Positions 1 to 61,040 of a stretch of 61,040 bases of DNA are shown here, piece after piece. Source of the DNA: Phycisphaerales bacterium (GTDB lineage: Bacteria > Planctomycetota > Phycisphaerae > Phycisphaerales > UBA1924). Where the stretch lies: positions 1 to 61,040 of the forward strand of contig JAJDDE010000194.1 of assembly GCA_029260475.1 (NCBI GenBank), read 5' to 3'. Both the position numbers and the translations under genes were made by a program. The notes under the pieces were generated by a model. The model was not told where the DNA came from. It made no database searches and saw only the letters and a list, made by a program, of their open reading frames with translations. The first letter of the stretch is position 1. Each line of letters begins with the position of its first letter.

Positions 1-55
1 TAGGGCGCGAGGAGAGGTCCATCCGCGCAGCGTACATGGTGCGCGGTCGCGGGTC

Positions 56-505
56 TCAGGCGGCGTCGCGTTCGGCGCCGTTCGCCTCTTCGGAGAGGCG
101 TTCGGAGGTCCAGCGGAGCACGTCCCGCCACGTGACGATGCCCCGGCACCCCCCGTGTTCGTCGAGCACGGGCAGGCAGGAGACGCGGCTGCCCAGCATC
201 GTGCGGATCGCTTCGATCACGCGCGCGTCCGGGGCGATGCTGATCAACGAACGCGACATCACCTGGTGCGCGCGCTTCCGCAGGGTCGCGTCGTCGGAGC
301 GCGAGGCCCCCATCGTCCCGGCCCAGGGCGACAGGTTGCGGAGGAGGTCACGATCCGAGACCACGCCCAGCACCTTGCCCCTCTCCACCACGAGTAGGTG
401 GTGGAAGCCCTCGGCCTCGAAGTGACGGCGCATCGATTCGAGCGTCGCCTCGGGCGTGACGGTGAACACCGGCGCGGTCATGATGTCGGAGACTGTGGCG
501 TGCAT
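56..505 (-). CDS. Two-CBS-domain protein
   Basis: A 149-residue protein built almost entirely of a tandem CBS pair. The first repeat (about residues 7-60) has the SDIMTAPVFTV opening and the GVVSDRDLL closing motif. The second (about 80-135) has QVMSRSLISIAP and GIVTWRDVL. CBS pairs usually bind adenine nucleotides and act as energy or redox sensors; no fused catalytic domain is present, so it is a stand-alone module of unknown target. I chose the ATG at 505 because AGGAG lies six bases upstream; a longer open frame to 688 has no ribosome-binding site and would overlap the divergent gene. The family call is firm, the role is not. Confidence 0.85.
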   Translation of the reverse strand: MHATVSDIMTAPVFTVTPEATLESMRRHFEAEGFHHLLVVERGKVLGVVSDRDLLRNLSPWAGTMGASRSDDATLRKRAHQVMSRSLISIAPDARVIEAIRTMLGSRVSCLPVLDEHGGCRGIVTWRDVLRWTSERLSEEANGAERDAA

Positions 506-576
506 GTGCGGCTCCTGGTCAGTGCCTGTTCCACCTATCGGCCCGGAAGGGAGCCGGCTTGCGAACGCGATGCGGA

Positions 577-604
577 TTGGATTATCCGGACCCTCGGGTA
601 TGCT
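577..604 (+). promoter_or_regulatory. Leaderless promoter of the 611 gene
   Basis: TTGGAT (577-582), a 16-base spacer and TATGCT (599-604) form a good sigma-70-like promoter. Only six bases separate the -10 box from the GTG at 611, so the transcript should begin at or next to the start codon. No Shine-Dalgarno sequence is present. Confidence 0.6.
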
Positions 605-610
605 CGGCGT

Positions 611-1018
611 GTGACCGACGACGATACGTTCATCACCCTGTTCGAGGCGCAGCAATGGCCCCAGGAGCGCTGGGACCATCGCGCTCATATCCGGTTCGCG
701 TATCTAAGCCTTCGCGATGCCTTGTTTGATGCGGCGGCCCGCCGGGTGCGTGACGGCATCCGAGCGCACAACCGAGCCAACGGCACACCGGAGGCACTCG
801 ATCGAGGGTACCACGAGACCGTGACCCTCGCGTGGCTAAGACTCGTGCGCATCGCGATGGATGCGCACGACCCGGGGGAGTTCGAGAGATTCTGCGAGGC
901 CCATCCCCACCTGCTCGAGACCGGCACGCTCCGTCGGCATTATTCACGCGCGCACATCCTGTCGCCCGAGGCCAAAGCAGAGTTCGTGGACCCCGACCTT
1001 GCGCCCTTCGACCTGTGA
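611..1018 (+). CDS. Conserved hypothetical protein
   Basis: A 135-residue soluble protein that I cannot assign to a named family. It contains WDHRAHIRFAYL near residue 25, GYHETVTLAWLRLV near 60-75 and a C-terminal LSPEAKAEFVDPDLAPF; the regular His and Trp spacing suggests an all-helical fold. The start is taken as the GTG following the TATGCT box, because an upstream continuation of the frame to 398 would run through the divergent promoter region and has no ribosome-binding site. It is transcribed away from the CBS-domain gene and converges with the HEAT-like gene. Confidence 0.65.
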   Translation: MTDDDTFITLFEAQQWPQERWDHRAHIRFAYLSLRDALFDAAARRVRDGIRAHNRANGTPEALDRGYHETVTLAWLRLVRIAMDAHDPGEFERFCEAHPHLLETGTLRRHYSRAHILSPEAKAEFVDPDLAPFDL

Positions 1019-1033
1019 CCGTGTGATGCGAAC

Positions 1034-1549
1034 TCACGACTCGAGCGCACCGTCACGAACGATCGCGCGGAGCCGGGCGAGCACGGAGGCCTTGGTCTCG
1101 TTGTCGATCGCGTCGTGGATGATCTCCGAGGCGACGGCAGCGTACCGCTCGTGCCGGCGCGCGAGTTCCCAGTAGCCGTTGTACGCCCATGCGCGCACGA
1201 ACGGGCGCGGCGAGCCCACGCTCCGGCGGAGGAAGGTCTCGACGACACGGGTTTGCTCGCTGGGGACGGGGACGTACACCATGCTCTGCAACGCGTGGAG
1301 CTGCGATTCCCATTGCGTGAGAGCCCCGACAACCGTGTAGAAATCGGCCGCCTGTTTCACGGAGAGCCGGTGACCCTCCTCGAGATGGTGCTTGAGGAGC
1401 CACGTGGCGCCTCGCTCGAAGTCCGGGGCGGCTGCGAGACGGAGCAGCTGCGTCACGAACCCCCTGCCGCTGTGATGCTGGTCGTAGACCGCGAGGATGT
1501 CGTCGGCGCTCGCACCGTTCCACGCTTCGATGCTGCTCCTGAGCGTCAT
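1034..1549 (-). CDS. HEAT-repeat-like hypothetical protein
   Basis: A 171-residue helical protein with no recognised catalytic motif. Helix pairs such as VETFLRRSVGSPRPFVRAWA and EIIHDAIDNETKASVLARL resemble HEAT or PBS-lyase-type repeats used as protein-protein scaffolds. The ATG at 1549 is preferred over 1582 because CGGAG lies six bases upstream of it, while 1582 has no such site. It ends 16 bases from the 611 gene (convergent) and is divergent from the flavoprotein gene. Function unknown. Confidence 0.6.
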   Translation of the reverse strand: MTLRSSIEAWNGASADDILAVYDQHHSGRGFVTQLLRLAAAPDFERGATWLLKHHLEEGHRLSVKQAADFYTVVGALTQWESQLHALQSMVYVPVPSEQTRVVETFLRRSVGSPRPFVRAWAYNGYWELARRHERYAAVASEIIHDAIDNETKASVLARLRAIVRDGALES

Positions 1550-1602
1550 GAGATGCTCCGTTGGCCCCTCAGCCGGCCGCATGGTAATCGTTACGCTTGG
1601 GC

Positions 1603-2880
1603 ATGGACTGCGAGCGGGCGGACATCGTGATCGTGGGCGCAGGGGCGGCGGGGCTGATGACCGCAGCGTGCGCGGGTCGGGCGCTGGCAGGCTCGGGAGC
1701 GCGGGTGCTGCTCGTCGACGGCGCGAAGAAAATCGGCGTGAAGATTCTCGTCGCGGGGGGTGGTCGCTGCAACGTGACGCACCACGCGGTCGACGAGAAG
1801 CAGTACGCCGGCGGCTCGCGCAACACCATCCGGAAGGTGCTCCGCGGCTTCGGCGTCGCGGAGACCGTTTCCTTCTTCGAGGACTTGGGCGTGCGCCTCA
1901 AACGCGAGGAGACGGGCAAGCTCTTCCCGGTAACCGACAGCGCGCACACCGTGCTGAACGCGCTGCTCGGCGAAGTCCGACGCGTGGGTGTCGAGCTGCG
2001 TCATCCGTGGCGCGTTGGCGCCGTCGAGAGTCAGGGCGAAGGCGGCTTTGTGATACGGCAGGACGGGGGCGCTGATGTGCTCCGGGCCGGGCGTCTCGTG
2101 CTGGCGACCGGGGGGATGGCGTTGCCGCGGAGCGGGTCGGACGGGGGCGGGTACACGCTGGCGAAAGCACTCGGTCACACGATTACGGCGCGCGTCTTCC
2201 CGGCGCTCGTGCCGCTGGTCGTGGGGCACCGGTCTCGGTGGATTACCGAGCTCAAGGGCGTGAGCGCGCGCGTCCGTGTGGATGTCTGCGCGGGCAACGG
2301 GCAACGACTCGCTCGATTCGAGAACGACATCCTCTGCACACACTTCGGCCTCAGCGGGCCGGGAATCATGGACGCCTCTCGCTACCTGACCGATGCGCGC
2401 GGGAGCGACAAGCGGGCCGAGCTCCGGCTGGGCTGGCTGATGGACGAGACGTTCGAGTCTGTCGATGCGTCGCTCCGCTCTCTCGGCGGGAAGCTGGTGC
2501 TCACGTGGGTGCGCACGCGCCTGCCGGAACGGCTCGCGCGGGCGCTCTGCGAGGTCAACCAGGTTGATCCCGGCACCACCGGCGCCTCGCTCACTAAAGA
2601 CGCCCGGCGTGCGCTCGCGAGGGCGCTCACCGAGATGCCCGTGGACATCGCGGAGGATCGTGGTTTCAACCACGCGGAGGTGACCGCGGGCGGGGTGCCC
2701 CTAACGGAAGTGGACGTGAAGACGATGGGAAGCCGCACCTGCCAAGGCCTGTCGCTCGTCGGCGAGATCCTTGACGTGGACGGTCGGATCGGCGGTTTTA
2801 ATTTCCAGTGGGCGTGGGCGACGGGGGCGATCGCGGGGCGAGCGGTGGCACGCGGAGTGGGAGAGACGAATGGTGGGTGA
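1603..2880 (+). CDS. BaiN/HI0933-family FAD-dependent oxidoreductase
   Basis: A 425-residue flavoprotein. The N-terminal Rossmann motif DIVIVGAGAAGLMTA binds FAD, GGGRCNVTH is the family signature, and the C-terminal GGFNFQWAWATGAIAGR closes the FAD site. These proteins are usually annotated as NAD(P)/FAD-dependent oxidoreductases or aminoacetone oxidases; the physiological substrate is rarely known. ATG 1603 is taken as the start; a TTG at 1597 is the alternative. TACGCT (1592-1597) ends five bases before the ATG and there is no Shine-Dalgarno sequence, so the mRNA is probably leaderless. Confidence 0.88.
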   Translation: MDCERADIVIVGAGAAGLMTAACAGRALAGSGARVLLVDGAKKIGVKILVAGGGRCNVTHHAVDEKQYAGGSRNTIRKVLRGFGVAETVSFFEDLGVRLKREETGKLFPVTDSAHTVLNALLGEVRRVGVELRHPWRVGAVESQGEGGFVIRQDGGADVLRAGRLVLATGGMALPRSGSDGGGYTLAKALGHTITARVFPALVPLVVGHRSRWITELKGVSARVRVDVCAGNGQRLARFENDILCTHFGLSGPGIMDASRYLTDARGSDKRAELRLGWLMDETFESVDASLRSLGGKLVLTWVRTRLPERLARALCEVNQVDPGTTGASLTKDARRALARALTEMPVDIAEDRGFNHAEVTAGGVPLTEVDVKTMGSRTCQGLSLVGEILDVDGRIGGFNFQWAWATGAIAGRAVARGVGETNGG

Positions 2881-2949
2881 GGCGTGTACGCTGCTTGAGC
2901 GTCGATCGGATCGGTTCGTCCGATCGCACGCACAACCAGGAGACCTCGC

Positions 2950-3690
2950 ATGGGACACACGCTGCTGTTGGCTCTGATGCTGGCTGGGGCTTCGGTGGCG
3001 ACGGCGATGGGACCGCCCGCGAACGATGGTGCCGCCTCGGAGCCGCGAGAGAACACGGACCGGGAGCGGTACCAGACGATCCGAGTGGGCGACGGGCAAC
3101 TGCGGTACGCGCTCATCCTCCCCGATGACTTCGACGAGGAGAAGACCTACCCCGCGATGCTCGCGCTCCCACCCGGGGGACAGGACGAGGCGATGGTCGA
3201 GGCGGGCCTCGGACGGTACTGGGAACGCGGCGCGAAGGAGCGGGGCTGGATCGTCGTGAGCCCGATCAATCCCGGTTTCGCGACGCTCTTTCAGGCCGAG
3301 AGCGACCCGCTGGGGGTGTTGATGGACGGCGTGATCGAGCGGTATCACGTTGAAGGCGACCTGTTCCACCTCACGGGAGTCAGCAACGGCGGGCGGGCGG
3401 CCTTTCTCGCGGCGATCAATGCCCCGGAGCGCTTCGTCTCACTGACCGTGCTGCCGGGCCTCATGGCAGAAGAGACACCGGTGGAGAGGATCGAGAGTCT
3501 CCGCGATATCCCGGTCCGGATGTTCGTCGGCGGTAATGACTCGGCCTGGGTCCACGAAGCGAAGCGCACGGTGGAGGCGCTGGAAGAGCACGGTGTCGAT
3601 GTCGAACTCACCCTTCTCGAGGGGGAGGGACACGTTGTCGCGGTCACGCCAGATACGTTGTTCGATCTGCTCGAAGAGCGCCGGCCCTGA
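2950..3690 (+). CDS. Exported alpha/beta hydrolase (esterase-like)
   Basis: A 246-residue secreted hydrolase. The first ~20 residues (MGHTLLLALMLAGASVATAM) form a signal peptide. The nucleophile elbow GVSNGG gives Ser145, the acid is Asp197 in GGNDSAW, and the base is His228 in GEGHVV, a complete catalytic triad in the expected order. It resembles the dienelactone hydrolase / feruloyl-esterase-like group; the substrate cannot be read from sequence. AGGAG sits eight bases before the ATG and TACGCT occurs about 60 bases upstream, so unlike many neighbours it has a normal leader. Confidence 0.8.
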   Translation: MGHTLLLALMLAGASVATAMGPPANDGAASEPRENTDRERYQTIRVGDGQLRYALILPDDFDEEKTYPAMLALPPGGQDEAMVEAGLGRYWERGAKERGWIVVSPINPGFATLFQAESDPLGVLMDGVIERYHVEGDLFHLTGVSNGGRAAFLAAINAPERFVSLTVLPGLMAEETPVERIESLRDIPVRMFVGGNDSAWVHEAKRTVEALEEHGVDVELTLLEGEGHVVAVTPDTLFDLLEERRP

Positions 3691-3701
3691 TCGCGCGGCC
3701 C

Positions 3702-4193
3702 TCAGTCGAGCACGAAGAGCGCTTCTTCGCACGCGGGGAACCGGTCGTCGGCGGGGGCGCTGCGGAATACGGTGAGCCGGAATCCGCAGCGCGCGAGCAC
3801 GCGGATCGATGCCGCGTTGGACCGGGCCACCCGGGCGTGAAGAGGGCGGATGGGGACTTCGGACAGGAGGAGTCCGAGCGCACGCGTGGCAATCCCCCTC
3901 CCCCAGTGCTCGCGAGCGATCCAGTACCCGACGGCGTCGAGGCCGTCCATCTGAAAACACGAGATATGCCCGACCGTCTCGCGTCCGACCACGATCGCCC
4001 GCGCAGTGATGCCCGGGTCCCTGAGCACGCGGTCCCAGAAGGCATCAAACTCGTCTCGGCTGCGCGGGTGGACCACCGCCATGCTGTTGGACGCCGGATC
4101 CGCCTGGTGCCGGTAGAAGACCGGTAGATCGGCGGGCGTGATCGCTCGGAGTAGGGCCTTGTCGCGTGGGATCTGGCTCGGTTCGGAAGTCAT
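3702..4193 (-). CDS. GNAT-family N-acetyltransferase (RimJ/RimL type)
   Basis: A 163-residue acetyltransferase. REHWGRGIATRAL (residues 94-106) is the acetyl-CoA pyrophosphate loop (motif A), and ARSNAASIRVLARCGFR is the motif B 'N-x-x-S-x-x-x-L-x-x-x-GF' element of the RimJ/RimL group. The acceptor is unknown. The frame stays open far upstream through rsgA, but ATG 4193 is the natural start: AGGGTA at 4200-4205 reads TACCCT on this strand, six bases before the ATG, a leaderless arrangement. It converges closely with the hydrolase gene. Confidence 0.85.
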   Translation of the reverse strand: MTSEPSQIPRDKALLRAITPADLPVFYRHQADPASNSMAVVHPRSRDEFDAFWDRVLRDPGITARAIVVGRETVGHISCFQMDGLDAVGYWIAREHWGRGIATRALGLLLSEVPIRPLHARVARSNAASIRVLARCGFRLTVFRSAPADDRFPACEEALFVLD

Positions 4194-4316
4194 TTGCGAA
4201 GGGTACGGTCCAAACTGGGGCGTTAGCACGGGTCGATACGCTCGGACGCGCGTCGGGGCGGCCCCGTGCCCACGTGAGCGTTCACGATCCCCGCCGCCGG
4301 GTAAGGTGCGCCAAGC
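4194..4316. promoter_or_regulatory. Divergent region with two leaderless promoters
   Basis: This gap serves the acetyltransferase (minus) and rsgA (plus). On the plus strand TTCACG (4281-4286), 15 bases and TAAGGT (4302-4307) end nine bases before the rsgA ATG. On the minus strand TACCCT (4205-4200) ends six bases before the acetyltransferase ATG. Neither start codon has a Shine-Dalgarno sequence. Confidence 0.5.
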
Positions 4317-5363
4317 ATGACCACACCCACGCTCCGCGCCATCGGCTGGAACACGTTCTTTGAGGACCAACTCTCGGAGGCCGAACTGGGGTCCGCGGTG
4401 CTGGCCCGCGTCTCGGCGCATCACGGGAGCCAGGTGGCGCTCGTCGGCGAGTCCGGTGAGTTCCGGTTGCCCGTCCAGTCCGCGGAGGTGTTCGGCAAGG
4501 TCGCGGTCGGCGACTGGCTTCTCCTGAACGACACCGGGGACCGCGCGGTGCGGCTGCTCGAACGCCAGTCGCTGCTCTCTCGCAAGGCCGCGGGCGAGGA
4601 AGCGAAGCCGCAGATGATCGTGGCGAACGTGAACACGGTCTTCATCGTGAGCTCGTGCAACGAGGATTTCAATCTGTCGCGCATCGAGCGGTACCTGGCG
4701 ATGACGCTGCAGGCGGGCGCTACGCCGGTCCTGGTGCTGACCAAGGCCGACCTCTGCGAGGACACCGATGCGCTCTCGCAACGCGCGCGGGAACTGCACG
4801 CGGGGTTGCCCGTGATCGTGATGGACGCGCGGAGCGCCGAGCAGGCTTCGGAGCTCGCGGCGTGGTGCGGGGCCGGGCAATCGGTGGCGCTGCTGGGCTC
4901 GTCGGGTGTCGGCAAGTCCACCCTCGCCAACGCGCTCGGCGCGGGCGAGTTGGCGACCGGCGGGATCCGCGAGAAGGACGGCAAAGGCCGGCACACCACG
5001 ACGTCCCGCTCGCTGCACCTGCTCCCCACGGGCGGCGTGCTGGTGGACAACCCGGGCGTGCGCGAGTTCCAGCTCCGCGACTGCGAAGCGGGCGTCGCGG
5101 ATCTGTTCGAGGACGTGCTCGAGGTCATCGCGGCGTGCAAGTTCAGCGACTGTGCGCACGAGGCGGAGCCCGGCTGCGCCGTACGCGCGGCGTTGGAATC
5201 CGGCGCCCTGGACGAGCGCCGGTACGCGAGCTATCTGAAGCTGCAGGAGGAGCAGGAACGCAACGCCAGAACGCTCGCGAAGCGGCGCGAGAGAGAGCAG
5301 GCCAAGAGCCGCTCGTACAAGGCGGCGATCGACCGAAAGCGGCGCGGGCGGGGCGATGAGTGA
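4317..5363 (+). CDS. rsgA: Small ribosomal subunit biogenesis GTPase RsgA
   Basis: A 348-residue circularly permuted GTPase that helps mature the 30S subunit. An OB-fold (about residues 30-95) precedes the G domain, in which G4 (TKAD) comes before G1 (GSSGVGKSTL, about 197-206) and G3 (DNPGV), the permuted order diagnostic of the family. The C-terminal zinc motif is visible as CKFSDCAHEAEPGC, followed by a basic coiled tail (KRREREQAKSRSYK) that fits rRNA binding. The gene is monocistronic and appears leaderless. Confidence 0.95.
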   Translation: MTTPTLRAIGWNTFFEDQLSEAELGSAVLARVSAHHGSQVALVGESGEFRLPVQSAEVFGKVAVGDWLLLNDTGDRAVRLLERQSLLSRKAAGEEAKPQMIVANVNTVFIVSSCNEDFNLSRIERYLAMTLQAGATPVLVLTKADLCEDTDALSQRARELHAGLPVIVMDARSAEQASELAAWCGAGQSVALLGSSGVGKSTLANALGAGELATGGIREKDGKGRHTTTSRSLHLLPTGGVLVDNPGVREFQLRDCEAGVADLFEDVLEVIAACKFSDCAHEAEPGCAVRAALESGALDERRYASYLKLQEEQERNARTLAKRREREQAKSRSYKAAIDRKRRGRGDE

Positions 5364-5399
5364 GCGAGTGCGCATGGGGTTTGAAATGCGGTTCGCTTT

Positions 5400-6911
5400 T
5401 CACACGGCAGGATGCGGTTCTCCGGCTATGTAGCGATGTTTCACTCTGATGTCGCGGTCGGCAAATGGGCCTTCGCCGTGATCGTGCAGCGTGATCGTGA
5501 CGCTGCCCTCATTGAACATCTTCGAGACCTCTCGGAAATCCTGGTTGATACGCTTCAGACTCTCGATGATCGCGTTGCGTGCCGCATCGACATCGAGCAC
5601 TCCCCCCTCGCTCTGGACCCGTTCCAGATCGATGCTCAATCGCTCGGTAAGATTATCATCGTGCGTTACGCGCATCTGAAACGAGTGTATACATCTGCAG
5701 AGCGTTGGTTCGGTCGCGAGTACCGCGTCGAGATCGCTCACAAAGATTTTGGCACCGTAGAAGGCCACGGTGAGATCGCTGCGGCCCGCGACGTAGAGGA
5801 AGGGGAACGCGGGGCCGCTGGGGAGCGATGCGCATTCAACGCCGTGTTTGGCGAGCAGCGACATAAGGTCACGGTGTGTGAATGTGCCTCCGACGTCGCG
5901 GAGGTTGTACCGCACCTTTGGGGCCGCGTACCCCGGCCGGAGCAGCGTGAAAATGAGTTCACCCTCGACGTTCGACTCGACGAGGTAGTCCAGTGGATTG
6001 TACTGGAAGAGCATCGGCGGCTCGACGCGCCCGAAGAGCTCGGTGCTCAGCGCTGGGTCCGCGGCACACAGGCGACGAACAGCAATGCTCAGCGGTGTCT
6101 CCGCTGCCATGTTGATTTCGAGATCCGAAGCGCCGTACGAAGAGAAGACACTCGCGAAGGTATCGAGGAAGCGGTTGCGCAGCGGCTCGGTGATCCCCTC
6201 GCCGCCGACGAGCAGGTGCAGAGTGAAGGGCGAGAGATCGTGGCTTGTCTTGTCGAGAAAATCCTTGATAAACGGCGGATAACCCGAGATCGCGTACTCG
6301 TAGCCGGTGCCGAATGTGCTCAGGGTCGCTTGCAACTTTGCGGCATCGGGCCCGACCGATTTCACGATGCATCGCTCGGCGAGGGACATCGAGACATTCA
6401 TCCCCGTCGCCCAAGGGCCCAGCGCGAAGCAGTTGATCAAAAAGACGGGGCGGTCCTGGAAGCGCATGGCGAGGGCGTGCTCGAGCAAGCGGCGCACCCC
6501 GGCCCGCTCGCTGTTCCCTCGCACCCAGTTGTTTGGTGCCCCGCTGGAGCCTGACGACTCATCGATCACCACGCCGGTGCGCGGGATCACGCCGCCGTTG
6601 CATCGCTCCTCTATCGAGTACACCTTCACGTAGTTCTGCTTGGTGGTCTCTGGGATCCCCGCGAACCCCGCTCTTGAAATGCGCCCCGAGAATCCCTGTG
6701 ATTCGATGAACCGTGCGTACGCGGGGCAACGCTTCCGCGCCCTCCGAAACACGGCGACCGCTCGGTACCGCGCCACCCGTTCGAGCGTTCTTTGAACCGG
6801 TGCGAGCGTGAGCAGGCCGTACACACGGGGACCGTTCAACAGGGGCAGACGGCACGTCCGTAGGACATGATCCGCTGCCCATGCGATCACATCGTTCGCA
6901 TCAGGACGCAA
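5400..6911 (-). CDS. PaaK-like adenylate-forming enzyme
   Basis: A 503-residue protein of the phenylacetate-CoA ligase / coenzyme F390 synthetase-like superfamily. The phosphate loop is visible as ESSGSSGAPNNW (Asn where Lys is usual), the aromatic adenine-binding motif as FSSYGASDLE, and a typical C-terminal half follows. These enzymes activate a carboxylate with ATP and often pass it to CoA or an amine; substrate unknown. The start is TTG 6911: AGGAGG lies exactly six bases upstream, while the upstream frame to 6992 lies inside the nitroreductase gene. It overlaps that gene by 11 bases, so the two are translationally linked. Confidence 0.8.
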   Translation of the reverse strand: MRPDANDVIAWAADHVLRTCRLPLLNGPRVYGLLTLAPVQRTLERVARYRAVAVFRRARKRCPAYARFIESQGFSGRISRAGFAGIPETTKQNYVKVYSIEERCNGGVIPRTGVVIDESSGSSGAPNNWVRGNSERAGVRRLLEHALAMRFQDRPVFLINCFALGPWATGMNVSMSLAERCIVKSVGPDAAKLQATLSTFGTGYEYAISGYPPFIKDFLDKTSHDLSPFTLHLLVGGEGITEPLRNRFLDTFASVFSSYGASDLEINMAAETPLSIAVRRLCAADPALSTELFGRVEPPMLFQYNPLDYLVESNVEGELIFTLLRPGYAAPKVRYNLRDVGGTFTHRDLMSLLAKHGVECASLPSGPAFPFLYVAGRSDLTVAFYGAKIFVSDLDAVLATEPTLCRCIHSFQMRVTHDDNLTERLSIDLERVQSEGGVLDVDAARNAIIESLKRINQDFREVSKMFNEGSVTITLHDHGEGPFADRDIRVKHRYIAGEPHPAV

Positions 6912-7893
6912 GGAGCACCTCCTTGGTTTCCAAGCGATGACTCCGCGGCGGCACCTCTGTGCGTCCCACCCGGGCGACGATCCAGACACCATCGGTGCCC
7001 AGCAGTTCTGTCAGCCTGCGATGTGCCGTAACGTTCGTGACGAGGTTACCGAACGGATGCATCCCCACACCGAGTTCATGCAGATTGAGCCACAGTCGCA
7101 GGAGCATGGCCCCCGCACGCTCCGCCGCGTCGCGTTCGAAGAACGAGCCTCTGATCGAAAGCACTGCGTTGACATGCCCCACCCGCCGTCTGTACAGACG
7201 CTTCATCAGCGGGCGGGTCCACGGCATGCGAAGCAGAATCGGGAACCGCGACGAGAACCACAGTTCATACCATGGGACATTCATGCACCGCGCGTCAAGG
7301 CCGTCCCGGGCACGTGCGGCGTGGGCACGTGTGAAGCGGTACCAAGTGCGGATCTCCCCGCCGTACGCAGCATCCGCTAGATCGTGCATTACAGCGTTTG
7401 CGTTGGTGTCCATGATCTGTGCGATGGCATCTGGATCACGGGTCAACTCGGCGCGGTGCCCGTACCGCCTAGCGATCTCATCGATCGGTCGCTTCAGGTC
7501 CGGCAACGAATCCGATTGACGCGCAAGCCGAGAAGTGCGACGACCGAGGATCGCGCTATCAGCGAACTCATCTGGCTCGGAGGCACCGACCAGCGCCAGC
7601 TCCGCGAAGGGGATCAATTCTTGCGAGATGTCCAGCGGCTCTTTCCGACTGACGACCAGCCCCCTTCCGCGGTTCGCCACGACGATGCGTATCGCCTCGA
7701 TGAATATCCCCATAGCACACAACAGGAAGCAGCCCGTGGTGTCTTCGTCTGGCAAACGCCTGCTGGAGACCATGAATAATTCGGCGCGTTCGCCGTCGAT
7801 CGGGCGCAGCTTCCACGGTTGCGTGTTGTGCGGCGAGGGCGCCCACCGAGCGACATCCACGATCTCGCGCCAGATGGAGGCGTCCGAAGACAT
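6901..7893 (-). CDS. Nitroreductase-family flavoprotein (Acg-like)
   Basis: A 330-residue protein with the flavin-binding opening ARWAPSPHNTQPWKLRP (residues 15-31) and a C-terminal LHELGVGMHPFGNLV segment seen in the Acg-like branch of the nitroreductase superfamily, about 100 residues longer than ordinary NfsB-type enzymes. It probably binds FMN and performs an oxidation or reduction on the product or substrate of the downstream adenylating enzyme, with which it forms a two-gene operon. TAAGAT (7905-7900) ends six bases before the ATG and there is no Shine-Dalgarno sequence. Confidence 0.8.
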   Translation of the reverse strand: MSSDASIWREIVDVARWAPSPHNTQPWKLRPIDGERAELFMVSSRRLPDEDTTGCFLLCAMGIFIEAIRIVVANRGRGLVVSRKEPLDISQELIPFAELALVGASEPDEFADSAILGRRTSRLARQSDSLPDLKRPIDEIARRYGHRAELTRDPDAIAQIMDTNANAVMHDLADAAYGGEIRTWYRFTRAHAARARDGLDARCMNVPWYELWFSSRFPILLRMPWTRPLMKRLYRRRVGHVNAVLSIRGSFFERDAAERAGAMLLRLWLNLHELGVGMHPFGNLVTNVTAHRRLTELLGTDGVWIVARVGRTEVPPRSHRLETKEVLLAS

Positions 7894-7970
7894 GGATCAA
7901 TCTTACCATAAGGTTTCTCACGCGCGCACCGCCCGACTGTCCGACCGCTCGAGCACGCGGATCGTTTGCG

Positions 7971-8966
7971 TTAGACCTTGTGCGGAGCGTTCCGGCGCCG
8001 GCGCCTCATCGGTGCCGTTCCTGCGAGCATAAAGATCGCCAGGCCGCTGGGCGCGGGGACGAAGACGCCGCCGAAGGACTCGATCTCGGCTCGGAAATCC
8101 GAAATGCCGGTCCACCACGAGACGTCGCCGTAGACGCTGTTGAATGTGGTGCCGCCGGAGAGCACGCCGGCGATCACCCACTCGTTGCCGGCCCGTACGA
8201 GAAGCGGACCGCCGCTGTCGCCGGGTGCGGTTGTCGCCTCGAAGGCCAGCGGGCTGGGGTCGCTGCCCGCGATGGTGTTGGCGGCGGCCGTCCCGTTGTC
8301 GAAGTCGGTCGAGAAGATGTTCGCCCCGCTCGCGTTTGCGGGCACCCCGTAGCGATCGATGATGTTGGAGCCGCCCCAGCGGAGGTCATCGGAGGTGAAG
8401 CCGTGCCCCACGCTGCCGAGGCCGTTGAAGCCGTAGCCCATCATGAGTGCTTCTGAACCGACGAGGCTGAGCGTGTCGGGCGTCAGGCTCATCGGTGCCG
8501 CGACGTTCAGGGGCACGTCCTGTGTGAGCGTGAGGATCGTGAGGTCGTTCCCGCTCAGCAGGCCCCCGACGTTCCCACCGGGGTTGACTCTCGAGGCAAC
8601 GGTCGCGGTGAACTCCGGGTTGCTGCGATCGTCGCCGAACCAGATGCTGGAGCCGACGCCGGCACCGCAATGTCGCGCGGTGAGCACGACGTTCGGCGCG
8701 ATCAACGTCCCGGTGCATCCGCCGGACAACGCGACGACCGCGTCGAAGGACGAGGCGAACATCTGGGCACCGAGCGCACCGACGTCATCGTTGGTCACGA
8801 TCGCGTTGGCCGGAGTGCCCACGAGCAGCACCACCGCGGCGCACGATGCGGTGGACACACCGCGCGAGTGCGTGCGCATCCACGGCTCAACGGTGCTCCG
8901 AAGGCCGACGCTACGACGACAATTTGTACGCTTCAACGCGACACTCCTGTGACCAAAGCCCTGCAT
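7971..8966 (-). CDS. Secreted trypsin-like serine protease with PEP-CTERM-like tail
   Basis: A chymotrypsin-fold (S1) protease. The triad is visible: His in VVLTARHC, Asp in SGNDLTIL, Ser in APGDSGGPLL. A signal peptide (STASCAAVVLLVGTPANA) precedes IVTND. The C-terminus FVPAPSGLAIFMLAG plus an Arg cluster is a PEP-CTERM-type sorting tail, which would route the enzyme to the envelope through an exosortase-like system. ATG 8966 has AGGG seven bases upstream and a TAGACT box further up; an internal ATG at 8879 would give a more compact signal peptide, so the exact start is uncertain. Confidence 0.83.
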   Translation of the reverse strand: MQGFGHRSVALKRTNCRRSVGLRSTVEPWMRTHSRGVSTASCAAVVLLVGTPANAIVTNDDVGALGAQMFASSFDAVVALSGGCTGTLIAPNVVLTARHCGAGVGSSIWFGDDRSNPEFTATVASRVNPGGNVGGLLSGNDLTILTLTQDVPLNVAAPMSLTPDTLSLVGSEALMMGYGFNGLGSVGHGFTSDDLRWGGSNIIDRYGVPANASGANIFSTDFDNGTAAANTIAGSDPSPLAFEATTAPGDSGGPLLVRAGNEWVIAGVLSGGTTFNSVYGDVSWWTGISDFRAEIESFGGVFVPAPSGLAIFMLAGTAPMRRRRRNAPHKV

Positions 8967-9307
8967 GTCCAAACCCTGTTGCTCGTGTCAGTCTACACCG
9001 ATTCGGAGCAGATTCGGAGTGCGATTCGCGAGTTCAAACGCTGCACATCGGGATTCCTGGGGCCTTCGCGTCTCGATAACGCGTGCCAAGCACGATTCGC
9101 ACCCGTAGACACTGGTGCATGGGGCGAAGTCCCAACCGAGGGTTCGGGCTCCCAAACTCGTCACTCTGAACGAAGAACACTCGGCACGGTTGCCGACGGC
9201 CCACGCTCTCAACCCCGTGTGAAGCCGGGGGGGCAGGACTCTGATCGAATTCGATGCCTCTCAGATCGGTCTCTGGGAGTTGGAAATGCGATGAGTGCCA
9301 GCTCGTC
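8967..9307. other. Intergenic region
   Basis: About 340 bases without a credible gene. The right-hand end of the protease promoter (TAGACT on the minus strand near 8992) falls here. A short imperfect C/G hairpin (CCCCG then CGGGG near 9220) is the only other structure I see; it has no T-run, so I do not call it a terminator. Confidence 0.4.
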
Positions 9308-9850
9308 TCACTGCTCGGGGGTTCTCTCGCTGTCAGGGGTAGACGTACGGCGTTCATACTCGATGAGGAACTCGACCGTCTTTGACGCGGCGTCGCCACC
9401 GGACCGGGCGTGGGCAATTAGCGGGATTCCGTGCGGGCCGGCGACGTTCAGGAGCGAGGGCCGAGCTTCCAGCGCCGCACGCACGACGTCGAGAAAGCCG
9501 AGTGTGGCCGCCGCACAGAGTTCCAATGGTGCTCCCTGATCCAGCAGGAACTTGGCGATGTCGGTGCGCCCTGAGTGTCCAGCAGCCCCGAGGCCGCTTT
9601 TGAAGTCGCCGCCGCCCCAGTCCCACGAGGCCCTGATGAGCCTCGGCTCACGGTCAACAAGCGCTTTTGTCTTCTCGAGATCGAAGTGCGCGATATCGAC
9701 ATACTCGTTGATGAGATCGCGGTCGAGAGGACCGGGCTCCTCCCGCGGAGCCTGCTCGGTTTGCGCCAAGGCCATGGGGTTCATAGCCAGAACCCCACAC
9801 GCTCCAGCGATGGTGTAGAGCATGGAACGGCGGTCGAGTCTTGGGTGCAT
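9308..9850 (-). CDS. Exported ankyrin-repeat protein
   Basis: A 180-residue protein with an N-terminal export signal that includes an Arg pair (LDRRSMLYTIAGACG), which could be a Tat signal, ending near ALAQ. The mature part holds ankyrin-like helix pairs, seen in GLGAAGHSGRTDIAKFLLD, ELCAAATLGFLDVVRAAL and GIPLIAHARSGG. Ankyrin repeats bind other proteins; no catalytic domain is present. ATG 9850 is chosen because AGGAG is six bases upstream; another ATG at 9856 is too close to that site. It is divergent from the winged-helix regulator and may be under its control. Confidence 0.75.
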   Translation of the reverse strand: MHPRLDRRSMLYTIAGACGVLAMNPMALAQTEQAPREEPGPLDRDLINEYVDIAHFDLEKTKALVDREPRLIRASWDWGGGDFKSGLGAAGHSGRTDIAKFLLDQGAPLELCAAATLGFLDVVRAALEARPSLLNVAGPHGIPLIAHARSGGDAASKTVEFLIEYERRTSTPDSERTPEQ

Positions 9851-9926
9851 GGTCATCTCCTACGATCGGTTGCTTGAATGAGAACCAACTCAAGCCAGAA
9901 GGTATGAGGAGACGGTGTCTACGCCG

Positions 9927-9970
9927 CTGATGAACCTCTGAGCGAACCCTGAGTAAACCCTGAGAGTCCC
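9927..9970 (+). promoter_or_regulatory. Four 11-bp direct repeats (OmpR/PhoB-type operator)
   Basis: CTGAT/CTGAG begins at 9927, 9938, 9949 and 9960, a period of exactly 11 bp. The first three units also share an AAC at the same offset. Regulators with OmpR/PhoB winged-helix domains bind head-to-tail along 11-bp direct repeats, and the adjacent gene at 10038 encodes such a domain. The repeats lie about 45-90 bp upstream of a TATAGT box (10012-10017), a usual activator position. Confidence 0.55.
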
Positions 9971-10037
9971 GGTTCCCCACAGAATGACGCGGCAATGGAG
10001 CGCATCGTCAGTATAGTTGCTCCTCAATGGAGGTCCT

Positions 10038-10925
10038 GTGACCGAGCGTCATCTTCAATTTGGTGAGTTCCGGTTCGATACTCATAGCGGCGAGTTGCGC
10101 GGGATTGAGGGCGGGTCAGAAGCAACGACCACCCGGCTCCCGCCGCAACCCGCGGCGTTGCTCACGCTGCTCGCGGCGCAACGGGGCGGGCTGGTCACCC
10201 ATGAGGAGATTCGCGAGGCGTTGTGGCCTGCCACGAAGGTTGATTTCGAGGCGGGGCTGCACTTCTGTATCCGCCAGATTCGCACCGCACTGGGTGATTC
10301 GGCAGCTGAAGCCCGGTACATCGAGACTCTTCCCAGGCGTGGATACCGCCTCGTCCCCGAGGTGACCCCCCTCGTTCCCTCGGTGCCCCCAGCAGAACCC
10401 ATCGAGCACACAAAGGCCGCAACCTGGCGTCTTCGGACCGCACTCGTGCTGGGTGCGGTGGCGGCGGTCTCTGCCATCATCCTGACGGTGTCCGCCGATG
10501 GATCAGCCATTCGCATCGGGATTATGCCGTTCCAACCCCCCAGCGACACCCAGTGGCTTGGTGATGTGAGCCCGATGGCGGAGTGGATTCTGGACGACCT
10601 GACGTCGCGCGCGGTACCCGGTGTGGGCATCGTCGGACCGACGACAACAGCCTCGTTCCCGGTTTCGGACGCGACCATGATCCAGACGGCCAGCGAGTAC
10701 GAGTTGGATTACATCGTGAACGGGCGGTTCATTGTTGACGAGAACGGTGCCACGATGTTCGCCGAATTGATCTGCGTGTCTAACGGCGCACATGTATGGG
10801 TCAAGCCCTTTGACGACCTGAACCAGGGACGCCACGTCGGGTTAGCGATCAGCGACGGTGTTGCCCATAAACTTCAGCGGTCATTTAGCAAACGGTCGAC
10901 TCTTCAAGTACCAGACTCGAACTGA
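10038..10925 (+). CDS. Membrane-anchored winged-helix transcriptional regulator (CadC/ToxR-like)
   Basis: A 295-residue one-component regulator. Residues ~5-105 are an OmpR/PhoB-type winged helix (FGEFRFD near the start, then VTHEEIREALWP and the recognition region IRQIRTALGD...YIETLPRRGYRL). One transmembrane helix follows at about 130-152 (LVLGAVAAVSAIILTV). The outer domain (IGIMPFQPP...LDYIVNGRFIVDENG) resembles the TolB-like/adenylate-cyclase-associated sensor domain of this class. GTG 10038 has GGAGG four bases upstream and a TATAGT box at 10012. It is divergent from the ankyrin gene and has four 11-bp repeats in its upstream region. Confidence 0.82.
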   Translation: MTERHLQFGEFRFDTHSGELRGIEGGSEATTTRLPPQPAALLTLLAAQRGGLVTHEEIREALWPATKVDFEAGLHFCIRQIRTALGDSAAEARYIETLPRRGYRLVPEVTPLVPSVPPAEPIEHTKAATWRLRTALVLGAVAAVSAIILTVSADGSAIRIGIMPFQPPSDTQWLGDVSPMAEWILDDLTSRAVPGVGIVGPTTTASFPVSDATMIQTASEYELDYIVNGRFIVDENGATMFAELICVSNGAHVWVKPFDDLNQGRHVGLAISDGVAHKLQRSFSKRSTLQVPDSN

Positions 10926-11254
10926 TGGACTGTGAGTTGTAAGGCCGACGACTCGCCCATCTGACCCGAATCCTGCGAGCATACGACCAACCATCGCAGT
11001 GATGCGGGTCTTGCTGCGCGCGGCGGCTATCGGCACGGCCAAACGGGTGCGTCTTCTCATTGACCAGCCGCGAGTACAACGGCGAGCCGCGTGACCAGCC
11101 ACACCCGTCGAGAATGGCGCTGCCACCACCCGACAGTCTCTTGGTTCGTCTCGGCCTTGGGCGCAGTCGTCGGCTTGCTCATGGGATGGATAGTAGCGCT
11201 CTGCGTACACTTTTGACGACATGTCCACACGCCCTTTGCGCTCACCAGACTCCA
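10926..11254. other. Gene-poor intergenic stretch
   Basis: No convincing gene. On the minus strand a 41-codon frame (11182-11057) begins MSKPTTAPKAETNQE and ends in a short hydrophobic stretch. A neighbouring frame continues after a one-base shift, so this may be a broken small gene. There is no ribosome-binding site, and I do not call it a CDS. Confidence 0.35.
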
Positions 11255-11530
11255 TCAGGGACACGGTCGTACGCGGTCTGGGGCCTGCAACATCCCTCGG
11301 ATCGCGCTCCCGGCCAATCCCTCTTCCACGCTGAGGTAGGTCAGTGACTCGCCATCGAATCGGGCGACGCCGTCGCCGTTGGTGCCGAACCACAGATTCC
11401 CTTCCCGGTCCTGAAATACCTCGCGCACATTCTCGCTGATCTGCTCGGGCTCGATCTCCTGCACGCGCGGGGGTCGAACCGTGACCAGGTCGGGCGGGCC
11501 CTCGGTCAGTTGAGCGGTGCAGATGAGGGG
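11255..11530 (-). pseudogene. Remnant of a two-component regulator propeller gene
   Basis: On the minus strand an open frame encodes an N-terminal propeller fragment. It has VREVFQDREGNLWFGTNGDG and FDGESLTYLSVEEGLAGSAI, the classical 'D-x-x-GNLWFGT' blade seen in two-component regulator propeller sensors. The next blade should follow at once, but after IRGMLQ the frame runs into a few unrelated residues and a stop. No further blades, transmembrane segment or output domain occur downstream in any frame. Intact family members have many such blades, so this is a 5' fragment of a decayed or deleted sensor gene. The true start cannot be set. Confidence 0.55.
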
Positions 11531-11894
11531 CGTCACCGTGAGTGACTGGGCAGCAAAGACAGCGTGGTTGAGAAGTATGGATTGGCTCAGCAATCGAGGT
11601 GGCAATGAAAACGCCGGAGCTCGGTTGCCGGACGCGTTGACCAGATGGCGCGTGGTACCTGTCCGTGACTGGGTACACACCAGCGGCTGGTGTGGATGCA
11701 TGTCCAAGCCATCCGGCGAGCCGCAGTCATGCAGAGCGCTGAGGACATTTGCCTCAGTCTCATCGCAATGACGCTGTGCCACGGTTGGCTTCCGCTTCGC
11801 TCGGTGTGACAGGTATTCGTATCGCGGCGTCTCCGGCGCATCGCTCCGCGACGTTCTCGTCCGCCGTTGCGGCTTCTGGTCCCCCGGACCGCTC

Positions 11895-11931
11895 CAAAAC
11901 GCACGAAAGCCGGCCCCGTAAAGGACCGGCT
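11895..11931 (-). terminator. Terminator after tRNA-Pro
   Basis: A nine-pair stem (AGCCGGTCC with GGGCCGGCT, one T-G pair) and a TTTACG loop read on the minus strand, followed by TTCGTGCGTTTT. It lies 13 bases beyond the tRNA 3' end. Confidence 0.6.
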
Positions 11932-11943
11932 CTCCGTGCAAAG

Positions 11944-12017
11944 TCGGGGTGACAGGATTCGAACCTGCGACCTCCACACCCCCAGTATGGCGCGCTACCA
12001 AGCTGCGCTACACCCCG
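11944..12017 (-). tRNA. tRNA-Pro (anticodon GGG)
   Basis: A full cloverleaf on the minus strand. The acceptor arm CGGGGTG pairs with CACCCCG, with A as discriminator. The D-arm holds AGCGCAGCTTGGTAGCGC, the anticodon loop is CTGGGGG giving GGG, and the T-arm is GCAGGTTCGAATCCTGT. CCA is not encoded. Confidence 0.93.
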
Positions 12018-12131
12018 ATCGGGTTCCCGCCTCGTGAGCGGGACGGCTAGCGTAGACCGCAATCGGGGCGTGAGCAAGGGGATTCACCCGCCGCCCACCC
12101 ACTCCGGACGCGATCCGGGGGTCTGAAATGT

Positions 12132-12161
12132 TTGGACGGCTCGTGGGGCCCGGTCTACGAT
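12132..12161 (+). promoter_or_regulatory. rpsB promoter
   Basis: TTGGAC (12132-12137), an 18-base spacer and TACGAT (12156-12161) form a sigma-70-like promoter about 205 bases before the rpsB start. Confidence 0.55.
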
Positions 12162-12366
12162 GGTGTGCTCCACGCGGTCGGCGTGGGGACTCGGCGGTGG
12201 TGGTACCTCGCCGGTGGAATTCATCATGCTCTCCGGGTCCGTCTCATCGAGGGGCGGCCCACACCCAAGCGGCCTTTTGCGGGCTCGCGGCTGGCTTCGG
12301 CGTGTTGCCGAGAACCGGTCCCGACTTCGATCCCGCCGGTCCCGCTGACACGGACAGACAACTCCC
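12162..12366 (+). promoter_or_regulatory. Long 5' leader of rpsB
   Basis: About 200 transcribed bases precede rpsB. Near the 5' end CCACGC and GCGTGG can form a short hairpin around GGTCG (near 12170-12187). No clear Shine-Dalgarno sequence precedes the ATG. Ribosomal protein S2 often represses its own mRNA through a leader structure, so such a role is plausible but unproven here. Confidence 0.35.
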
Positions 12367-13200
12367 ATGGCAGAAGAAACACAGCAGCAGACGCTCGTCA
12401 AGGACCTCATCGAGGCGGGCATCCACTTCGGGCAGCGCACCAGCAACTGGAACCCCAAGATGGGCCAGTTCATCTACGGCAAGCGCAACAGCATCCACAT
12501 CATCGATATCCGCGACACGATCAAGGGCCTGCTCCTCGCGAAGCGCCTGATCACCAAGGTCGTGGGCGACGGCAAGGACGTCTGCTTCGTCGGCACCAAG
12601 CGCCAGGCGAAGGAGGTCCTCGAGACCCGCGTGCTGGACATCGGCATGCACTGCGTGACCGAGCGCTGGCTGGGCGGCACGCTCACCAACTTCCGCACCA
12701 TCCGCTCGCGTCTCAAGCGTCTAGAGGAACTCGAGGCGATCGAGGCGGAGGACAACTTCCAGAGCTACTCCAAGAAGATGGAGAGCCAGCTGCGTCGCGA
12801 GATGAACAAGATCAAGCGCAACCTCAGCGGCATCCGCAAGATGGACAAGCTCCCCGGCGTGATCGTCGTCATCGACACCCGTCGCGAGCACAACGCCCTG
12901 CTCGAGGCCCGCAAGCTGGGCATCCCCACCGTCTGCCTGATCGACACCGACGGCGACCCCGATTACGCGGACATCGCGATCCCGGGCAACGACGACTCGA
13001 TGCGCTCGATCGACGTGATCATCCGCGAGCTCACCGGCGCCTGCGTCGATGGCAAGCAGCACCGCTCGACCAAGAACCCGAGCGATAACGCGGGCGAGCA
13101 GAACGACGGCGGCAACGACGGAGGCGCCCGGCGCTCCCGTCGCACCCAGTACCGCGCCGACGAGCCGGCACCCGCCGCCGCCGCCGAAACCGGGGCCTGA
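12367..13200 (+). CDS. rpsB: 30S ribosomal protein S2
   Basis: A 277-residue S2. The conserved AGIHFGQRTSNWNPKM opening, FVGTKRQAKEVLE, RWLGGTLTNFRTI and GIPTVCLIDTDGDPD are all present. The last ~40 residues form a low-complexity Asn/Gly/Arg/Ala tail beyond the usual end of the family (about 235-245 residues). S2 sits at the head-body junction of the 30S subunit. In most bacteria rpsB is followed by tsf; here a terminator and an oppositely oriented prepilin gene follow, so rpsB is transcribed alone. Confidence 0.96.
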   Translation: MAEETQQQTLVKDLIEAGIHFGQRTSNWNPKMGQFIYGKRNSIHIIDIRDTIKGLLLAKRLITKVVGDGKDVCFVGTKRQAKEVLETRVLDIGMHCVTERWLGGTLTNFRTIRSRLKRLEELEAIEAEDNFQSYSKKMESQLRREMNKIKRNLSGIRKMDKLPGVIVVIDTRREHNALLEARKLGIPTVCLIDTDGDPDYADIAIPGNDDSMRSIDVIIRELTGACVDGKQHRSTKNPSDNAGEQNDGGNDGGARRSRRTQYRADEPAPAAAAETGA

Positions 13201-13230
13201 TCCCCCCTGCCACAATCTGACGACTCCATG

Positions 13231-13256
13231 CACCCCGCTCACGCGGGGTGTTTTCT
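13231..13256 (+). terminator. rpsB terminator
   Basis: A perfect eight-pair stem CACCCCGC / GCGGGGTG with a TCAC loop, followed directly by TTTTCTT, 30 bases after the rpsB stop codon. Confidence 0.85.
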
Positions 13257-13283
13257 TGTGGCCTCGCGCGTGGTCAGACCGCC

Positions 13284-13320
13284 AACAAAAAACCGGCGCG
13301 TTTCTTCTGAAACGCGCCGG
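13284..13320 (-). terminator. Terminator of the prepilin-like gene
   Basis: Read on the minus strand, an 11-pair stem (CCGGCGCGTTT with AAACGCGCCGG) is followed by TTTTTTGTT. It lies about 55 bases beyond the stop codon of the prepilin-like gene. Confidence 0.85.
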
Positions 13321-13374
13321 CCCAAGGAGCAACATCTGCGGTCGCCGGCCCGTGAAGGGGTCAGCGGTTGTGGA

Positions 13375-14457
13375 TCAGTCGATCGTCTGGATCAGACGGG
13401 TGGCGTTCTCGCCATCGCGGATCTCGGCGGAGACGAAGGCTTCCTGGATCTCGAGGAAGATGGCGTCGTGGGGGTCGAAGCCGGCGGCGGAGGCGAAGCG
13501 GTCGATGCCGCCCGCGCCGCTGGGGCCCGAGCCACCCGGGGTGAGGGTGTTCTTCTTGGCCTCGATCCAGTAGGCCGAGCCGTCGGTGCGGACGAAGTTG
13601 CCGCCCTGGCGACCGTGGTTGTCACCATCCTGGTAACCCCGCTCGACCTCGGTCGGGGCGTCCTTGCGGAAGGTGCCGTAGAACGGACTGAAGCCGGAAC
13701 CGGGTGCCGCGCCGCCGCCCGGGTTGCCGTAATCGACGTGGTTGGTCTCGTCGCCCATGATGGTGACGGGGCGGAGCGTGGTGCGGAGGCCCGCGATGTA
13801 GAGGTAACTGATGTTGAACCAGGCGACGTCTTCCTGCTTCTCGATCTCGGTCGGGTTGATCAAGGCGAGGCCGTTCTCACCGCCGTCGGCTTGGTCAGCA
13901 GGGCTCTGCAGGATCGCGTAGTCCGCGGCGGTCTCCATGTACGAGGACATCAGCTTGGGGGGCTGGGGCGGTGCGGGGTTTCCGTTTGCGGCGTCTGAGG
14001 CACCCGGATCGGCCTCGACGACCCACGACTGGGAACTGCGGCGGAAACGGTAATACCCCTCGAGCGTCGGCATGTGTGCCGAATTCGGATTGGCTCCGGC
14101 GGTGTCGGCGACGAAGTCGGTGCGGAGATTGAACATGCCGGAGAAGCCGCCATAGAACTGGCCTTGGCGCTCGAAGAGATCGCGCTTCGGAATGTCACGC
14201 GAGCTCGAACCCGGGTTGGGCGTGGGCAGGACCGGAAATTCTTGGTCGTTGTCGTTGGCGTAGTACTGCATGAAGATCACGAGCTGACGCAGGTTGTTCT
14301 TGCTCTCTGCCCTCTGGGCGGCTTCGCGGGCCTTGCCGAGCGCGGGGAGCAGGACGCCGATCAGCAGGGCGATAATGGCGATAACGACCAGGAGCTCCAC
14401 GAGGGTGAATCCTCGCGAGCGTTGACGCTCGTTGCGTTGCATACGGACTTCTTTCAT
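13375..14457 (-). CDS. Prepilin-like (type II secretion/type IV pilin-like) protein
   Basis: A 360-residue protein with a class III leader: [20 protein letters not shown], cleaved after Gly by prepilin peptidase, with the conserved Glu at mature position 5. A long globular domain rich in Asn, Asp and Gly follows, ending with a C-terminal segment that contains the [19 protein letters not shown] element typical of the planctomycete 'H-x9-DG' pseudopilin family. These proteins occur in large numbers in planctomycetes, and individual roles are unknown. ATG 14457 has AAGG seven bases upstream. It has its own terminator and shares an upstream region with the divergent LacI gene. Confidence 0.85.
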
Positions 14458-14566
14458 TGCTGCACCTTGGTGACGCCCAATCTCGTACCGAGCGGGCGAG
14501 TTTTGATTGACGGAATCCACGCTGAACCAGTGAGAGGTCTCACGCTTCAAAAGCACACTTTACACT

Positions 14567-14576
14567 CCGTTAACGG
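14567..14576. promoter_or_regulatory. Palindrome CCGTTAACGG
   Basis: A perfect 10-base palindrome lies in the divergent region between the prepilin-like and LacI genes. It may be a regulator site; its half-site differs from the AGTAAAA operator nearer the LacI gene. Confidence 0.3.
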
Positions 14577-14651
14577 GTACGCAAGGGGGCTCCAAGCGGT
14601 TCCGGTTGAAGCACTTGGAGCGATTTTGACGCTCCGATCGGTCCCCTGGGC

Positions 14652-14687
14652 TTGCGTGCGGGATTGTGTCTAGTAAAATGTTTTACT
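14652..14687 (+). promoter_or_regulatory. LacI-type operator overlapping a promoter
   Basis: TTGCGT (14652-14657), 16 bases and TAAAAT (14674-14679) make a promoter. Its -10 box is embedded in the perfect inverted repeat AGTAAAATGTTTTACT (14672-14687), a size and symmetry usual for LacI-family operators. Binding there would block transcription of the lacI-like gene and the amylase gene behind it. Confidence 0.6.
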
Positions 14688-14748
14688 GAGGGGGCCCCAA
14701 TCGGCGTCCAGCCCCCTCTCCGCTCAACGCCCACGGAGAGTCCAACGG

Positions 14749-15837
14749 ATGGGAAAAACGCGAGTCAGCATCAGGGACGTGGCGCGTGAATCTGGGGTGA
14801 GTTTGACCACCGTCTCGCTCGTCCTCAACAAAAACGACGCCCGGATCTCCGAGGCGACGCGTGAGCGGGTGCTGGACGCGATCCAGCGCCTGGATTACAC
14901 CCCATCCCGCCTCGCCCGCGGCCTCCCCAACCGGCAATCCAAGACGCTCGCGATCCTCGTGCCGGCCCTCCAGCACGCCTTTGCGGACGTCTACTTCGGT
15001 GAGATCATCTCGGGTATCTATGAGGCGGCCGCCGAGCGGGGCTTCCGGATTATGCTCGAGGTCGCCCGGCGGGACTACGTGAAACGGCGCGAGTATCTCA
15101 CTGTTCTCGATGACTGCTCGGTGGACGGCATCCTCTTCATCGGTGCCTCCGAAGAGCACACATGGCTTCAGGATTTCCACGGCACGGACCGCCCGCTGCT
15201 GGTCGTGAACAACCACTTCACGCAGTGGGACCTCCACCGCGTGGAGTGCGACTACCAGCAGGCCGGCCGCCTCGCGGCGGACTACCTCACGGACATGGGG
15301 CACACGCGGATCGGGCACATCTCGGGCCCGATCGACAAGGTGCTCACGACCGCGGACCTCACCACCGCCTTCATCGAACGCCTCACCGAGCGCGGCACTC
15401 GCCTGGCGGACCAGCTCATCGTGGACGGCAAGCTGCACGTGGAGTTCGGCAAGCTCGCGTGCGAGGAACTGCTGCAACGCGACCCGGCGATCACCGCGAT
15501 CTTCGCGTCCAACGACAAGATGGCCCTCGGCGCGTACCAGGCGATCCGCGAGGCGGGCAAGAAGCCTGGACAGGACGTCAGCGTGATGGGGTGCGACGAC
15601 ATCGCGACGGCGCGACTCGCGGAACCGGGCCTCACGACGATCAGCATGAACTTCCTGAACGTGGGTGCCGAGTCCTGCAGGAGCCTGCTGGACCTGATCA
15701 AGACGCAGACAGGACGTTCCAAGAACAACGCCGGCGTGAACGGCGCGACCAACGGCACGGTGCCCGCCGAGTCGCTCCGCGTGGACCGCCGTTTGCCGGT
15801 CGAACTCATCGAACGTGCGTCGGTACAACGGGTCTGA
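14749..15837 (+). CDS. LacI-family transcriptional regulator
   Basis: A 362-residue regulator. The helix-turn-helix VSIRDVARESGVSLTTVSLV (residues 6-25) and hinge helix YTPSRLARGL are typical. A periplasmic-binding-protein-like sugar sensor follows (about 60-330; FASNDKMALGAYQAI is the conserved effector-domain motif). The last ~30 residues contain an Asn/Thr-rich linker not usual in the family. A near-palindromic operator overlaps its own promoter, and the next gene, 53 bases away, is a secreted starch-degrading enzyme, so it probably represses that gene until a maltodextrin-like inducer appears. A GGAGAG sequence precedes the ATG by eight bases. Confidence 0.9.
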   Translation: MGKTRVSIRDVARESGVSLTTVSLVLNKNDARISEATRERVLDAIQRLDYTPSRLARGLPNRQSKTLAILVPALQHAFADVYFGEIISGIYEAAAERGFRIMLEVARRDYVKRREYLTVLDDCSVDGILFIGASEEHTWLQDFHGTDRPLLVVNNHFTQWDLHRVECDYQQAGRLAADYLTDMGHTRIGHISGPIDKVLTTADLTTAFIERLTERGTRLADQLIVDGKLHVEFGKLACEELLQRDPAITAIFASNDKMALGAYQAIREAGKKPGQDVSVMGCDDIATARLAEPGLTTISMNFLNVGAESCRSLLDLIKTQTGRSKNNAGVNGATNGTVPAESLRVDRRLPVELIERASVQRV

Positions 15838-15890
15838 GCGCCGACGCCTCGCCCGGCAACACCCATCCGAATCCTGAAGGAACCCCGCCG

Positions 15891-18800
15891 ATGCGCATCC
15901 CCCCCATCGCGAGGCGATCAACCCTCATCGCCTGTGTGCTTCTCGGACTCTTCGTCCTCACCCCCGGCGCGATCGCCCAAGGCGTGTGGCGCGTCGCGGG
16001 CACGATGAACGGCTGGGCGACGGCGGACGACGCCTGGGCGCTCACCGAGGAGGGAGACACGCTCGTGCTCGAGCGTGAGTTGCCCCGTGGCACGCACCGC
16101 TTCAAGTTCGTGCGCGATGGGGACTGGGCCAACGGGCACCTGGGCGGAGCGGGCGACGGCACGCTGGAGCAGCCCGGGCGCGATCTGATCCTCGAGGTCC
16201 GCGCGGGGGGCGTGTACCGCATCGAGCTGGACCCGCGCGCACGTTCGTGGTCCTGGGCGCCGGCGCGGATCACCGAGCCGGTGCTGGTCGCGGTGGTGCG
16301 CGGTTGGCCGACGGTGAATCAGGCGTTCCAGATCGATCTGTCCCGCTCGCTGCTCGCCGATCCGAACGCCCGGGTGCGCCCGGAGGCGGAGGTCCTCGAG
16401 GGCAAGGCGAGGGTGCAGCGCAGCGGCGACCGGTCGCTCTTGGTGACGCCCGGTTCGACGGGGCGGCTGGTCATCGATGTCTCGCTCGGGGATGAACCGA
16501 CGCTGCGGCAGCGCGTGTCGATCCACGTGGACGAGGCGTGGAGCCTGGACGTCGTGCTGCTCTCGGAGCGACAGCGGATCGCGGTCCGGACGCCGATGGA
16601 GCCCGCGGCACCGGGCGTCTTGCGCGGGCTCGTGTGGGCGAAGCACGACGGCACCCTGAACACGCTCCGCGTGGTACGCGGGCGCGATGCGGTGCTCGAA
16701 ATCCCCGCCCCGGTGCAACTCGGCGCGGGGCGGTACGTGGTCGAGGTCCGGGACGGTGTGGTGACGATGGGCGAGCCCGAGGGTGACCTGCCCGGGTACC
16801 TGCTGCCCGGCGGCTGGACGGAGTTCACCTTCACGCCCGCCTCGGGCCAGCCGGCGCCGGAGCGCGTCTTCCTCTCGGGCTCCTTCAACCGCTGGGCGGA
16901 CGAGGGCGCGACCGATGCGCACGAGATGGCGTCCGTCGCGACGGGCTCGTTCCGCACGCTGATCGATCTGCCGCTGGGCGAGCACCGGTACGGGTACCTG
17001 CTGGACGGCGAGCGGTTCGTCCCCGACGCCAACAACCCCGACACGGTGCGCAACGCGTCGGACGAGCTCGTGAGCCTCGTGGTCATCGGTCCGAAGCCGA
17101 ACGATTATCCGCTGCCCAGACCGAACAACCTGAACCTCGACGCGTTCCGTCACGACCCGCTGCTCGCGAACGATTTCACGCCGATCTCTCGCGGGCTGGG
17201 CCTCGCGGACATCTCGTTCACGACCCTGCCGGACGACGCGCGGGGCGCGAGCGTGCTCGTGGATGTGAAGCGGGAGGACGGTTCGGTCGAGCGCGTGAGC
17301 GTGGCCTGCCGGCGGGATCGCGACGGCGCGGGGTTCGATCGGTACACGGCGCGTGTGATGTCGGGGACGGGTGCCTTGACCTACGCCATCGCGCTCTCGG
17401 ACGGCGACGCCGCCCACGTGACCGACGACTACACCGTTCGGATCCCCCCCGATCCGTTGATGATCCCGGATTGGGCGAAGGGCGCGGTGTGGTACCAGAT
17501 CTTCACCGAGCGCTTCCGCAACGGGAACCCGCTGAACGATCCCAACGGGCCGGGCACCTACCAGATGGCGTGGACCGCGGACTGGTACTCCGTCGCTAAG
17601 GAGGAGTACGCGGCGTACCGCGAGCGGTTTGATCACCCCGAGGGCGTCCCGCTGGAGGAGCGGGCGGGTGGTGATCTGTTTCACGTCGTGTGGGACCGGC
17701 GTTTCGGGGGCGATCTGCAGGGCGTGGTCGAGAAGCTCGACTACCTGCGGGACCTCGGGGTCACGGCGCTCTACTTCAACCCGGTCTTCGAGGGCACGTC
17801 GATGCACAAGTACGACGCGACCGACTTCCGGCACATCGACGACAACTTCGGCACGCCCAAGGAGGCGGGGAGGGTGCCGTCGGAGTTCGAGTGGCCCTCG
17901 GACCCGACGCAAGAGCTCGACTCGCCCGCCCGCCGGGCATGGACCGCGGCGGATCGGTATTTCATCGACGTGCTGCTCCCCGAGGCGAAGCGGCGCGGGA
18001 TGCGCGTGGTGATCGACGGCGTCTTCAACCACACGGGGCGCGACCACTTCGCGTTCCAGGACGTGCTCGAGAAGGGCAACCGTTCGGAGTTCGCCGACTG
18101 GTTTTACACGGAGTTTGCCGCCGACGGCTCTCTGGAGTCGTGGCGCGCGTGGGACGGGCCCTCGGGCTGGCTGCCGAAGTTCCGGCAGCAGCCCAACGGC
18201 GATCTGGTGCAGCCCGTGAAGGACCACATCTTCGCGATCACCGAGCGATGGATGGACCCCAACGGCGACGGCGACCCGTCGGACGGCATCGACGGCTGGC
18301 GCCTGGATGTGCCGCTGGACGTGGGCCTGCCCTTCTGGGAGGACTGGCGCACGCTGGTGAAGTCGAAGAACCCCGACGCGATCATCATCGCGGAGATCTG
18401 GAGCGACGCGAGGCGACACCTGCGTGGTGAGCACTTCGATACGCAGATGCACTACCCCTTCGCGATGCCCGTGCTCGACTGGCTCGCCATCAAGCCCGGC
18501 ATGCGCAGCGACGAGCTGGCCGATGAGCTGGCCCAGGCCTTCGACGAGGCCGAGCAGACGCTGCTGATCCACCAGAACCTCTTCGCGAGCCACGACACGG
18601 ATCGGTACGTGAGCATGCTGTACAACCCGGGGCGGGACTACGACCAGCAGAACCGCGTCCAGGACGGGGACGCGTACAAGGACACCAAGCCGGACGCACG
18701 CGCGTACGAGCTGTCGCTCCTAGGCGTCGCGATCCAGACGACATACCTCGGCGCTCCGATGGTGTATTACGGCGACGAGCTCGGCATGTGGGGTGCCGAC

Positions 18801-19160
18801 GACCCGACGGACCGCAAGCCGATGGCCTGGCCCGACCTGGGGCCCTTCGAGAACCCCGACGACGGACCGGACCTCGGCATCCATCGCGTCTACCGCGCCT
18901 GGCTGCGCTTGCGTCAGGACCCGGTGGTCGGTCCGGTGCTCCGGTTCGGGGACGTGGAGCATCTTGAGAGCGGGAGCGCGGATGTCTTCGCGTTCCAGCG
19001 GTCGCTCAACGACGTGACCGTTCGCGTGGTCGTGAACCGGGGCGAACGCGCGTACCCGGTGCGCCGCCTCGACCGCGAGGGGCTCGGCCCGTCGCGTGTC
19101 GAGCCTCGGTCCGCGGTGTACTGGGTCATCCCGCACGACGAGATGGCCCCCACGCGGTGA
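15891..19160 (+). CDS. Secreted GH13 alpha-amylase-family glycoside hydrolase
   Basis: A 1089-residue exported enzyme acting on alpha-glucans. After a signal peptide (ending near GAIAQ) come two beta-sandwich segments that look like glycogen/starch-binding (E-set/CBM48-like) domains, around residues 30-115 (VAGTMNGWA) and 310-395 (VFLSGSFNRWADEG). The catalytic barrel follows: DGVFNHTG (region I), DGWRLDVP with nucleophile Asp806, IIAEIW with acid/base Glu835, and ASHDTDR with Asp902. It most resembles the cyclomaltodextrinase/neopullulanase branch. The ATG has AAGGA nine bases upstream; the frame is open further 5' but that part lies inside the LacI gene. It is probably co-transcribed with the regulator. 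Confidence 0.88.
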   Translation: MRIPPIARRSTLIACVLLGLFVLTPGAIAQGVWRVAGTMNGWATADDAWALTEEGDTLVLERELPRGTHRFKFVRDGDWANGHLGGAGDGTLEQPGRDLILEVRAGGVYRIELDPRARSWSWAPARITEPVLVAVVRGWPTVNQAFQIDLSRSLLADPNARVRPEAEVLEGKARVQRSGDRSLLVTPGSTGRLVIDVSLGDEPTLRQRVSIHVDEAWSLDVVLLSERQRIAVRTPMEPAAPGVLRGLVWAKHDGTLNTLRVVRGRDAVLEIPAPVQLGAGRYVVEVRDGVVTMGEPEGDLPGYLLPGGWTEFTFTPASGQPAPERVFLSGSFNRWADEGATDAHEMASVATGSFRTLIDLPLGEHRYGYLLDGERFVPDANNPDTVRNASDELVSLVVIGPKPNDYPLPRPNNLNLDAFRHDPLLANDFTPISRGLGLADISFTTLPDDARGASVLVDVKREDGSVERVSVACRRDRDGAGFDRYTARVMSGTGALTYAIALSDGDAAHVTDDYTVRIPPDPLMIPDWAKGAVWYQIFTERFRNGNPLNDPNGPGTYQMAWTADWYSVAKEEYAAYRERFDHPEGVPLEERAGGDLFHVVWDRRFGGDLQGVVEKLDYLRDLGVTALYFNPVFEGTSMHKYDATDFRHIDDNFGTPKEAGRVPSEFEWPSDPTQELDSPARRAWTAADRYFIDVLLPEAKRRGMRVVIDGVFNHTGRDHFAFQDVLEKGNRSEFADWFYTEFAADGSLESWRAWDGPSGWLPKFRQQPNGDLVQPVKDHIFAITERWMDPNGDGDPSDGIDGWRLDVPLDVGLPFWEDWRTLVKSKNPDAIIIAEIWSDARRHLRGEHFDTQMHYPFAMPVLDWLAIKPGMRSDELADELAQAFDEAEQTLLIHQNLFASHDTDRYVSMLYNPGRDYDQQNRVQDGDAYKDTKPDARAYELSLLGVAIQTTYLGAPMVYYGDELGMWGADDPTDRKPMAWPDLGPFENPDDGPDLGIHRVYRAWLRLRQDPVVGPVLRFGDVEHLESGSADVFAFQRSLNDVTVRVVVNRGERAYPVRRLDREGLGPSRVEPRSAVYWVIPHDEMAPTR

Positions 19161-19191
19161 GCGCCTCCGCAGCGGGTACGATCGGGTCCGG

Positions 19192-21195
19192 ATGATCACC
19201 ATCGACGAGGCTTTCGGAGTGGACGGCCCCATCGCGCGCGAGCTGGGCGAGGACTATGAGCCGCGCTCGGAGCAGATCGAGATGGCCCGGGCGGTCGGCA
19301 ACACACTCGCGGGGCGGGGACAGCTGCTCGCGGAGGCGGGCACGGGTGTCGGGAAGTCGCTTGGTTATCTCGTGCCGGCGGTGCTGCGGATCATCGAGTC
19401 GGGCGAGCGCGTGGTGATCGCGACGAACACGATCGCGCTGCAGGAGCAGATCCTTCGGAAGGACCTGCCGCTGCTGGAGCGGGTCTTCGTGGATGACCTG
19501 GGCGAGCCGCTCTTCCGCTCGGAGCTCGTGAAGGGGCGGGGCAATTACCTGTCTGTGCGCCGGCTGTCGCTCGCGTCGCAGCGACAGGAAAAACTCTTCC
19601 CCGACAGCGCGAGCAAGCGAAGCCTGCACCAGATCGAGGACTGGGCGTACGCGACGATGGACGGGACGCGGAGCACGCTGCCGCAACTTGAGCGACCGGG
19701 TGTGTGGGACCACGCTCGTTCGGATTCGGGCAACTGCATGGGTCGCAAGTGCCCGACGTACGACAAGTGCTTTTTCCAGCAGGCACGCCGGCGGGCGGAG
19801 CGCGCAGAGCTCCTGATCTGCAACCACGCGCTCTTCTTCAGCGACCTCGCGCTCCGCGGCAAGGGCATCGGGTTCCTGCCCCCCTACGAGCACGTGATCA
19901 TCGACGAGGCGCACAACGCCGAGGAGGTCGCGAGTGAGCACTTCGGGCTCTCGCTCTCGGAGGGGCGCGTGACGCACCTGCTCTCGACGCTCTTCCGCCC
20001 GGGCCGGGGCACGGGGTATCTCTCCTCGATGTCGTTGATGGGGGACGACGCGGAGCGCGTGCTATGGGCACAGCGGGTGGTGCGGGACGCTGATCGGGCG
20101 CGGGAGCACTTCTTCGAGATGCTCACGCGGCGCATGGGGCGCCCGTCGGGCACTATGCGCCTGCCGGTGGGCGAGACGCTGGAGAACACGCTGTCCACGC
20201 CCTTCCGTGAACTGGCGGGCGCGCTCAAACGCCTGCGGGACCTGGAGCAGACGGACGAGGACCGGTACGAACTCAACTCGTACGTCGAGCGCACGCAGGC
20301 GATCGCCGACGAGTGCGATGCGCTGTGCGAGCAGACACTCGACGGGTGCGTGTACTGGATCGAGACGCAGCGCTCCGAGCGGGCTGGGCTCGCCTCGGTG
20401 CGCGCGACGCTCTCGTGCTCACCGGTGGAGGTCGCGCCGATCCTGTCATCGCAGCTCTTCGACGGCGAGAAGTCCGTGGTGCTCACCAGCGCCACGCTCA
20501 CCACCGGCAAGGGTTCGTTCACCCACGCCAAGCGCGGGCTCGGCTGTGAGGACGCCAAGACGATCGAGCTCGGTTCGCCCTTCGATCACGCCAAACAGGT
20601 CTCGCTGCGTGTGGAGGACGGGATGCCCGATCCGCGCGAGCCGGGGTACCTGCGTGCGCTAGGCGACATGATCGTGAAGCACGTCGTCGAGACGGGCGGC
20701 GGGGCGTTCGTGCTGTTCACGAGCTTCAGGACGCTGCACGACGCCGCCGACGAGACGCGGGGACGGCTTGAGGACCACGGGCACCGCCTGTGGGTGCAGG
20801 GACGCGACGGCAGCCGCACCGAGATCCTCGACCGGTTCCGCGAGGACGAGGCGAGCGTGCTCTTCGGCACCACGAGCTTCTGGCAGGGTGTCGATGTGCG
20901 CGGGCGCGGCTTGCGGAACGTGATCATCACACGCCTGCCCTTCGACCCGCCGGACCGCCCGCTCACCGAGGCACGGGGAGAGCTGCTTCGCTCGCGCGGC
21001 ATCGACCCCTTCAGCCAGGACGCCCTGCCTCGCGCGATCATCCGCTTCAAGCAGGGGTTCGGGCGTCTGATCCGCTCGAGTTCGGACTCCGGGCGCGTGG
21101 TGGTGCTGGACCGCCGGATCGTCCGAGCGGCGTACGGCAGGCGGTTCCTCGCAGCGCTGCCCGAGGGGGTCTACGTCCCCGACGCCGCGCTCTGA
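19192..21195 (+). CDS. DinG/YoaA-type superfamily 2 DNA helicase
   Basis: A 667-residue XPD-like helicase. Walker A is AEAGTGVGKS (about residues 46-55), the Walker B box is IIDEAHNAEE (about 237), and later motifs include LTSATLT, FTSFRTL and GFGRLIRS. Three of the four iron-sulfur Cys are present (Cys182, Cys187, Cys193), but the first position is Ser121 in GRGNYLSVRRL, where Cys is expected. Such helicases unwind 5'-3', often at replication-fork blocks or R-loops. The ATG is preceded by TACGAT (19177-19182) with nine bases between and no Shine-Dalgarno sequence. Confidence 0.9.
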   Translation: MITIDEAFGVDGPIARELGEDYEPRSEQIEMARAVGNTLAGRGQLLAEAGTGVGKSLGYLVPAVLRIIESGERVVIATNTIALQEQILRKDLPLLERVFVDDLGEPLFRSELVKGRGNYLSVRRLSLASQRQEKLFPDSASKRSLHQIEDWAYATMDGTRSTLPQLERPGVWDHARSDSGNCMGRKCPTYDKCFFQQARRRAERAELLICNHALFFSDLALRGKGIGFLPPYEHVIIDEAHNAEEVASEHFGLSLSEGRVTHLLSTLFRPGRGTGYLSSMSLMGDDAERVLWAQRVVRDADRAREHFFEMLTRRMGRPSGTMRLPVGETLENTLSTPFRELAGALKRLRDLEQTDEDRYELNSYVERTQAIADECDALCEQTLDGCVYWIETQRSERAGLASVRATLSCSPVEVAPILSSQLFDGEKSVVLTSATLTTGKGSFTHAKRGLGCEDAKTIELGSPFDHAKQVSLRVEDGMPDPREPGYLRALGDMIVKHVVETGGGAFVLFTSFRTLHDAADETRGRLEDHGHRLWVQGRDGSRTEILDRFREDEASVLFGTTSFWQGVDVRGRGLRNVIITRLPFDPPDRPLTEARGELLRSRGIDPFSQDALPRAIIRFKQGFGRLIRSSSDSGRVVVLDRRIVRAAYGRRFLAALPEGVYVPDAAL

Positions 21196-21280
21196 TCGGG
21201 CCCTGTGCGTGGGGACCGTTCGCGTTAGGCTGGGTCTCTCCAACGCAGCGGCCCAGTGCCCCCACTCCAGGAACCGAATC

Positions 21281-22690
21281 ATGCTCGGCAAAGTCTTCAA
21301 GGCGTATGACGTTCGCGGCACCTACCCCGATCCGCTCAACGAGCAGATGGCGTGGCAGATCGGTGTTGGCTGCGCGAAGTACCTGCTCGGTGACGCGGAG
21401 AAGGCGGGTGAGAGCACGCCGATGATGCGCCACCTCGTGGTCGGGCACGACATGCGGACGAGCTCTCCTTCGCTGCGCGACGCCTTGTGTCAGGGGATCA
21501 TCGACGCGGGCGGCAGCGTGATCGACGTCGGGATGGTGGACACCCCCTTCGTCTACTTCGCGATCAACCACCTTGATTGCGCCGGTGGCGTGCAGGTGAC
21601 GGCGAGCCACAACCCGCCGCAATACAACGGTTTCAAGGTGAGCAAGCGGAAGGCGAAGCCCGTGGGCGAGTCCACGGGGCTCGACCAGGTGCGCAAGTTC
21701 GCGGCGACCGTTGATCAGAACTCGAAGGAGACGGGCACCGGTCACGCCGAGCCCCGCGACCTGTGGGACTCGTACACGAAGCACGTGCTGCACTCGCTGG
21801 ACCTCGGCGGGAAGTCCATCAAGATCGTCGTGGACGCCTCCAACGGCATGGCGGGCACGATGGTGCCCAAGGTCTTCGGCAAGAAGGGCGCGAACATCGA
21901 CGGGCTCGAGATCGTCGAGCTCTACTTCGACAACTCCAAGGGCGAGTTCGTCCACGAGCCGAACCCGCTGGTGCCGAGCAACCTGCGTGACCTGCAGGAG
22001 AAGGTGCTCGACGAGAAGGCGCACCTGGGCATCTGCTTCGACGGAGACGCCGACCGGCTCATGGTGGTGGACGAGCGCGGGCAGATCGTCGGCTGCGACC
22101 ACCTCAGCGCGTTCCTCGCGGGCTGGTTCCTCGACAAGCACCCGGGCGCCTCGATCGTCTACGACCTGCGTTCGAGCAAGGCGCTCGAAGAGGAGATCCG
22201 CTCCAAGGGCGGCACGCCGATCCGCTCGCGCGTCGGGCACGTCTTTATGAAGCAGATCATGTCCGAGCACAACTGCGTCTTCGGCGGCGAGCTCTCGGGC
22301 CACTTCTACTTCCAGAGCAACTTCAACGCGGACTCGGGCGCCATCGCGCTCGCGACGGTGCTGACGGCCCTCGCCCAGGCGGGCAAGCCGATGAGCGAGC
22401 TGATCGACCCTTTCCGCCGGTTCCCGCAATCAGGAGAGCGGAACTTCGAGGTGGATGACAAGGACGCCGCCCTCGAGGACCTGCAGGCCCACTTCGACGG
22501 GCGGGGCGCGATCGACGAGCTCGACGGCGTGACCATCGACTGCTTCGACAACGAGGGGTGGTGGTGCAACGTCCGCAAGAGCAACACCGAGCCGCTGCTC
22601 CGCCTGAACGTGGAGGCACGGACGGACATGAAGCTCTCGGAGATTCTCGACGAGATCACACCCATGCTGGGCCAGCCGGTCGCCCACTAA
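21281..22690 (+). CDS. Phosphomannomutase/phosphoglucomutase
   Basis: A 469-residue alpha-D-phosphohexomutase that interconverts sugar 1- and 6-phosphates. All four active-site loops are present: the phosphoserine loop TASHNPPQYNGFK (Ser near residue 108), the metal loop DGDADRLM (about 255-260), the sugar loop GGELSGHFYF and the phosphate loop KSNTEPLLRLN. The start is ATG 21281 with AGGA upstream; TAGGCT about 50 bases before suggests a conventional leader. It probably supplies mannose-1- or glucose-1-phosphate for surface polysaccharides; the epimerase behind it fits the same pathway. Confidence 0.92.
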   Translation: MLGKVFKAYDVRGTYPDPLNEQMAWQIGVGCAKYLLGDAEKAGESTPMMRHLVVGHDMRTSSPSLRDALCQGIIDAGGSVIDVGMVDTPFVYFAINHLDCAGGVQVTASHNPPQYNGFKVSKRKAKPVGESTGLDQVRKFAATVDQNSKETGTGHAEPRDLWDSYTKHVLHSLDLGGKSIKIVVDASNGMAGTMVPKVFGKKGANIDGLEIVELYFDNSKGEFVHEPNPLVPSNLRDLQEKVLDEKAHLGICFDGDADRLMVVDERGQIVGCDHLSAFLAGWFLDKHPGASIVYDLRSSKALEEEIRSKGGTPIRSRVGHVFMKQIMSEHNCVFGGELSGHFYFQSNFNADSGAIALATVLTALAQAGKPMSELIDPFRRFPQSGERNFEVDDKDAALEDLQAHFDGRGAIDELDGVTIDCFDNEGWWCNVRKSNTEPLLRLNVEARTDMKLSEILDEITPMLGQPVAH

Positions 22691-22715
22691 CCCCAGGCCC
22701 CCTACAACCCCCGCG

Positions 22716-23612
22716 ATGCGCATTCTCGTCACCGGAAGCAACGGCGGTCTCGGCACAGCCCTCGTGCGCACGCTCTTGGAGCGCGGGCACGAGGTGAGCG
22801 GCATCGACGCGGTCGCCAACCCACGGACACCGTGCCCCACGGTCGTCGGCACGCTGCTGGACCCCTACACCGTTCACCGCGCCCTCGAGCGGTTCGGCAC
22901 CCCCGACGCCGTCGCCCACCTCGCGAACCACACCAACGCGCAGCACGCCCCGCAGGAACTCGTGCTGCGCGAGAACATGGCGATGAACACGAGCGTGATC
23001 ATGGGCGCGTTGCAGGCGGGCGTGAAGCGCGTCGCGTTCTCCAGCTCGGTGCAGGCGATGCTCGGCGGCATCGAACGCTGGGGCGAGCCGGGTGACGGCG
23101 CTGTGTGCCCGCCTGCGTTCCCGATCTCCGAACGCACGCCGGCGCACCCCACCAATACCTACGGCCTCTCCAAGCTGCTCACCGAGCAGGTCCTCGACCA
23201 CGCGTCGGGCCAGGCGATGGGGTTCGGGGCGACGTGCGTCAGCCTGCGCCTGCCCTTCCTGCTGAGCGACGCGTCGTTCGAGCGGAACCTGCAGACCCAG
23301 GGACTGCCCGACTACCGATGGGGCGGTTGCGAAGCGTACTGCTACCTGCACATCGACGACGCCGCCGACGCGATGGCGCTCGCGTTGACCGGGGACCTGC
23401 CCAGCGGGCACCACGTCCTGTGGTGCGCCGCCCCCGACCCGCGCGGCGGCGCCACGCTCGAGGAACTGGTCGAGGCGTACTACCGAGACGTCCCCGGCGC
23501 CGATGACGCGCTGCGCGACAGATCGTTCCACGACTGCTCATCCGCGGAGCGCTTATTGGGGTGGACACCCTCGCGCGTACTCTCGCGGGCACGCGCCGGC
23601 GCCGGCGGCTGA
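22716..23612 (+). CDS. NAD-dependent epimerase/dehydratase (extended SDR)
   Basis: A 298-residue extended short-chain dehydrogenase. The nucleotide-binding motif is GSNGGLG (residues 7-13), the catalytic pair is Tyr-x-x-x-Lys in YGLSK (about 149-153), and FSSSVQAM carries the catalytic Ser. The likely substrate is a nucleotide sugar, but the C-terminal half is not specific enough to name it. It follows the phosphomannomutase by 25 bases. TACAAC (22703-22708) sits seven bases before the ATG, a weaker version of the leaderless pattern seen nearby. Confidence 0.82.
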   Translation: MRILVTGSNGGLGTALVRTLLERGHEVSGIDAVANPRTPCPTVVGTLLDPYTVHRALERFGTPDAVAHLANHTNAQHAPQELVLRENMAMNTSVIMGALQAGVKRVAFSSSVQAMLGGIERWGEPGDGAVCPPAFPISERTPAHPTNTYGLSKLLTEQVLDHASGQAMGFGATCVSLRLPFLLSDASFERNLQTQGLPDYRWGGCEAYCYLHIDDAADAMALALTGDLPSGHHVLWCAAPDPRGGATLEELVEAYYRDVPGADDALRDRSFHDCSSAERLLGWTPSRVLSRARAGAGG

Positions 23613-23624
23613 TACGATCTCGAC

Positions 23625-25172
23625 ATGAACACGACGCGGTTCCTGGAGCACTGGAAGATCGTCGAGAACCCCTACCGGGCGGAGGAGGCGCGCCACGACC
23701 CCGTCTTCACGCGCCTGGGCGTCGGCCCGACCACCCACCCGGACTTCGAGAAGATCTCGGGCGACCTGTCCCGCCCCTCCACTGCGGTGGTCTTCGGCGA
23801 GAAGGGCAGCGGCAAGACGGCGATCAGGCTCCAGCTCGAGGACCGCGTCAAGGAGCACAACGCCAAGCACCCAGATCGACGCATCGCGCTGATCGCCTAC
23901 GACGACCTCAACCCGGTCCTCGACCGTATCGGCGTCCGGCACGGCGTGGACCGTGAGAGCCCGCCGGAGAAGATCACCGCGGCCCTCGAGCGCATCCGCC
24001 TGGTTGATCACATCGACGCGATGCTGGTGATGGTGACCACCAGGCTCGTGGACACGCTGCTCGGGCGCTTCGACGACACCGCCCAGACCATGTTCGGGCC
24101 CAACGCCGCGTCGCGACTTCGCAAGACGGACAGGGGGCTGCGATCGGACGCCCTGCTGCTGGCGGCGACCTACGACGCGGGCGACAACGCGCCGTCGCGC
24201 ATCCGGGGCGTGCGCAAAGCGCTGCGTCTGGGACGCGGGTTCAAGTTCGCGATGCGCCGAGCGATGGCGTACGTGGGCTGGCTGCTCCCCGCCGGGGCGC
24301 TGTTGTCGTCGCAGATCTTCGACAACGACGGGCTCGAGGGGGCGGCGCAGACGGTATGGCTCTGGGGCGCGGCGCTGCTCGCGTCGGTCTGGATCGTGTT
24401 CTTTCTGTACGAGTTGATCGTGGTGCCCTGGCGCCACCGCCGGACGGGGCGAAGCGTCCACAAGCAGCTCCTCGCCAGCCCGCGCGACGCGGAGGACCAC
24501 GCGCGTGCCCTCGCCGAATTGCCGGGGGACCTCCGCGCCGAGCGGAACCTGCCCGTGACGGACGGCGATGAGTCACGGTACGCGATGCTCGAGCGCCTGC
24601 GCCGCGTGCTGCGGGCGCTGGGCTCGACGGGCGTAATGGTCGTCGTGGACCGCATGGACGAGCCCACGCTGATCAACGGGGATACGCAGCGCATGCGCGC
24701 CGTCGTCTGGCCCCTGCTCAACAACAAGTTCCTCCAGCAGCAGGACTTCGGCCTGAAGCTGCTCTTGCCGCTGGAGCTACGTCACGAGCTCTTCCGGGAG
24801 ACCTCGGGGTTCTTCCAAGAAGCGCGTCTGGACAAGCAGAACCTCATCGAGCGCCTCGAGTGGACGGGCGCGACGCTGTACGACCTGTGCAACGCGCGCC
24901 TCGCGACGTGCCGCGAGGAGGGCGCCGAGCCGATCAGCCTCGTGGACCTCTTCGACGACGACGTGACGCGCCAGGACGTCGTGGACGCCCTCGACCAAAT
25001 GCACCAGCCCCGCGACGCCTTCAAGCTCATCTACAAGTGCGTGCAGGAACACTGCGCGAACACCACCGAGGAGCAGGCCAAGTGGCGCATCCCCAAGCTC
25101 ACCCTCGACGCGGTGCGCCGCCAGCAGGTCGAGCGCGTGCAGATGTTCTACCGCGGCATCGCTCCGGCATAG
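23625..25172 (+). CDS. KAP-like P-loop NTPase with membrane insert
   Basis: A 515-residue membrane-associated P-loop NTPase. Walker A is GEKGSGKT (residues 58-65) and a Walker B-like strand is VMVVVDRMDEP (about 340). Two transmembrane helices (about 210-230 and 240-265; the second contains LLASVWIVFFLYELIVV) are inserted between the two, the layout that defines KAP NTPases. Such proteins organise membrane-bound complexes and some take part in anti-phage defence, but no defence partner is next to it here. TACGAT (23613-23618) ends six bases before the ATG, so it appears leaderless. Confidence 0.65.
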   Translation: MNTTRFLEHWKIVENPYRAEEARHDPVFTRLGVGPTTHPDFEKISGDLSRPSTAVVFGEKGSGKTAIRLQLEDRVKEHNAKHPDRRIALIAYDDLNPVLDRIGVRHGVDRESPPEKITAALERIRLVDHIDAMLVMVTTRLVDTLLGRFDDTAQTMFGPNAASRLRKTDRGLRSDALLLAATYDAGDNAPSRIRGVRKALRLGRGFKFAMRRAMAYVGWLLPAGALLSSQIFDNDGLEGAAQTVWLWGAALLASVWIVFFLYELIVVPWRHRRTGRSVHKQLLASPRDAEDHARALAELPGDLRAERNLPVTDGDESRYAMLERLRRVLRALGSTGVMVVVDRMDEPTLINGDTQRMRAVVWPLLNNKFLQQQDFGLKLLLPLELRHELFRETSGFFQEARLDKQNLIERLEWTGATLYDLCNARLATCREEGAEPISLVDLFDDDVTRQDVVDALDQMHQPRDAFKLIYKCVQEHCANTTEEQAKWRIPKLTLDAVRRQQVERVQMFYRGIAPA

Positions 25173-25256
25173 CCGCACACACGGGATCGGCTCTCATCGC
25201 AAGTACTCGCAGACCGGAAGACTCCGAGCTGAGACTCTCTGTGACTTCTAGGCGGC

Positions 25257-26102
25257 TCACTCCCCAGGGATATACGACACCACGCCCTCCCACGGGCTGC
25301 TAGCGGTCGCGTAGAGCTTCTTCTGGATGCGCCCCGCGAGGTACGATGCGCGACCGGCGCGGCAAGCGTCGCGCATCGCGCGGGCCATCAGCACGGGCTG
25401 CTGCGCGTGGGCGATCGCGGTGTTGAGCAGCACGCCGTCGGCGCCGAGCTCCATCGCGAAAGCGACGTCCGAGGCGCTGCCGACGCCCGCGTCCACGATC
25501 ACCGGGTACGTCGGATCGCCCTGCTTGAGACGCTCGATGGTGAGCACGATGTTGTTCGGGTTGAGCACACCCTGACCCGAGCCGATGGGCGAGCCGGCGG
25601 GCATCACGCTCGCGGCGCCCGCGTCCTTGAGCCGCGCCGCGACGATGGGGTCGTCGCTCGAGTAACAGAGCACTTCGAAGCCGTCCTTCACCAGCTCCTC
25701 GCACGCCTCGATGGTGCCGACGGGGTCGGGGAGCAGGGTCTTCTTGTCGCCCAGCACCTCGAGCTTCACCCAGTTCGCGCCCGGGTTACCGAGTTGGTCG
25801 AGCAGCTCGCGCCCCAGCCGGCTGACGCGCACCGCGTCCTCGGCGGTGAAGCAGCCCGCGGTGTTCGGGAGGATGGTGTAGCGGGCGGTATCGATCGCAT
25901 CGAGCAGCGACTCGCCCGCCTCGTTGTACAGACGCTCGCGCCGGACCGCGACGGTGATCGCCTCAGCGCCGCTGGCGTCCAGAGCCTCGGCCATCTGCTG
26001 GTTGTCCCGGTACTTGCCCGTGCCCACGACCAGACGGCTCATGAACTCGCGTTCCCTGATGCGGAGCGGGGCTTCGGAGGCAAGGGTCGCGGCCTGGGTC
26101 AT
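25257..26102 (-). CDS. thiG: Thiazole synthase
   Basis: A 281-residue ThiG, which builds the thiazole phosphate ring of thiamine from deoxyxylulose-5-phosphate, dehydroglycine and ThiS thiocarboxylate. Recognisable segments are [18 protein letters not shown] with the family's invariant basic residues, [38 protein letters not shown] and [16 protein letters not shown]. The catalytic Lys is in [14 protein letters not shown] precedes the ATG by nine bases. It lies 37 bases after thiS and is probably co-transcribed with it. Confidence 0.95.
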
Positions 26103-26139
26103 CTCGGGGTCTCCTGAGGAATCGGTGGTTGCGTTTGGG

Positions 26140-26340
26140 TCATCCGCCGCCGACGAGGGTGACGAGTTCGACGGAGTCGCCGTCGGACAGCGCGTGCGTC
26201 TGGTGCTCGGCCTTGCGGACGAGGGCTCGGTTCACCTCTACCGCGCAGGGCTTGTCGGTGAGCCCGAGTTGCTCGAGGAGCGCACCGACGGTGGCCCCGT
26301 CGTCGAGGGTCCGTGTTTCGGCATTGACGGTGATCCGCAT
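26140..26340 (-). CDS. thiS: Sulfur carrier protein ThiS
   Basis: A 66-residue ubiquitin-like sulfur carrier ending in VTLVGGG. The terminal Gly-Gly is adenylated and thiolated before sulfur transfer to Thi[17 protein letters not shown] and AVEVNRALV are typical. It starts 31 bases after the ABC permease stop, yet has its own TACCAT box (26352-26347) exactly six bases before the ATG, so it can be read as a leaderless mRNA apart from the upstream operon. I find no TPP riboswitch in the short gap. Confidence 0.9.
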
Positions 26341-26371
26341 GCCCGCATGGTACGCGCCGCGGAGCCGGGAT

Positions 26372-28195
26372 TCAGCGGGGGCGCTGTGTCTTGGCGGCCA
26401 GCCGCTTGGAGGCGATCCACGTGAAGAAGAGCCCGATGCAGACCGCCGCCAGGCACCAGAAACCGAGCATGATCGAGAACCCGACGGGCCCTATATCCGA
26501 GCCATCGGCGAGGGTGTACTCGTACGAGATCTGGGACGAGTTGTAATTCCCGTAGCCGCTGTAACCGCCGTAGCTGTAGCCCACGACGTCTCCGGAGAGC
26601 GCCGATGCGAGCAGCGCGAAGGGGTTGGTGACGAAAAACAGATCCTGTAAGAGCGAGTCGTACATGAAGATGCCGAGAATCCCGAGAACCATCGGCACGC
26701 CCGCCCAGACGCCGATCCACAACGCGATGTTGGCGACCATCGCCATGCTGTTCCTGCGGAAGAGCACGGAGAAGAGGACGCCCGAACCACCGAGCATCGC
26801 CGCGACGCCGACGCCGAGGCACATGGTGTGCAGGATGATCAGCGGCGAGATGATGTCATCGCCCCTGAAGAAGCCCACCATGCTGTAGATCACGGTGTGC
26901 AGCGTGACAAACTGCAGGATGAGCATCGGCATCGGGAAGGCGCCAAGGAGTTTCCCGAAGAGGATGGACCACGCGCTCATCGGTGTCGAGAGCAGCACGT
27001 CGAGCGTCCGCGCTTCTCGCTCGCCCGCGACCGAGCCGGTCGTCGCGTTCAGCGGGGTCAGGCAGGAGATGAAGAAGCAGATAAAAATGAGCGAGTAGTG
27101 CATCTCCTGGGCGGTGGGGTCCGCCTGGGTGTAGAGGTAGATCAACGCCCCCGCGCCAATGAAGACCCCGACGATCTTGAAGGTGCGCGCACCCTTGAAG
27201 AGCGGCTGGCGGAGTTCGCGCCACGCAACGGGGTTGCCGAAGACGGTTCGGGAACGCTTCCGCCCCTTCCTGACCGCTGCCTTCCGTTGCGCCCGCTTCG
27301 AGCGCGTGACACGCTGCTTGACCTTGCCGACGGCTTCCAGACGAAGCCGTGCGGCGGTCATCGACATGATGATCCACGACAGCAGCAGGCACCAGGCGCT
27401 CGAGACCACCCACGTGCTGCCCTCGAACGGCATCAGCCCGCCGGGCATGGGGCTCTGTTCGTCGATGGACAGCAGCACGAGGGCCCCGATGGGGCTGAGG
27501 TGCAGCGCGATCCCGAGCAGCCACATCATGAGTGTTTGCGACCAATCGCTGAACCCGCCGATGAACGCCGGGACAAAGGGGATGACGCTGAGCGTGATCG
27601 TGGCAGCGACCGCCGAGGTCATGGCGCTCCAGGCTTTTTTGACCCGCAGCGAGAACCAGGTCGCGATGACCGTCGCGAAGATCGCTTGGCAGATCGTCAC
27701 AAGCGTGAACGCGAAGACGTTCTGCAGGCTCAGACCGCCGAACGTGCGGGAGGCGAGCAGGATGGGGAGCGTGATGAGCGAGAGGATCAGGACCTGCATC
27801 ACGCGGCTGCTGACCTTGCTTGCGACGATCGTCCACGCGTTCATCGGGGTCGAGAGGATCGACTCCATAGTGCGACCCTGCTTCTCCTCGAGCATCGTGC
27901 CCGAGCCCAGGGCCGCCGCGATGATGGGCAGCGCCGTCGCCATGATCCATCCCACGCTGAGCGCGATGGCCGGGGCGATGAGGCCGTACGCCCGGATGCG
28001 GGCGGCGCCGACCTCGTACGTCACCTCGCCATCCATGTAGGAGCGGAGGATGATCCAGAGGAAGAACGCCAGCAGCAGACCCGTCGCGAAGCGCGCCCAG
28101 TGCGTGAACGAGCGGCGCCCGGAGACAAGCATCTCCTTGAAGAAGATCGGCCCGAAGAAGGCGCGGGGATCGAGGGCGTGGAGAAGATGCTTCAT
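26372..28195 (-). CDS. ABC-2-type transporter permease, internally duplicated
   Basis: A 607-residue membrane protein made of two related permease halves joined by a basic linker (RVTRSKRAQRKAAVRKGRKR). Each half carries the same cytoplasmic motif: MESILSTPMNAWTIVASK in the first and LDVLLSTPMSAWSILFGK in the second. Each has about six predicted helices. This makes it a fused dimer, the partner of the ATPase encoded just upstream (4-base gap). It ends the vWA/MoxR gene train. The ABC-2 group exports drugs, polysaccharides or lipids, or supports gliding; the cargo is unknown. Confidence 0.85.
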   Translation of the reverse strand: MKHLLHALDPRAFFGPIFFKEMLVSGRRSFTHWARFATGLLLAFFLWIILRSYMDGEVTYEVGAARIRAYGLIAPAIALSVGWIMATALPIIAAALGSGTMLEEKQGRTMESILSTPMNAWTIVASKVSSRVMQVLILSLITLPILLASRTFGGLSLQNVFAFTLVTICQAIFATVIATWFSLRVKKAWSAMTSAVAATITLSVIPFVPAFIGGFSDWSQTLMMWLLGIALHLSPIGALVLLSIDEQSPMPGGLMPFEGSTWVVSSAWCLLLSWIIMSMTAARLRLEAVGKVKQRVTRSKRAQRKAAVRKGRKRSRTVFGNPVAWRELRQPLFKGARTFKIVGVFIGAGALIYLYTQADPTAQEMHYSLIFICFFISCLTPLNATTGSVAGEREARTLDVLLSTPMSAWSILFGKLLGAFPMPMLILQFVTLHTVIYSMVGFFRGDDIISPLIILHTMCLGVGVAAMLGGSGVLFSVLFRRNSMAMVANIALWIGVWAGVPMVLGILGIFMYDSLLQDLFFVTNPFALLASALSGDVVGYSYGGYSGYGNYNSSQISYEYTLADGSDIGPVGFSIMLGFWCLAAVCIGLFFTWIASKRLAAKTQRPR

Positions 28196-28199
28196 CGGG

Positions 28200-29153
28200 T
28201 CACTGCACCTGGCCCTTGGTGATCCGCAGGAAGACGTCCTCGAGCTTCACGCTCCGCGGCGTGAACGCGTTGATCCGGAACCCATCGTTCACGAGGCGCT
28301 CGAGGATGAAGTGGTGCCCGTGCTTGCCCGGCGCGAGCTCGACGAGGACCTCGCGCTCGGACTCCACCTCGCCCTCGCCCTCGTCCTCGACCGTGGCGCT
28401 GGCGACCCGCTCGTCCTCGCTAAGAACGCTGGCGGCGCGTACGGCGTCCGCTTCCAACCGGATCGCGATGCGCTCGCCCGCCCCGGACTCCGCGATGGCC
28501 TGCTCGGTCGTGCCAGCGAAGAGCAGCTTTCCCCTTTCGATGATTCCGATGCTCGAACACATCTCGTGCAGCTCGGACAGGATGTGGCTGCTGACGATGA
28601 TCGTCTTGCCCATGCGTTGCAGTTCCATGAGCAACGAGCGCATCTCGATGCGGGCCCGCGGGTCGAGGCCGCTGGCGGGCTCGTCGAGGAGCAGGACCTT
28701 CGGGTCATGAACGAGCACGCGCGCCACACCCAGGCGCTGCTGCATGCCGCGGGAGAGCCCGGAGACCATCTCGTGCTTCTTCTCGGTGAGGTCCGTGAGC
28801 TCGAGCACGCCGTCGATGAGTGACGATCGCTTGGGGCGGGCGACCCCGAAGGCGGCGCAGAAGAACTGGAGGTACTCGTGGACCGTGAGGTCGTCGTAGA
28901 CGCCCAGGAAGTCCGGCATGAACCCGACGATCTTGCGGATCTTCTCCGGGTGCTTGCGGACCGACAGCCCGTCCACGCTCGCCTCGCCCGCGTCGGCGCG
29001 GAGCAGGCACGCGAGCACCTTCATGGTCGTGCTCTTGCCGGCGCCGTTGGGACCGATGTAGCCGAAGACCTGCCCCCGCTCGAGCTCGAGCGAGAGGTTG
29101 TCGAGCGCGAGGAGGTCGCCGTAACGGACGCTGACGTTCTGGAGGCTGATCAC
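28200..29153 (-). CDS. ABC transporter ATP-binding protein
   Basis: A 317-residue ABC ATPase of the CcmA/NatA type. Walker A is GPNGAGKST, the signature is VSGLSRGMQQR, Walker B is VLLLDEPASGLDP, and the H-loop is in VSSHILSE. A ~90-residue C-terminal extension (Glu-rich, VEDEGEGEVESER) follows the core, as is common in ABC-2 systems. GTG 29153 overlaps the TGA of the preceding gene as GTGA, so translation is coupled. It supplies energy for the duplicated permease. Confidence 0.9.
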   Translation of the reverse strand: MISLQNVSVRYGDLLALDNLSLELERGQVFGYIGPNGAGKSTTMKVLACLLRADAGEASVDGLSVRKHPEKIRKIVGFMPDFLGVYDDLTVHEYLQFFCAAFGVARPKRSSLIDGVLELTDLTEKKHEMVSGLSRGMQQRLGVARVLVHDPKVLLLDEPASGLDPRARIEMRSLLMELQRMGKTIIVSSHILSELHEMCSSIGIIERGKLLFAGTTEQAIAESGAGERIAIRLEADAVRAASVLSEDERVASATVEDEGEGEVESEREVLVELAPGKHGHHFILERLVNDGFRINAFTPRSVKLEDVFLRITKGQVQ

Positions 29154-31123
29154 GGGCTGGTGGTCCTTTGCAGTGCGTCGATGACGGCTCGCGAGTCGTC
29201 GTCGAGCTCGATGGGGATACGGGCGTGATGCAGGCGCGAGCCGACCACCGCACCGCTCGGTGCGCCGGGGATCGCGGGCCCCTCCGCGAAGTCCACCGAC
29301 ACGTGGGCATAGGCATACCGGCCCGAGTCGATCCACGCCTGGATCGCGGGTTCCCGGTTCTCATACGCAGCGGCGCCGAAAGCATCGCGTGCGAAGTGCG
29401 TTCCCGGCTCGATGGCACCGAAGCGGCACGGCACCTCGAACTCGACAGATGGCGGGCCGTTCCGATGAGATGCGCTGATCGAGCCCAGGTGAACGCCCTG
29501 ATTCGTCCAGATCGCGGCGGTCTGCATGTGGAACGGACGATCCGCTGAGATAACCAGCGTGGGCTCACCGTCATCATTGAGCCGTAGTCGTACGTCGACG
29601 GGCGCTCCGCTCGCGAACGACTCCTGCACGCTGGCGAGTGAGCGCGGGCGCATCACCGAAGGTGCCACCACCGCGCCGTCCCCCACGCGCGTCGCGGGCG
29701 TGCTGAATCCATGCCCCGCGAACTTGCCCTCGAGCCGGTGCTGCCACACGCCGGCGATCTGGTCGGCCGGCTCAAACCGCGCCGTGTGCCGGCCCGACGA
29801 GAAGATGGTGATCACGCGGTCCGTGCGCCCCGTGCCATCGGGCGCGATGTCCGTGATCTCCACCACGCCCGCTTGGGGCATTCCCGACGTCACGAGCATC
29901 GGTGCGAAGATACCCAGGACGCTGGCGAGCCCGATCCACCCCAGCGCACTCGCCCACGAGCGGTGCAGCAGTTTGCGGCGTTTGAGAATGAACCGGTCCA
30001 CCGGGCCCATGCACACCGCCAGCAGGCCGACGAAGGCGAAGAGCCACCACACCGGGGGCGGTTGGACCTCGTCGAATCGCGCGACCGTCGTGTTGACCAG
30101 GTCGTCGCCCGGCTCGACCTCCGAAACGTACCCGTAGTACCCGCTTCTGTTCTCGGGCGCGGGCGGGGCGTCGAACATCGCCAGCCAGAGCTCCATGCGA
30201 TCCGCCGCATCTTGGGCCGAATCGGCCGGCTGGACCGGGAGGAGACTCACGAGGCCGAGCCCCAGCGGCCAACGCGATCGTTCAAGCGTATCGAGGGTGT
30301 TGGCTCGCACCGGCCGAGCGGTGACGGGCGATTGGGCTGGCCGGAAATCGCGATCGAGATAGGTGTCGTCCCCGATCAGGACCAGATCGCCGCCGTCGCG
30401 GACCCACTCGAGAATCGCGTCCCGCTGAGACCCCGAGATGCTCGGGAGCGTCTGGGTGTGCAGCACGAGGGTGCGCACGGATTCGAGGAGGCGCGATTCG
30501 GTCGGCAGTCGATCGCTGGAGATCTCGCTGTGAACCAGTGAGGCCCATCGTACGAGGACCTCCGACGTTTCCCTCTGGTAGACCGCATCGCGATCGTTCT
30601 GGATGCTTTGACTCGAGACCTGGTACGAATCCGGGATGGCGTACGTCGGGGACGCGGGACCGTTCACGAAGAGCGTGAACGCGTTCCGCCCGTTCGTGTT
30701 CTCGATGCCGATGACCGGCACGTCGGACCCTCGCGGCGGGGAACTCCATCGCCCGATCGTCCGCCCGCCCTGCGACTTGAGCGTCACGCTGACCCGCCAA
30801 CTCACGGACCATCCGTACTCGTTCACACCGAGTTGCACACGGACCGGCACCTCGTACAGCGTGGAGGACGAGGGCGTTGACGCGAAGGGACGCACGCCCC
30901 GGAAGACGGTCCTCCCACCCGTCGCGATGTCAACGACGATGGTGCCGCCGACGGGTTCGTCGCCGCCTTCGATGAGCACGCGGACGGGCGCCCATGCGCC
31001 CGATGGCAGGACATCGTTCCAGCCCGCCGAGACCTCGCCGATGCGCGGGCCCTGCGCTCGCGCAACGCCCATCGAGCAGAGCACCGCCACAGCGAAGACC
31101 AACCATCGTGGCGTGACAGACAT
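29150..31123 (-). CDS. Exported membrane-anchored protein with GATase-like domain
   Basis: A 657-residue protein with a signal peptide (MSVTPRWLVFAVAVLCSMGVARAQ), a beta-rich extracytoplasmic part, then a glutamine-amidotransferase-like fold segment (VLHTQTLPSISGSQRDAILE then DLVLIGDD). Two transmembrane helices follow around residues 330-390 (WWLFAFVGLLAVCMGP and ALGWIGLASVLGIFAPML), then a second extracytoplasmic domain. I do not recognise a named family. It lies between the vWA gene (five bases) and the ABC ATPase gene (4-base overlap), so it is likely a structural partner of this system. Start ATG 31123 chosen by the signal peptide. Confidence 0.65.
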   Translation of the reverse strand: MSVTPRWLVFAVAVLCSMGVARAQGPRIGEVSAGWNDVLPSGAWAPVRVLIEGGDEPVGGTIVVDIATGGRTVFRGVRPFASTPSSSTLYEVPVRVQLGVNEYGWSVSWRVSVTLKSQGGRTIGRWSSPPRGSDVPVIGIENTNGRNAFTLFVNGPASPTYAIPDSYQVSSQSIQNDRDAVYQRETSEVLVRWASLVHSEISSDRLPTESRLLESVRTLVLHTQTLPSISGSQRDAILEWVRDGGDLVLIGDDTYLDRDFRPAQSPVTARPVRANTLDTLERSRWPLGLGLVSLLPVQPADSAQDAADRMELWLAMFDAPPAPENRSGYYGYVSEVEPGDDLVNTTVARFDEVQPPPVWWLFAFVGLLAVCMGPVDRFILKRRKLLHRSWASALGWIGLASVLGIFAPMLVTSGMPQAGVVEITDIAPDGTGRTDRVITIFSSGRHTARFEPADQIAGVWQHRLEGKFAGHGFSTPATRVGDGAVVAPSVMRPRSLASVQESFASGAPVDVRLRLNDDGEPTLVISADRPFHMQTAAIWTNQGVHLGSISASHRNGPPSVEFEVPCRFGAIEPGTHFARDAFGAAAYENREPAIQAWIDSGRYAYAHVSVDFAEGPAIPGAPSGAVVGSRLHHARIPIELDDDSRAVIDALQRTTSP

Positions 31124-31128
31124 AGGCG

Positions 31129-33204
31129 CTAGATCCTCACCTTCTGGTTGTACACGTACCACTCCACCATCACCACGACAAGACCGAGCAGCACGAGCAG
31201 CGGCCACAGCGGCGTCGAGCCGTCCGCGCCGTCGTCCGCACGGTTGCTGGTGATCACCTCGGCCCGGGAGAGGTCGAGCGTCTGGTTGCTCGCGAGTTCG
31301 GACTCCACGCTGTCCTGCATGGACGCCGCGATCAGCCGCACCGCGCGACCGTTGACCACCGCGTCCTGCGCCCCGGGTTCCCCCTCCCATGACAGCGTGT
31401 GGACGCCCGATCGCTCGATGGGGCCGACGACGACCGAGCCGTCGGGGCCGGGCCGGAGCGTGACGCGCTCGCCGTCGGGCGTCGTGTGGCGCACGCTGGT
31501 CACGCCCACGGGCACCGTCGTGCGCACGACCTCGCCGGGCCTCGCGACGGGCGAGGCGAGCTCGGAGAGGTCGTCGCCCAGGTACCGCACCGCCTGGGCG
31601 ATAAAGAGCGGGAACGTCCACTCGCGGGGCCAGGTGCTGCTCAGCACATCGAAGCCGACCACGAGCGCGCGCGTGCCGGCGCGATCGATCTCGAAGAGCA
31701 GCGGACCCTCGCTGCCGGTGCCGAGCACGACCGCGTCATCGCCCGCTTCCAGCAGCGGCGGGCCCAGGATACGCGTCGGGTCGAAGTCCACATACCGCAG
31801 CGCCGGGTGGTCGCGCTGCCAACGGATCATCGCTCCGACGTTGTCCCCGCCCCCGGCGCGTTTCACGGTGATCGCACCACCGGGCGGAACGGCGCCGAGG
31901 CAGAGGAACCGGCCCACGGGTGGGCCATCGGGCAGCTCGTCCGCGCCGGGCCACTCGGTGATCACGTACACCTCGTGCGAGCGGGACGGGTCCTTGAGCT
32001 CCGCCGCGAACTCCTCGGGGGTCATGCTGTCCAGGCTGGCCAGCGGCATGTGCGTCAGCGCGTTGCGCACGAAGACGCCCGGCGAGCCGACCATCGCAAC
32101 AGACATGCGCCGGGCCGGCGCGAGCGTCGCCCACGCGACGTTGTCCGCCTCCAGCGCGTCGGCCTGCCCCTCGGGGATGATCAGGGCCGCCGAGAGCACC
32201 GCGGCGTCCGAACGCTCGAGCTTGAAGACCACGCCGCCGGTGCCCGGTTCGCCCTCGCTGTTCCTCGGCGGGAGGGTGATACGCCGGACGCGCGCGCCGA
32301 CTCCGTCGATGCCGAACTCGACGTCGATCTCGCGCTGCTGCGTGTCGGTGCTCTGGATGGCGACGAAGACCTCGATCTCGCTGGGCCGCTCGAAGACGCG
32401 CTGCGCCTGCATGGAGGTGATCGCCAGGTTCGGGGCGTTGTCGGTGCCGACGCGCCGGTAGTCGATCGTCAGACCGCCCGGGAGCTGCGCCGAGGCGCTG
32501 TCGGCGAGCCCGCCGTCGGACCAGAGGATGATCGGCACACCTTCAACGGTCGTGAACGCATCACCCTCGCCCGAGATTGTCTTGCTGGCTGCGTAAGGCT
32601 CGGCGGTCTTCGCAGCCGGTTCGATCCGCGTCGTGGACTCGCCCGGGTCGATCGCCTGGATCGCCTCGCGCAACAGCGCCTTGCTGCTGGTGAAGGGCTG
32701 CACCACCTCCGCGCCGCCGTCGAACGCGATCACCATCGCCTCATCAGCGCTCGAACCGCCGAAGAGAGCACCCAGTGCTCCGGTGCCCCCCCCGCTGCTC
32801 ATCGACTCCACGAACGCCAGCGCCTCGCGCTTGGCGTGCGCCAGGCGTGTCTCAGGGTCGCCGTTCGGGTCCTTCTCATCGAGCGCGCCCATGCTCGCCG
32901 AGCGGTCGATCATGATGATCGAACGGGGCGGGGGCGGGAGCGCCGAGTCCAGCACCGGCTGCGCGAGCGCGAAGAGCACCAGCGCCAGCACGATCAACTG
33001 CATCAGCAGCAGGATGTTCTTCCGCAGCTTCTGGAAGGGCGCGTTGGCCTGGAGGTCCTCGATGGACTTCTTCCAGAGCAGCGTCGTGGAGACGTCCATG
33101 CTGCGCCGGCGCAGCTTGAGGAAGTACAGGAGCACGAGCGTGGGGATCGCGATCATCGCCGCGATGCCGCCGAGCCACGGGCTGAGGAAGGTGGGCCAAC
33201 TCAC
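31129..33204 (-). CDS. BatA/vWA-domain membrane protein
   Basis: A 691-residue protein. The N-terminal ~90 residues match the BatA region: IPTLVLLYFLKLRRRSMDVS, the LWKKSIEDL motif, then a second helix (LLMQLIVLALVLFALAQPVL). A von Willebrand A domain follows with the metal site in MIDRSASMG and GTGAL-type loops. A long beta-rich part and a C-terminal helix (LLVLLGLVVVMVEWYVYN) complete it. Bat proteins with MoxR and DUF58 partners form aerotolerance/envelope-stress operons in Bacteroidetes and spirochaetes. It overlaps the DUF58 gene by 4 bases. Confidence 0.85.
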   Translation of the reverse strand: MSWPTFLSPWLGGIAAMIAIPTLVLLYFLKLRRRSMDVSTTLLWKKSIEDLQANAPFQKLRKNILLLMQLIVLALVLFALAQPVLDSALPPPPRSIIMIDRSASMGALDEKDPNGDPETRLAHAKREALAFVESMSSGGGTGALGALFGGSSADEAMVIAFDGGAEVVQPFTSSKALLREAIQAIDPGESTTRIEPAAKTAEPYAASKTISGEGDAFTTVEGVPIILWSDGGLADSASAQLPGGLTIDYRRVGTDNAPNLAITSMQAQRVFERPSEIEVFVAIQSTDTQQREIDVEFGIDGVGARVRRITLPPRNSEGEPGTGGVVFKLERSDAAVLSAALIIPEGQADALEADNVAWATLAPARRMSVAMVGSPGVFVRNALTHMPLASLDSMTPEEFAAELKDPSRSHEVYVITEWPGADELPDGPPVGRFLCLGAVPPGGAITVKRAGGGDNVGAMIRWQRDHPALRYVDFDPTRILGPPLLEAGDDAVVLGTGSEGPLLFEIDRAGTRALVVGFDVLSSTWPREWTFPLFIAQAVRYLGDDLSELASPVARPGEVVRTTVPVGVTSVRHTTPDGERVTLRPGPDGSVVVGPIERSGVHTLSWEGEPGAQDAVVNGRAVRLIAASMQDSVESELASNQTLDLSRAEVITSNRADDGADGSTPLWPLLVLLGLVVVMVEWYVYNQKVRI

Positions 33205-34160
33205 CGGACAACCCCCCTCGCGCGCAGATACTCGAGCATCAGCGTCTCGATGGGTGTATCGCTCGGCAGCGTCATGTGCGTGATCTCACGCCTCGCGCAA
33301 AACATCCGCAGCTGATCGCAGTACGCGCCGAGGTTCGCTTTGTACCGCTTGAGCAGCGGCGCGGAGATGGTCACCTCCGCGACGTCCCCGTCTTCCACGT
33401 CCTTCAGTCGCAAGTCGCCCCCCACCTTCGGATCGAGTTCCTCAGGCGACAGCACCTGGATCACCACAAGGTCGTACCCGCGACCGACGAGGTACCGCAG
33501 CCCCTGCTCGTACCCCTCCTTGAAGAAGCAGTCCGAGAGCAGCACCATCACGCCCTTGCCGCGACGCGAGAGGGCGACGCGTTTGGCGGCCTCGGTGAAG
33601 CGCGAGCCGCCCGAGGGCGTGAGCGAACAGATGAAGCGGCCCATGTCGTGGACACGCCGGCGCCCGCGCAGGTCGCGGAGCGAGGCGGTGACCTCGCCGA
33701 TGCGCGACGGACCATCCTGTTCTTCGACAGGGATCGGGTCGTCGCCGAAGCCGGTGATCGCGACGCGGTTCAGGTTCACGAGCCCCACATACCCCAGGGC
33801 CGCGGCGACCTTCTGACAGAAGAGGAACTTGGAGGGGTCGCCGCAATCGGCGGAGGCGGAGGTGTCGATGAGCACGTGCAGCGAGAGGTCCTCCTCCTCC
33901 ATGAAGAGCTTGAGGAAGAGCCGATCGAGGCGCCCGAAGATGTTCCAGTCGATAAAGCGTGTGTCGTCACCCCGGACGTAGGGGCGGTGGTCGGCGAACT
34001 CGACGGACTCGCCCCGCTTCTTCGACCGCCGCTCGCCCTTCATCTTGCCGGCGAACATCTTCTTCGACGCGAGGTCGATGGACGACAGCTTCGCGACGAG
34101 GTTGCCTGTGAGCAGGTCGTCGAGGGACTCGGGCCGCTTTGGGGTGGTGGTTGGTAGCAT
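33201..34160 (-). CDS. DUF58 domain protein
   Basis: A 319-residue cytoplasmic DUF58 protein. The family signature RPYVRGDDTRFIDWN (about residues 60-74) is exact, and a degenerate vWA fold follows (LIDTSASAD, then MVLLSDCFF). DUF58 proteins are standard partners of MoxR ATPases and link them to vWA membrane proteins. Its ATG shares one base with the stop codon of the GxxExxY gene (TAATG), so it is now translationally coupled to that gene rather than to moxR. No independent ribosome-binding site is visible. Confidence 0.9.
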   Translation of the reverse strand: MLPTTTPKRPESLDDLLTGNLVAKLSSIDLASKKMFAGKMKGERRSKKRGESVEFADHRPYVRGDDTRFIDWNIFGRLDRLFLKLFMEEEDLSLHVLIDTSASADCGDPSKFLFCQKVAAALGYVGLVNLNRVAITGFGDDPIPVEEQDGPSRIGEVTASLRDLRGRRRVHDMGRFICSLTPSGGSRFTEAAKRVALSRRGKGVMVLLSDCFFKEGYEQGLRYLVGRGYDLVVIQVLSPEELDPKVGGDLRLKDVEDGDVAEVTISAPLLKRYKANLGAYCDQLRMFCARREITHMTLPSDTPIETLMLEYLRARGVVR

Positions 34161-34633
34161 TATTGGGGAGTACGCAGAACTGCGGAGTTGGCGGAGTGCG
34201 TAGAGGGGGAACCGGTGGGATCGAACAGAGAACTGTGCTGGTTGAGGCGGCGATACACCCCATCGCGGAGAGATAGGGTGTCAAAATTCAGGAGCAATCC
34301 GAGGGGGAGGTCGGCCGCGCGGAGATAACCAGTGAGTTGAGCGAGGTGGTGATCAGAGACTGATTCGATGGACTTCAACTCCACGACGACGAGATCCGCG
34401 ACCACCAGATCGAACACTTGATCGCCGATCCGTCGCCCCTCGTACAGCACGGTCACACGTCGCTGCCGATCGAACGCCATGCTGGCCTCTTGAAGCTCGA
34501 TATCCAGAGCACGCTCGTACAACACCTCCGCCAACCCGGGCCCCAATTCCCGATGCACACGAAAAGCGCAACCGAGGACCGCCTCGGTCACCCTCTTCCA
34601 AGAATTCGGGATCTCAACACTCTTCTTCTTCAT
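34160..34633 (-). CDS. GxxExxY protein (PD-(D/E)XK nuclease-like)
   Basis: A 157-residue protein with the naming motif at Gly33-Glu36-Tyr39 (GPGLAEVLYERAL) and the nuclease-like core FDLVVADLVVVELKS (Asp, then Glu-x-Lys). The family is widespread, often multi-copy and of unknown function; its fold is related to PD-(D/E)XK nucleases. It fills the gap between moxR and the DUF58 gene, is bounded by inverted repeats, and its own C-terminal residues (after NQHSSLFDPTG) are encoded by the left repeat. Base composition is visibly less GC-rich than in the neighbours, which supports acquisition. Confidence 0.85.
   Translation of the reverse strand: MKKKSVEIPNSWKRVTEAVLGCAFRVHRELGPGLAEVLYERALDIELQEASMAFDRQRRVTVLYEGRRIGDQVFDLVVADLVVVELKSIESVSDHHLAQLTGYLRAADLPLGLLLNFDTLSLRDGVYRRLNQHSSLFDPTGSPSTHSANSAVLRTPQ
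34170..34205. repeat. Left inverted repeat of GxxExxY cassette
   Basis: About 36 bases beginning GTACGCAGAACTGC. It pairs with the reverse complement of 34635-34671: the first 14 bases are identical, followed by GAGTT, GAGTGCG and AGAG blocks with few changes. It encodes the end of the GxxExxY protein and lies just upstream of the DUF58 start. Confidence 0.75.
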
Positions 34634-34634
34634 A

Positions 34635-34671
34635 CTCTGCGCACTCTCCAGAACTCTGCAGTTCTGCGTAC
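34635..34671. repeat. Right inverted repeat of GxxExxY cassette
   Basis: The inverted partner of 34170-34205. Read on the minus strand it begins GTACGCAGAACTGC, as the left copy does on the plus strand. It occupies the six bases after the moxR stop up to the GxxExxY ATG, so it must contain any ribosome-binding site that gene uses (GGAGAG is present). Confidence 0.75.
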
Positions 34672-34677
34672 CTCTCT

Positions 34678-35709
<1,032 letters not shown>

Positions 35710-35782
35710 ATCGGTGTCCTCTTTGGGGATGCGCGTGCGTGGGTGTCAGGGGGACCGGGTTTGAGTGGTTGTGGAGGGGTCG

Positions 35783-38700
35783 TCAGTTCTCGTTGTCGTG
35801 CGTGTGAGCGCGTTTCTTGGCGGCCAGGAGGCGCGACATGCCGTCCTCCTCCACCTTGGGTGACTTCTGGGCCTCTCCGTCGCCGACGGGCCGTTTGGGC
35901 TCGGCGGGCGGGCGGGAAGAGATGATCGGGCCGGTCGCAGGAGCGGATTTCGGATCCGCCTCGAACTTCGCCTTGGCCGCCTGCTTCGTCTCGGCGCTGG
36001 CGGATTTTTTGAGGCGCACCTGCGTCTTCTCGCGGGCCACCTTGAGCGCGTCGATCTGCGTCGCGGTGTGCTGCGTCTTCTTCGCGGCCCGACGGATCGA
36101 CCCGATGATCTCGCGGGGCGAGATCCGCACACGGCGCACCGCGACGTCTGTCAAGAAGAGTCCGATGCACATCAGGATGAACGCGAGCCACACCGGGCTC
36201 AGCGCGATCGGCTGGGTGAGCCCCGCGCTCTCGAACAGCGGTGCCCCCGCCTGATCCGGGTCGCTCAGCACGCGACCGCCCGTGGACTCCGCGAGACGGC
36301 GCATGAGCCCGATGTTGGGCTCGATCCGGCGAAACTCGTCGGAGAACGGGCGGGTGACGGAGGCCTGGATGGTGCCGCGCTCGATCGAGCCCTCGGCCTG
36401 CGTTTCGTACGCGGTCGTGACGAGATAGGAGCCCGAGTCGGAGGAATCGAACCAGCCCTCGTACCGCCCCGGCGCCGCCTGCGGCAGCGCGAGGTCCACC
36501 GCCTCGCCGTCCGGCGCGATCACACGGGCCATGAAGCGTGCGAAGTTGAGCGGTTCCCCGTCCGCGTCCAGCGCATTGATGGTGACCTTGGTGCGCGGGC
36601 CGTCGTTGGTCGTGACGACCGAGAGGTTCGCGCTCCCGGTCGGGCGCATCACCCAGCGAACGTGCTGCTCCCAGAAGGGGCGGAACGCGCCCCAGGACAT
36701 CCAATCCGTAGCCCAGCGCGACGTCGCGTCGGACGTGAAGGCGACCACACGACCGAGCCCGTGCTGCCACTGCGCCAGGATCGGGTCTTCGTCCGGCTCC
36801 GGTGCGCGCATCGTGACGACCGACAGGCCCTCGCGGTCCGTGGTGACCACGTACCCCGTCACCGCGGGCACCGGCGAAGGGATCGAGCGCAGTGGAACAG
36901 ACGGGGCACCGGTGAACGACGGGTTGAACGGATCACCCTCCCAGATGAGCGCACGCTTCACGATCTGCGCTTCTTTCACGAAGATCTGCGGCAGCTCCGC
37001 GAGGCCCGAAGCGTTCGCTTTCACGTCGTGGTAGAGCCCGCCGGTCTGGAGCGTGAGGCTCTGGAGCAGCGCGTCGTTCGCCCAGCCACCGATGGAGACG
37101 CAGGAGATGGAGATGTTCAGCCGGTTTGCACGCGCCAGGAGCTGCGGCAGCGTACCGTTGTCGATCGTCTCGCCGTCAGAGAGCACCACCATGTGGCGCA
37201 CCGCGGCGTCGGACTTCTCCAGCACGTCCAGCGCACCGTTGATGGCGGGGTACATGCTCGTACCGCCCCCCGGCGAGAGCGCGCGGATCTTGCGGATAAA
37301 CGCCGCCTTGTCCCCCACCTCTTGCAACGGGACGACCGTGCCGACCGTGGAATCGAAACGAAGCACCGCCGCCTCGTCGAGTCGGCTGAGCGCGGTGACC
37401 GCCGCGATCGCGCCCTCTTCGGCGGCGTCGAGCGCAGAGAGCGAGGTGCCCTGGATCGGCGAGGACATCGATCCAGACGTATCGATCACGATCGCCATCG
37501 CACCCTTGGGCATGTTGCGCCGCTCGGGCACGTCGAGACGCACGGGAAGGACCTCTTCGACGGGGCTGGAGATCCAGCCGCCGGCGCCGAAGCCGTTGGG
37601 CCCGCCGACCATGAGCAGCCCGCCCCCCGAGTCGCGGACGTACTGGGCGAGGTTCTCCTGCATGCGGACGTCGAAGCCGTACGCGGGCGTGTCGAAGAGC
37701 ACGATCGCGTCGTACTGCTGCATCTGCTCGAGCGAGCGCGGACCCTCGCCCGGCGTCAGCAGCTCGGTATCGATCTCCGAGTCACGCAGCGCTTTGAGAA
37801 AAGGCTCGGTCTCGAAGGGCGCCACGGTGTAGACGAGCACCTTGCCCTCGGACTGCACGAAGGTCACGCCCCCAGCAACGTTGTTCTGCGCGATCGCGTC
37901 GTCACTCTCCGAGTCCGGGTCGAAGCGGGCGACGAAGCGCTGGGGACCGCCCCGGAAGAGCGTGACGGGGATCGTGAAGGGCGTCTGGCCTTCGCGCAGC
38001 GTGATGGGCAGCGACGTGCCCTCCTCGTTGGGCGTGAAGTCGTAGGGCCGACCGCCGACAGAGAGCGAGAGACGCCCGGTTGTTGTGCCCTGTTTGCTGG
38101 AGCGCAGGATGGCGGTGAGGTTCACCGTCTGGCCGAGGCGCACCGCGGACGGCGCGTTGAGCTCGTCGAAGACCACCTCGTTCCCGACGAGCGCCTCCAC
38201 GGGGATCACATCGATCGGAACGCCCAGGGCTCTGGCGCGTTCCGCGGCACGCTGCACGTTGCCCGCGGTCTCGTTGCCGTCGGAGACGACGAGGATGCGC
38301 GATGCGGCATCGGCGGGGGTGATCGAGAGCGCGGTGCGCACAGCGTCGGCGAGGTTGGTCCCGTCGCGCGGGCCCGGATCGAGATCGCCAGCAGCCACCG
38401 CGTTGTCGAGGGCCATACGGGGCGTCACTCCCCGGTTGGGGAGCGTTCTGGCGTACGCCTGCTGCGCCGTCGTGACGATGCCCAGCCGGTCCTCCGCGCC
38501 GGACCCGCTCATCATCTCGTTCAGCGACTCCACGATCGAATCGGTGGCCCCTCGCGGCATCGAGGCGCTGCCGTCCATCACCACCACGACGGCCAGCCCC
38601 TTGCCCTCCCGGCGCACATTCGGCTCCGCGAGCGTCGCGCACAGCGCCGCGATCACGAGCACTCGGATCGCGAGCGAGACCCACCGGGTCGCGCCGCCCA

Positions 38701-38803
38701 GCCCCGCGAGGCTCCGCCTGCTGAACCACCACGCCAGCGCGACCAGCGCGGGGATGAGCAGGAGCCAGAGCGGGCTGGCGAACTGAATGGGCCCGATCAC
38801 CAC
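35783..38803 (-). CDS. Large membrane protein with two vWA domains and a GATase-like domain
   Basis: A 1006-residue protein. It starts with BatA-like hydrophobic helices (PLWLLLIPALVALAWWFSRR and a second near residue 50). A first vWA domain (VMDGSASMP) is followed by a glutamine-amidotransferase-like segment (YDAIVLFDTPAYG, then GGLLMVGGPNGFGAGG). A second vWA domain follows (VIDTSGSMS), then a beta-rich part, one late helix (PVWLAFILMCIGLFLTDVAV) and a Lys/Ala/Pro-rich cytoplasmic tail. MIDAS metal-binding DxSxS motifs are intact in both. It is the largest scaffold in the MoxR operon. Confidence 0.85.
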   Translation of the reverse strand: MVIGPIQFASPLWLLLIPALVALAWWFSRRSLAGLGGATRWVSLAIRVLVIAALCATLAEPNVRREGKGLAVVVVMDGSASMPRGATDSIVESLNEMMSGSGAEDRLGIVTTAQQAYARTLPNRGVTPRMALDNAVAAGDLDPGPRDGTNLADAVRTALSITPADAASRILVVSDGNETAGNVQRAAERARALGVPIDVIPVEALVGNEVVFDELNAPSAVRLGQTVNLTAILRSSKQGTTTGRLSLSVGGRPYDFTPNEEGTSLPITLREGQTPFTIPVTLFRGGPQRFVARFDPDSESDDAIAQNNVAGGVTFVQSEGKVLVYTVAPFETEPFLKALRDSEIDTELLTPGEGPRSLEQMQQYDAIVLFDTPAYGFDVRMQENLAQYVRDSGGGLLMVGGPNGFGAGGWISSPVEEVLPVRLDVPERRNMPKGAMAIVIDTSGSMSSPIQGTSLSALDAAEEGAIAAVTALSRLDEAAVLRFDSTVGTVVPLQEVGDKAAFIRKIRALSPGGGTSMYPAINGALDVLEKSDAAVRHMVVLSDGETIDNGTLPQLLARANRLNISISCVSIGGWANDALLQSLTLQTGGLYHDVKANASGLAELPQIFVKEAQIVKRALIWEGDPFNPSFTGAPSVPLRSIPSPVPAVTGYVVTTDREGLSVVTMRAPEPDEDPILAQWQHGLGRVVAFTSDATSRWATDWMSWGAFRPFWEQHVRWVMRPTGSANLSVVTTNDGPRTKVTINALDADGEPLNFARFMARVIAPDGEAVDLALPQAAPGRYEGWFDSSDSGSYLVTTAYETQAEGSIERGTIQASVTRPFSDEFRRIEPNIGLMRRLAESTGGRVLSDPDQAGAPLFESAGLTQPIALSPVWLAFILMCIGLFLTDVAVRRVRISPREIIGSIRRAAKKTQHTATQIDALKVAREKTQVRLKKSASAETKQAAKAKFEADPKSAPATGPIISSRPPAEPKRPVGDGEAQKSPKVEEDGMSRLLAAKKRAHTHDNEN

Positions 38804-38864
38804 GGTGCGGTCGCTCCCGGGAGTGTGTGGGTCGGCGCGCCTATCGCGCCGTGGTCACCCGGTG

Positions 38865-40634
38865 CTACGAGCCGGATTCGGAAGACGAGCCGGGCTCCAG
38901 TGTCTCTGCGGGTTCCGAGGCCTTTTCCGCCTCGCGTTCAAGGCCGCCGAAATACTTCTTGACGACGTCCTCGTACTCCTTGGGAACGCGGTGCTCATCG
39001 ATCGCGTCGGACGCCGCCTCACCGCCGGCCTTCGCCGCCTCGCGGAACTGCGCGACGGATTCGCCTCGGATCTGCTCGCCGCCCTCGGCGACCATCGAGC
39101 CGATGATCGGGCCGTTGGGATCGGGGACGGTGCTGGCCTTCTTGTGCTCGACGACGGTGTCCTCGGAGTTGTTGGTGCCCTCCTCGGTACCGCCCTTGCC
39201 GGTGCTGCCCGCACCCTGGCCGCCGCCCTTCATGAGGCGCTGTTTCTGCGCCCACTGCGGCAGCGCGCTGGCCCGCTGGCCGCCGCCCTTGGAACCGAGC
39301 ATGTCCATCGAACCCTGGCACTGCCCCTGGGCGGCCTGGAGGTTCTTCATCTGCTGGTCGAGCATCTCCATCTGCGAGAGCTGCCCCTGCAGACCTTGCA
39401 TCGCGTTGCCCTGCCCCGCCTTGCCCATGTTCTGAGCGAGCTTCGACATGCCTCCTGCGCACTGCTGGCACTGGCCCGCGGCGTTCTGGGCCTGCTGGAG
39501 CTGCTGCTGCAACTGCTGCTTCTGCTGCTCAGTGAGGTTCTGCGCGTTCTGGATCGCCTGCTGCAACGCCTGCGGGTTGTTCGCAAGGTTGGAGGGCAAG
39601 CCCGCCTGCTTCGCGATGTTCTGCATCGCCTGCTGCTGTTGCTGGGCGGCGTTCTGGAGCTGGTTGGCGAGCTGCTGCATCTGCTGCGCGAGCGCCTGCT
39701 TCTGCTCTTCCGTCAGGCTGCCGTTCTCGGAGAGCTGCTTGTTCAACTCTTCGAGCTGCTCCACGGCCGCCTTGAAGTCGCCCTTCTGCAGCGCCTCGGC
39801 CATCTTGGTCACGGGGGAGTTCAGACCCTCGGGGATCTCGATCGAGGCCGTCATCTCCTTGAGCGCCTCGGACTCCGCCTTCGCGCCGTTCTCGAGCTGC
39901 TCAAGACGGTCACGCATCGCGGTGAGCCTGCGCAACTCGGCGTTACGCAATTCCTCCGGCGTCTTCGCGGACTCGATCTCATCGTTCTGCTCGAGAAGCT
40001 CGTTCAGCGCATCGTCGTTGATCTCAGAGAGAGCCGCGTCCATGTCCTTCCGGGACTCGTCCACCGCTTCCTTGATCTCGATGAGTTCCCGCTCCTCTTC
40101 CGCCGCCGCGAGCTGCTCTTCCTCACCCTGCTTGTTGAAGAGGGCCATCACGTTCTGCTGCGGCATCCACCCACCGACAAACGTCACCAGCGCGAGCGCC
40201 GCCGGCGCCACCCAGTAACGAGGCACCACGATCGGCACCGCGACGCGCACGTCCACACGGGCCGCGGCACGCTCGCCCTCGCCCACCGTCGCGGCGTGCC
40301 AGGCGTCGTCCTTCGCTTCGGTGTCGGACCGCGCCCACACCGCTGTCGCGAGGGTCGCTTTCAGGCCGAGCTTCTCGTCGAGGTCGCGCGCGATCGCACG
40401 CCCGTCCGGGCGCGTCATCCACACCCAGACCGCGGCACCCAGCAACGCGGCTCCGACAGCGATCCCCCAGGCCCACGACCAATCCGGAGCGGGCGTCGCG
40501 AAGCCCTTCTCGGCGACCCGGATCGCCAGCAGCCCGAGCATCGCCAGCGCGAGCGCAAACGTCCCGGCGACGACGAACCGCGCGAGTGCGATGCGACGGG
40601 CCCCCTTGCGGAGCGTGCGATCGAGGTTGGTCAT
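38865..40634 (-). CDS. Gln-rich coiled-coil membrane protein (DUF4175-like)
   Basis: A 589-residue protein. Two or three helices lie in the first ~180 residues (FALALAMLGLLAIRV, GIAVGAALLGAAVWVWM and YWVAPAALALVTFVGGWM). A highly charged coiled coil follows (EEERELIEIKEAVDES), then a long Gln-rich low-complexity stretch (about residues 320-420) and a Gly/Gln-rich C-terminal half. The layout resembles the low-complexity TM proteins beside MoxR operons in alphaproteobacteria (TIGR02302/DUF4175); the similarity is architectural, not proven. AAGG precedes the ATG by about seven bases and TATAGAGT lies upstream, probably the operon promoter. Confidence 0.65.
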   Translation of the reverse strand: MTNLDRTLRKGARRIALARFVVAGTFALALAMLGLLAIRVAEKGFATPAPDWSWAWGIAVGAALLGAAVWVWMTRPDGRAIARDLDEKLGLKATLATAVWARSDTEAKDDAWHAATVGEGERAAARVDVRVAVPIVVPRYWVAPAALALVTFVGGWMPQQNVMALFNKQGEEEQLAAAEEERELIEIKEAVDESRKDMDAALSEINDDALNELLEQNDEIESAKTPEELRNAELRRLTAMRDRLEQLENGAKAESEALKEMTASIEIPEGLNSPVTKMAEALQKGDFKAAVEQLEELNKQLSENGSLTEEQKQALAQQMQQLANQLQNAAQQQQQAMQNIAKQAGLPSNLANNPQALQQAIQNAQNLTEQQKQQLQQQLQQAQNAAGQCQQCAGGMSKLAQNMGKAGQGNAMQGLQGQLSQMEMLDQQMKNLQAAQGQCQGSMDMLGSKGGGQRASALPQWAQKQRLMKGGGQGAGSTGKGGTEEGTNNSEDTVVEHKKASTVPDPNGPIIGSMVAEGGEQIRGESVAQFREAAKAGGEAASDAIDEHRVPKEYEDVVKKYFGGLEREAEKASEPAETLEPGSSSESGS

Positions 40635-40761
40635 TGATTGGCCTTCCGTAAGAAGGATGGTGGATTCACTCTATAGATACCGCTCCCGCCCCCCTGAGGT
40701 TCATGGGAATCGGGTTCTGCGCCGTTCAAGCCCGATTCTAGATGCTACCATGGCCTCCTCT

Positions 40762-40833
40762 GCGGGCGTAGCTCAATGGTAGAGCGTCAGCCTTCCAAGC
40801 TGAATGTTGACGGTTCGAGTCCGTTCGCCCGCT
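40762..40833 (+). tRNA. tRNA-Gly (anticodon TCC)
   Basis: A 72-base cloverleaf: acceptor GCGGGCG / CGCCCGC with T discriminator, D-arm AGCTCAATGGTAGAGC, anticodon loop CTTCCAA (TCC), T-arm with GGTTCGAGTCC. CCA is not encoded. Confidence 0.93.
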
Positions 40834-40960
40834 TTCGCAAGCCCCTTTCCGTGATCCGACGTGTCCCGAACGGTCACGCCCGCGCTCACGCAGCGGCTCG
40901 GTATGCTCGCCATCCGTGTTCCAATGCGGCAAGAACCGTCCATCCGAGGGGCCCGATACC

Positions 40961-41638
40961 GTGACGCGATCCGTTCTCCTCTGCCTCGCCCTGCTCTCGA
41001 TCTGTCTGAGTGCCTGCTCGCGCACGCCGCCGGGCATCGCGATGAACTCCCCGACACTCGTGGTGGCCTTCGACGCGATCCCCGAGGAAGAACGACCCGA
41101 GATCGAGGCCTTCATGCAGCGTTGGAGCGCCAAGAAACTCGGCGACCTCCAATACGAGATCCCGCTCATCGCCGGCTCGCGTTCCAAGGCCACGTTCCCG
41201 GTCATCGCTCAGGAGATCCAGCGCTGGCACGACAAGATCAGCCGCATCCGCAACGCCAGCGGCGCCCGCATCCCGACGCACGACCGCGTCATCGTTCAGC
41301 TCCGGTACATCTCGACCAAGGCGCAGAGCGAGAGCGGCGCGACCATCACGTTCCTCGCACGCCCCGCGGGTGCGAACCTCTTCATCGACACCGAACTCCC
41401 CGGCATCACGCCCTACCTCAACGAGGACGGCAGCGTGAAGCTCAACGACGCGCGCTTCACCATCGCCCTCCCCTTCTCCTTCATCCGCAGCACCGACCGC
41501 ATCTACTTCTACAGCCAGTTCCGCGGCTCGCGACGCTACTTCTACTACGACGTCGCTCGCCAGCAGCAGATCGAACTGACCGACGTGATCGACGACGCGG
41601 AGTGGGACGCCTTCAAGCAGCGTCGCGGCGGGCGCTGA
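40961..41638 (+). CDS. Lipoprotein of unknown function
   Basis: A 225-residue lipoprotein. The signal peptide VLLCLALLSICLSAC ends in a lipobox whose Cys would be lipidated. The mature part is beta-rich with paired aromatics (RIYFYSQFRGSRRYFYYD) near the C-terminus, and I recognise no named domain. GTG 40961 is chosen because it places the signal peptide correctly and has GAGGGG nine bases upstream; an earlier ATG at 40916 would add a charged, unlikely extension. It lies downstream of tRNA-Gly and converges with the beta-helix gene. Confidence 0.65.
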   Translation: MTRSVLLCLALLSICLSACSRTPPGIAMNSPTLVVAFDAIPEEERPEIEAFMQRWSAKKLGDLQYEIPLIAGSRSKATFPVIAQEIQRWHDKISRIRNASGARIPTHDRVIVQLRYISTKAQSESGATITFLARPAGANLFIDTELPGITPYLNEDGSVKLNDARFTIALPFSFIRSTDRIYFYSQFRGSRRYFYYDVARQQQIELTDVIDDAEWDAFKQRRGGR

Positions 41639-41719
41639 TCAGCGTCTCCGAAACGCTCGACGGGCATCCAGACAGACTCGGGATGCTCCAATCGGAACCC
41701 CCGCACCGGCGTGGCACGC

Positions 41720-42907
41720 TCAGAACATTCCCCAGTACCGGTTGATGTCGAACTTGATCTCCCGCTCCTCGCCTCCGTCTACGACCTTCATGTAGTCGTA
41801 CCGGCGACCGTCCTCCTCGCCCACGCTCTGCATCGTCATCTGTAAGCGATGAAGACGCATATACGCATACTGCTCCCGCGTCTCGTTCACCACAAAGGGC
41901 TTCTCGCGGAACCGCACCGGCAAGTCGTCCGCGTCGAACGTCACCCGGCCGACACCGGCGACGGCATCCGGGGCATCGGTCGCGAAGGTCTCGCCCAGCC
42001 CCTCCATCGGTGCGGCGTCGGTGATGGCCACCGTGCCGTCGTCGCGGAGGGTGTACTCGGATTTCATGGTCACAAGGCTGGTCTCGGTCGATTCGATCGC
42101 CTCGCCGCCCCGTGACTGGAACGGCTCCTCCCCGCACCCGATGAGCACGCCGTTCCGCACGCGCTCGACGTGACTCGCGGCACCCTTCAGCACGACCGGG
42201 CAGTCGAGAAACACGCAGTTCGCGATCGCGGAGATACCCATGATGTCGCCGCCGTTCGTCTCGATCGCACCCTTCTTCGGGGCCACGAAGACGCAGTTGC
42301 GGATGACCAGGCGACGGAACTCGCCGGCCGCGAGCAGCCCCGTGTCGTTCTCGATGAACGTGCAATCACGGACACGCGGCGCGCTGTCCATCGCGAACAC
42401 GCCCATGCCGCCACCTCGGAAGGTGCAGCCGCGGACGGTCGGGCACGCCCAACCGATCGCACGCACGCCGATGCGGCAGTCAGAGAACGTGCAGTCGAGC
42501 ACATCGGTGAGCGGCGTCCCCATCAGAGCGACCGCCTCGGGGATCGACGTGAACGTGCAGCCCTGCACCCGGATCGAGGACATCGCGTTGATCCCGCGTT
42601 GGACGGCCTCGCCGCCTCGGATCTCCACGTCACGGACGACGACTTCGTTCCCGACGATGTTGAGCACCGAAAAATCGTCACCGACGATCACCGATGCGCC
42701 CGTTTCCGAGCCGCGGATCTCAACGCCATCGGGGACACGCTGTGATCCCGCGTGCGTGCCCGGCGCGAGTCGCAGCATGTCGCCCGGAGCGGCGTTTTCG
42801 AGCGCCGCCGCGAGGGCACCATCCTCCGCGGGGACATCGATCGTTTCAGCCAGAGCGAAGGCGCTGGAGAACAGCAGCACGCTGACAATCACCGAGACTC
42901 GCAACAT
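41720..42907 (-). CDS. Secreted right-handed beta-helix protein
   Basis: A 395-residue exported protein. A signal peptide ends near ALA (residue ~20). The following ~250 residues are a parallel beta-helix with repeated short coils, as in VVVRDVEIRGGEAVQRGIN, VQGCTFTSIPEAVALMG, VLDCTFSDCRIGVRA and VRGCTFRGGGMGVFAM. Such proteins bind or cleave polysaccharides; no catalytic residues of pectate lyases are evident. The last ~110 residues form a separate domain. TTTGAA and TACGCT with a 16-base spacer upstream on this strand, and AAAGGA before the ATG, give a standard leader. Confidence 0.75.
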   Translation of the reverse strand: MLRVSVIVSVLLFSSAFALAETIDVPAEDGALAAALENAAPGDMLRLAPGTHAGSQRVPDGVEIRGSETGASVIVGDDFSVLNIVGNEVVVRDVEIRGGEAVQRGINAMSSIRVQGCTFTSIPEAVALMGTPLTDVLDCTFSDCRIGVRAIGWACPTVRGCTFRGGGMGVFAMDSAPRVRDCTFIENDTGLLAAGEFRRLVIRNCVFVAPKKGAIETNGGDIMGISAIANCVFLDCPVVLKGAASHVERVRNGVLIGCGEEPFQSRGGEAIESTETSLVTMKSEYTLRDDGTVAITDAAPMEGLGETFATDAPDAVAGVGRVTFDADDLPVRFREKPFVVNETREQYAYMRLHRLQMTMQSVGEEDGRRYDYMKVVDGGEEREIKFDINRYWGMF

Positions 42908-43033
42908 CTTGCACCGGTCCTTTCGTGTCGCGACGCATCACGCCCCGCGAGCGCGCAGCGTACGAAGATCGGTGCTTTTTCAAAAGTAAAAAATCTCGCC
43001 CGAAGCGCGGCAGGCAGCGAAAGGGCCACCCGA

Positions 43034-43687
43034 TCAGCGTGCCGTGAGTTCACGCACGTATCCAACCGGCGCAAGGGCCAGGTTCACCCCTTGATTGTTC
43101 TGCTTGTACTGCGTCCATGTGTACGTGTTGGCGCGCAGCGTGACCTCCGCCGCCGTGGATTCGGGGCGGTATTGCAGACCGATCACCTCCACCACGTCCA
43201 TTTTGAGCGTGAGATAGACACGCGGGTTTATACCGGTGGTGTACAGGTGCACCGTCACGCTGTCGTACGGGCTGGAACCAGCGGCGATCTTCGCGAGCAT
43301 GTCCCGCGAAGCGTTGCCGTTCGCTACTAGCAGACGCACCTCTTCGCTGACGGTCGCCGGGCTGAGCATGCGGGAACTCTGCGTCGGGGCCCGGAGCCCG
43401 AGATCGACGAACCCGCCGAGTGCTGTCCAGCCCATCGAGAACGAATCGGTCGCCTCTCCCGTGATCCCGGGGATTTCCAGAAATGCTTCGAGCTCTTCGA
43501 AGGGCATGAACCCGGTGGAACGTGGCCCGCCCAGGCCCGCGATGGCGTCGCTCAGGTCGCCGAGGGAAGGACCGGTCGGTCCCACCTCACCCGCGGGAGG
43601 ATCGAGAGGGCCGAAGGCGAACGCGCCGGCGAGAGCGAACGCGACGAGAGTCATTGCGACGAGGGCGCGGGTCGAGAATCGAGACAT
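43034..43687 (-). CDS. Secreted Hcp-like (type VI tube-like) protein
   Basis: A 217-residue protein with a Sec signal peptide (ALVAMTLVAFALAGAFA) before an Hcp-type beta-barrel. EAFLEIPGITGEATD matches the Hcp opening strand (F-L-x-I-x-G-I-x-G-E-S/A-T), and VTVHLYTTG, VYLTLKMDVVEVIG and VTLRANTYTWTQYK match later strands. Canonical Hcp forms the type VI tube and has no Sec signal. No other type VI gene is in the window, so this is probably a member of the exported Hcp1-like family rather than a tube protein. AGGAG precedes the ATG by seven bases. Confidence 0.75.
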   Translation of the reverse strand: MSRFSTRALVAMTLVAFALAGAFAFGPLDPPAGEVGPTGPSLGDLSDAIAGLGGPRSTGFMPFEELEAFLEIPGITGEATDSFSMGWTALGGFVDLGLRAPTQSSRMLSPATVSEEVRLLVANGNASRDMLAKIAAGSSPYDSVTVHLYTTGINPRVYLTLKMDVVEVIGLQYRPESTAAEVTLRANTYTWTQYKQNNQGVNLALAPVGYVRELTAR

Positions 43688-43819
43688 GGCGTGGCTCCTG
43701 GTGGTTGTCGTAAGACGCGGATCGACGGACCACCGTCGATTCAATGAGCATGACGCGCCCAGCCCCGAACGCAACACCCGCGACGCCTCATGTGCGTTCC
43801 TACACTGCTCAGCACGCCC

Positions 43820-44197
43820 ATGACCACGCCCCCCACCCATCTCGATCTCAAAAAAGACCGGGGCCTCTCCGTCGAGTGGCCCGACGGCGACAGCTCCTAC
43901 TACTCCATCGCCTACCTCCGCAAGATGTCCCCCTCCGCCGAGCAGCGTCAGCTCCGCGAGGAGATGGCCAAGAACCCGCTGACCGTGCTGCCCTCGTCCC
44001 CCGCCGCGTCGGGCCCGCTCGTCGCGATAAGCGCGGAGATGGTCGGCAACTACGCGATCCGCATCCGCTTCTCGGACGGGCACGACACCGGGATCTACTC
44101 CTGGCAATACCTCCGCGACATCGACCCGGCCCGAGAAGAGCTCACCGACGCCGGGCCACCCGTTTCGGGTGGTCCAGACGCGCCGAAACCGGGCTGA
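43820..44197 (+). CDS. DUF971 domain protein
   Basis: A 125-residue protein of the DUF971 family (the N-terminal domain of gamma-butyrobetaine hydroxylase-like proteins). LSVEWPDGDSSYYSIAYLR and NYAIRIRFSDGHDTGIYSW are diagnostic. The family occurs near iron-sulfur or metal-handling genes in many bacteria, but its function is not known. The gene has no Shine-Dalgarno sequence; TACACT (43801-43806) lies 13 bases before the ATG, giving a very short leader. An ATG at 43790 is an alternative. Confidence 0.85.
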   Translation: MTTPPTHLDLKKDRGLSVEWPDGDSSYYSIAYLRKMSPSAEQRQLREEMAKNPLTVLPSSPAASGPLVAISAEMVGNYAIRIRFSDGHDTGIYSWQYLRDIDPAREELTDAGPPVSGGPDAPKPG

Positions 44198-44301
44198 CCC
44201 ACCCCACTCTGCCTCCTCTGACTGTCCGAGCATCCCCAAGAGGCCCGATATCCCGCAGTGAGCACGCACCGGCGCGTGCCGTGAGCCCCGCGGAGAGATC
44301 G

Positions 44302-45846
44302 ATGCCCCCCAGCCCTACCCACGCCCCCGACCCGTGCCACCGCGACACCGCCCCGCGCACCCTCGTGATGGGCATCGCCAGCACTGCCCACGAAGCGTGG
44401 ATGCGCGTCTGCGCGTCCGAAGCAGACGCGACCCCGGTCGGTGTGCTTCCGGCACGCGAGCGTGATCTCGCCGCCGCAGACGCGCTCGCCCTCCCGCTGC
44501 TGGGCGGCCCCGCTGACCTCGAACGAGTCCTGACCGAGACCGGCGCGAGCGTCGTGCTGCTGGCGATACCCGGCGCGATGCACGCGCTGATCAACGAACT
44601 TACCATCCGCATCGAGCAGGCTGGCGCGAGCGCCCGATGGCTGCCGCCGATGAGCGACACCATCGCGGGGCGCACCGGGTCGGCCCCCGGCGCTCTGGAC
44701 CTCGCCAAGCTCATCGGGCGCGAGCCGCGCCCCATCGACGCGGGACTCGTCCGTTCGGTCGTTGCGGGCAAGCGTGTGCTGATCACCGGCGCGGGGGGGA
44801 GCATCGGCTCGGAGATCGCGCGCATCGTCTGTGCGCACGCCCCGAGCGAGATCATCCTGATGGAGCGCTCAGAGAACGCGCTCTTCGAGATCGATCGCGA
44901 ACTCGCGAGCACGCACCCTGCTGTCGCGCGTCGCGCCGTGCTGCACGATGTGGTGGAGGACGCGCGCACGAACGCGCTGATGCGCCAGCTCTCGCCCCAC
45001 ATCGTCTTCCACGCCGCGGCCCACAAGCACGTCCCCATGATGGAAGACCACCCGAGCGCCGCGGTCACGAACAACGTCTTCGGCACCAAGGCGGTCTTCG
45101 ACGGCGCGATCAACGCCGGCGCCGAACGCTTCGTGCTCGTCTCCACCGACAAGGCGGTCCACCCCACGAGCGTCATGGGTGCCACCAAGCGCCTCGCGGA
45201 GTTGTACGTCCGCAGCCGTGCGCGCGAGGTCGGCACACGCTGCGCCGTCGTCCGCTTCGGCAACGTGCTGGGCTCCGCGTGCAGCGTGCTCCCGATCTGG
45301 GACGGTCAGATCGCCCAGGGCGGCCCGCTCACGATTACCGATGAGCGCATGACGCGGTACTTCATGACCATCCCCGAGGCGGCCTCGCTGGTGATCCAGT
45401 CCGCCGCCATCCCGCAGGGCGAGGACGCGGGCGTGTACGTGCTCGACATGGGCGACGCCATCCGCATCGCCGACCTCGCCGAGCGCCTGCTGGCCCAGCG
45501 CGGCGTGGGCCCGCAGAGCGACGCCGTCGAGCTCCGATTCACCGGCATCCGCCCGGGCGAGAAGCTCTACGAAGAACTCGCCTACGCGACCGAGACGCTC
45601 GCACCGACGAGCGTGCCGGGCGTCCGCGCGTGGTCGGGCGCCTCGCCCTCGATGTCGCGCATGGCGCGCATGATCGAGGACCTGGGCGCGGTCCGGTCCT
45701 CCTCGGAACCGGGCGACGTCATCCGAGTCCTGCGAGACTGCGTGCCCGAGATGACCTCCGGATCGACCCCGGAGACACCCAAAGCGGTCATCCTCACGAC
45801 CGATATCCCGAACACATCACGAACGCAAACCACCCACGCCGCTTGA
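44302..45846 (+). CDS. CapD-like nucleotide-sugar epimerase/dehydratase, without membrane helices
   Basis: A 514-residue enzyme of the UDP-GlcNAc 4,6-dehydratase / FlaA1-CapD group. After an N-terminal domain of ~145 residues (a CoA-binding-like fold) comes GAGGSIGSEIAR (NAD site), FHAAAHKHVPMMEDHP, STDKAVHPTSVMGATKR (catalytic region with Met-Gly-Ala-Thr-Lys) and FTGIRPGEKLYEEL. Membrane-bound relatives have four N-terminal helices; here none are present. It should make a 4-keto-6-deoxy sugar nucleotide for surface polysaccharide. GGAG lies six bases before the ATG. Confidence 0.87.
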   Translation: MPPSPTHAPDPCHRDTAPRTLVMGIASTAHEAWMRVCASEADATPVGVLPARERDLAAADALALPLLGGPADLERVLTETGASVVLLAIPGAMHALINELTIRIEQAGASARWLPPMSDTIAGRTGSAPGALDLAKLIGREPRPIDAGLVRSVVAGKRVLITGAGGSIGSEIARIVCAHAPSEIILMERSENALFEIDRELASTHPAVARRAVLHDVVEDARTNALMRQLSPHIVFHAAAHKHVPMMEDHPSAAVTNNVFGTKAVFDGAINAGAERFVLVSTDKAVHPTSVMGATKRLAELYVRSRAREVGTRCAVVRFGNVLGSACSVLPIWDGQIAQGGPLTITDERMTRYFMTIPEAASLVIQSAAIPQGEDAGVYVLDMGDAIRIADLAERLLAQRGVGPQSDAVELRFTGIRPGEKLYEELAYATETLAPTSVPGVRAWSGASPSMSRMARMIEDLGAVRSSSEPGDVIRVLRDCVPEMTSGSTPETPKAVILTTDIPNTSRTQTTHAA

Positions 45847-45942
45847 TTTCGGGCGTCGTTTGGTCACAATGACCGAATCCTCACGGGGCGGAGCCCCAAC
45901 AATGAGTGCAAGACGCAGCACACCCGGTACGCGAGACGCCTC

Positions 45943-46203
45943 ATGGCTTATGCGACAGCGACTGAACACGACCTGCAAACCGCAGGCCCCCACGAACAGA
46001 CCAAGCACCTCCGCGAACAGGCACACTGCCTGATCGAGATGCTGCGCACCGCGAAGGCCGAGACGCTCGCACGCCTCGAGTCCGAATCGCGTGAAGACGC
46101 CTTTGCCTCCGTGCGGGGCGAGACATCCTTTGACCTCGCGATCGCCGACGCCGAGCACACGCGCGATGTGCTCGATCGTGCGCTCGAGCGCGCCCACTCG
46201 TGA
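45943..46203 (+). CDS. Small helical hypothetical protein
   Basis: An 86-residue, predicted helical protein ([29 protein letters not shown]) with no known motif. Its TGA stop overlaps the GTG start of dut as GTGA, so the two are translationally coupled, which supports that it is a real gene. Function unknown. Confidence 0.55.
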
Positions 46204-46661
46204 TCGACGAACCGACGCTGCGCATCCGCCTGCTGCGCGAGAGCGCGCAGGTTCCCACGTACAAGACCGAGCACGCCGCCGGCATGGACCTCAGCGCCGC
46301 GCCCGCAGACGGTTCGGACATCAGCATCCCGCCCGGTGAAGTCCGCATGGTCCCCTGCGGCTTCGCGATGGCCCTGGACCCCGGGTACGAGGCGCAGGTC
46401 CGCCCCCGCTCGGGTCTCGCCTCCAAGCACAGCGTCACGCTCCCCAACGCGCCGGGCACGATCGACGCCGACTACCGGGGCGAAGTCATCGTGCCGCTGA
46501 TCAACCTCGGGCGCGACCCCTTTGTGGTGGAGCCCGGCATGCGCATCGCGCAGATGGTCATCGCTGCGGTCTCGCACGCGGGCGTGAGCGTGGTTGATGA
46601 CCTCAGCGAACTGGGCGCCACCGCTCGCGGTGCGGGCGGATTCGGGTCCACCGGGCTCTAG
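46200..46661 (+). CDS. dut: Deoxyuridine 5'-triphosphate nucleotidohydrolase
   Basis: A 153-residue trimeric dUTPase, which removes dUTP and yields dUMP for thymidylate synthesis. The five motifs are present: AGMDLSA (I), RPRSGLASK (II), [11 protein letters not shown] (III), GMRIAQMVI (IV) and GAGGFGSTG (V, the C-terminal arm). GTG 46200 overlaps the preceding stop. Its TAG stop shares bases with the convergent lipoprotein gene's TAG (CTAG), so the two genes overlap by 4 bases end to end. Confidence 0.95.
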
Positions 46662-47503
46662 TCCTCGTCGAGGTCCACGGTCCGCGCGAAGGGCCCGTAG
46701 GCATCCGTCAGCACGTCGAGATCGAAGACCGCGTTGCGGGGCAGGTTCCGGCGGCGTCCGTCGATGATCTCTCCGTCGAGCAGGATGCTGATGGAGTCGC
46801 CCGTCGCGACGCTCGTCACCAGCAGGCGCGAGAAGGTGCGGGGCGGGAAGCCCTTGCCATCCGCGACGCGCACCCTCTTGGGCTGCTCGAGACTCGCGCT
46901 CAGCACCACCTCACCGTCCGCGTTGAGCCGCTCGATGAGCAGCGGCAGATCGTCCTCCGGCGGCGAGTTCAGTGTGTAGCGCCACGCGCCCGAGGCGTCC
47001 CTTGTCGTCACGAGCGTGCGACCCTCATCGTCACGAGACACCATCGCGTTCGTGTCGTCAATCGGTTGCAGGCCACCCAGGCGCAGCAACTCCCGTGGCG
47101 GCACGGGCAGGCCGGTGCGCTGCAAACGCTCTGGCGTGAGCGCCTCGTGCGCGCCGGTGTAGACCACCGGCTCGTCGGTGAGTTTGTCGAGCACCCAGTA
47201 GCGCTCATCGTCCGCGCCGATCCAGATCAGCACCTCGCCGACCTTGCCGATGGAGAGCGCGAGCTTCGAGGCATCCTTGAGCTGGAAATGCCCGTCGCCC
47301 TGCTCCCACTTCTTGTTGCCCTTGTCGTCGGTGAACCGGATCGTGACGATCGCCCTGGCCCAGAGGCGTTCGAGGCGCGCGACACGGGTGTTGTGCGCCG
47401 CGATCGCCTCGGGGCCCGTCGGAAGAGGCTCAGCGGGTTCGACACGGTCCGTGTGCGCGCACCCGGCGCTCAGCAACAGCGCCATGAGGAGCAACAGCCT
47501 CAC
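46658..47503 (-). CDS. Lipoprotein of unknown function
   Basis: A 281-residue lipoprotein. The signal [13 protein letters not shown] carries a lipobox. The mature part contains alternating beta-strands ([34 protein letters not shown]), like LolA/LolB- or outer-membrane lipoprotein-type folds, but I cannot name the family. It overlaps the next gene upstream by 4 bases and the dut stop by 4 bases. Likely placed in the outer envelope. Confidence 0.65.
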
Positions 47504-48012
47504 GCGGGGATGCTCACGATCTGTGCGAACTGCCGCGTCACGTTGGCGAGGGTCTCCATGTCCACATCGGGCTCCAGCACGCGGACGGGTTCGCCGTCGG
47601 GCCCGTCCTCCTTGCGGCGCACCAGCATGGCGCAGGGTTCACTCCCGACCTTGACCAATCGACGCCGGCGTACGAGTTCCAACGCCAGCAGGTGGCGGAA
47701 CGCGATGCGCTTCGGGTCCTCCGCGTCCTCGAGGGACTCGAAGAGCCCCATCAGCTCGCCCTGCTCCACCAGCGGCTTAGGCTTCGCGCTCGGCTCGGGG
47801 ACCTCGGTGCTCCAGTACGCGAAGAGACCCTTGGGCGGCTCATCCTCGCGCCAGGCGCTCTCGAGGAAGTCGAGCCGGTCCATGCCCTCGTCGCCCGCCT
47901 TCTCAACGAGCGCGACGATCACGCGGTCGCCCGGGTTCAGGGGGGTGCTGGTCGCGGCACACTTCTCGTTGTGGCGCCCGAGGTCGTACTTGCTGCTGGC
48001 CATCCTTGACAT
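47500..48012 (-). CDS. Hypothetical protein
   Basis: A 170-residue acidic protein of unknown function (KYDLGRHNEKCAATSTPL near the start, GDRVIVALVEKAGDEGMDR, FRHLLALELVRRRRLVKVG). The N-terminal Cys/His pair could bind metal but gives no class assignment. Start ATG 48012 is supported by TACCAT (48024-48019) six bases upstream, a leaderless pattern; ATG 48003 is the alternative. The gene overlaps the lipoprotein gene by 4 bases, so both are probably one unit. Confidence 0.6.
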   Translation of the reverse strand: MSRMASSKYDLGRHNEKCAATSTPLNPGDRVIVALVEKAGDEGMDRLDFLESAWREDEPPKGLFAYWSTEVPEPSAKPKPLVEQGELMGLFESLEDAEDPKRIAFRHLLALELVRRRRLVKVGSEPCAMLVRRKEDGPDGEPVRVLEPDVDMETLANVTRQFAQIVSIPA

Positions 48013-48040
48013 GCCCTGATGGTAGCGATGCCGCGGCGGA

Positions 48041-48235
48041 TCACGACGTGGTGAAGAACCGCCGGCCCGTGCCGCCCTCGCCGACCTTGGCACCCACGGG
48101 GTTGCCGCAGCGCGGGCAGCGTCCCTCGTAGCGGTCGCCCTCCGGAGTCTTGTACATCCTGCCGTAGACGTTGCAGCAGCGGAAGTGGACGCCCAGGAAG
48201 GGGCGAGAGGCCTGCTTGGGATCGGGTCTGGTCAC
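48041..48235 (-). CDS. Small zinc-ribbon protein
   Basis: A 64-residue protein with CC...CPRCG: HFRCCNVYGRMY, then GRCPRCGNPVG, a likely zinc ribbon. Similar small ribbons of unknown role recur in planctomycetes. GTG 48235 is chosen; a frame open to 48289 overlaps the cyclodeaminase gene. No Shine-Dalgarno sequence is clear. Confidence 0.6.
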   Translation of the reverse strand: MTRPDPKQASRPFLGVHFRCCNVYGRMYKTPEGDRYEGRCPRCGNPVGAKVGEGGTGRRFFTTS

Positions 48236-48269
48236 GGGAGCCGATATCGGCGACGAGCCCCCTATCGCT

Positions 48270-48875
48270 TCAGCGGCACGCCTCGACAACCGTCGGGAGC
48301 CGCTCGGCGCACGCCCGCAGCAGGGCGTCTACGCGCGACTGGACGGCGTGCGCAGCGTCCAAGTCTTTGAGCAGCGGCAGGTTGATCCGCACGTTGCAGG
48401 CCGAAGCGCGGGCGACCGCCTCGGTCAGGATCGCTGCGATCTCGAGATCACTCCGGAGCATGCGGTTCGAGATCGGCGCGAGTCGCTCGAAGAGCGCCAT
48501 CAGTTGGGCGCACGCATCGATGACACCCATGGGCACGTCGATGCAGGCCTTGGCCGCGACGTCGATGCTGTCACGTCCGGGATCGCCTTCGGGGAGCCGG
48601 GAGATGGTGTTGTAGTGCTCGTACGCCCGTGCATCGGCGTCCGCGAGGCCGACGAGCGCATCGCGATGGGTATCGAGGGCCTCTGCCAGCGACTCCAATT
48701 CGGGTTGGTGCTGCTCGAGTTTCTTTGAGCCCACGGAGTAGCTCGCCACCATGCGCGCGAGGGCCGTCGCGATCGCGCCGACCAGGCCCGTGACAGCGCC
48801 GCCCCCCGGCGCGGGCGTCTTAGCGCTGATCGACACGAGCAGCTCGTCGATGCGCTGGTCCGCGAGGCCGCTCAT
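48270..48875 (-). CDS. Cyclodeaminase/cyclohydrolase family protein (FchA-like)
   Basis: A 201-residue all-helical protein matching the formimidoyltetrahydrofolate cyclodeaminase (FTCD C-terminal) family. TPAPGGGAVTGLVGAIATAL, the folate-binding Gly-rich turn, is diagnostic, and MVASYSVGSKK follows as in the family. It would act on folate one-carbon units (formimino- to methenyl-THF), although many stand-alone members have unknown roles. Its ATG overlaps the prepilin-like gene's TGA as ATGA, and AGGGG lies upstream, so it is coupled to that gene. Confidence 0.85.
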   Translation of the reverse strand: MSGLADQRIDELLVSISAKTPAPGGGAVTGLVGAIATALARMVASYSVGSKKLEQHQPELESLAEALDTHRDALVGLADADARAYEHYNTISRLPEGDPGRDSIDVAAKACIDVPMGVIDACAQLMALFERLAPISNRMLRSDLEIAAILTEAVARASACNVRINLPLLKDLDAAHAVQSRVDALLRACAERLPTVVEACR

Positions 48876-49708
48876 CGGGTCCCCTGGTTGTCGATCCACT
48901 CGATCCAGTCCGGTTGCGGCAGGAAGGTGTAGTCCTTCGTCGTCTGCACCAGCCCCTCCTCGACTTTGACGTCCAGCTTCACGTGCATGTCCCAGAAGAG
49001 CATCATGGAAGTGATCCGGCCATCGCTCCGCCAGTACATGCGCGCATCGGAGCCGTTGTCGTAGTTGTAGACCGCCTGATCGGCGAGCAACCACGTGCGC
49101 GTCGGCCAGCTCACGCGCGGCGGGCGACCGCCCTGCTCGGGGATCAGCGTCGGGTACGGCTCGTCGAAGGGATCGTCGTCGAGCGCATGATCGTTGAGGT
49201 TGTAGCTCGTGCCCAAGAGGTCGTAGGTGCTGGAGCGATCGACGTCGAAGAAGGCGAGCTGCGGGGCGTCGGTGCCGCGATCGGAGGGGTCGTTGAAGAT
49301 GTCCATCTCGAAGTCGCGTGCTTCTGGGCTGTCGTCGTCGGGCACGTTGTTGTCCCAGACATAGGGATTCAGCGGTCGGCGCTGGGGGCCGATCCGGTCG
49401 ATCCCCAGCACGGGCAGCGTGCCCAGTTTGCCGCCGAAGAGGGCCCCGATGTTGTTGCCCTGGGGGCGTGAGACGAGCTGGCCCGCGTCGTCCACCCGCG
49501 TCTGCGGGAGCTCGCGGTCGTAATCGTTCTTGTACATCTCGATACCGATCCCAAGCTGCCGTAGGTTCGAGCCCGAGGCGGTGTTGCGCGAGGCCTGACG
49601 GGCCCGCCCGAGCGTGGGGATCAGCACGCCGATGAGCAGCGCGATGATCGCGATGACGACGAGCAATTCGACCAGTGTGAATCCGGATCGGCGTTCTGCC
49701 TTGAGCAT
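48872..49708 (-). CDS. Prepilin-like protein with class III leader
   Basis: A 278-residue protein with leader [20 protein letters not shown] cleaved after Gly. The first helix is followed by RARQASRNTASGSNLRQLG and a long globular, Asp-rich part. It is the second such protein in the window but differs from the one at 13375 in its C-terminal domain (no H-x9-DG-like segment is clear; ends DWIEWIDNQ). TACACT (49720-49715) ends six bases before the ATG with no Shine-Dalgarno sequence, so it is probably leaderless. Confidence 0.83.
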   Translation of the reverse strand: MLKAERRSGFTLVELLVVIAIIALLIGVLIPTLGRARQASRNTASGSNLRQLGIGIEMYKNDYDRELPQTRVDDAGQLVSRPQGNNIGALFGGKLGTLPVLGIDRIGPQRRPLNPYVWDNNVPDDDSPEARDFEMDIFNDPSDRGTDAPQLAFFDVDRSSTYDLLGTSYNLNDHALDDDPFDEPYPTLIPEQGGRPPRVSWPTRTWLLADQAVYNYDNGSDARMYWRSDGRITSMMLFWDMHVKLDVKVEEGLVQTTKDYTFLPQPDWIEWIDNQGTR

Positions 49709-49736
49709 GCCCGGAGTGTACCGCCCTGTGCGCACG

Positions 49737-49769
49737 AAAAAGGCGCGCCGCCCACTCAAGCGACGCGCC
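49737..49769 (-). terminator. Porin gene terminator
   Basis: A ten-pair stem (GGCGCGTCGC with GCGGCGCGCC, one T-G pair) and an 8-base loop on the minus strand, followed by TTTTT. It lies about 55 bases after the porin stop codon. Confidence 0.85.
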
Positions 49770-49824
49770 ACAGAGAGACCTCTAGAGGATCGAACGACCC
49801 CGCTATGCTCGGGCGGGGGCGTGT

Positions 49825-51075
49825 TCAGAAGAGCAGCTGGAACTGGGCACGCAGCGCGACCGCGCCATCGTCCACCGAGGGGATCAGCGAGACGTCGGGT
49901 CCGGTCGAGTTGGCGACCGCGTTGACGGGGTCGGAGTCCACCGTCGCGTCCATGAAGTACTGCACGTCGAAGGTGAAGCGAGCCGCCTGGCCCGACCAGT
50001 ACCAGTTCACGCCCAGCGTGATGGTGTTGAAGTTGTCGTTGTTGGCGTAGTTGTCATCGACGAAGACGCCGTCGTAGCGAGCGAAGAGCTCCCAGTCCGT
50101 TTCGGGGATGAAGACGCCGCCCTGGATCACGGCGCCGTAGTCGTTGAAGTCGCCTGCAACGCCGTTGATCTCGACGAAGCGGCCGATGAAGGCGCCGTAG
50201 ACGTTCCAACCATCGCCCTGGAGCATGAGGTCGGCGGTGTAGGGGATGGCCTTCACCTCGCCGCCCGCGGGGGTGTTCGGGCCGTCCTGGTAGTGGATGC
50301 CCAGGCCCAGCTTCGCGGCGAAGTCGGAGCCCGGAGCGGAGCTCATGGTGTTGAACTGACCCCACGCACCGTCGAAGAGGAACTCGACGCGGCTGGTAAA
50401 GGCGTAGTCGGCGGGGTCCATGGTGTAATCGGTGTTCGCGGAGGCAGCGCCGTCCGAGAAGGCGAACCAGCCACGCCAGGCGTCATCCGAGTATGAGAGC
50501 CACGCGGCCTGCGAGAACTGCGGGCTGAAGACCGCGTTGGCGATCGACACGTCGGCCGCGAGCGAGCCGCCTGCAGAGACGACGTCTTCCCACAGCACGG
50601 GCAGGCGGACCTGACCGAAGTAGAGGCCCCAGCCGTTGTCGAAGTTGTAGCCGACGTACGCGTCTTGCAGCGTGAGCCTGCCGGCGTTGGTGGTGTTGCC
50701 GAACTCGCCTTGGATCTTGTAGACGAGCTTCTCGCTGACCGCGTTGCCGGTGAAGATCAGCTTGGTGCGCGGGATGGAGAAACCGCCCTCGAAGTCATCG
50801 ACGCCCGCGGCCTGGTCATCGTCCTGGATGGTCGCGGTGTAGCGGAACTGGGTGATGCCCTTGATCTTCAGCGAGTACTCACCGCCGGCACCACTGATGA
50901 AGAATCCGTCGTCGTATCCGGCGTTGCCATCGCTCTGGAGCAGGCTGGAACGCGTTTCAGAATCGGCCATCATCTCCGCAACGATCGAGCGGACTTCGTC
51001 GGCTGACGTCGTCGCAAGCGCGGACGCGGGCAGGAGGCTCAGAGCGGCTCCGGAAACCATCAAGAAGCGTGTCAT
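49825..51075 (-). CDS. Outer-membrane porin (OprP/OprO-like)
   Basis: A 416-residue protein: a signal peptide (GAALSLLPASALA), a short helical part (VRSIVAEMMADSETR, likely coiled coil), then a beta-barrel with alternating aromatic strands (YSLKIKGITQFRYTATI, LYFGQVRLPVLWE, ITLGVNWYWSGQ) and a C-terminal Phe after LRAQFQLL. These are the features of phosphate-selective-type porins. Sugar or anion selectivity cannot be read. ATG 51075 has AAGGG seven bases upstream. The gene is monocistronic with its own terminator. Confidence 0.83.
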   Translation of the reverse strand: MTRFLMVSGAALSLLPASALATTSADEVRSIVAEMMADSETRSSLLQSDGNAGYDDGFFISGAGGEYSLKIKGITQFRYTATIQDDDQAAGVDDFEGGFSIPRTKLIFTGNAVSEKLVYKIQGEFGNTTNAGRLTLQDAYVGYNFDNGWGLYFGQVRLPVLWEDVVSAGGSLAADVSIANAVFSPQFSQAAWLSYSDDAWRGWFAFSDGAASANTDYTMDPADYAFTSRVEFLFDGAWGQFNTMSSAPGSDFAAKLGLGIHYQDGPNTPAGGEVKAIPYTADLMLQGDGWNVYGAFIGRFVEINGVAGDFNDYGAVIQGGVFIPETDWELFARYDGVFVDDNYANNDNFNTITLGVNWYWSGQAARFTFDVQYFMDATVDSDPVNAVANSTGPDVSLIPSVDDGAVALRAQFQLLF

Positions 51076-51325
51076 GGGTGATCCCTTCACACAGAGCGGT
51101 GCTGGAGGTGTGCTTCGCTCGAATGGCCATACATGGCCTTTCGTAACGATCTATCGAGGGTCGCAGCACCGCTTGGCGAGCCCACGATCGGAAGTGCGTG
51201 CGGCGCACGCGCGCAATATCCTAATGAATCGACCGTTTAGGCGAGATAGTTCCGAAGGAAATACGGCAAAAAGTGGATAAGTCCGAATCCGAACGGAGCA
51301 GCCCTCATCGGCGTACCGTTTCTCA

Positions 51326-52207
51326 ATGCCCAGCACCCCCATAGACGCACCCAAAGCCTCTCTAACGCCTCTGGACACCCTCCCCGGGCCACAGGTACGA
51401 AGGTGTGTCGCAGCGATGAGAGAGCGGCACGCGGGAGCTGACCCCACGTCGCTGCTCCCCGATGTAGACCCCCGGCGGATCCCCCGACACATCGCGATCA
51501 TCATGGATGGCAACGGTCGGTGGGCACAGGAGCGCGAACTGCCACGGATGTTCGGCCATCGCAACGGAGCGGTCTCCGTCCGGACCGCGCTGGAGACCGT
51601 TTCGACGCTCGGCGTGGAGTGCCTCACCCTCTATTCATTCAGCCTCGAGAACTGGAAGCGCCCCGAAGAGGAGGTGAGCCAGCTCATGCAGCTCTACCTC
51701 ACCTACATGGACGGGGAACGCGCATCGCTCGTCGAGCAGAACATCCGCTTCCGACAGATCGGGCGGCGCGATGGGCTCCCGCCCGAAGCGCTCGACGCCC
51801 TGGACCAGACGCTCGAAGCGACCGCACAGTGCACGGGCCCGACGCTGTGCCTCGCGGTGAATTACGGCTCGCGTGACGAGATGCTCCACGCGATGCGGAG
51901 CCTCGCGGAGCGCGTGCGCACGGGCGAGATCGACCCCAGCGACATCGATGAGGCGGCCTTCGAAGAGCGGTTATTTACGCACGGCCTGCCCGAGCTCGAT
52001 CTCCTCATCCGCACCGCCGGCGAACGTCGTCTCAGCAACTTCTTGCTCTGGCAGCTCAGTTACGCGGAGCTGTACGTGACGCCCACGCTCTGGCCCGACT
52101 TCGGGACCGATGCGATGCTCGAGGCGGTGCGCGATTACGCGGGTCGGGAGCGGCGGTTTGGTGGCCTGGGCCCAGCGGATCTGTTGCCCGACGAGGGGCG
52201 AGCGTAG
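51326..52207 (+). CDS. uppS: Isoprenyl transferase (undecaprenyl diphosphate synthase-like)
   Basis: A 293-residue cis-prenyltransferase that makes the C55 lipid carrier for peptidoglycan and polysaccharide synthesis. HIAIIMDGNGRWA carries the catalytic Asp61. YSFSLENWKRP and RTAGERRLSNFLLWQ (Ala in place of the usual Ser) are clear. About 50 N-terminal residues precede the core. TACCGT (51314-51319) ends six bases before the ATG, without a Shine-Dalgarno sequence. The next genes include cdsA, as in many bacteria (uppS-cdsA linkage). Confidence 0.93.
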   Translation: MPSTPIDAPKASLTPLDTLPGPQVRRCVAAMRERHAGADPTSLLPDVDPRRIPRHIAIIMDGNGRWAQERELPRMFGHRNGAVSVRTALETVSTLGVECLTLYSFSLENWKRPEEEVSQLMQLYLTYMDGERASLVEQNIRFRQIGRRDGLPPEALDALDQTLEATAQCTGPTLCLAVNYGSRDEMLHAMRSLAERVRTGEIDPSDIDEAAFEERLFTHGLPELDLLIRTAGERRLSNFLLWQLSYAELYVTPTLWPDFGTDAMLEAVRDYAGRERRFGGLGPADLLPDEGRA

Positions 52208-52216
52208 AATCGAGCC

Positions 52217-53143
52217 ATGCCGACGGCCCACGAGCTCGCCACCGCGCGGGACGCCTTCGAGAACGCGTTCGGGCTGTTGCGTGTGGGCGTGTCCAAGTGG
52301 GATGGTTCGGTGTGCACGCTCAAACGGGGCGCCGACCGGTTCAGCCTGGACACCGTCCTGTTCGCCCAGGAACTGGACAAGCGCCCGTCCGCTTACACAC
52401 CCGAGGGCCTCGCGCTGCGGCTGGCGGACACGCTGGGCCTGCCCGCGGATGAATCGTTGGTGATCGACGACGTCGTGAAGGCGCTCCCGGTGCTCCGCCC
52501 ACGCTTCCTCCACGCGAGCGTGATGGACGGTCCCGGGCGCGATCTGGTGCGGCGCGAGCTGGCACCCGGGCTGCTCCTGGGCGTGTCGCTGGGCCGTCAG
52601 ACGGTGCGCAACTTCGTGACCACCCGCCTTCTCGACGCCTGGAAAATGACCTTCGACGAGGTGATCGATGTGGCGATCGAAGAGCTCATGCGCCGGTTCA
52701 CGATCGAGGACATCCACTCGCTGGCCTCGGACCCGCGCGTCCTGACGATCACGCACGATCGCGAGCCGGCGGCGTCGGTCGCCCTCGGGCTCGACCGGAT
52801 GGTCGTGGGCATCGACGCGTGGCCCGGCTCCCTGATCGGCAAGCCCAGCGAAGACCAGCTCCTCCTGGTGCCGCTGGACGAGCAGAGCGATATCAAGGAC
52901 CTGGGCGCGATCATCGAGTCCACCTACCGCATCGCCAACGAGCACGCCCGAGCGCTCTCGGCCCATCCGTGCTGGCTGTACAACGGCGTGCTCCACACCA
53001 TCGGGCTCCGGATGAGCGACGAGCAGGCGTCGGGCGGGCGACGGGCGACCGTCGAGACGAACCACCCGGACGTCGCGCACCTCCTCAGATTCCTCTCGGG
53101 AGAGTCGAACGAGGCCCCACCCTCGGACGAGATGTTGGGGTAA
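52217..53143 (+). CDS. Hypothetical protein between uppS and cdsA
   Basis: A 308-residue soluble protein with mixed alpha/beta composition; distinctive segments are RFSLDTVLFAQEL, LLGVSLGRQTVRNFVTTRLL and DQLLLVPLDEQSDIKDL. I do not recognise its family; a vague resemblance to DUF1444-type proteins is not enough to name it. TAGAAT (52205-52210) is six bases before the ATG, with TTGCCC 15 bases further up, so it is likely leaderless even though it starts nine bases after uppS stops. Confidence 0.6.
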   Translation: MPTAHELATARDAFENAFGLLRVGVSKWDGSVCTLKRGADRFSLDTVLFAQELDKRPSAYTPEGLALRLADTLGLPADESLVIDDVVKALPVLRPRFLHASVMDGPGRDLVRRELAPGLLLGVSLGRQTVRNFVTTRLLDAWKMTFDEVIDVAIEELMRRFTIEDIHSLASDPRVLTITHDREPAASVALGLDRMVVGIDAWPGSLIGKPSEDQLLLVPLDEQSDIKDLGAIIESTYRIANEHARALSAHPCWLYNGVLHTIGLRMSDEQASGGRRATVETNHPDVAHLLRFLSGESNEAPPSDEMLG

Positions 53144-53152
53144 CGTGCCCGC

Positions 53153-54037
53153 GTGCTGCGGTACCGCCTGATCATCGGCCCCTTGCTCATCCTCGCGCTC
53201 ATCGGTGCCGCCTGGCTCGACGAGTGGCTCGCGGAGAAGACGGGCGTTCGTGCGCTGGTGATGCTCCCGCTGATGTTCATCGTCAGCGTGATGGGGGCTC
53301 AGGAGCTGATCGTGATGCTCCACCGACGGAACATCCTCGTCGGGCCGCGCCTGACTTCGGTGGCGGTCGTGCTGGGCATGGTCGCGTCGAGCTTCCTGCC
53401 CGCCGAGCTCGGCGCCGTCTCGGGCGTCGCGATCGTCTGCACCGCGTGCGTCGTGACGCTGCTGATGGCGTTCGTCTACTACGCGATCCACCAATCAGCG
53501 GAGGGTGTTGCGGCGGCCGTCTCGGGGACGCTGCTGGCCTTTGTCTATCTGGGGCTCATGAGCGGGTTCCTGATCGTGCTGCGCAAGGAGCATTCGGCGT
53601 GGCTGGTGCTGGGCATCCTGCTGGTCACGAAGTCGTACGACATCGGTGCGTTCTTCACGGGGCGGTTCTTTGGACGGCACAAACTCATCGTCTGGCTCAG
53701 CCCGGGCAAGACGTGGGAGGGCCTCTTCGGCGGCCTGGCGACCTCCACACTCGTCGCGGTGCTCAGCGTCTGGGCGTGTCAGGAGTGGGGTCTGGTCTTC
53801 TCGAACGTCCTGAAGGTGGAACTCTGGCAGGCGGCGATCATCGGGTGCTTCTTCGGCCTGTTCGGGCAGGGCGGCGACCTCGTCGCGAGCCTGCTCAAGC
53901 GGGATGCCGGCGTCAAGGATGCCTCTCGAACGCTGCCCGGCTTCGGCGGCGTGCTGGACGTGATCGACTCGCCGCTGGTCGTCGCGCCGGTCGCGTATTG
54001 GGCCTTTTACGCGCTCGCCAGACTCAGCGAGGCGTGA
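53153..54037 (+). CDS. cdsA: Phosphatidate cytidylyltransferase
   Basis: A 294-residue polytopic membrane enzyme that makes CDP-diacylglycerol from phosphatidate and CTP. About eight hydrophobic helices are visible. The family signature is GDLVASLLKRDAGVKDAS plus GFGGVLDVIDS, and SPGKTWEGLFGG precedes it. GTG 53153 is preceded by TAACGT (53141-53146) with six bases between. Together with uppS it supplies envelope lipids. Confidence 0.93.
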   Translation: MLRYRLIIGPLLILALIGAAWLDEWLAEKTGVRALVMLPLMFIVSVMGAQELIVMLHRRNILVGPRLTSVAVVLGMVASSFLPAELGAVSGVAIVCTACVVTLLMAFVYYAIHQSAEGVAAAVSGTLLAFVYLGLMSGFLIVLRKEHSAWLVLGILLVTKSYDIGAFFTGRFFGRHKLIVWLSPGKTWEGLFGGLATSTLVAVLSVWACQEWGLVFSNVLKVELWQAAIIGCFFGLFGQGGDLVASLLKRDAGVKDASRTLPGFGGVLDVIDSPLVVAPVAYWAFYALARLSEA

Positions 54038-54164
54038 TCGAAAGCTCGGATCGCGCGCCGGTCCGGGATTCGTCCGGCGCGCGTAGGCATCGGGTGGTAC
54101 TATTCTTTTGGACCCGCGCGTGCGTCGCCCGGGTGAGCATCCGTTAGCCATCAGGGAGCCGTGC

Positions 54165-54953
54165 ATGGGCGTCACCGCCAAGCTGCTCAAGCTGTATCTG
54201 GTCGATCAGAAACTCAACGGTCTCAAAAGCCGACTCCGCGCCGCAGAGCGTTACCTAGCGCAACAGGACGCGGAATTGGAGCAGCTCACCACAAAGCACG
54301 CGTCTCTCGACGGACAGCTCCGCCAGATCCAGGCGTCGATGCACAACGATGAGACAGAGATCAAAACGCTCGACGACCGCATCGCGACCAACCGCGAGCG
54401 GATGAACAACGCCGCGACGAGCAAGGAGCACGCCGCTCTGCTCACCGAGATCAACACGCTCAAGGCCGACCGCGCCATCATCGAAGAGCGGGTGCTCGAG
54501 ATGGTGAACAAGTCCGACTCGCTCACCGACGAGGTGAAGCGCGTAGACGACGAGCTCGAGGAGCGCAAGAAGGTCCGCAAGATCGCCAAGTCCGACCGCG
54601 ACGCGCGGGAGAAGGAAATCGGCGAGAAGGTCAGCGAGCTCGAGGACGAACGGAACGAGGCGTTGAAGGACGTCCCGGGCCCCGCCTTGGCGCAGTACAA
54701 CGGCCTCAGCGAGACCGCGATGGAAGACGACGAGGTCATGGCCCCCGTCAACGAAGAGGACCGGCGCAACAAGGAATACACCTGCGGCTCCTGCTACACG
54801 CTGCTCCCCGTTGAGCAGGTGAACGTGCTCCTCAACCGTGGCGTCATCCAGGTCTGCCCCTCCTGCTCGGTCATCCTGTACATCGAGCAGGACCTCCGCG
54901 AGTCCATCGAGACCGCGATGGAGAAGAAGAAGGCGAAGGCCGCGAAGGCCTGA
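54165..54953 (+). CDS. Coiled-coil zinc-ribbon protein (CT398-like)
   Basis: A 262-residue protein. Residues ~10-190 form an antiparallel coiled coil (DAELEQLTTKHASLDGQL, NAATSKEHAALLTEINTLK), and the C-terminus has a C4 zinc ribbon, CGSC and CPSC, about 30 residues apart. It belongs to the CT398/DUF-zinc-ribbon family (PF02591), which is linked to export and flagellar factors in chlamydiae but has no general function. AGGGAG lies seven bases before the ATG and a TACTAT box about 65 bases upstream. Confidence 0.85.
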   Translation: MGVTAKLLKLYLVDQKLNGLKSRLRAAERYLAQQDAELEQLTTKHASLDGQLRQIQASMHNDETEIKTLDDRIATNRERMNNAATSKEHAALLTEINTLKADRAIIEERVLEMVNKSDSLTDEVKRVDDELEERKKVRKIAKSDRDAREKEIGEKVSELEDERNEALKDVPGPALAQYNGLSETAMEDDEVMAPVNEEDRRNKEYTCGSCYTLLPVEQVNVLLNRGVIQVCPSCSVILYIEQDLRESIETAMEKKKAKAAKA

Positions 54954-54982
54954 ATGGGTCGGGTCTTCTCAGGCTCCCAACG

Positions 54983-55453
54983 TCAGCCGGACGCCCGCTC
55001 TTCGGAGAGCTGCACCAGCACCATCGCGTAACCAGCGTACTGGCGCTCACGCCCGGGCAACTGGGGCAGGGGCCAACTCCACGTCTTCTCGATCACCACC
55101 GCGTCATCGCCCAACTCATAGCCGATGCGCTTGGCCTCGATCGCCGCGCGTGCGTAGGCGGCCTCGACCGCCCTCCGGTTCGCGTCGCGGAGCGAGCCGG
55201 TGCCGATCGTCTCGATGCACAGACGCAGCGATTCGCTCGAGCGTCTCACCTCCGGGAACCACCACCCGGGGCGACCGTCGTCGGCGATGCGCTCGGGCTC
55301 GGATGCCTGTGCACCCTCAGGCACCGGGACCGGATCGGGGATCGGCATGAAGGGCTCGGGCGGCGGCGCCGTCTCGTTCTTGTCGTTCGCGCAGCCACAG
55401 AGCAGGGCGAGCCCCAACCCGAGGGTGCAGCGTCGTGCGTGCCTGATGGTCAT
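54983..55453 (-). CDS. LPP20-like lipoprotein
   Basis: A 156-residue lipoprotein with lipobox LALLCGC, a Pro-rich spacer (PFMPIPDPVPVPEG) and a C-terminal domain with GWWFPEV and AAYARAAIEAKRIGYE similar to LPP20/LPP20-like lipoproteins. Role unknown, probably envelope. It overlaps nrdR by 4 bases and is read after it. Confidence 0.6.
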   Translation of the reverse strand: MTIRHARRCTLGLGLALLCGCANDKNETAPPPEPFMPIPDPVPVPEGAQASEPERIADDGRPGWWFPEVRRSSESLRLCIETIGTGSLRDANRRAVEAAYARAAIEAKRIGYELGDDAVVIEKTWSWPLPQLPGRERQYAGYAMVLVQLSEERASG

Positions 55454-55953
55454 CCCTTGCCGTCCTCGAAGAGGGGTTGCTGCTCTTTGACGTCCTTCAC
55501 GCGCTTCGAGATCGCCTCGAGCTCCTCGAGGATGTCGCCCACGCTCCGGAACTGGTAGTACTCGCTCGCGAAGCGGACGTAGGCGATCTCGTCGAGGTCA
55601 CGCAGCCGTTCGGCGACCATCTCACCGATGACCCGGGCCTCGACCTCGCGGTCGTAGGTGCGGTGCAGCTCGTCCTCGATCGCGTCCACGAGGGCGACCT
55701 TGTCGTCCTCGGGGACGGGGCGCTTGCCGCAGGCCATCTGCACGCCCTTGAGGACGTTCTCCCGCGAGTAGGGCACGCGGCTCCCGTCTTTCTTGATCAC
55801 CGTCAGGCGGGCGGACTCCTCGACCCGTTCGTAGGTCGTGAACCGCTTCTCGCAGCCGTTGCACTGGCGACGCCGACGGATCACCCGCCCACCCTCACTG
55901 GAGCGCGAATCGATCACGCGGTCATCGTTGCACGAGCAGAAGGGACAGATCAA
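55450..55953 (-). CDS. nrdR: Transcriptional repressor NrdR
   Basis: A 167-residue NrdR. The N-terminal zinc ribbon is CPFC...CNGC (about residues 3-36) with the invariant SRSSEGGRVIRRRRQC, followed by an ATP-cone domain (VIKKDGSRVPYSRENVLKG...). It represses ribonucleotide reductase genes according to nucleotide state. The start is TTG 55953, because the family begins MxCPFC; upstream sequence is unrelated. A symmetric box near 55993 serves both this gene and thrS. Confidence 0.95.
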   Translation of the reverse strand: MICPFCSCNDDRVIDSRSSEGGRVIRRRRQCNGCEKRFTTYERVEESARLTVIKKDGSRVPYSRENVLKGVQMACGKRPVPEDDKVALVDAIEDELHRTYDREVEARVIGEMVAERLRDLDEIAYVRFASEYYQFRSVGDILEELEAISKRVKDVKEQQPLFEDGKG

Positions 55954-55992
55954 AGGGATACCACCGGTGGTTCGGACTGAGGGGCGAGCCCC

Positions 55993-56000
55993 AATATACT
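55993..56000. promoter_or_regulatory. Symmetric -10 region between nrdR and thrS
   Basis: AATATACT gives TATACT on the plus strand (55995-56000) and TATATT on the minus strand (55998-55993). The two genes are divergent, so this can serve as a shared -10 region. No clear -35 box is visible on either side. Confidence 0.4.
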
Positions 56001-56052
56001 GCCTCTCCCGACCCCCCATTCTTTTCCTCCCCACCTCCCCACTAGGTCACCC

Positions 56053-58344
56053 ATGCCCCGCATCACGCTCCCCGATGGCTCCGTCAAGGAATTCGACGCC
56101 CCGGTCACCCCCTACGAGGTCGCCGCCTCCATCGGCGAGCGCCTGGCGCTGCAGTCGGTGGGCGCGCGCATCGATGGCGAACTCGCGGACGTAAACACCC
56201 CGATCGACCGCGACGCGACCGTCGCGATCATCACCACCAAGCCGCGCGACGAACAGGGCACCAAGGACCTGCTCTACCTCACGCGCCACAGCGCCGCCCA
56301 CGTCATGGCCGAGGCCATCCAACGCATCGTCCCCAACGCCCTGCTCGTCTACGGCCCCCCCCTCGACACCGGCTTCTACTACGACATCAAGTTCCCCGAC
56401 GACCGCCCCCTCTCTTCGGACGACTTCGAACTCATCGAGAAGGAGATGGCGGCGATCATCAAAGAGGATCGCCCCTTCACGCGCTATGAGTTGCCGAAGG
56501 AGCTGGGTATTGCAAAGCTCGAGGTTGAAGGAAGCAAATACAAGCTGGACAACGCTTATCGTGCGCTGTCGTCGGGTGCAAAAACACTCAGTTGGTATGT
56601 CACCGGCTCGCCACGAATTGACTATGTGAAGGAGCACGACGAACCATCCGCTGCGAATAAAATGTATGCCCACGTCGCGAGGACACCGCGAGGCGAGATT
56701 CTCCTCGACTGTGGTGAAGACTTTTCATCTGGTGGACCCGAACTCGAAGGACGCGTCTTTCCAAGAAAAATCGAAGGAGAGGCAGCACATTTCTCAGGAA
56801 ATTACAGCGCGACGATCCTGAAACACGCGGACTGGGAAGACCTCTGCCGCGGCCCGCACCTCCCGAGCACCGGGAAGATCGGCGCCGTCAAGGTCATGTC
56901 CCTCGCCTCCAGCTACTGGCACGGCGACGAGAACTCCGACGCCCTCACCCGCGTCTACGGAGTCGCTTTCCCCTCCAAGAAGGAACTCAACGCCCACCTC
57001 GAAGCGCTCGAAGAGGCCAAGCGCCGCGACCACCGCGTGATCGGCAAGAAGCTCGGGCTCTTCCACATCGACGACATGGTCGGCCAGGGCCTGATCAACT
57101 GGACGCCCAAGGGCGGCGTGATCCGAGGCGAACTCGAGCGCTTCATCGGTGTGGAACTCAAGCGCCAGGGGTATTCGCAGGTCTACACGCCCCACATCGG
57201 CAAGCTGGAGCTCTACCGCACCTCCGGGCACTTCCCCTACTACAAAGAATCGCAGTACCCCCCCATCGCGGAGCGCGACGTGCTCGACGAGCGCGCGGCC
57301 GAGGGCTGCACCTGCGCCGCTCTCATGGCGCAGCTCGAGAGCGGTGAGGCGGAGGGCTACATGCTCAAGCCGATGAACTGCCCGCACCACATCCGCATCT
57401 TCAAGAGCCAGCCGCACTCGTACCGCGACCTGCCCGTGCGCCTCGCGGAGTTCGGCACCGTCTACCGCTGGGAGCAGTCGGGCGAGCTCAACGGCATGAC
57501 CCGCGTCCGCGGCTTCACCCAAGACGACGCCCACCTCTTCTGCACCGAGGAGCAGCTCAACGACGAGGTGCAGGGCTGCCTCGAGCTCGTGAAGATCATC
57601 TTCAAGAGCCTCGACATGCACGACTACCGCGTGCGCGTGGGCCTGCGCGACCCGGACAGCAGCAAGTACGTCGGTGAGCCCGCGAAGTGGGACAAGGCCG
57701 AGGAGGCCTGCCGCCGGGCCGCGAAGAGCCTGGGCGTGCCCTTCACCGAGGAGCCGGGCGAGGCCGCGTTCTACGGCCCCAAGATCGATTTCGTGGTCAA
57801 CGACGTGATCGGGCGCTCCTGGCAGCTCGGAACCGTGCAGGTCGATTACAACCTGCCCGAGCGCTTCGACCTCGAGTACATCGGCAGCGACAACGAGCGC
57901 CACCGCCCCGTGATGATCCACCGCGCCCCCTTCGGCTCGATGGAGCGCTTCGTGGGCGTGCTCATCGAGCACTTCGCCGGCGCTTTCCCGCTCTGGCTCA
58001 GCCCCGAGCAGGTGCGCGTGCTGCCCATCAGCGAGAAGTCCAACGACTACGCCGACGAGGTGCTGCGCACGCTCCAGGGTGCTGGCCTGCGCGCGACCGC
58101 GGACATGGCCAACACGCGCGTGCAGGGCAAGGTCAAGATGGCAGCAGAAGAGAAGATCCCCTACATGGCCGTCGTCGGTCCGCGCGACGCCGAGCACCGC
58201 ACCGTCTCCGTCCGCGCCCAAGGCGTCCAGAAGGACCTGGGCGCGATGGCGATTGACCGGTTTGTTGAACTGCTGCGTGACGAATACTCGACGCGGGGAG
58301 AAGTGACGCTGAAGGAGGCGTTTGCGGAGGCGGCGCAGACATAG
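56053..58344 (+). CDS. thrS: Threonyl-tRNA synthetase
   Basis: A 763-residue class II synthetase, longer than the usual ~640. A TGS domain (residues 1-65) is followed by the editing domain (HSAAHVMAEAIQR), the class II core (motif 2 region with TVYRWEQSGELNGMTRVRGFTQDDAH; zinc Cys in MNCPHHI), and the C-terminal anticodon-binding domain. In the editing domain, between LSWYVTGSP and WEDLCRGPH, is an insertion of about 70 residues that is not in bacterial enzymes I know, and the DNA around it (about 56490-56820) has visibly lower GC and different codon use. Confidence 0.95.
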   Translation: MPRITLPDGSVKEFDAPVTPYEVAASIGERLALQSVGARIDGELADVNTPIDRDATVAIITTKPRDEQGTKDLLYLTRHSAAHVMAEAIQRIVPNALLVYGPPLDTGFYYDIKFPDDRPLSSDDFELIEKEMAAIIKEDRPFTRYELPKELGIAKLEVEGSKYKLDNAYRALSSGAKTLSWYVTGSPRIDYVKEHDEPSAANKMYAHVARTPRGEILLDCGEDFSSGGPELEGRVFPRKIEGEAAHFSGNYSATILKHADWEDLCRGPHLPSTGKIGAVKVMSLASSYWHGDENSDALTRVYGVAFPSKKELNAHLEALEEAKRRDHRVIGKKLGLFHIDDMVGQGLINWTPKGGVIRGELERFIGVELKRQGYSQVYTPHIGKLELYRTSGHFPYYKESQYPPIAERDVLDERAAEGCTCAALMAQLESGEAEGYMLKPMNCPHHIRIFKSQPHSYRDLPVRLAEFGTVYRWEQSGELNGMTRVRGFTQDDAHLFCTEEQLNDEVQGCLELVKIIFKSLDMHDYRVRVGLRDPDSSKYVGEPAKWDKAEEACRRAAKSLGVPFTEEPGEAAFYGPKIDFVVNDVIGRSWQLGTVQVDYNLPERFDLEYIGSDNERHRPVMIHRAPFGSMERFVGVLIEHFAGAFPLWLSPEQVRVLPISEKSNDYADEVLRTLQGAGLRATADMANTRVQGKVKMAAEEKIPYMAVVGPRDAEHRTVSVRAQGVQKDLGAMAIDRFVELLRDEYSTRGEVTLKEAFAEAAQT

Positions 58345-58571
58345 TGGTCTACTGGGCGATCATTCTCTTCACACCGATTGTGATCGGCCCACCGATCTTG
58401 CTGCTGTTGGCAAGCCGATCGGTGCTCGGGACCGGAGAGAGTCTCGACGCTTCAACAATGCAACGACGGCGCGCCCAGTTTCGCTGGGGTTTGCTGCTCG
58501 TGATTGTTTTCTCTCTCGCGTGGTACACAGTGCTCGGCTGGCTGGTCGCCTCTGCGGTGAGCAATTTGTGA
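58344..58571 (+). CDS. Small membrane protein
   Basis: A 75-residue protein with two hydrophobic segments (WAIILFTPIVIGPPILLLLA and LLLVIVFSLAWYTVLGWLV). GTG 58344 shares one base with the thrS TAG stop (TAGTG). Composition is less GC-rich than thrS. Function unknown; it may have been acquired together with the duplicated thrS end just downstream. Confidence 0.5.
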   Translation: MVYWAIILFTPIVIGPPILLLLASRSVLGTGESLDASTMQRRRAQFRWGLLLVIVFSLAWYTVLGWLVASAVSNL

Positions 58572-58602
58572 CATATACACACCAACAGAATCCGATGCGC
58601 CT

Positions 58603-58744
58603 CGCTGTCTCCATCCGCGTCTGCGGCGTCCAACGGCATCTCAGCGCGATAACGACCCACCGCTTCAGCGAGTTGCTTCTCGATGAGTACGCGACGCGGG
58701 ATGAAGTGACGCTACCTGAGATTTTTGCAGGAGCCGAGAAGTGA
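58603..58744 (+). pseudogene. Duplicated 3' end of thrS
   Basis: In the same relative frame, this stretch encodes VSIRVCGVQRHLSA, then RFSELLLDEYATRDEVTLPE, which mirrors thrS residues VSVRAQGVQKDLGA and RFVELLRDEYSTRGEVTLKE. It covers only the last ~45 codons. It ends in TGA overlapping the next GTG. It is a 3' fragment of a second, diverged thrS copy with no 5' part. Confidence 0.75.
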
Positions 58745-59301
58745 TCGCCTCGATACGACATAAACGAGCCGCTGTACTCCTCGCATTCGTCGTGTTCTTC
58801 ATCACCCATCCGGTGTTTTGGGCCGTAGGGTTTAGTTTGCAAAGACCACCGCTGACAACATGGTCCTACGTGGTGGCGATGTGGTCGGTGCTACACGCCT
58901 TGATCGCGCTGTTCGCATGGGTACCGACGATCGAATGGCTGATGAGCCGACGCGTAAACAACTTCGTTACGCCATCCTTGCGCTGGCAGCGGTGGCTCTT
59001 CGCTGGTCTCTCAATCAATGCATTTGTGCTCATTGCAAGCGGCGCAATTGAGGAGGCCACCGGGAGCGAGGCACTGGCGGCAATTGGCTGGCTTGTATCC
59101 ATCTTTTTATGCTGCGGGCTGTTCGCTTATGGGTTCTTCATCGTCCATAAAGAAAACAGGGAGGCGCGTCTGGCGCAAGGTGCGCGTTACTTGACGTGTT
59201 TCCAGGATCTTCGGGGTCTCGAAACAACAGGGATCTGTCCCGAGTGTGGCAGAGTATACGACCTGAACAAACTGCCTAGGCAGTGGGGAATCGGGAGGTG
59301 A
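58741..59301 (+). CDS. Membrane protein with zinc-finger tail
   Basis: A 186-residue protein with four predicted helices (AAVLLAFVVFFITHPVFW, VAMWSVLHALIALFAWV, LFAGLSINAFVLIASG, AIGWLVSIFLCCGLFAYG) and a C-terminal segment CFQDLRGL...CPECGR, a zinc-ribbon-like ending found in many planctomycete membrane proteins. GTG 58741 overlaps the stop of the thrS fragment as GTGA. The DNA is less GC-rich than the region in general. Confidence 0.6.
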   Translation: MIASIRHKRAAVLLAFVVFFITHPVFWAVGFSLQRPPLTTWSYVVAMWSVLHALIALFAWVPTIEWLMSRRVNNFVTPSLRWQRWLFAGLSINAFVLIASGAIEEATGSEALAAIGWLVSIFLCCGLFAYGFFIVHKENREARLAQGARYLTCFQDLRGLETTGICPECGRVYDLNKLPRQWGIGR

Positions 59302-60287
59302 CGCGTTGGAGATTGCTCAACCTGCTCTTGCTGTGTGCCCATTTCACGATGTTGAGCGGATGCGCCAAGCTCGCCGAGCCGTTGCTTGTACGTTCTGACG
59401 AGTCCGATGAAACCCTCAACTTCCCCGCGGTCATCAAACGCCCCGACTCAGACCCCATCGGTGCCGTCCTCCTCATCGGAGGCGGCTACGCCCACGATGA
59501 GCACTGGACCGTCCCCGGCTCCTACATCAACGACGGTGAGACCACGCCACTCACCATCTCCGGTGAACCGCACACTGATGCGGTGTTCCTCTCGGACGCC
59601 CTCACTTCCCGCGGCTTCGTCGTCATGCGCTACCGCCTCAGCGGGAGCCCGCCGGGGGAGCCGTTGATGCCGGTGCCGATCGATCGGAGCATCGAGATCG
59701 CGCGAGAGGCGATGCAAGCGCTCCGCGCAGCAGAGCCGGTTGCGAGCGAGAGGATCGTTCTCGTCGGGCACTCGCTCGGAGCGTTGCGGGCCGCGCGGAT
59801 CGCAGACGCTGGCGTCGCGGGCATCGTCTGGCTCGCGCCCGCCTACGCCACGGCGCAGCCGAAAAACAGCGTGCTCGCCATGGAGGCCGCGGCACAAACA
59901 CTCTACGACGCGGCGGATCCTCATCCGGAGATCGACGACTTCGACGGAGATGGCGAACTCGACCCCTGGGAGATCACCCGCTGGGCGATCGACGCGGGGC
60001 TGTTGGGCGAACTCCCGACGACGGTTGCGAGCGGAACGTTCCCTATCGATACGGTGCGCGAGCTCGACATCCCCCTGCTCGCGCTCTTTGGGGAGCTCGA
60101 CCCGATCACCATGCACGCGCCAGCACTCAGCGGCGAGGCCCGGTGCGAGGTCATCGTGGTAAAAGGTCTCGGGCACAATCTCTCCGAGGAACGCGGCGGT
60201 CTCGTGGGCCCAATCACTGATGAGACCGCCAATGTGGTGGCATGGTGGTGTGAGGACATCGCGCTCAATCAACCCGTGGCACCGTGA
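59298..60287 (+). CDS. Lipoprotein alpha/beta hydrolase
   Basis: A 329-residue enzyme. A hydrophobic signal ends with the lipobox LSGC. The nucleophile is in GHSLGA, the acid probably Asp in FGELDP and the base His in LGHNLS, a full triad. Substrate unknown; similar to predicted serine hydrolases of the alpha/beta fold. GTG 59298 overlaps the membrane-protein stop as GTGA. A DGDGELDPWE motif near residue 210 is an EF-hand-like loop, unusual in this fold. Confidence 0.75.
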   Translation: MTRWRLLNLLLLCAHFTMLSGCAKLAEPLLVRSDESDETLNFPAVIKRPDSDPIGAVLLIGGGYAHDEHWTVPGSYINDGETTPLTISGEPHTDAVFLSDALTSRGFVVMRYRLSGSPPGEPLMPVPIDRSIEIAREAMQALRAAEPVASERIVLVGHSLGALRAARIADAGVAGIVWLAPAYATAQPKNSVLAMEAAAQTLYDAADPHPEIDDFDGDGELDPWEITRWAIDAGLLGELPTTVASGTFPIDTVRELDIPLLALFGELDPITMHAPALSGEARCEVIVVKGLGHNLSEERGGLVGPITDETANVVAWWCEDIALNQPVAP

Positions 60288-60291
60288 TCGT

Positions 60292-61040
60292 TCACAGACT
60301 CTTGAGATACTCGATCACAGCCCGCCGCTCCTCGTCGCTCAGCCCGTCCCCAAACGTGTGCCCCATGTTGCCGAAGCTCTCGAGCGTGGTGTCGTACGTG
60401 TCCACGTCGCCCTCCGCCGGCGGGCCGGTCTCTTGGTAGTTCCAGCCGATGCGCTTGTGGTCGTAGTCGCGTGGATCGAAGCTGCGGCGCCAGTAGGTCG
60501 GGCGCGTCTGTGAATCGAGCAGCGCCTCGAGTGTGGGCACGCTGCCGTTGTGCAGGTACGGGGCGCTCATCCACACGCCGTCCAGCGGCGGGGCGACGTA
60601 CGCCATCGTCGGCTCAACGCGGCTTGTCGGCTCGCTCGTTGCGAACCAGCTCCGGTTGTACCAGTCGGGGAGGCCGCTGGACATCAGCGTGCGCGCGTAG
60701 GCGGGGTCGGTGCCGACGATCTCAACGTCGATGCGCGCGTTCGGGTACGTCCAGTTCGGGTCACCGTGCCCGGTGGCGTACGTGCCGTGGCAGGAGGCGC
60801 AGGTGTTCTCGAAGACGACGCGACCCTGGGCCGCGAGGTCGGCGTCGATCTCGCCCGGGTACTTCGGCGCTTCGATGGTGCGCAGGTAGGCGAGCAGGTC
60901 CGTCATGCCCGCGTGGATACGTTCGGCGGCCTCCACGTCCTCGATGCCCACGACGGTGATCTGCTGGATGAGCTTCGCGAAGTCGCCCTGCCCCATGCCG
61001 TTGTAGTACAGCCCCGTCTTCTTCTTGAGGTGCCACCACG
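60292..61040 (-). CDS. c-type cytochrome (truncated by window edge)
   Basis: The 3' part of a gene whose frame is open to the right edge of the window; about 249 codons are visible. CASCH (in a CxxCH site) binds a heme, and APYLHNGSVPTLEALLDS is typical of diheme cytochrome c peroxidase-like and RoxA-like proteins. A periplasmic electron-transfer role is likely. The start lies outside the window. It converges with the lipoprotein hydrolase gene. Confidence 0.8.
   Translation of the reverse strand, partial: WWHLKKKTGLYYNGMGQGDFAKLIQQITVVGIEDVEAAERIHAGMTDLLAYLRTIEAPKYPGEIDADLAAQGRVVFENTCASCHGTYATGHGDPNWTYPNARIDVEIVGTDPAYARTLMSSGLPDWYNRSWFATSEPTSRVEPTMAYVAPPLDGVWMSAPYLHNGSVPTLEALLDSQTRPTYWRRSFDPRDYDHKRIGWNYQETGPPAEGDVDTYDTTLESFGNMGHTFGDGLSDEERRAVIEYLKSL

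Follow-up and report, generated by a model that had tools for sequence, protein, structure and literature searches.

Between two divergent genes of a Phycisphaerales bacterium, in the 61,040-nucleotide stretch of DNA analysed here (the window), lies a short array of four direct repeats, and the question that this locus raises is which protein would read the repeats and which of the two genes would respond. One of the genes encodes a membrane-anchored winged-helix regulator and the other a small exported ankyrin-like protein. From sequence comparison, we consider it quite likely that the array is a PhoB-box-like activator site of the neighbouring regulator and that it mainly drives the divergent ankyrin gene.

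The Repeat Array

The array occupies positions 9927–9970, with units that start at 9927 (CTGATGAACCT), 9938 (CTGAGCGAACC), 9949 (CTGAGTAAACC) and 9960 (CTGAGAGTCCC), exactly 11 bp apart. The units are CTGAG-type on the forward strand and CTCAG-type on the reverse strand, and when read in the latter direction, toward the ankyrin gene, they stand 108 to 65 bp before the ankyrin start. All four contain an exact CTGA core, followed at the fifth base by G in three of them and by T in the first, and AACC-like tails are common to the units; five columns are identical across all four units and seven across the best three. The initial annotation had pointed out these four CTGAG-type units and their spacing, and both are confirmed by reading the sequence and by a comparison with Markov shuffles of the 181-bp intergenic region, none of which (0/2000) matched the three-unit or the four-unit score of the array. 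It had also proposed a genome search for triple units: in the 3.43-Mb genome as a whole, pattern searches returned this array as the single place with three exact CTGA cores at 11-bp spacing, and a two-unit pattern with up to two mismatches likewise occurred nowhere else.

The only other such 11-bp array in the window, at 53013–53060, is a GC-rich period-11 repeat with similar column scores, which is probably due to chance in GC-rich sequence. Loose period-11 similarity of this kind could suggest that the array at 9927–9970 is itself a chance or non-regulatory tandem repeat, an explanation that is refuted at the level of sequence conservation by the shuffles and by arrays conserved independently at ten loci of two phyla (described below), and to which we attach almost no probability.

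The Two Flanking Genes

The regulator gene extends from 10038 to 10925 on the forward strand and encodes 295 amino acids; its start is most likely the GTG at 10038, which lies behind a Shine-Dalgarno-like GGAGG (10029–10033, forward strand) that can be read directly from the sequence. Domain matches and a predicted model describe a ToxR/CadC-type protein with a winged helix at residues ~7–108, a transmembrane helix at ~133–151 and a TolB-N/CadC-like periplasmic domain at ~157–283. The N-terminus matches the OmpR-type winged helix Trans_reg_C (PF00486, E 2e-12), and the sequence matches in the PDB are to the DNA-binding domains of ToxR (E 1.4e-6, the best) and CadC (E 0.002). Fold searches returned ToxR, CadC and PhoB bound to the pho box for the N-terminus, and the TolB N-terminal domain and the CadC periplasmic domain for the C-terminus; since the quality of the structure model is moderate (mean pLDDT 59.7), these matches serve as support only. 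A single hydrophobic segment is evident in the sequence at ~133–151, where the model has a helix at 134–145, so that sequence reading, Pfam and a fold match of moderate confidence together indicate one transmembrane segment, a periplasmic C-terminus and no receiver domain.

Two better-known families were considered and rejected. The winged helix begins at residue 7 and Pfam detects no receiver domain with a phospho-acceptor Asp, which removes the protein from the OmpR/PhoB response regulators; nor does Pfam, in which PF00486 is the sole match, detect a BTAD domain after the winged helix, which removes it from the SARPs. By its domain make-up the regulator is thus ToxR/CadC-type, with a pho-box-like operator, and the original description of the neighbouring gene product as an OmpR/PhoB domain attached to a membrane sensor has held up.

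On the reverse strand, the gene at 9308–9856 encodes, from an ATG at 9856, a short exported ankyrin-like protein of 182 amino acids with a Tat-type RRS signal; an alternative ATG at 9850 has a better-spaced AGGAG (9861–9857). Taken alone, the protein scores under the curated cut-off for Pfam Ank, and it shares 35–47% identity with its longer counterparts in relatives, some of which contain clear ankyrin repeats. Its homologues are 267–487 amino acids long, and it may be a shortened form. The genome also carries a longer ankyrin paralogue (L265, contig C167, 3114–4223, forward strand), upstream of which no matching repeat array is present. Just past the ankyrin gene and on the same strand lies a gene for an exported trypsin-like protease (7971–8972; PF00089, E 2.6e-16), and a trypsin-like protease is likewise the predicted divergent target of related regulators at loci L160 and L130.

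Repeats Upstream of Related Regulators

The regulator is rare among its neighbours: just two of the family's 163 genomes contain it, a search of 40 near relatives for orthologues found only distant, ordinary response regulators, and the full-length relatives come from Acidobacteria and rare Planctomycetes. Removal of redundancy left 181 of about 230 loci with the winged-helix domain, or 180 when the window is set aside, and the 200 bp upstream of each gene were examined. Repeated 4-mers upstream of these 180 genes number 440 at a spacing of 11 and 320 at the double spacing of 22, as against about 170–245 at spacings that are not multiples of 11, and three control regions, located further upstream and inside the gene, have no peak at spacing 11. 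Without the window, CTGA and TGAG are the most frequent 4-mers at this spacing. A clear array is not seen at many of the related regulators.

The core of the repeats appears to follow the regulator. CTGAG triples occur at 10 of the 22 loci whose regulator has an LNxCIRQIR-like recognition helix and at 5 of the 155 with other helices (Fisher 2e-7, a value that is optimistic, as are those for the phase rule below, because the helix class was set once the first arrays had been inspected, the phase rule was likewise seen ahead of its count, and the loci share ancestry), and the control region of this comparison contains none. The Thermoanaerobaculia orthologues (L013, L014, L058–L074), beside which there is no ankyrin neighbour, have mostly GTCA-core triples, exactly 11 bp apart and ~130–163 bp before the start.

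A Recurring Gene Pair and the Direction of Its Arrays

The regulator of the window forms one clade (support 100/99) with those of G283, which is the closest relative in the same family and belongs to another genus, and of G088, an acidobacterial genome. The gene order differs among the three: the two genes are divergent in the window, the exported ankyrin gene lies directly upstream of the regulator on the same strand in G283, and an ankyrin homologue (40% identity) comes after the regulator in G088. Altogether, the closest relatives of the regulator stand beside a homologous exported ankyrin gene at 15 loci, in these three orders. Among loci with both flanks available, 11 of the 36 short regulators have an ankyrin homologue next to them and none of the 61 long ones does (Fisher 6e-6). 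The 25 short regulators without such a neighbour include many closely related Thermoanaerobaculia orthologues. A pair of ToxR/CadC-type regulator and exported ankyrin protein recurs in Planctomycetes and Acidobacteria. A literature search of open-access papers found no description of the gene pair, of the CTCAG arrangement or of the operator.

In G283 the array consists of CTCAGAACGGA CTCAGACCCTT CCCAGGGCTTC, three CTCAG units at 11 bp that lie 100–68 bp before the ankyrin start, and a three-unit pattern with one mismatch allowed finds a single site in that genome and a single site in the genome of the window, in each case the array. At ten loci in two phyla, CTCAG-type units follow one another at 11 bp and all face the ankyrin gene or operon. 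When eight ankyrin/regulator loci, excluding the window, were scored for CTCAG pairs at spacings of 6–20, the summed mismatches were 9 at spacing 11 and 19–27 elsewhere, and none of 1000 shuffles fell below 19. The opposite orientation, CTGAG, scores 21 mismatches, so the direction of the array is conserved. At four loci in which the regulator precedes the ankyrin gene (L275, L286, L292 and L297, in G1308, G1114, G1190 and G1297), the 290 bp upstream of the regulator contain no CTCAG array, possibly because another gene comes first there. Absence of the repeats at orthologous sites had been set beforehand as the outcome that would count against a regulatory site; they are present in G283 and at nine loci of further genomes, and in Thermoanaerobaculia with a GTCA core.

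These distributions also bear on whether the protein that binds might be some other OmpR/PhoB-type factor, such as one of the genome's ordinary response regulators. PhoB-type response regulators do occur in the family, with similar spacing, but the array tracks the membrane-anchored regulator across genomes, it is absent before nine ankyrin homologues of the same family in relatives that lack the regulator, and its core varies with the recognition helix, all of which makes another factor very unlikely. The recurrence of arrays with the regulator supports the proposal of the initial annotation that an OmpR/PhoB-type 11-bp site is linked to the neighbouring gene, and the array is very probably the docking site of the membrane-anchored regulator encoded next door.

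The Predicted Promoter and the Probable Main Target

The position of the putative promoter provides an indication of which gene is served. On nine independent ankyrin loci, from which the phase was derived, every TANNNT located 20–55 nt past the last unit stands 27, 38, 39 or 49 nt from the unit start (7/7 loci having one), positions that lie on one face of the helix and that none of 2000 shuffles reproduced. In the window, the predicted −10 hexamer of the ankyrin promoter is TACCTT (9899–9904, reverse strand), which follows the start of the last CTCAG-type unit (ATCAG) by 27 nt. This phase rule was then applied to 18 regulator loci without ankyrin, picked only for their CTGAG arrays and outside the derivation set: in the CTCAG direction, 8/8 TANNNT hexamers fall at 26–28, 38 or 49 nt (an effective number of about six, as some of these loci are mutually homologous), and a divergent reading frame opens behind the predicted start in all eight, with several exported products such as trypsin-like proteases. 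At L121 and L134 the predicted targets look alike, each with a frame that opens 0–1 nt after the predicted start; they are possibly leaderless and perhaps AraC-type regulators. A scan of the intergenic region of the window found no full sigma-70 promoter or terminator, and TACCTT is weak as a −10. Ankyrin transcription is predicted to start near 9892, leaving a leader of ~40 nt to the AGGAG-preceded ATG at 9850.

It could be argued that the array is mainly autoregulatory, repressing or activating the regulator's own gene, and that the ankyrin gene is an incidental neighbour. CTGAG-forward arrays are indeed found ahead of many regulator genes, and in some cases they adjoin or overlap the start codon of the regulator, which suits repression. 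However, no fixed −10 distance was found in the direction of the regulator, where −10-like hexamers scatter while all eight share one phase in the CTCAG direction, and in G283 and other loci in which the ankyrin gene comes first the array stands before that gene and not before the regulator. We therefore regard a mainly autoregulatory array as unlikely, although autoregulation and control of the ankyrin gene can operate together. With its orientation conserved and the −10 locked in phase with it, the array appears to serve mainly the ankyrin gene, and autoregulation would be a possible and secondary role. Of the earlier suggestion that one regulator may control both divergent genes, the ankyrin half is thus upheld by orientation and phase, and the regulator's own gene retains only a secondary place.

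A Proposed Mechanism

Most likely, the regulator switches on the exported ankyrin gene. Several of its DNA-binding domains would bind head to tail, one per 11-bp turn, such that the unit nearest the ankyrin gene covers the −35 position of the ankyrin promoter, from about −39 to −29, and the bound regulator would recruit RNA polymerase to TACCTT. The trigger would be a signal sensed by the periplasmic TolB-N/CadC-like domain, and the output would be the exported ankyrin protein. Head-to-tail activation is suggested by the unit over the −35 position, which resembles the arrangement of PhoB- and SARP-type activators. Sequence comparison shows the array, the domain make-up, the conserved pair, its orientation and the phasing of the units with the −10 along the helix. 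From these we infer that this particular protein binds, that it activates and does not repress, where transcription starts, that a periplasmic signal is sensed, and any autoregulation.

Comparison with Known Systems

Three known systems share parts of this arrangement. ToxR, TcpP and CadC also combine a cytoplasmic OmpR-type winged helix, one transmembrane segment and a periplasmic sensor with direct-repeat sites, the motif being TGTAA-N6-TGTAA (an 11-bp repeat) for TcpP and TNAAA-N5-TNAAA for ToxR (PMC4829181). The present case differs from them in its CTCAG/CTGAG core, in having three to four units instead of two, in its partner gene for an exported ankyrin protein and in its planctomycete and acidobacterial hosts, and it differs from CadC in that the sensor is TolB-N-like and lacks the second CadC part. 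The pho box of PhoB spans 22 bp, with two 7-bp direct repeats that are each followed by 4 A/T-rich bp (PMC4971064); the 11-bp unit, the head-to-tail layout and a location near the −35 position are shared, but the regulator lacks a receiver domain, the units are more numerous and the core is CTGAG/CTCAG, or GTCA in the Thermoanaerobaculia orthologues, and not CTGTCAT. SARP activators such as AfsR recognize repeats spaced by 11 or 22 bp, with the 3′ repeat 8 bp from the −10 (PMC10936776), and they resemble the present regulator in their OmpR-type winged helix and in a fixed distance from last repeat to −10. Unlike it, they have no transmembrane segment or periplasmic domain, and it in turn has no match to their bacterial transcriptional activator domain.

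Implications

In a wider proposal, on which our own judgement is evenly balanced, Acidobacteria and Planctomycetes would contain a large and so far undescribed group of winged-helix regulators that are anchored in the membrane and follow one promoter grammar, in which at least three CTCAG-type units at 11 bp are directed toward the target and the −10 lies 27 + 11n nt after the last unit. In one branch of this group the regulator and an exported ankyrin protein would make up a mobile module of two genes, possibly a sensor–effector or surface pair, and the recognition helix would predict the operator core. If it does, the sequence could reveal which genes such regulators control, a point that matters in Acidobacteria, where there are dozens of these regulators per genome without known targets or signals. 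If the grammar is true, operators, promoters and target genes would become readable from the sequence of uncultured organisms, and the recurring pair of ToxR/CadC-type regulator and exported ankyrin protein would gain a testable function.
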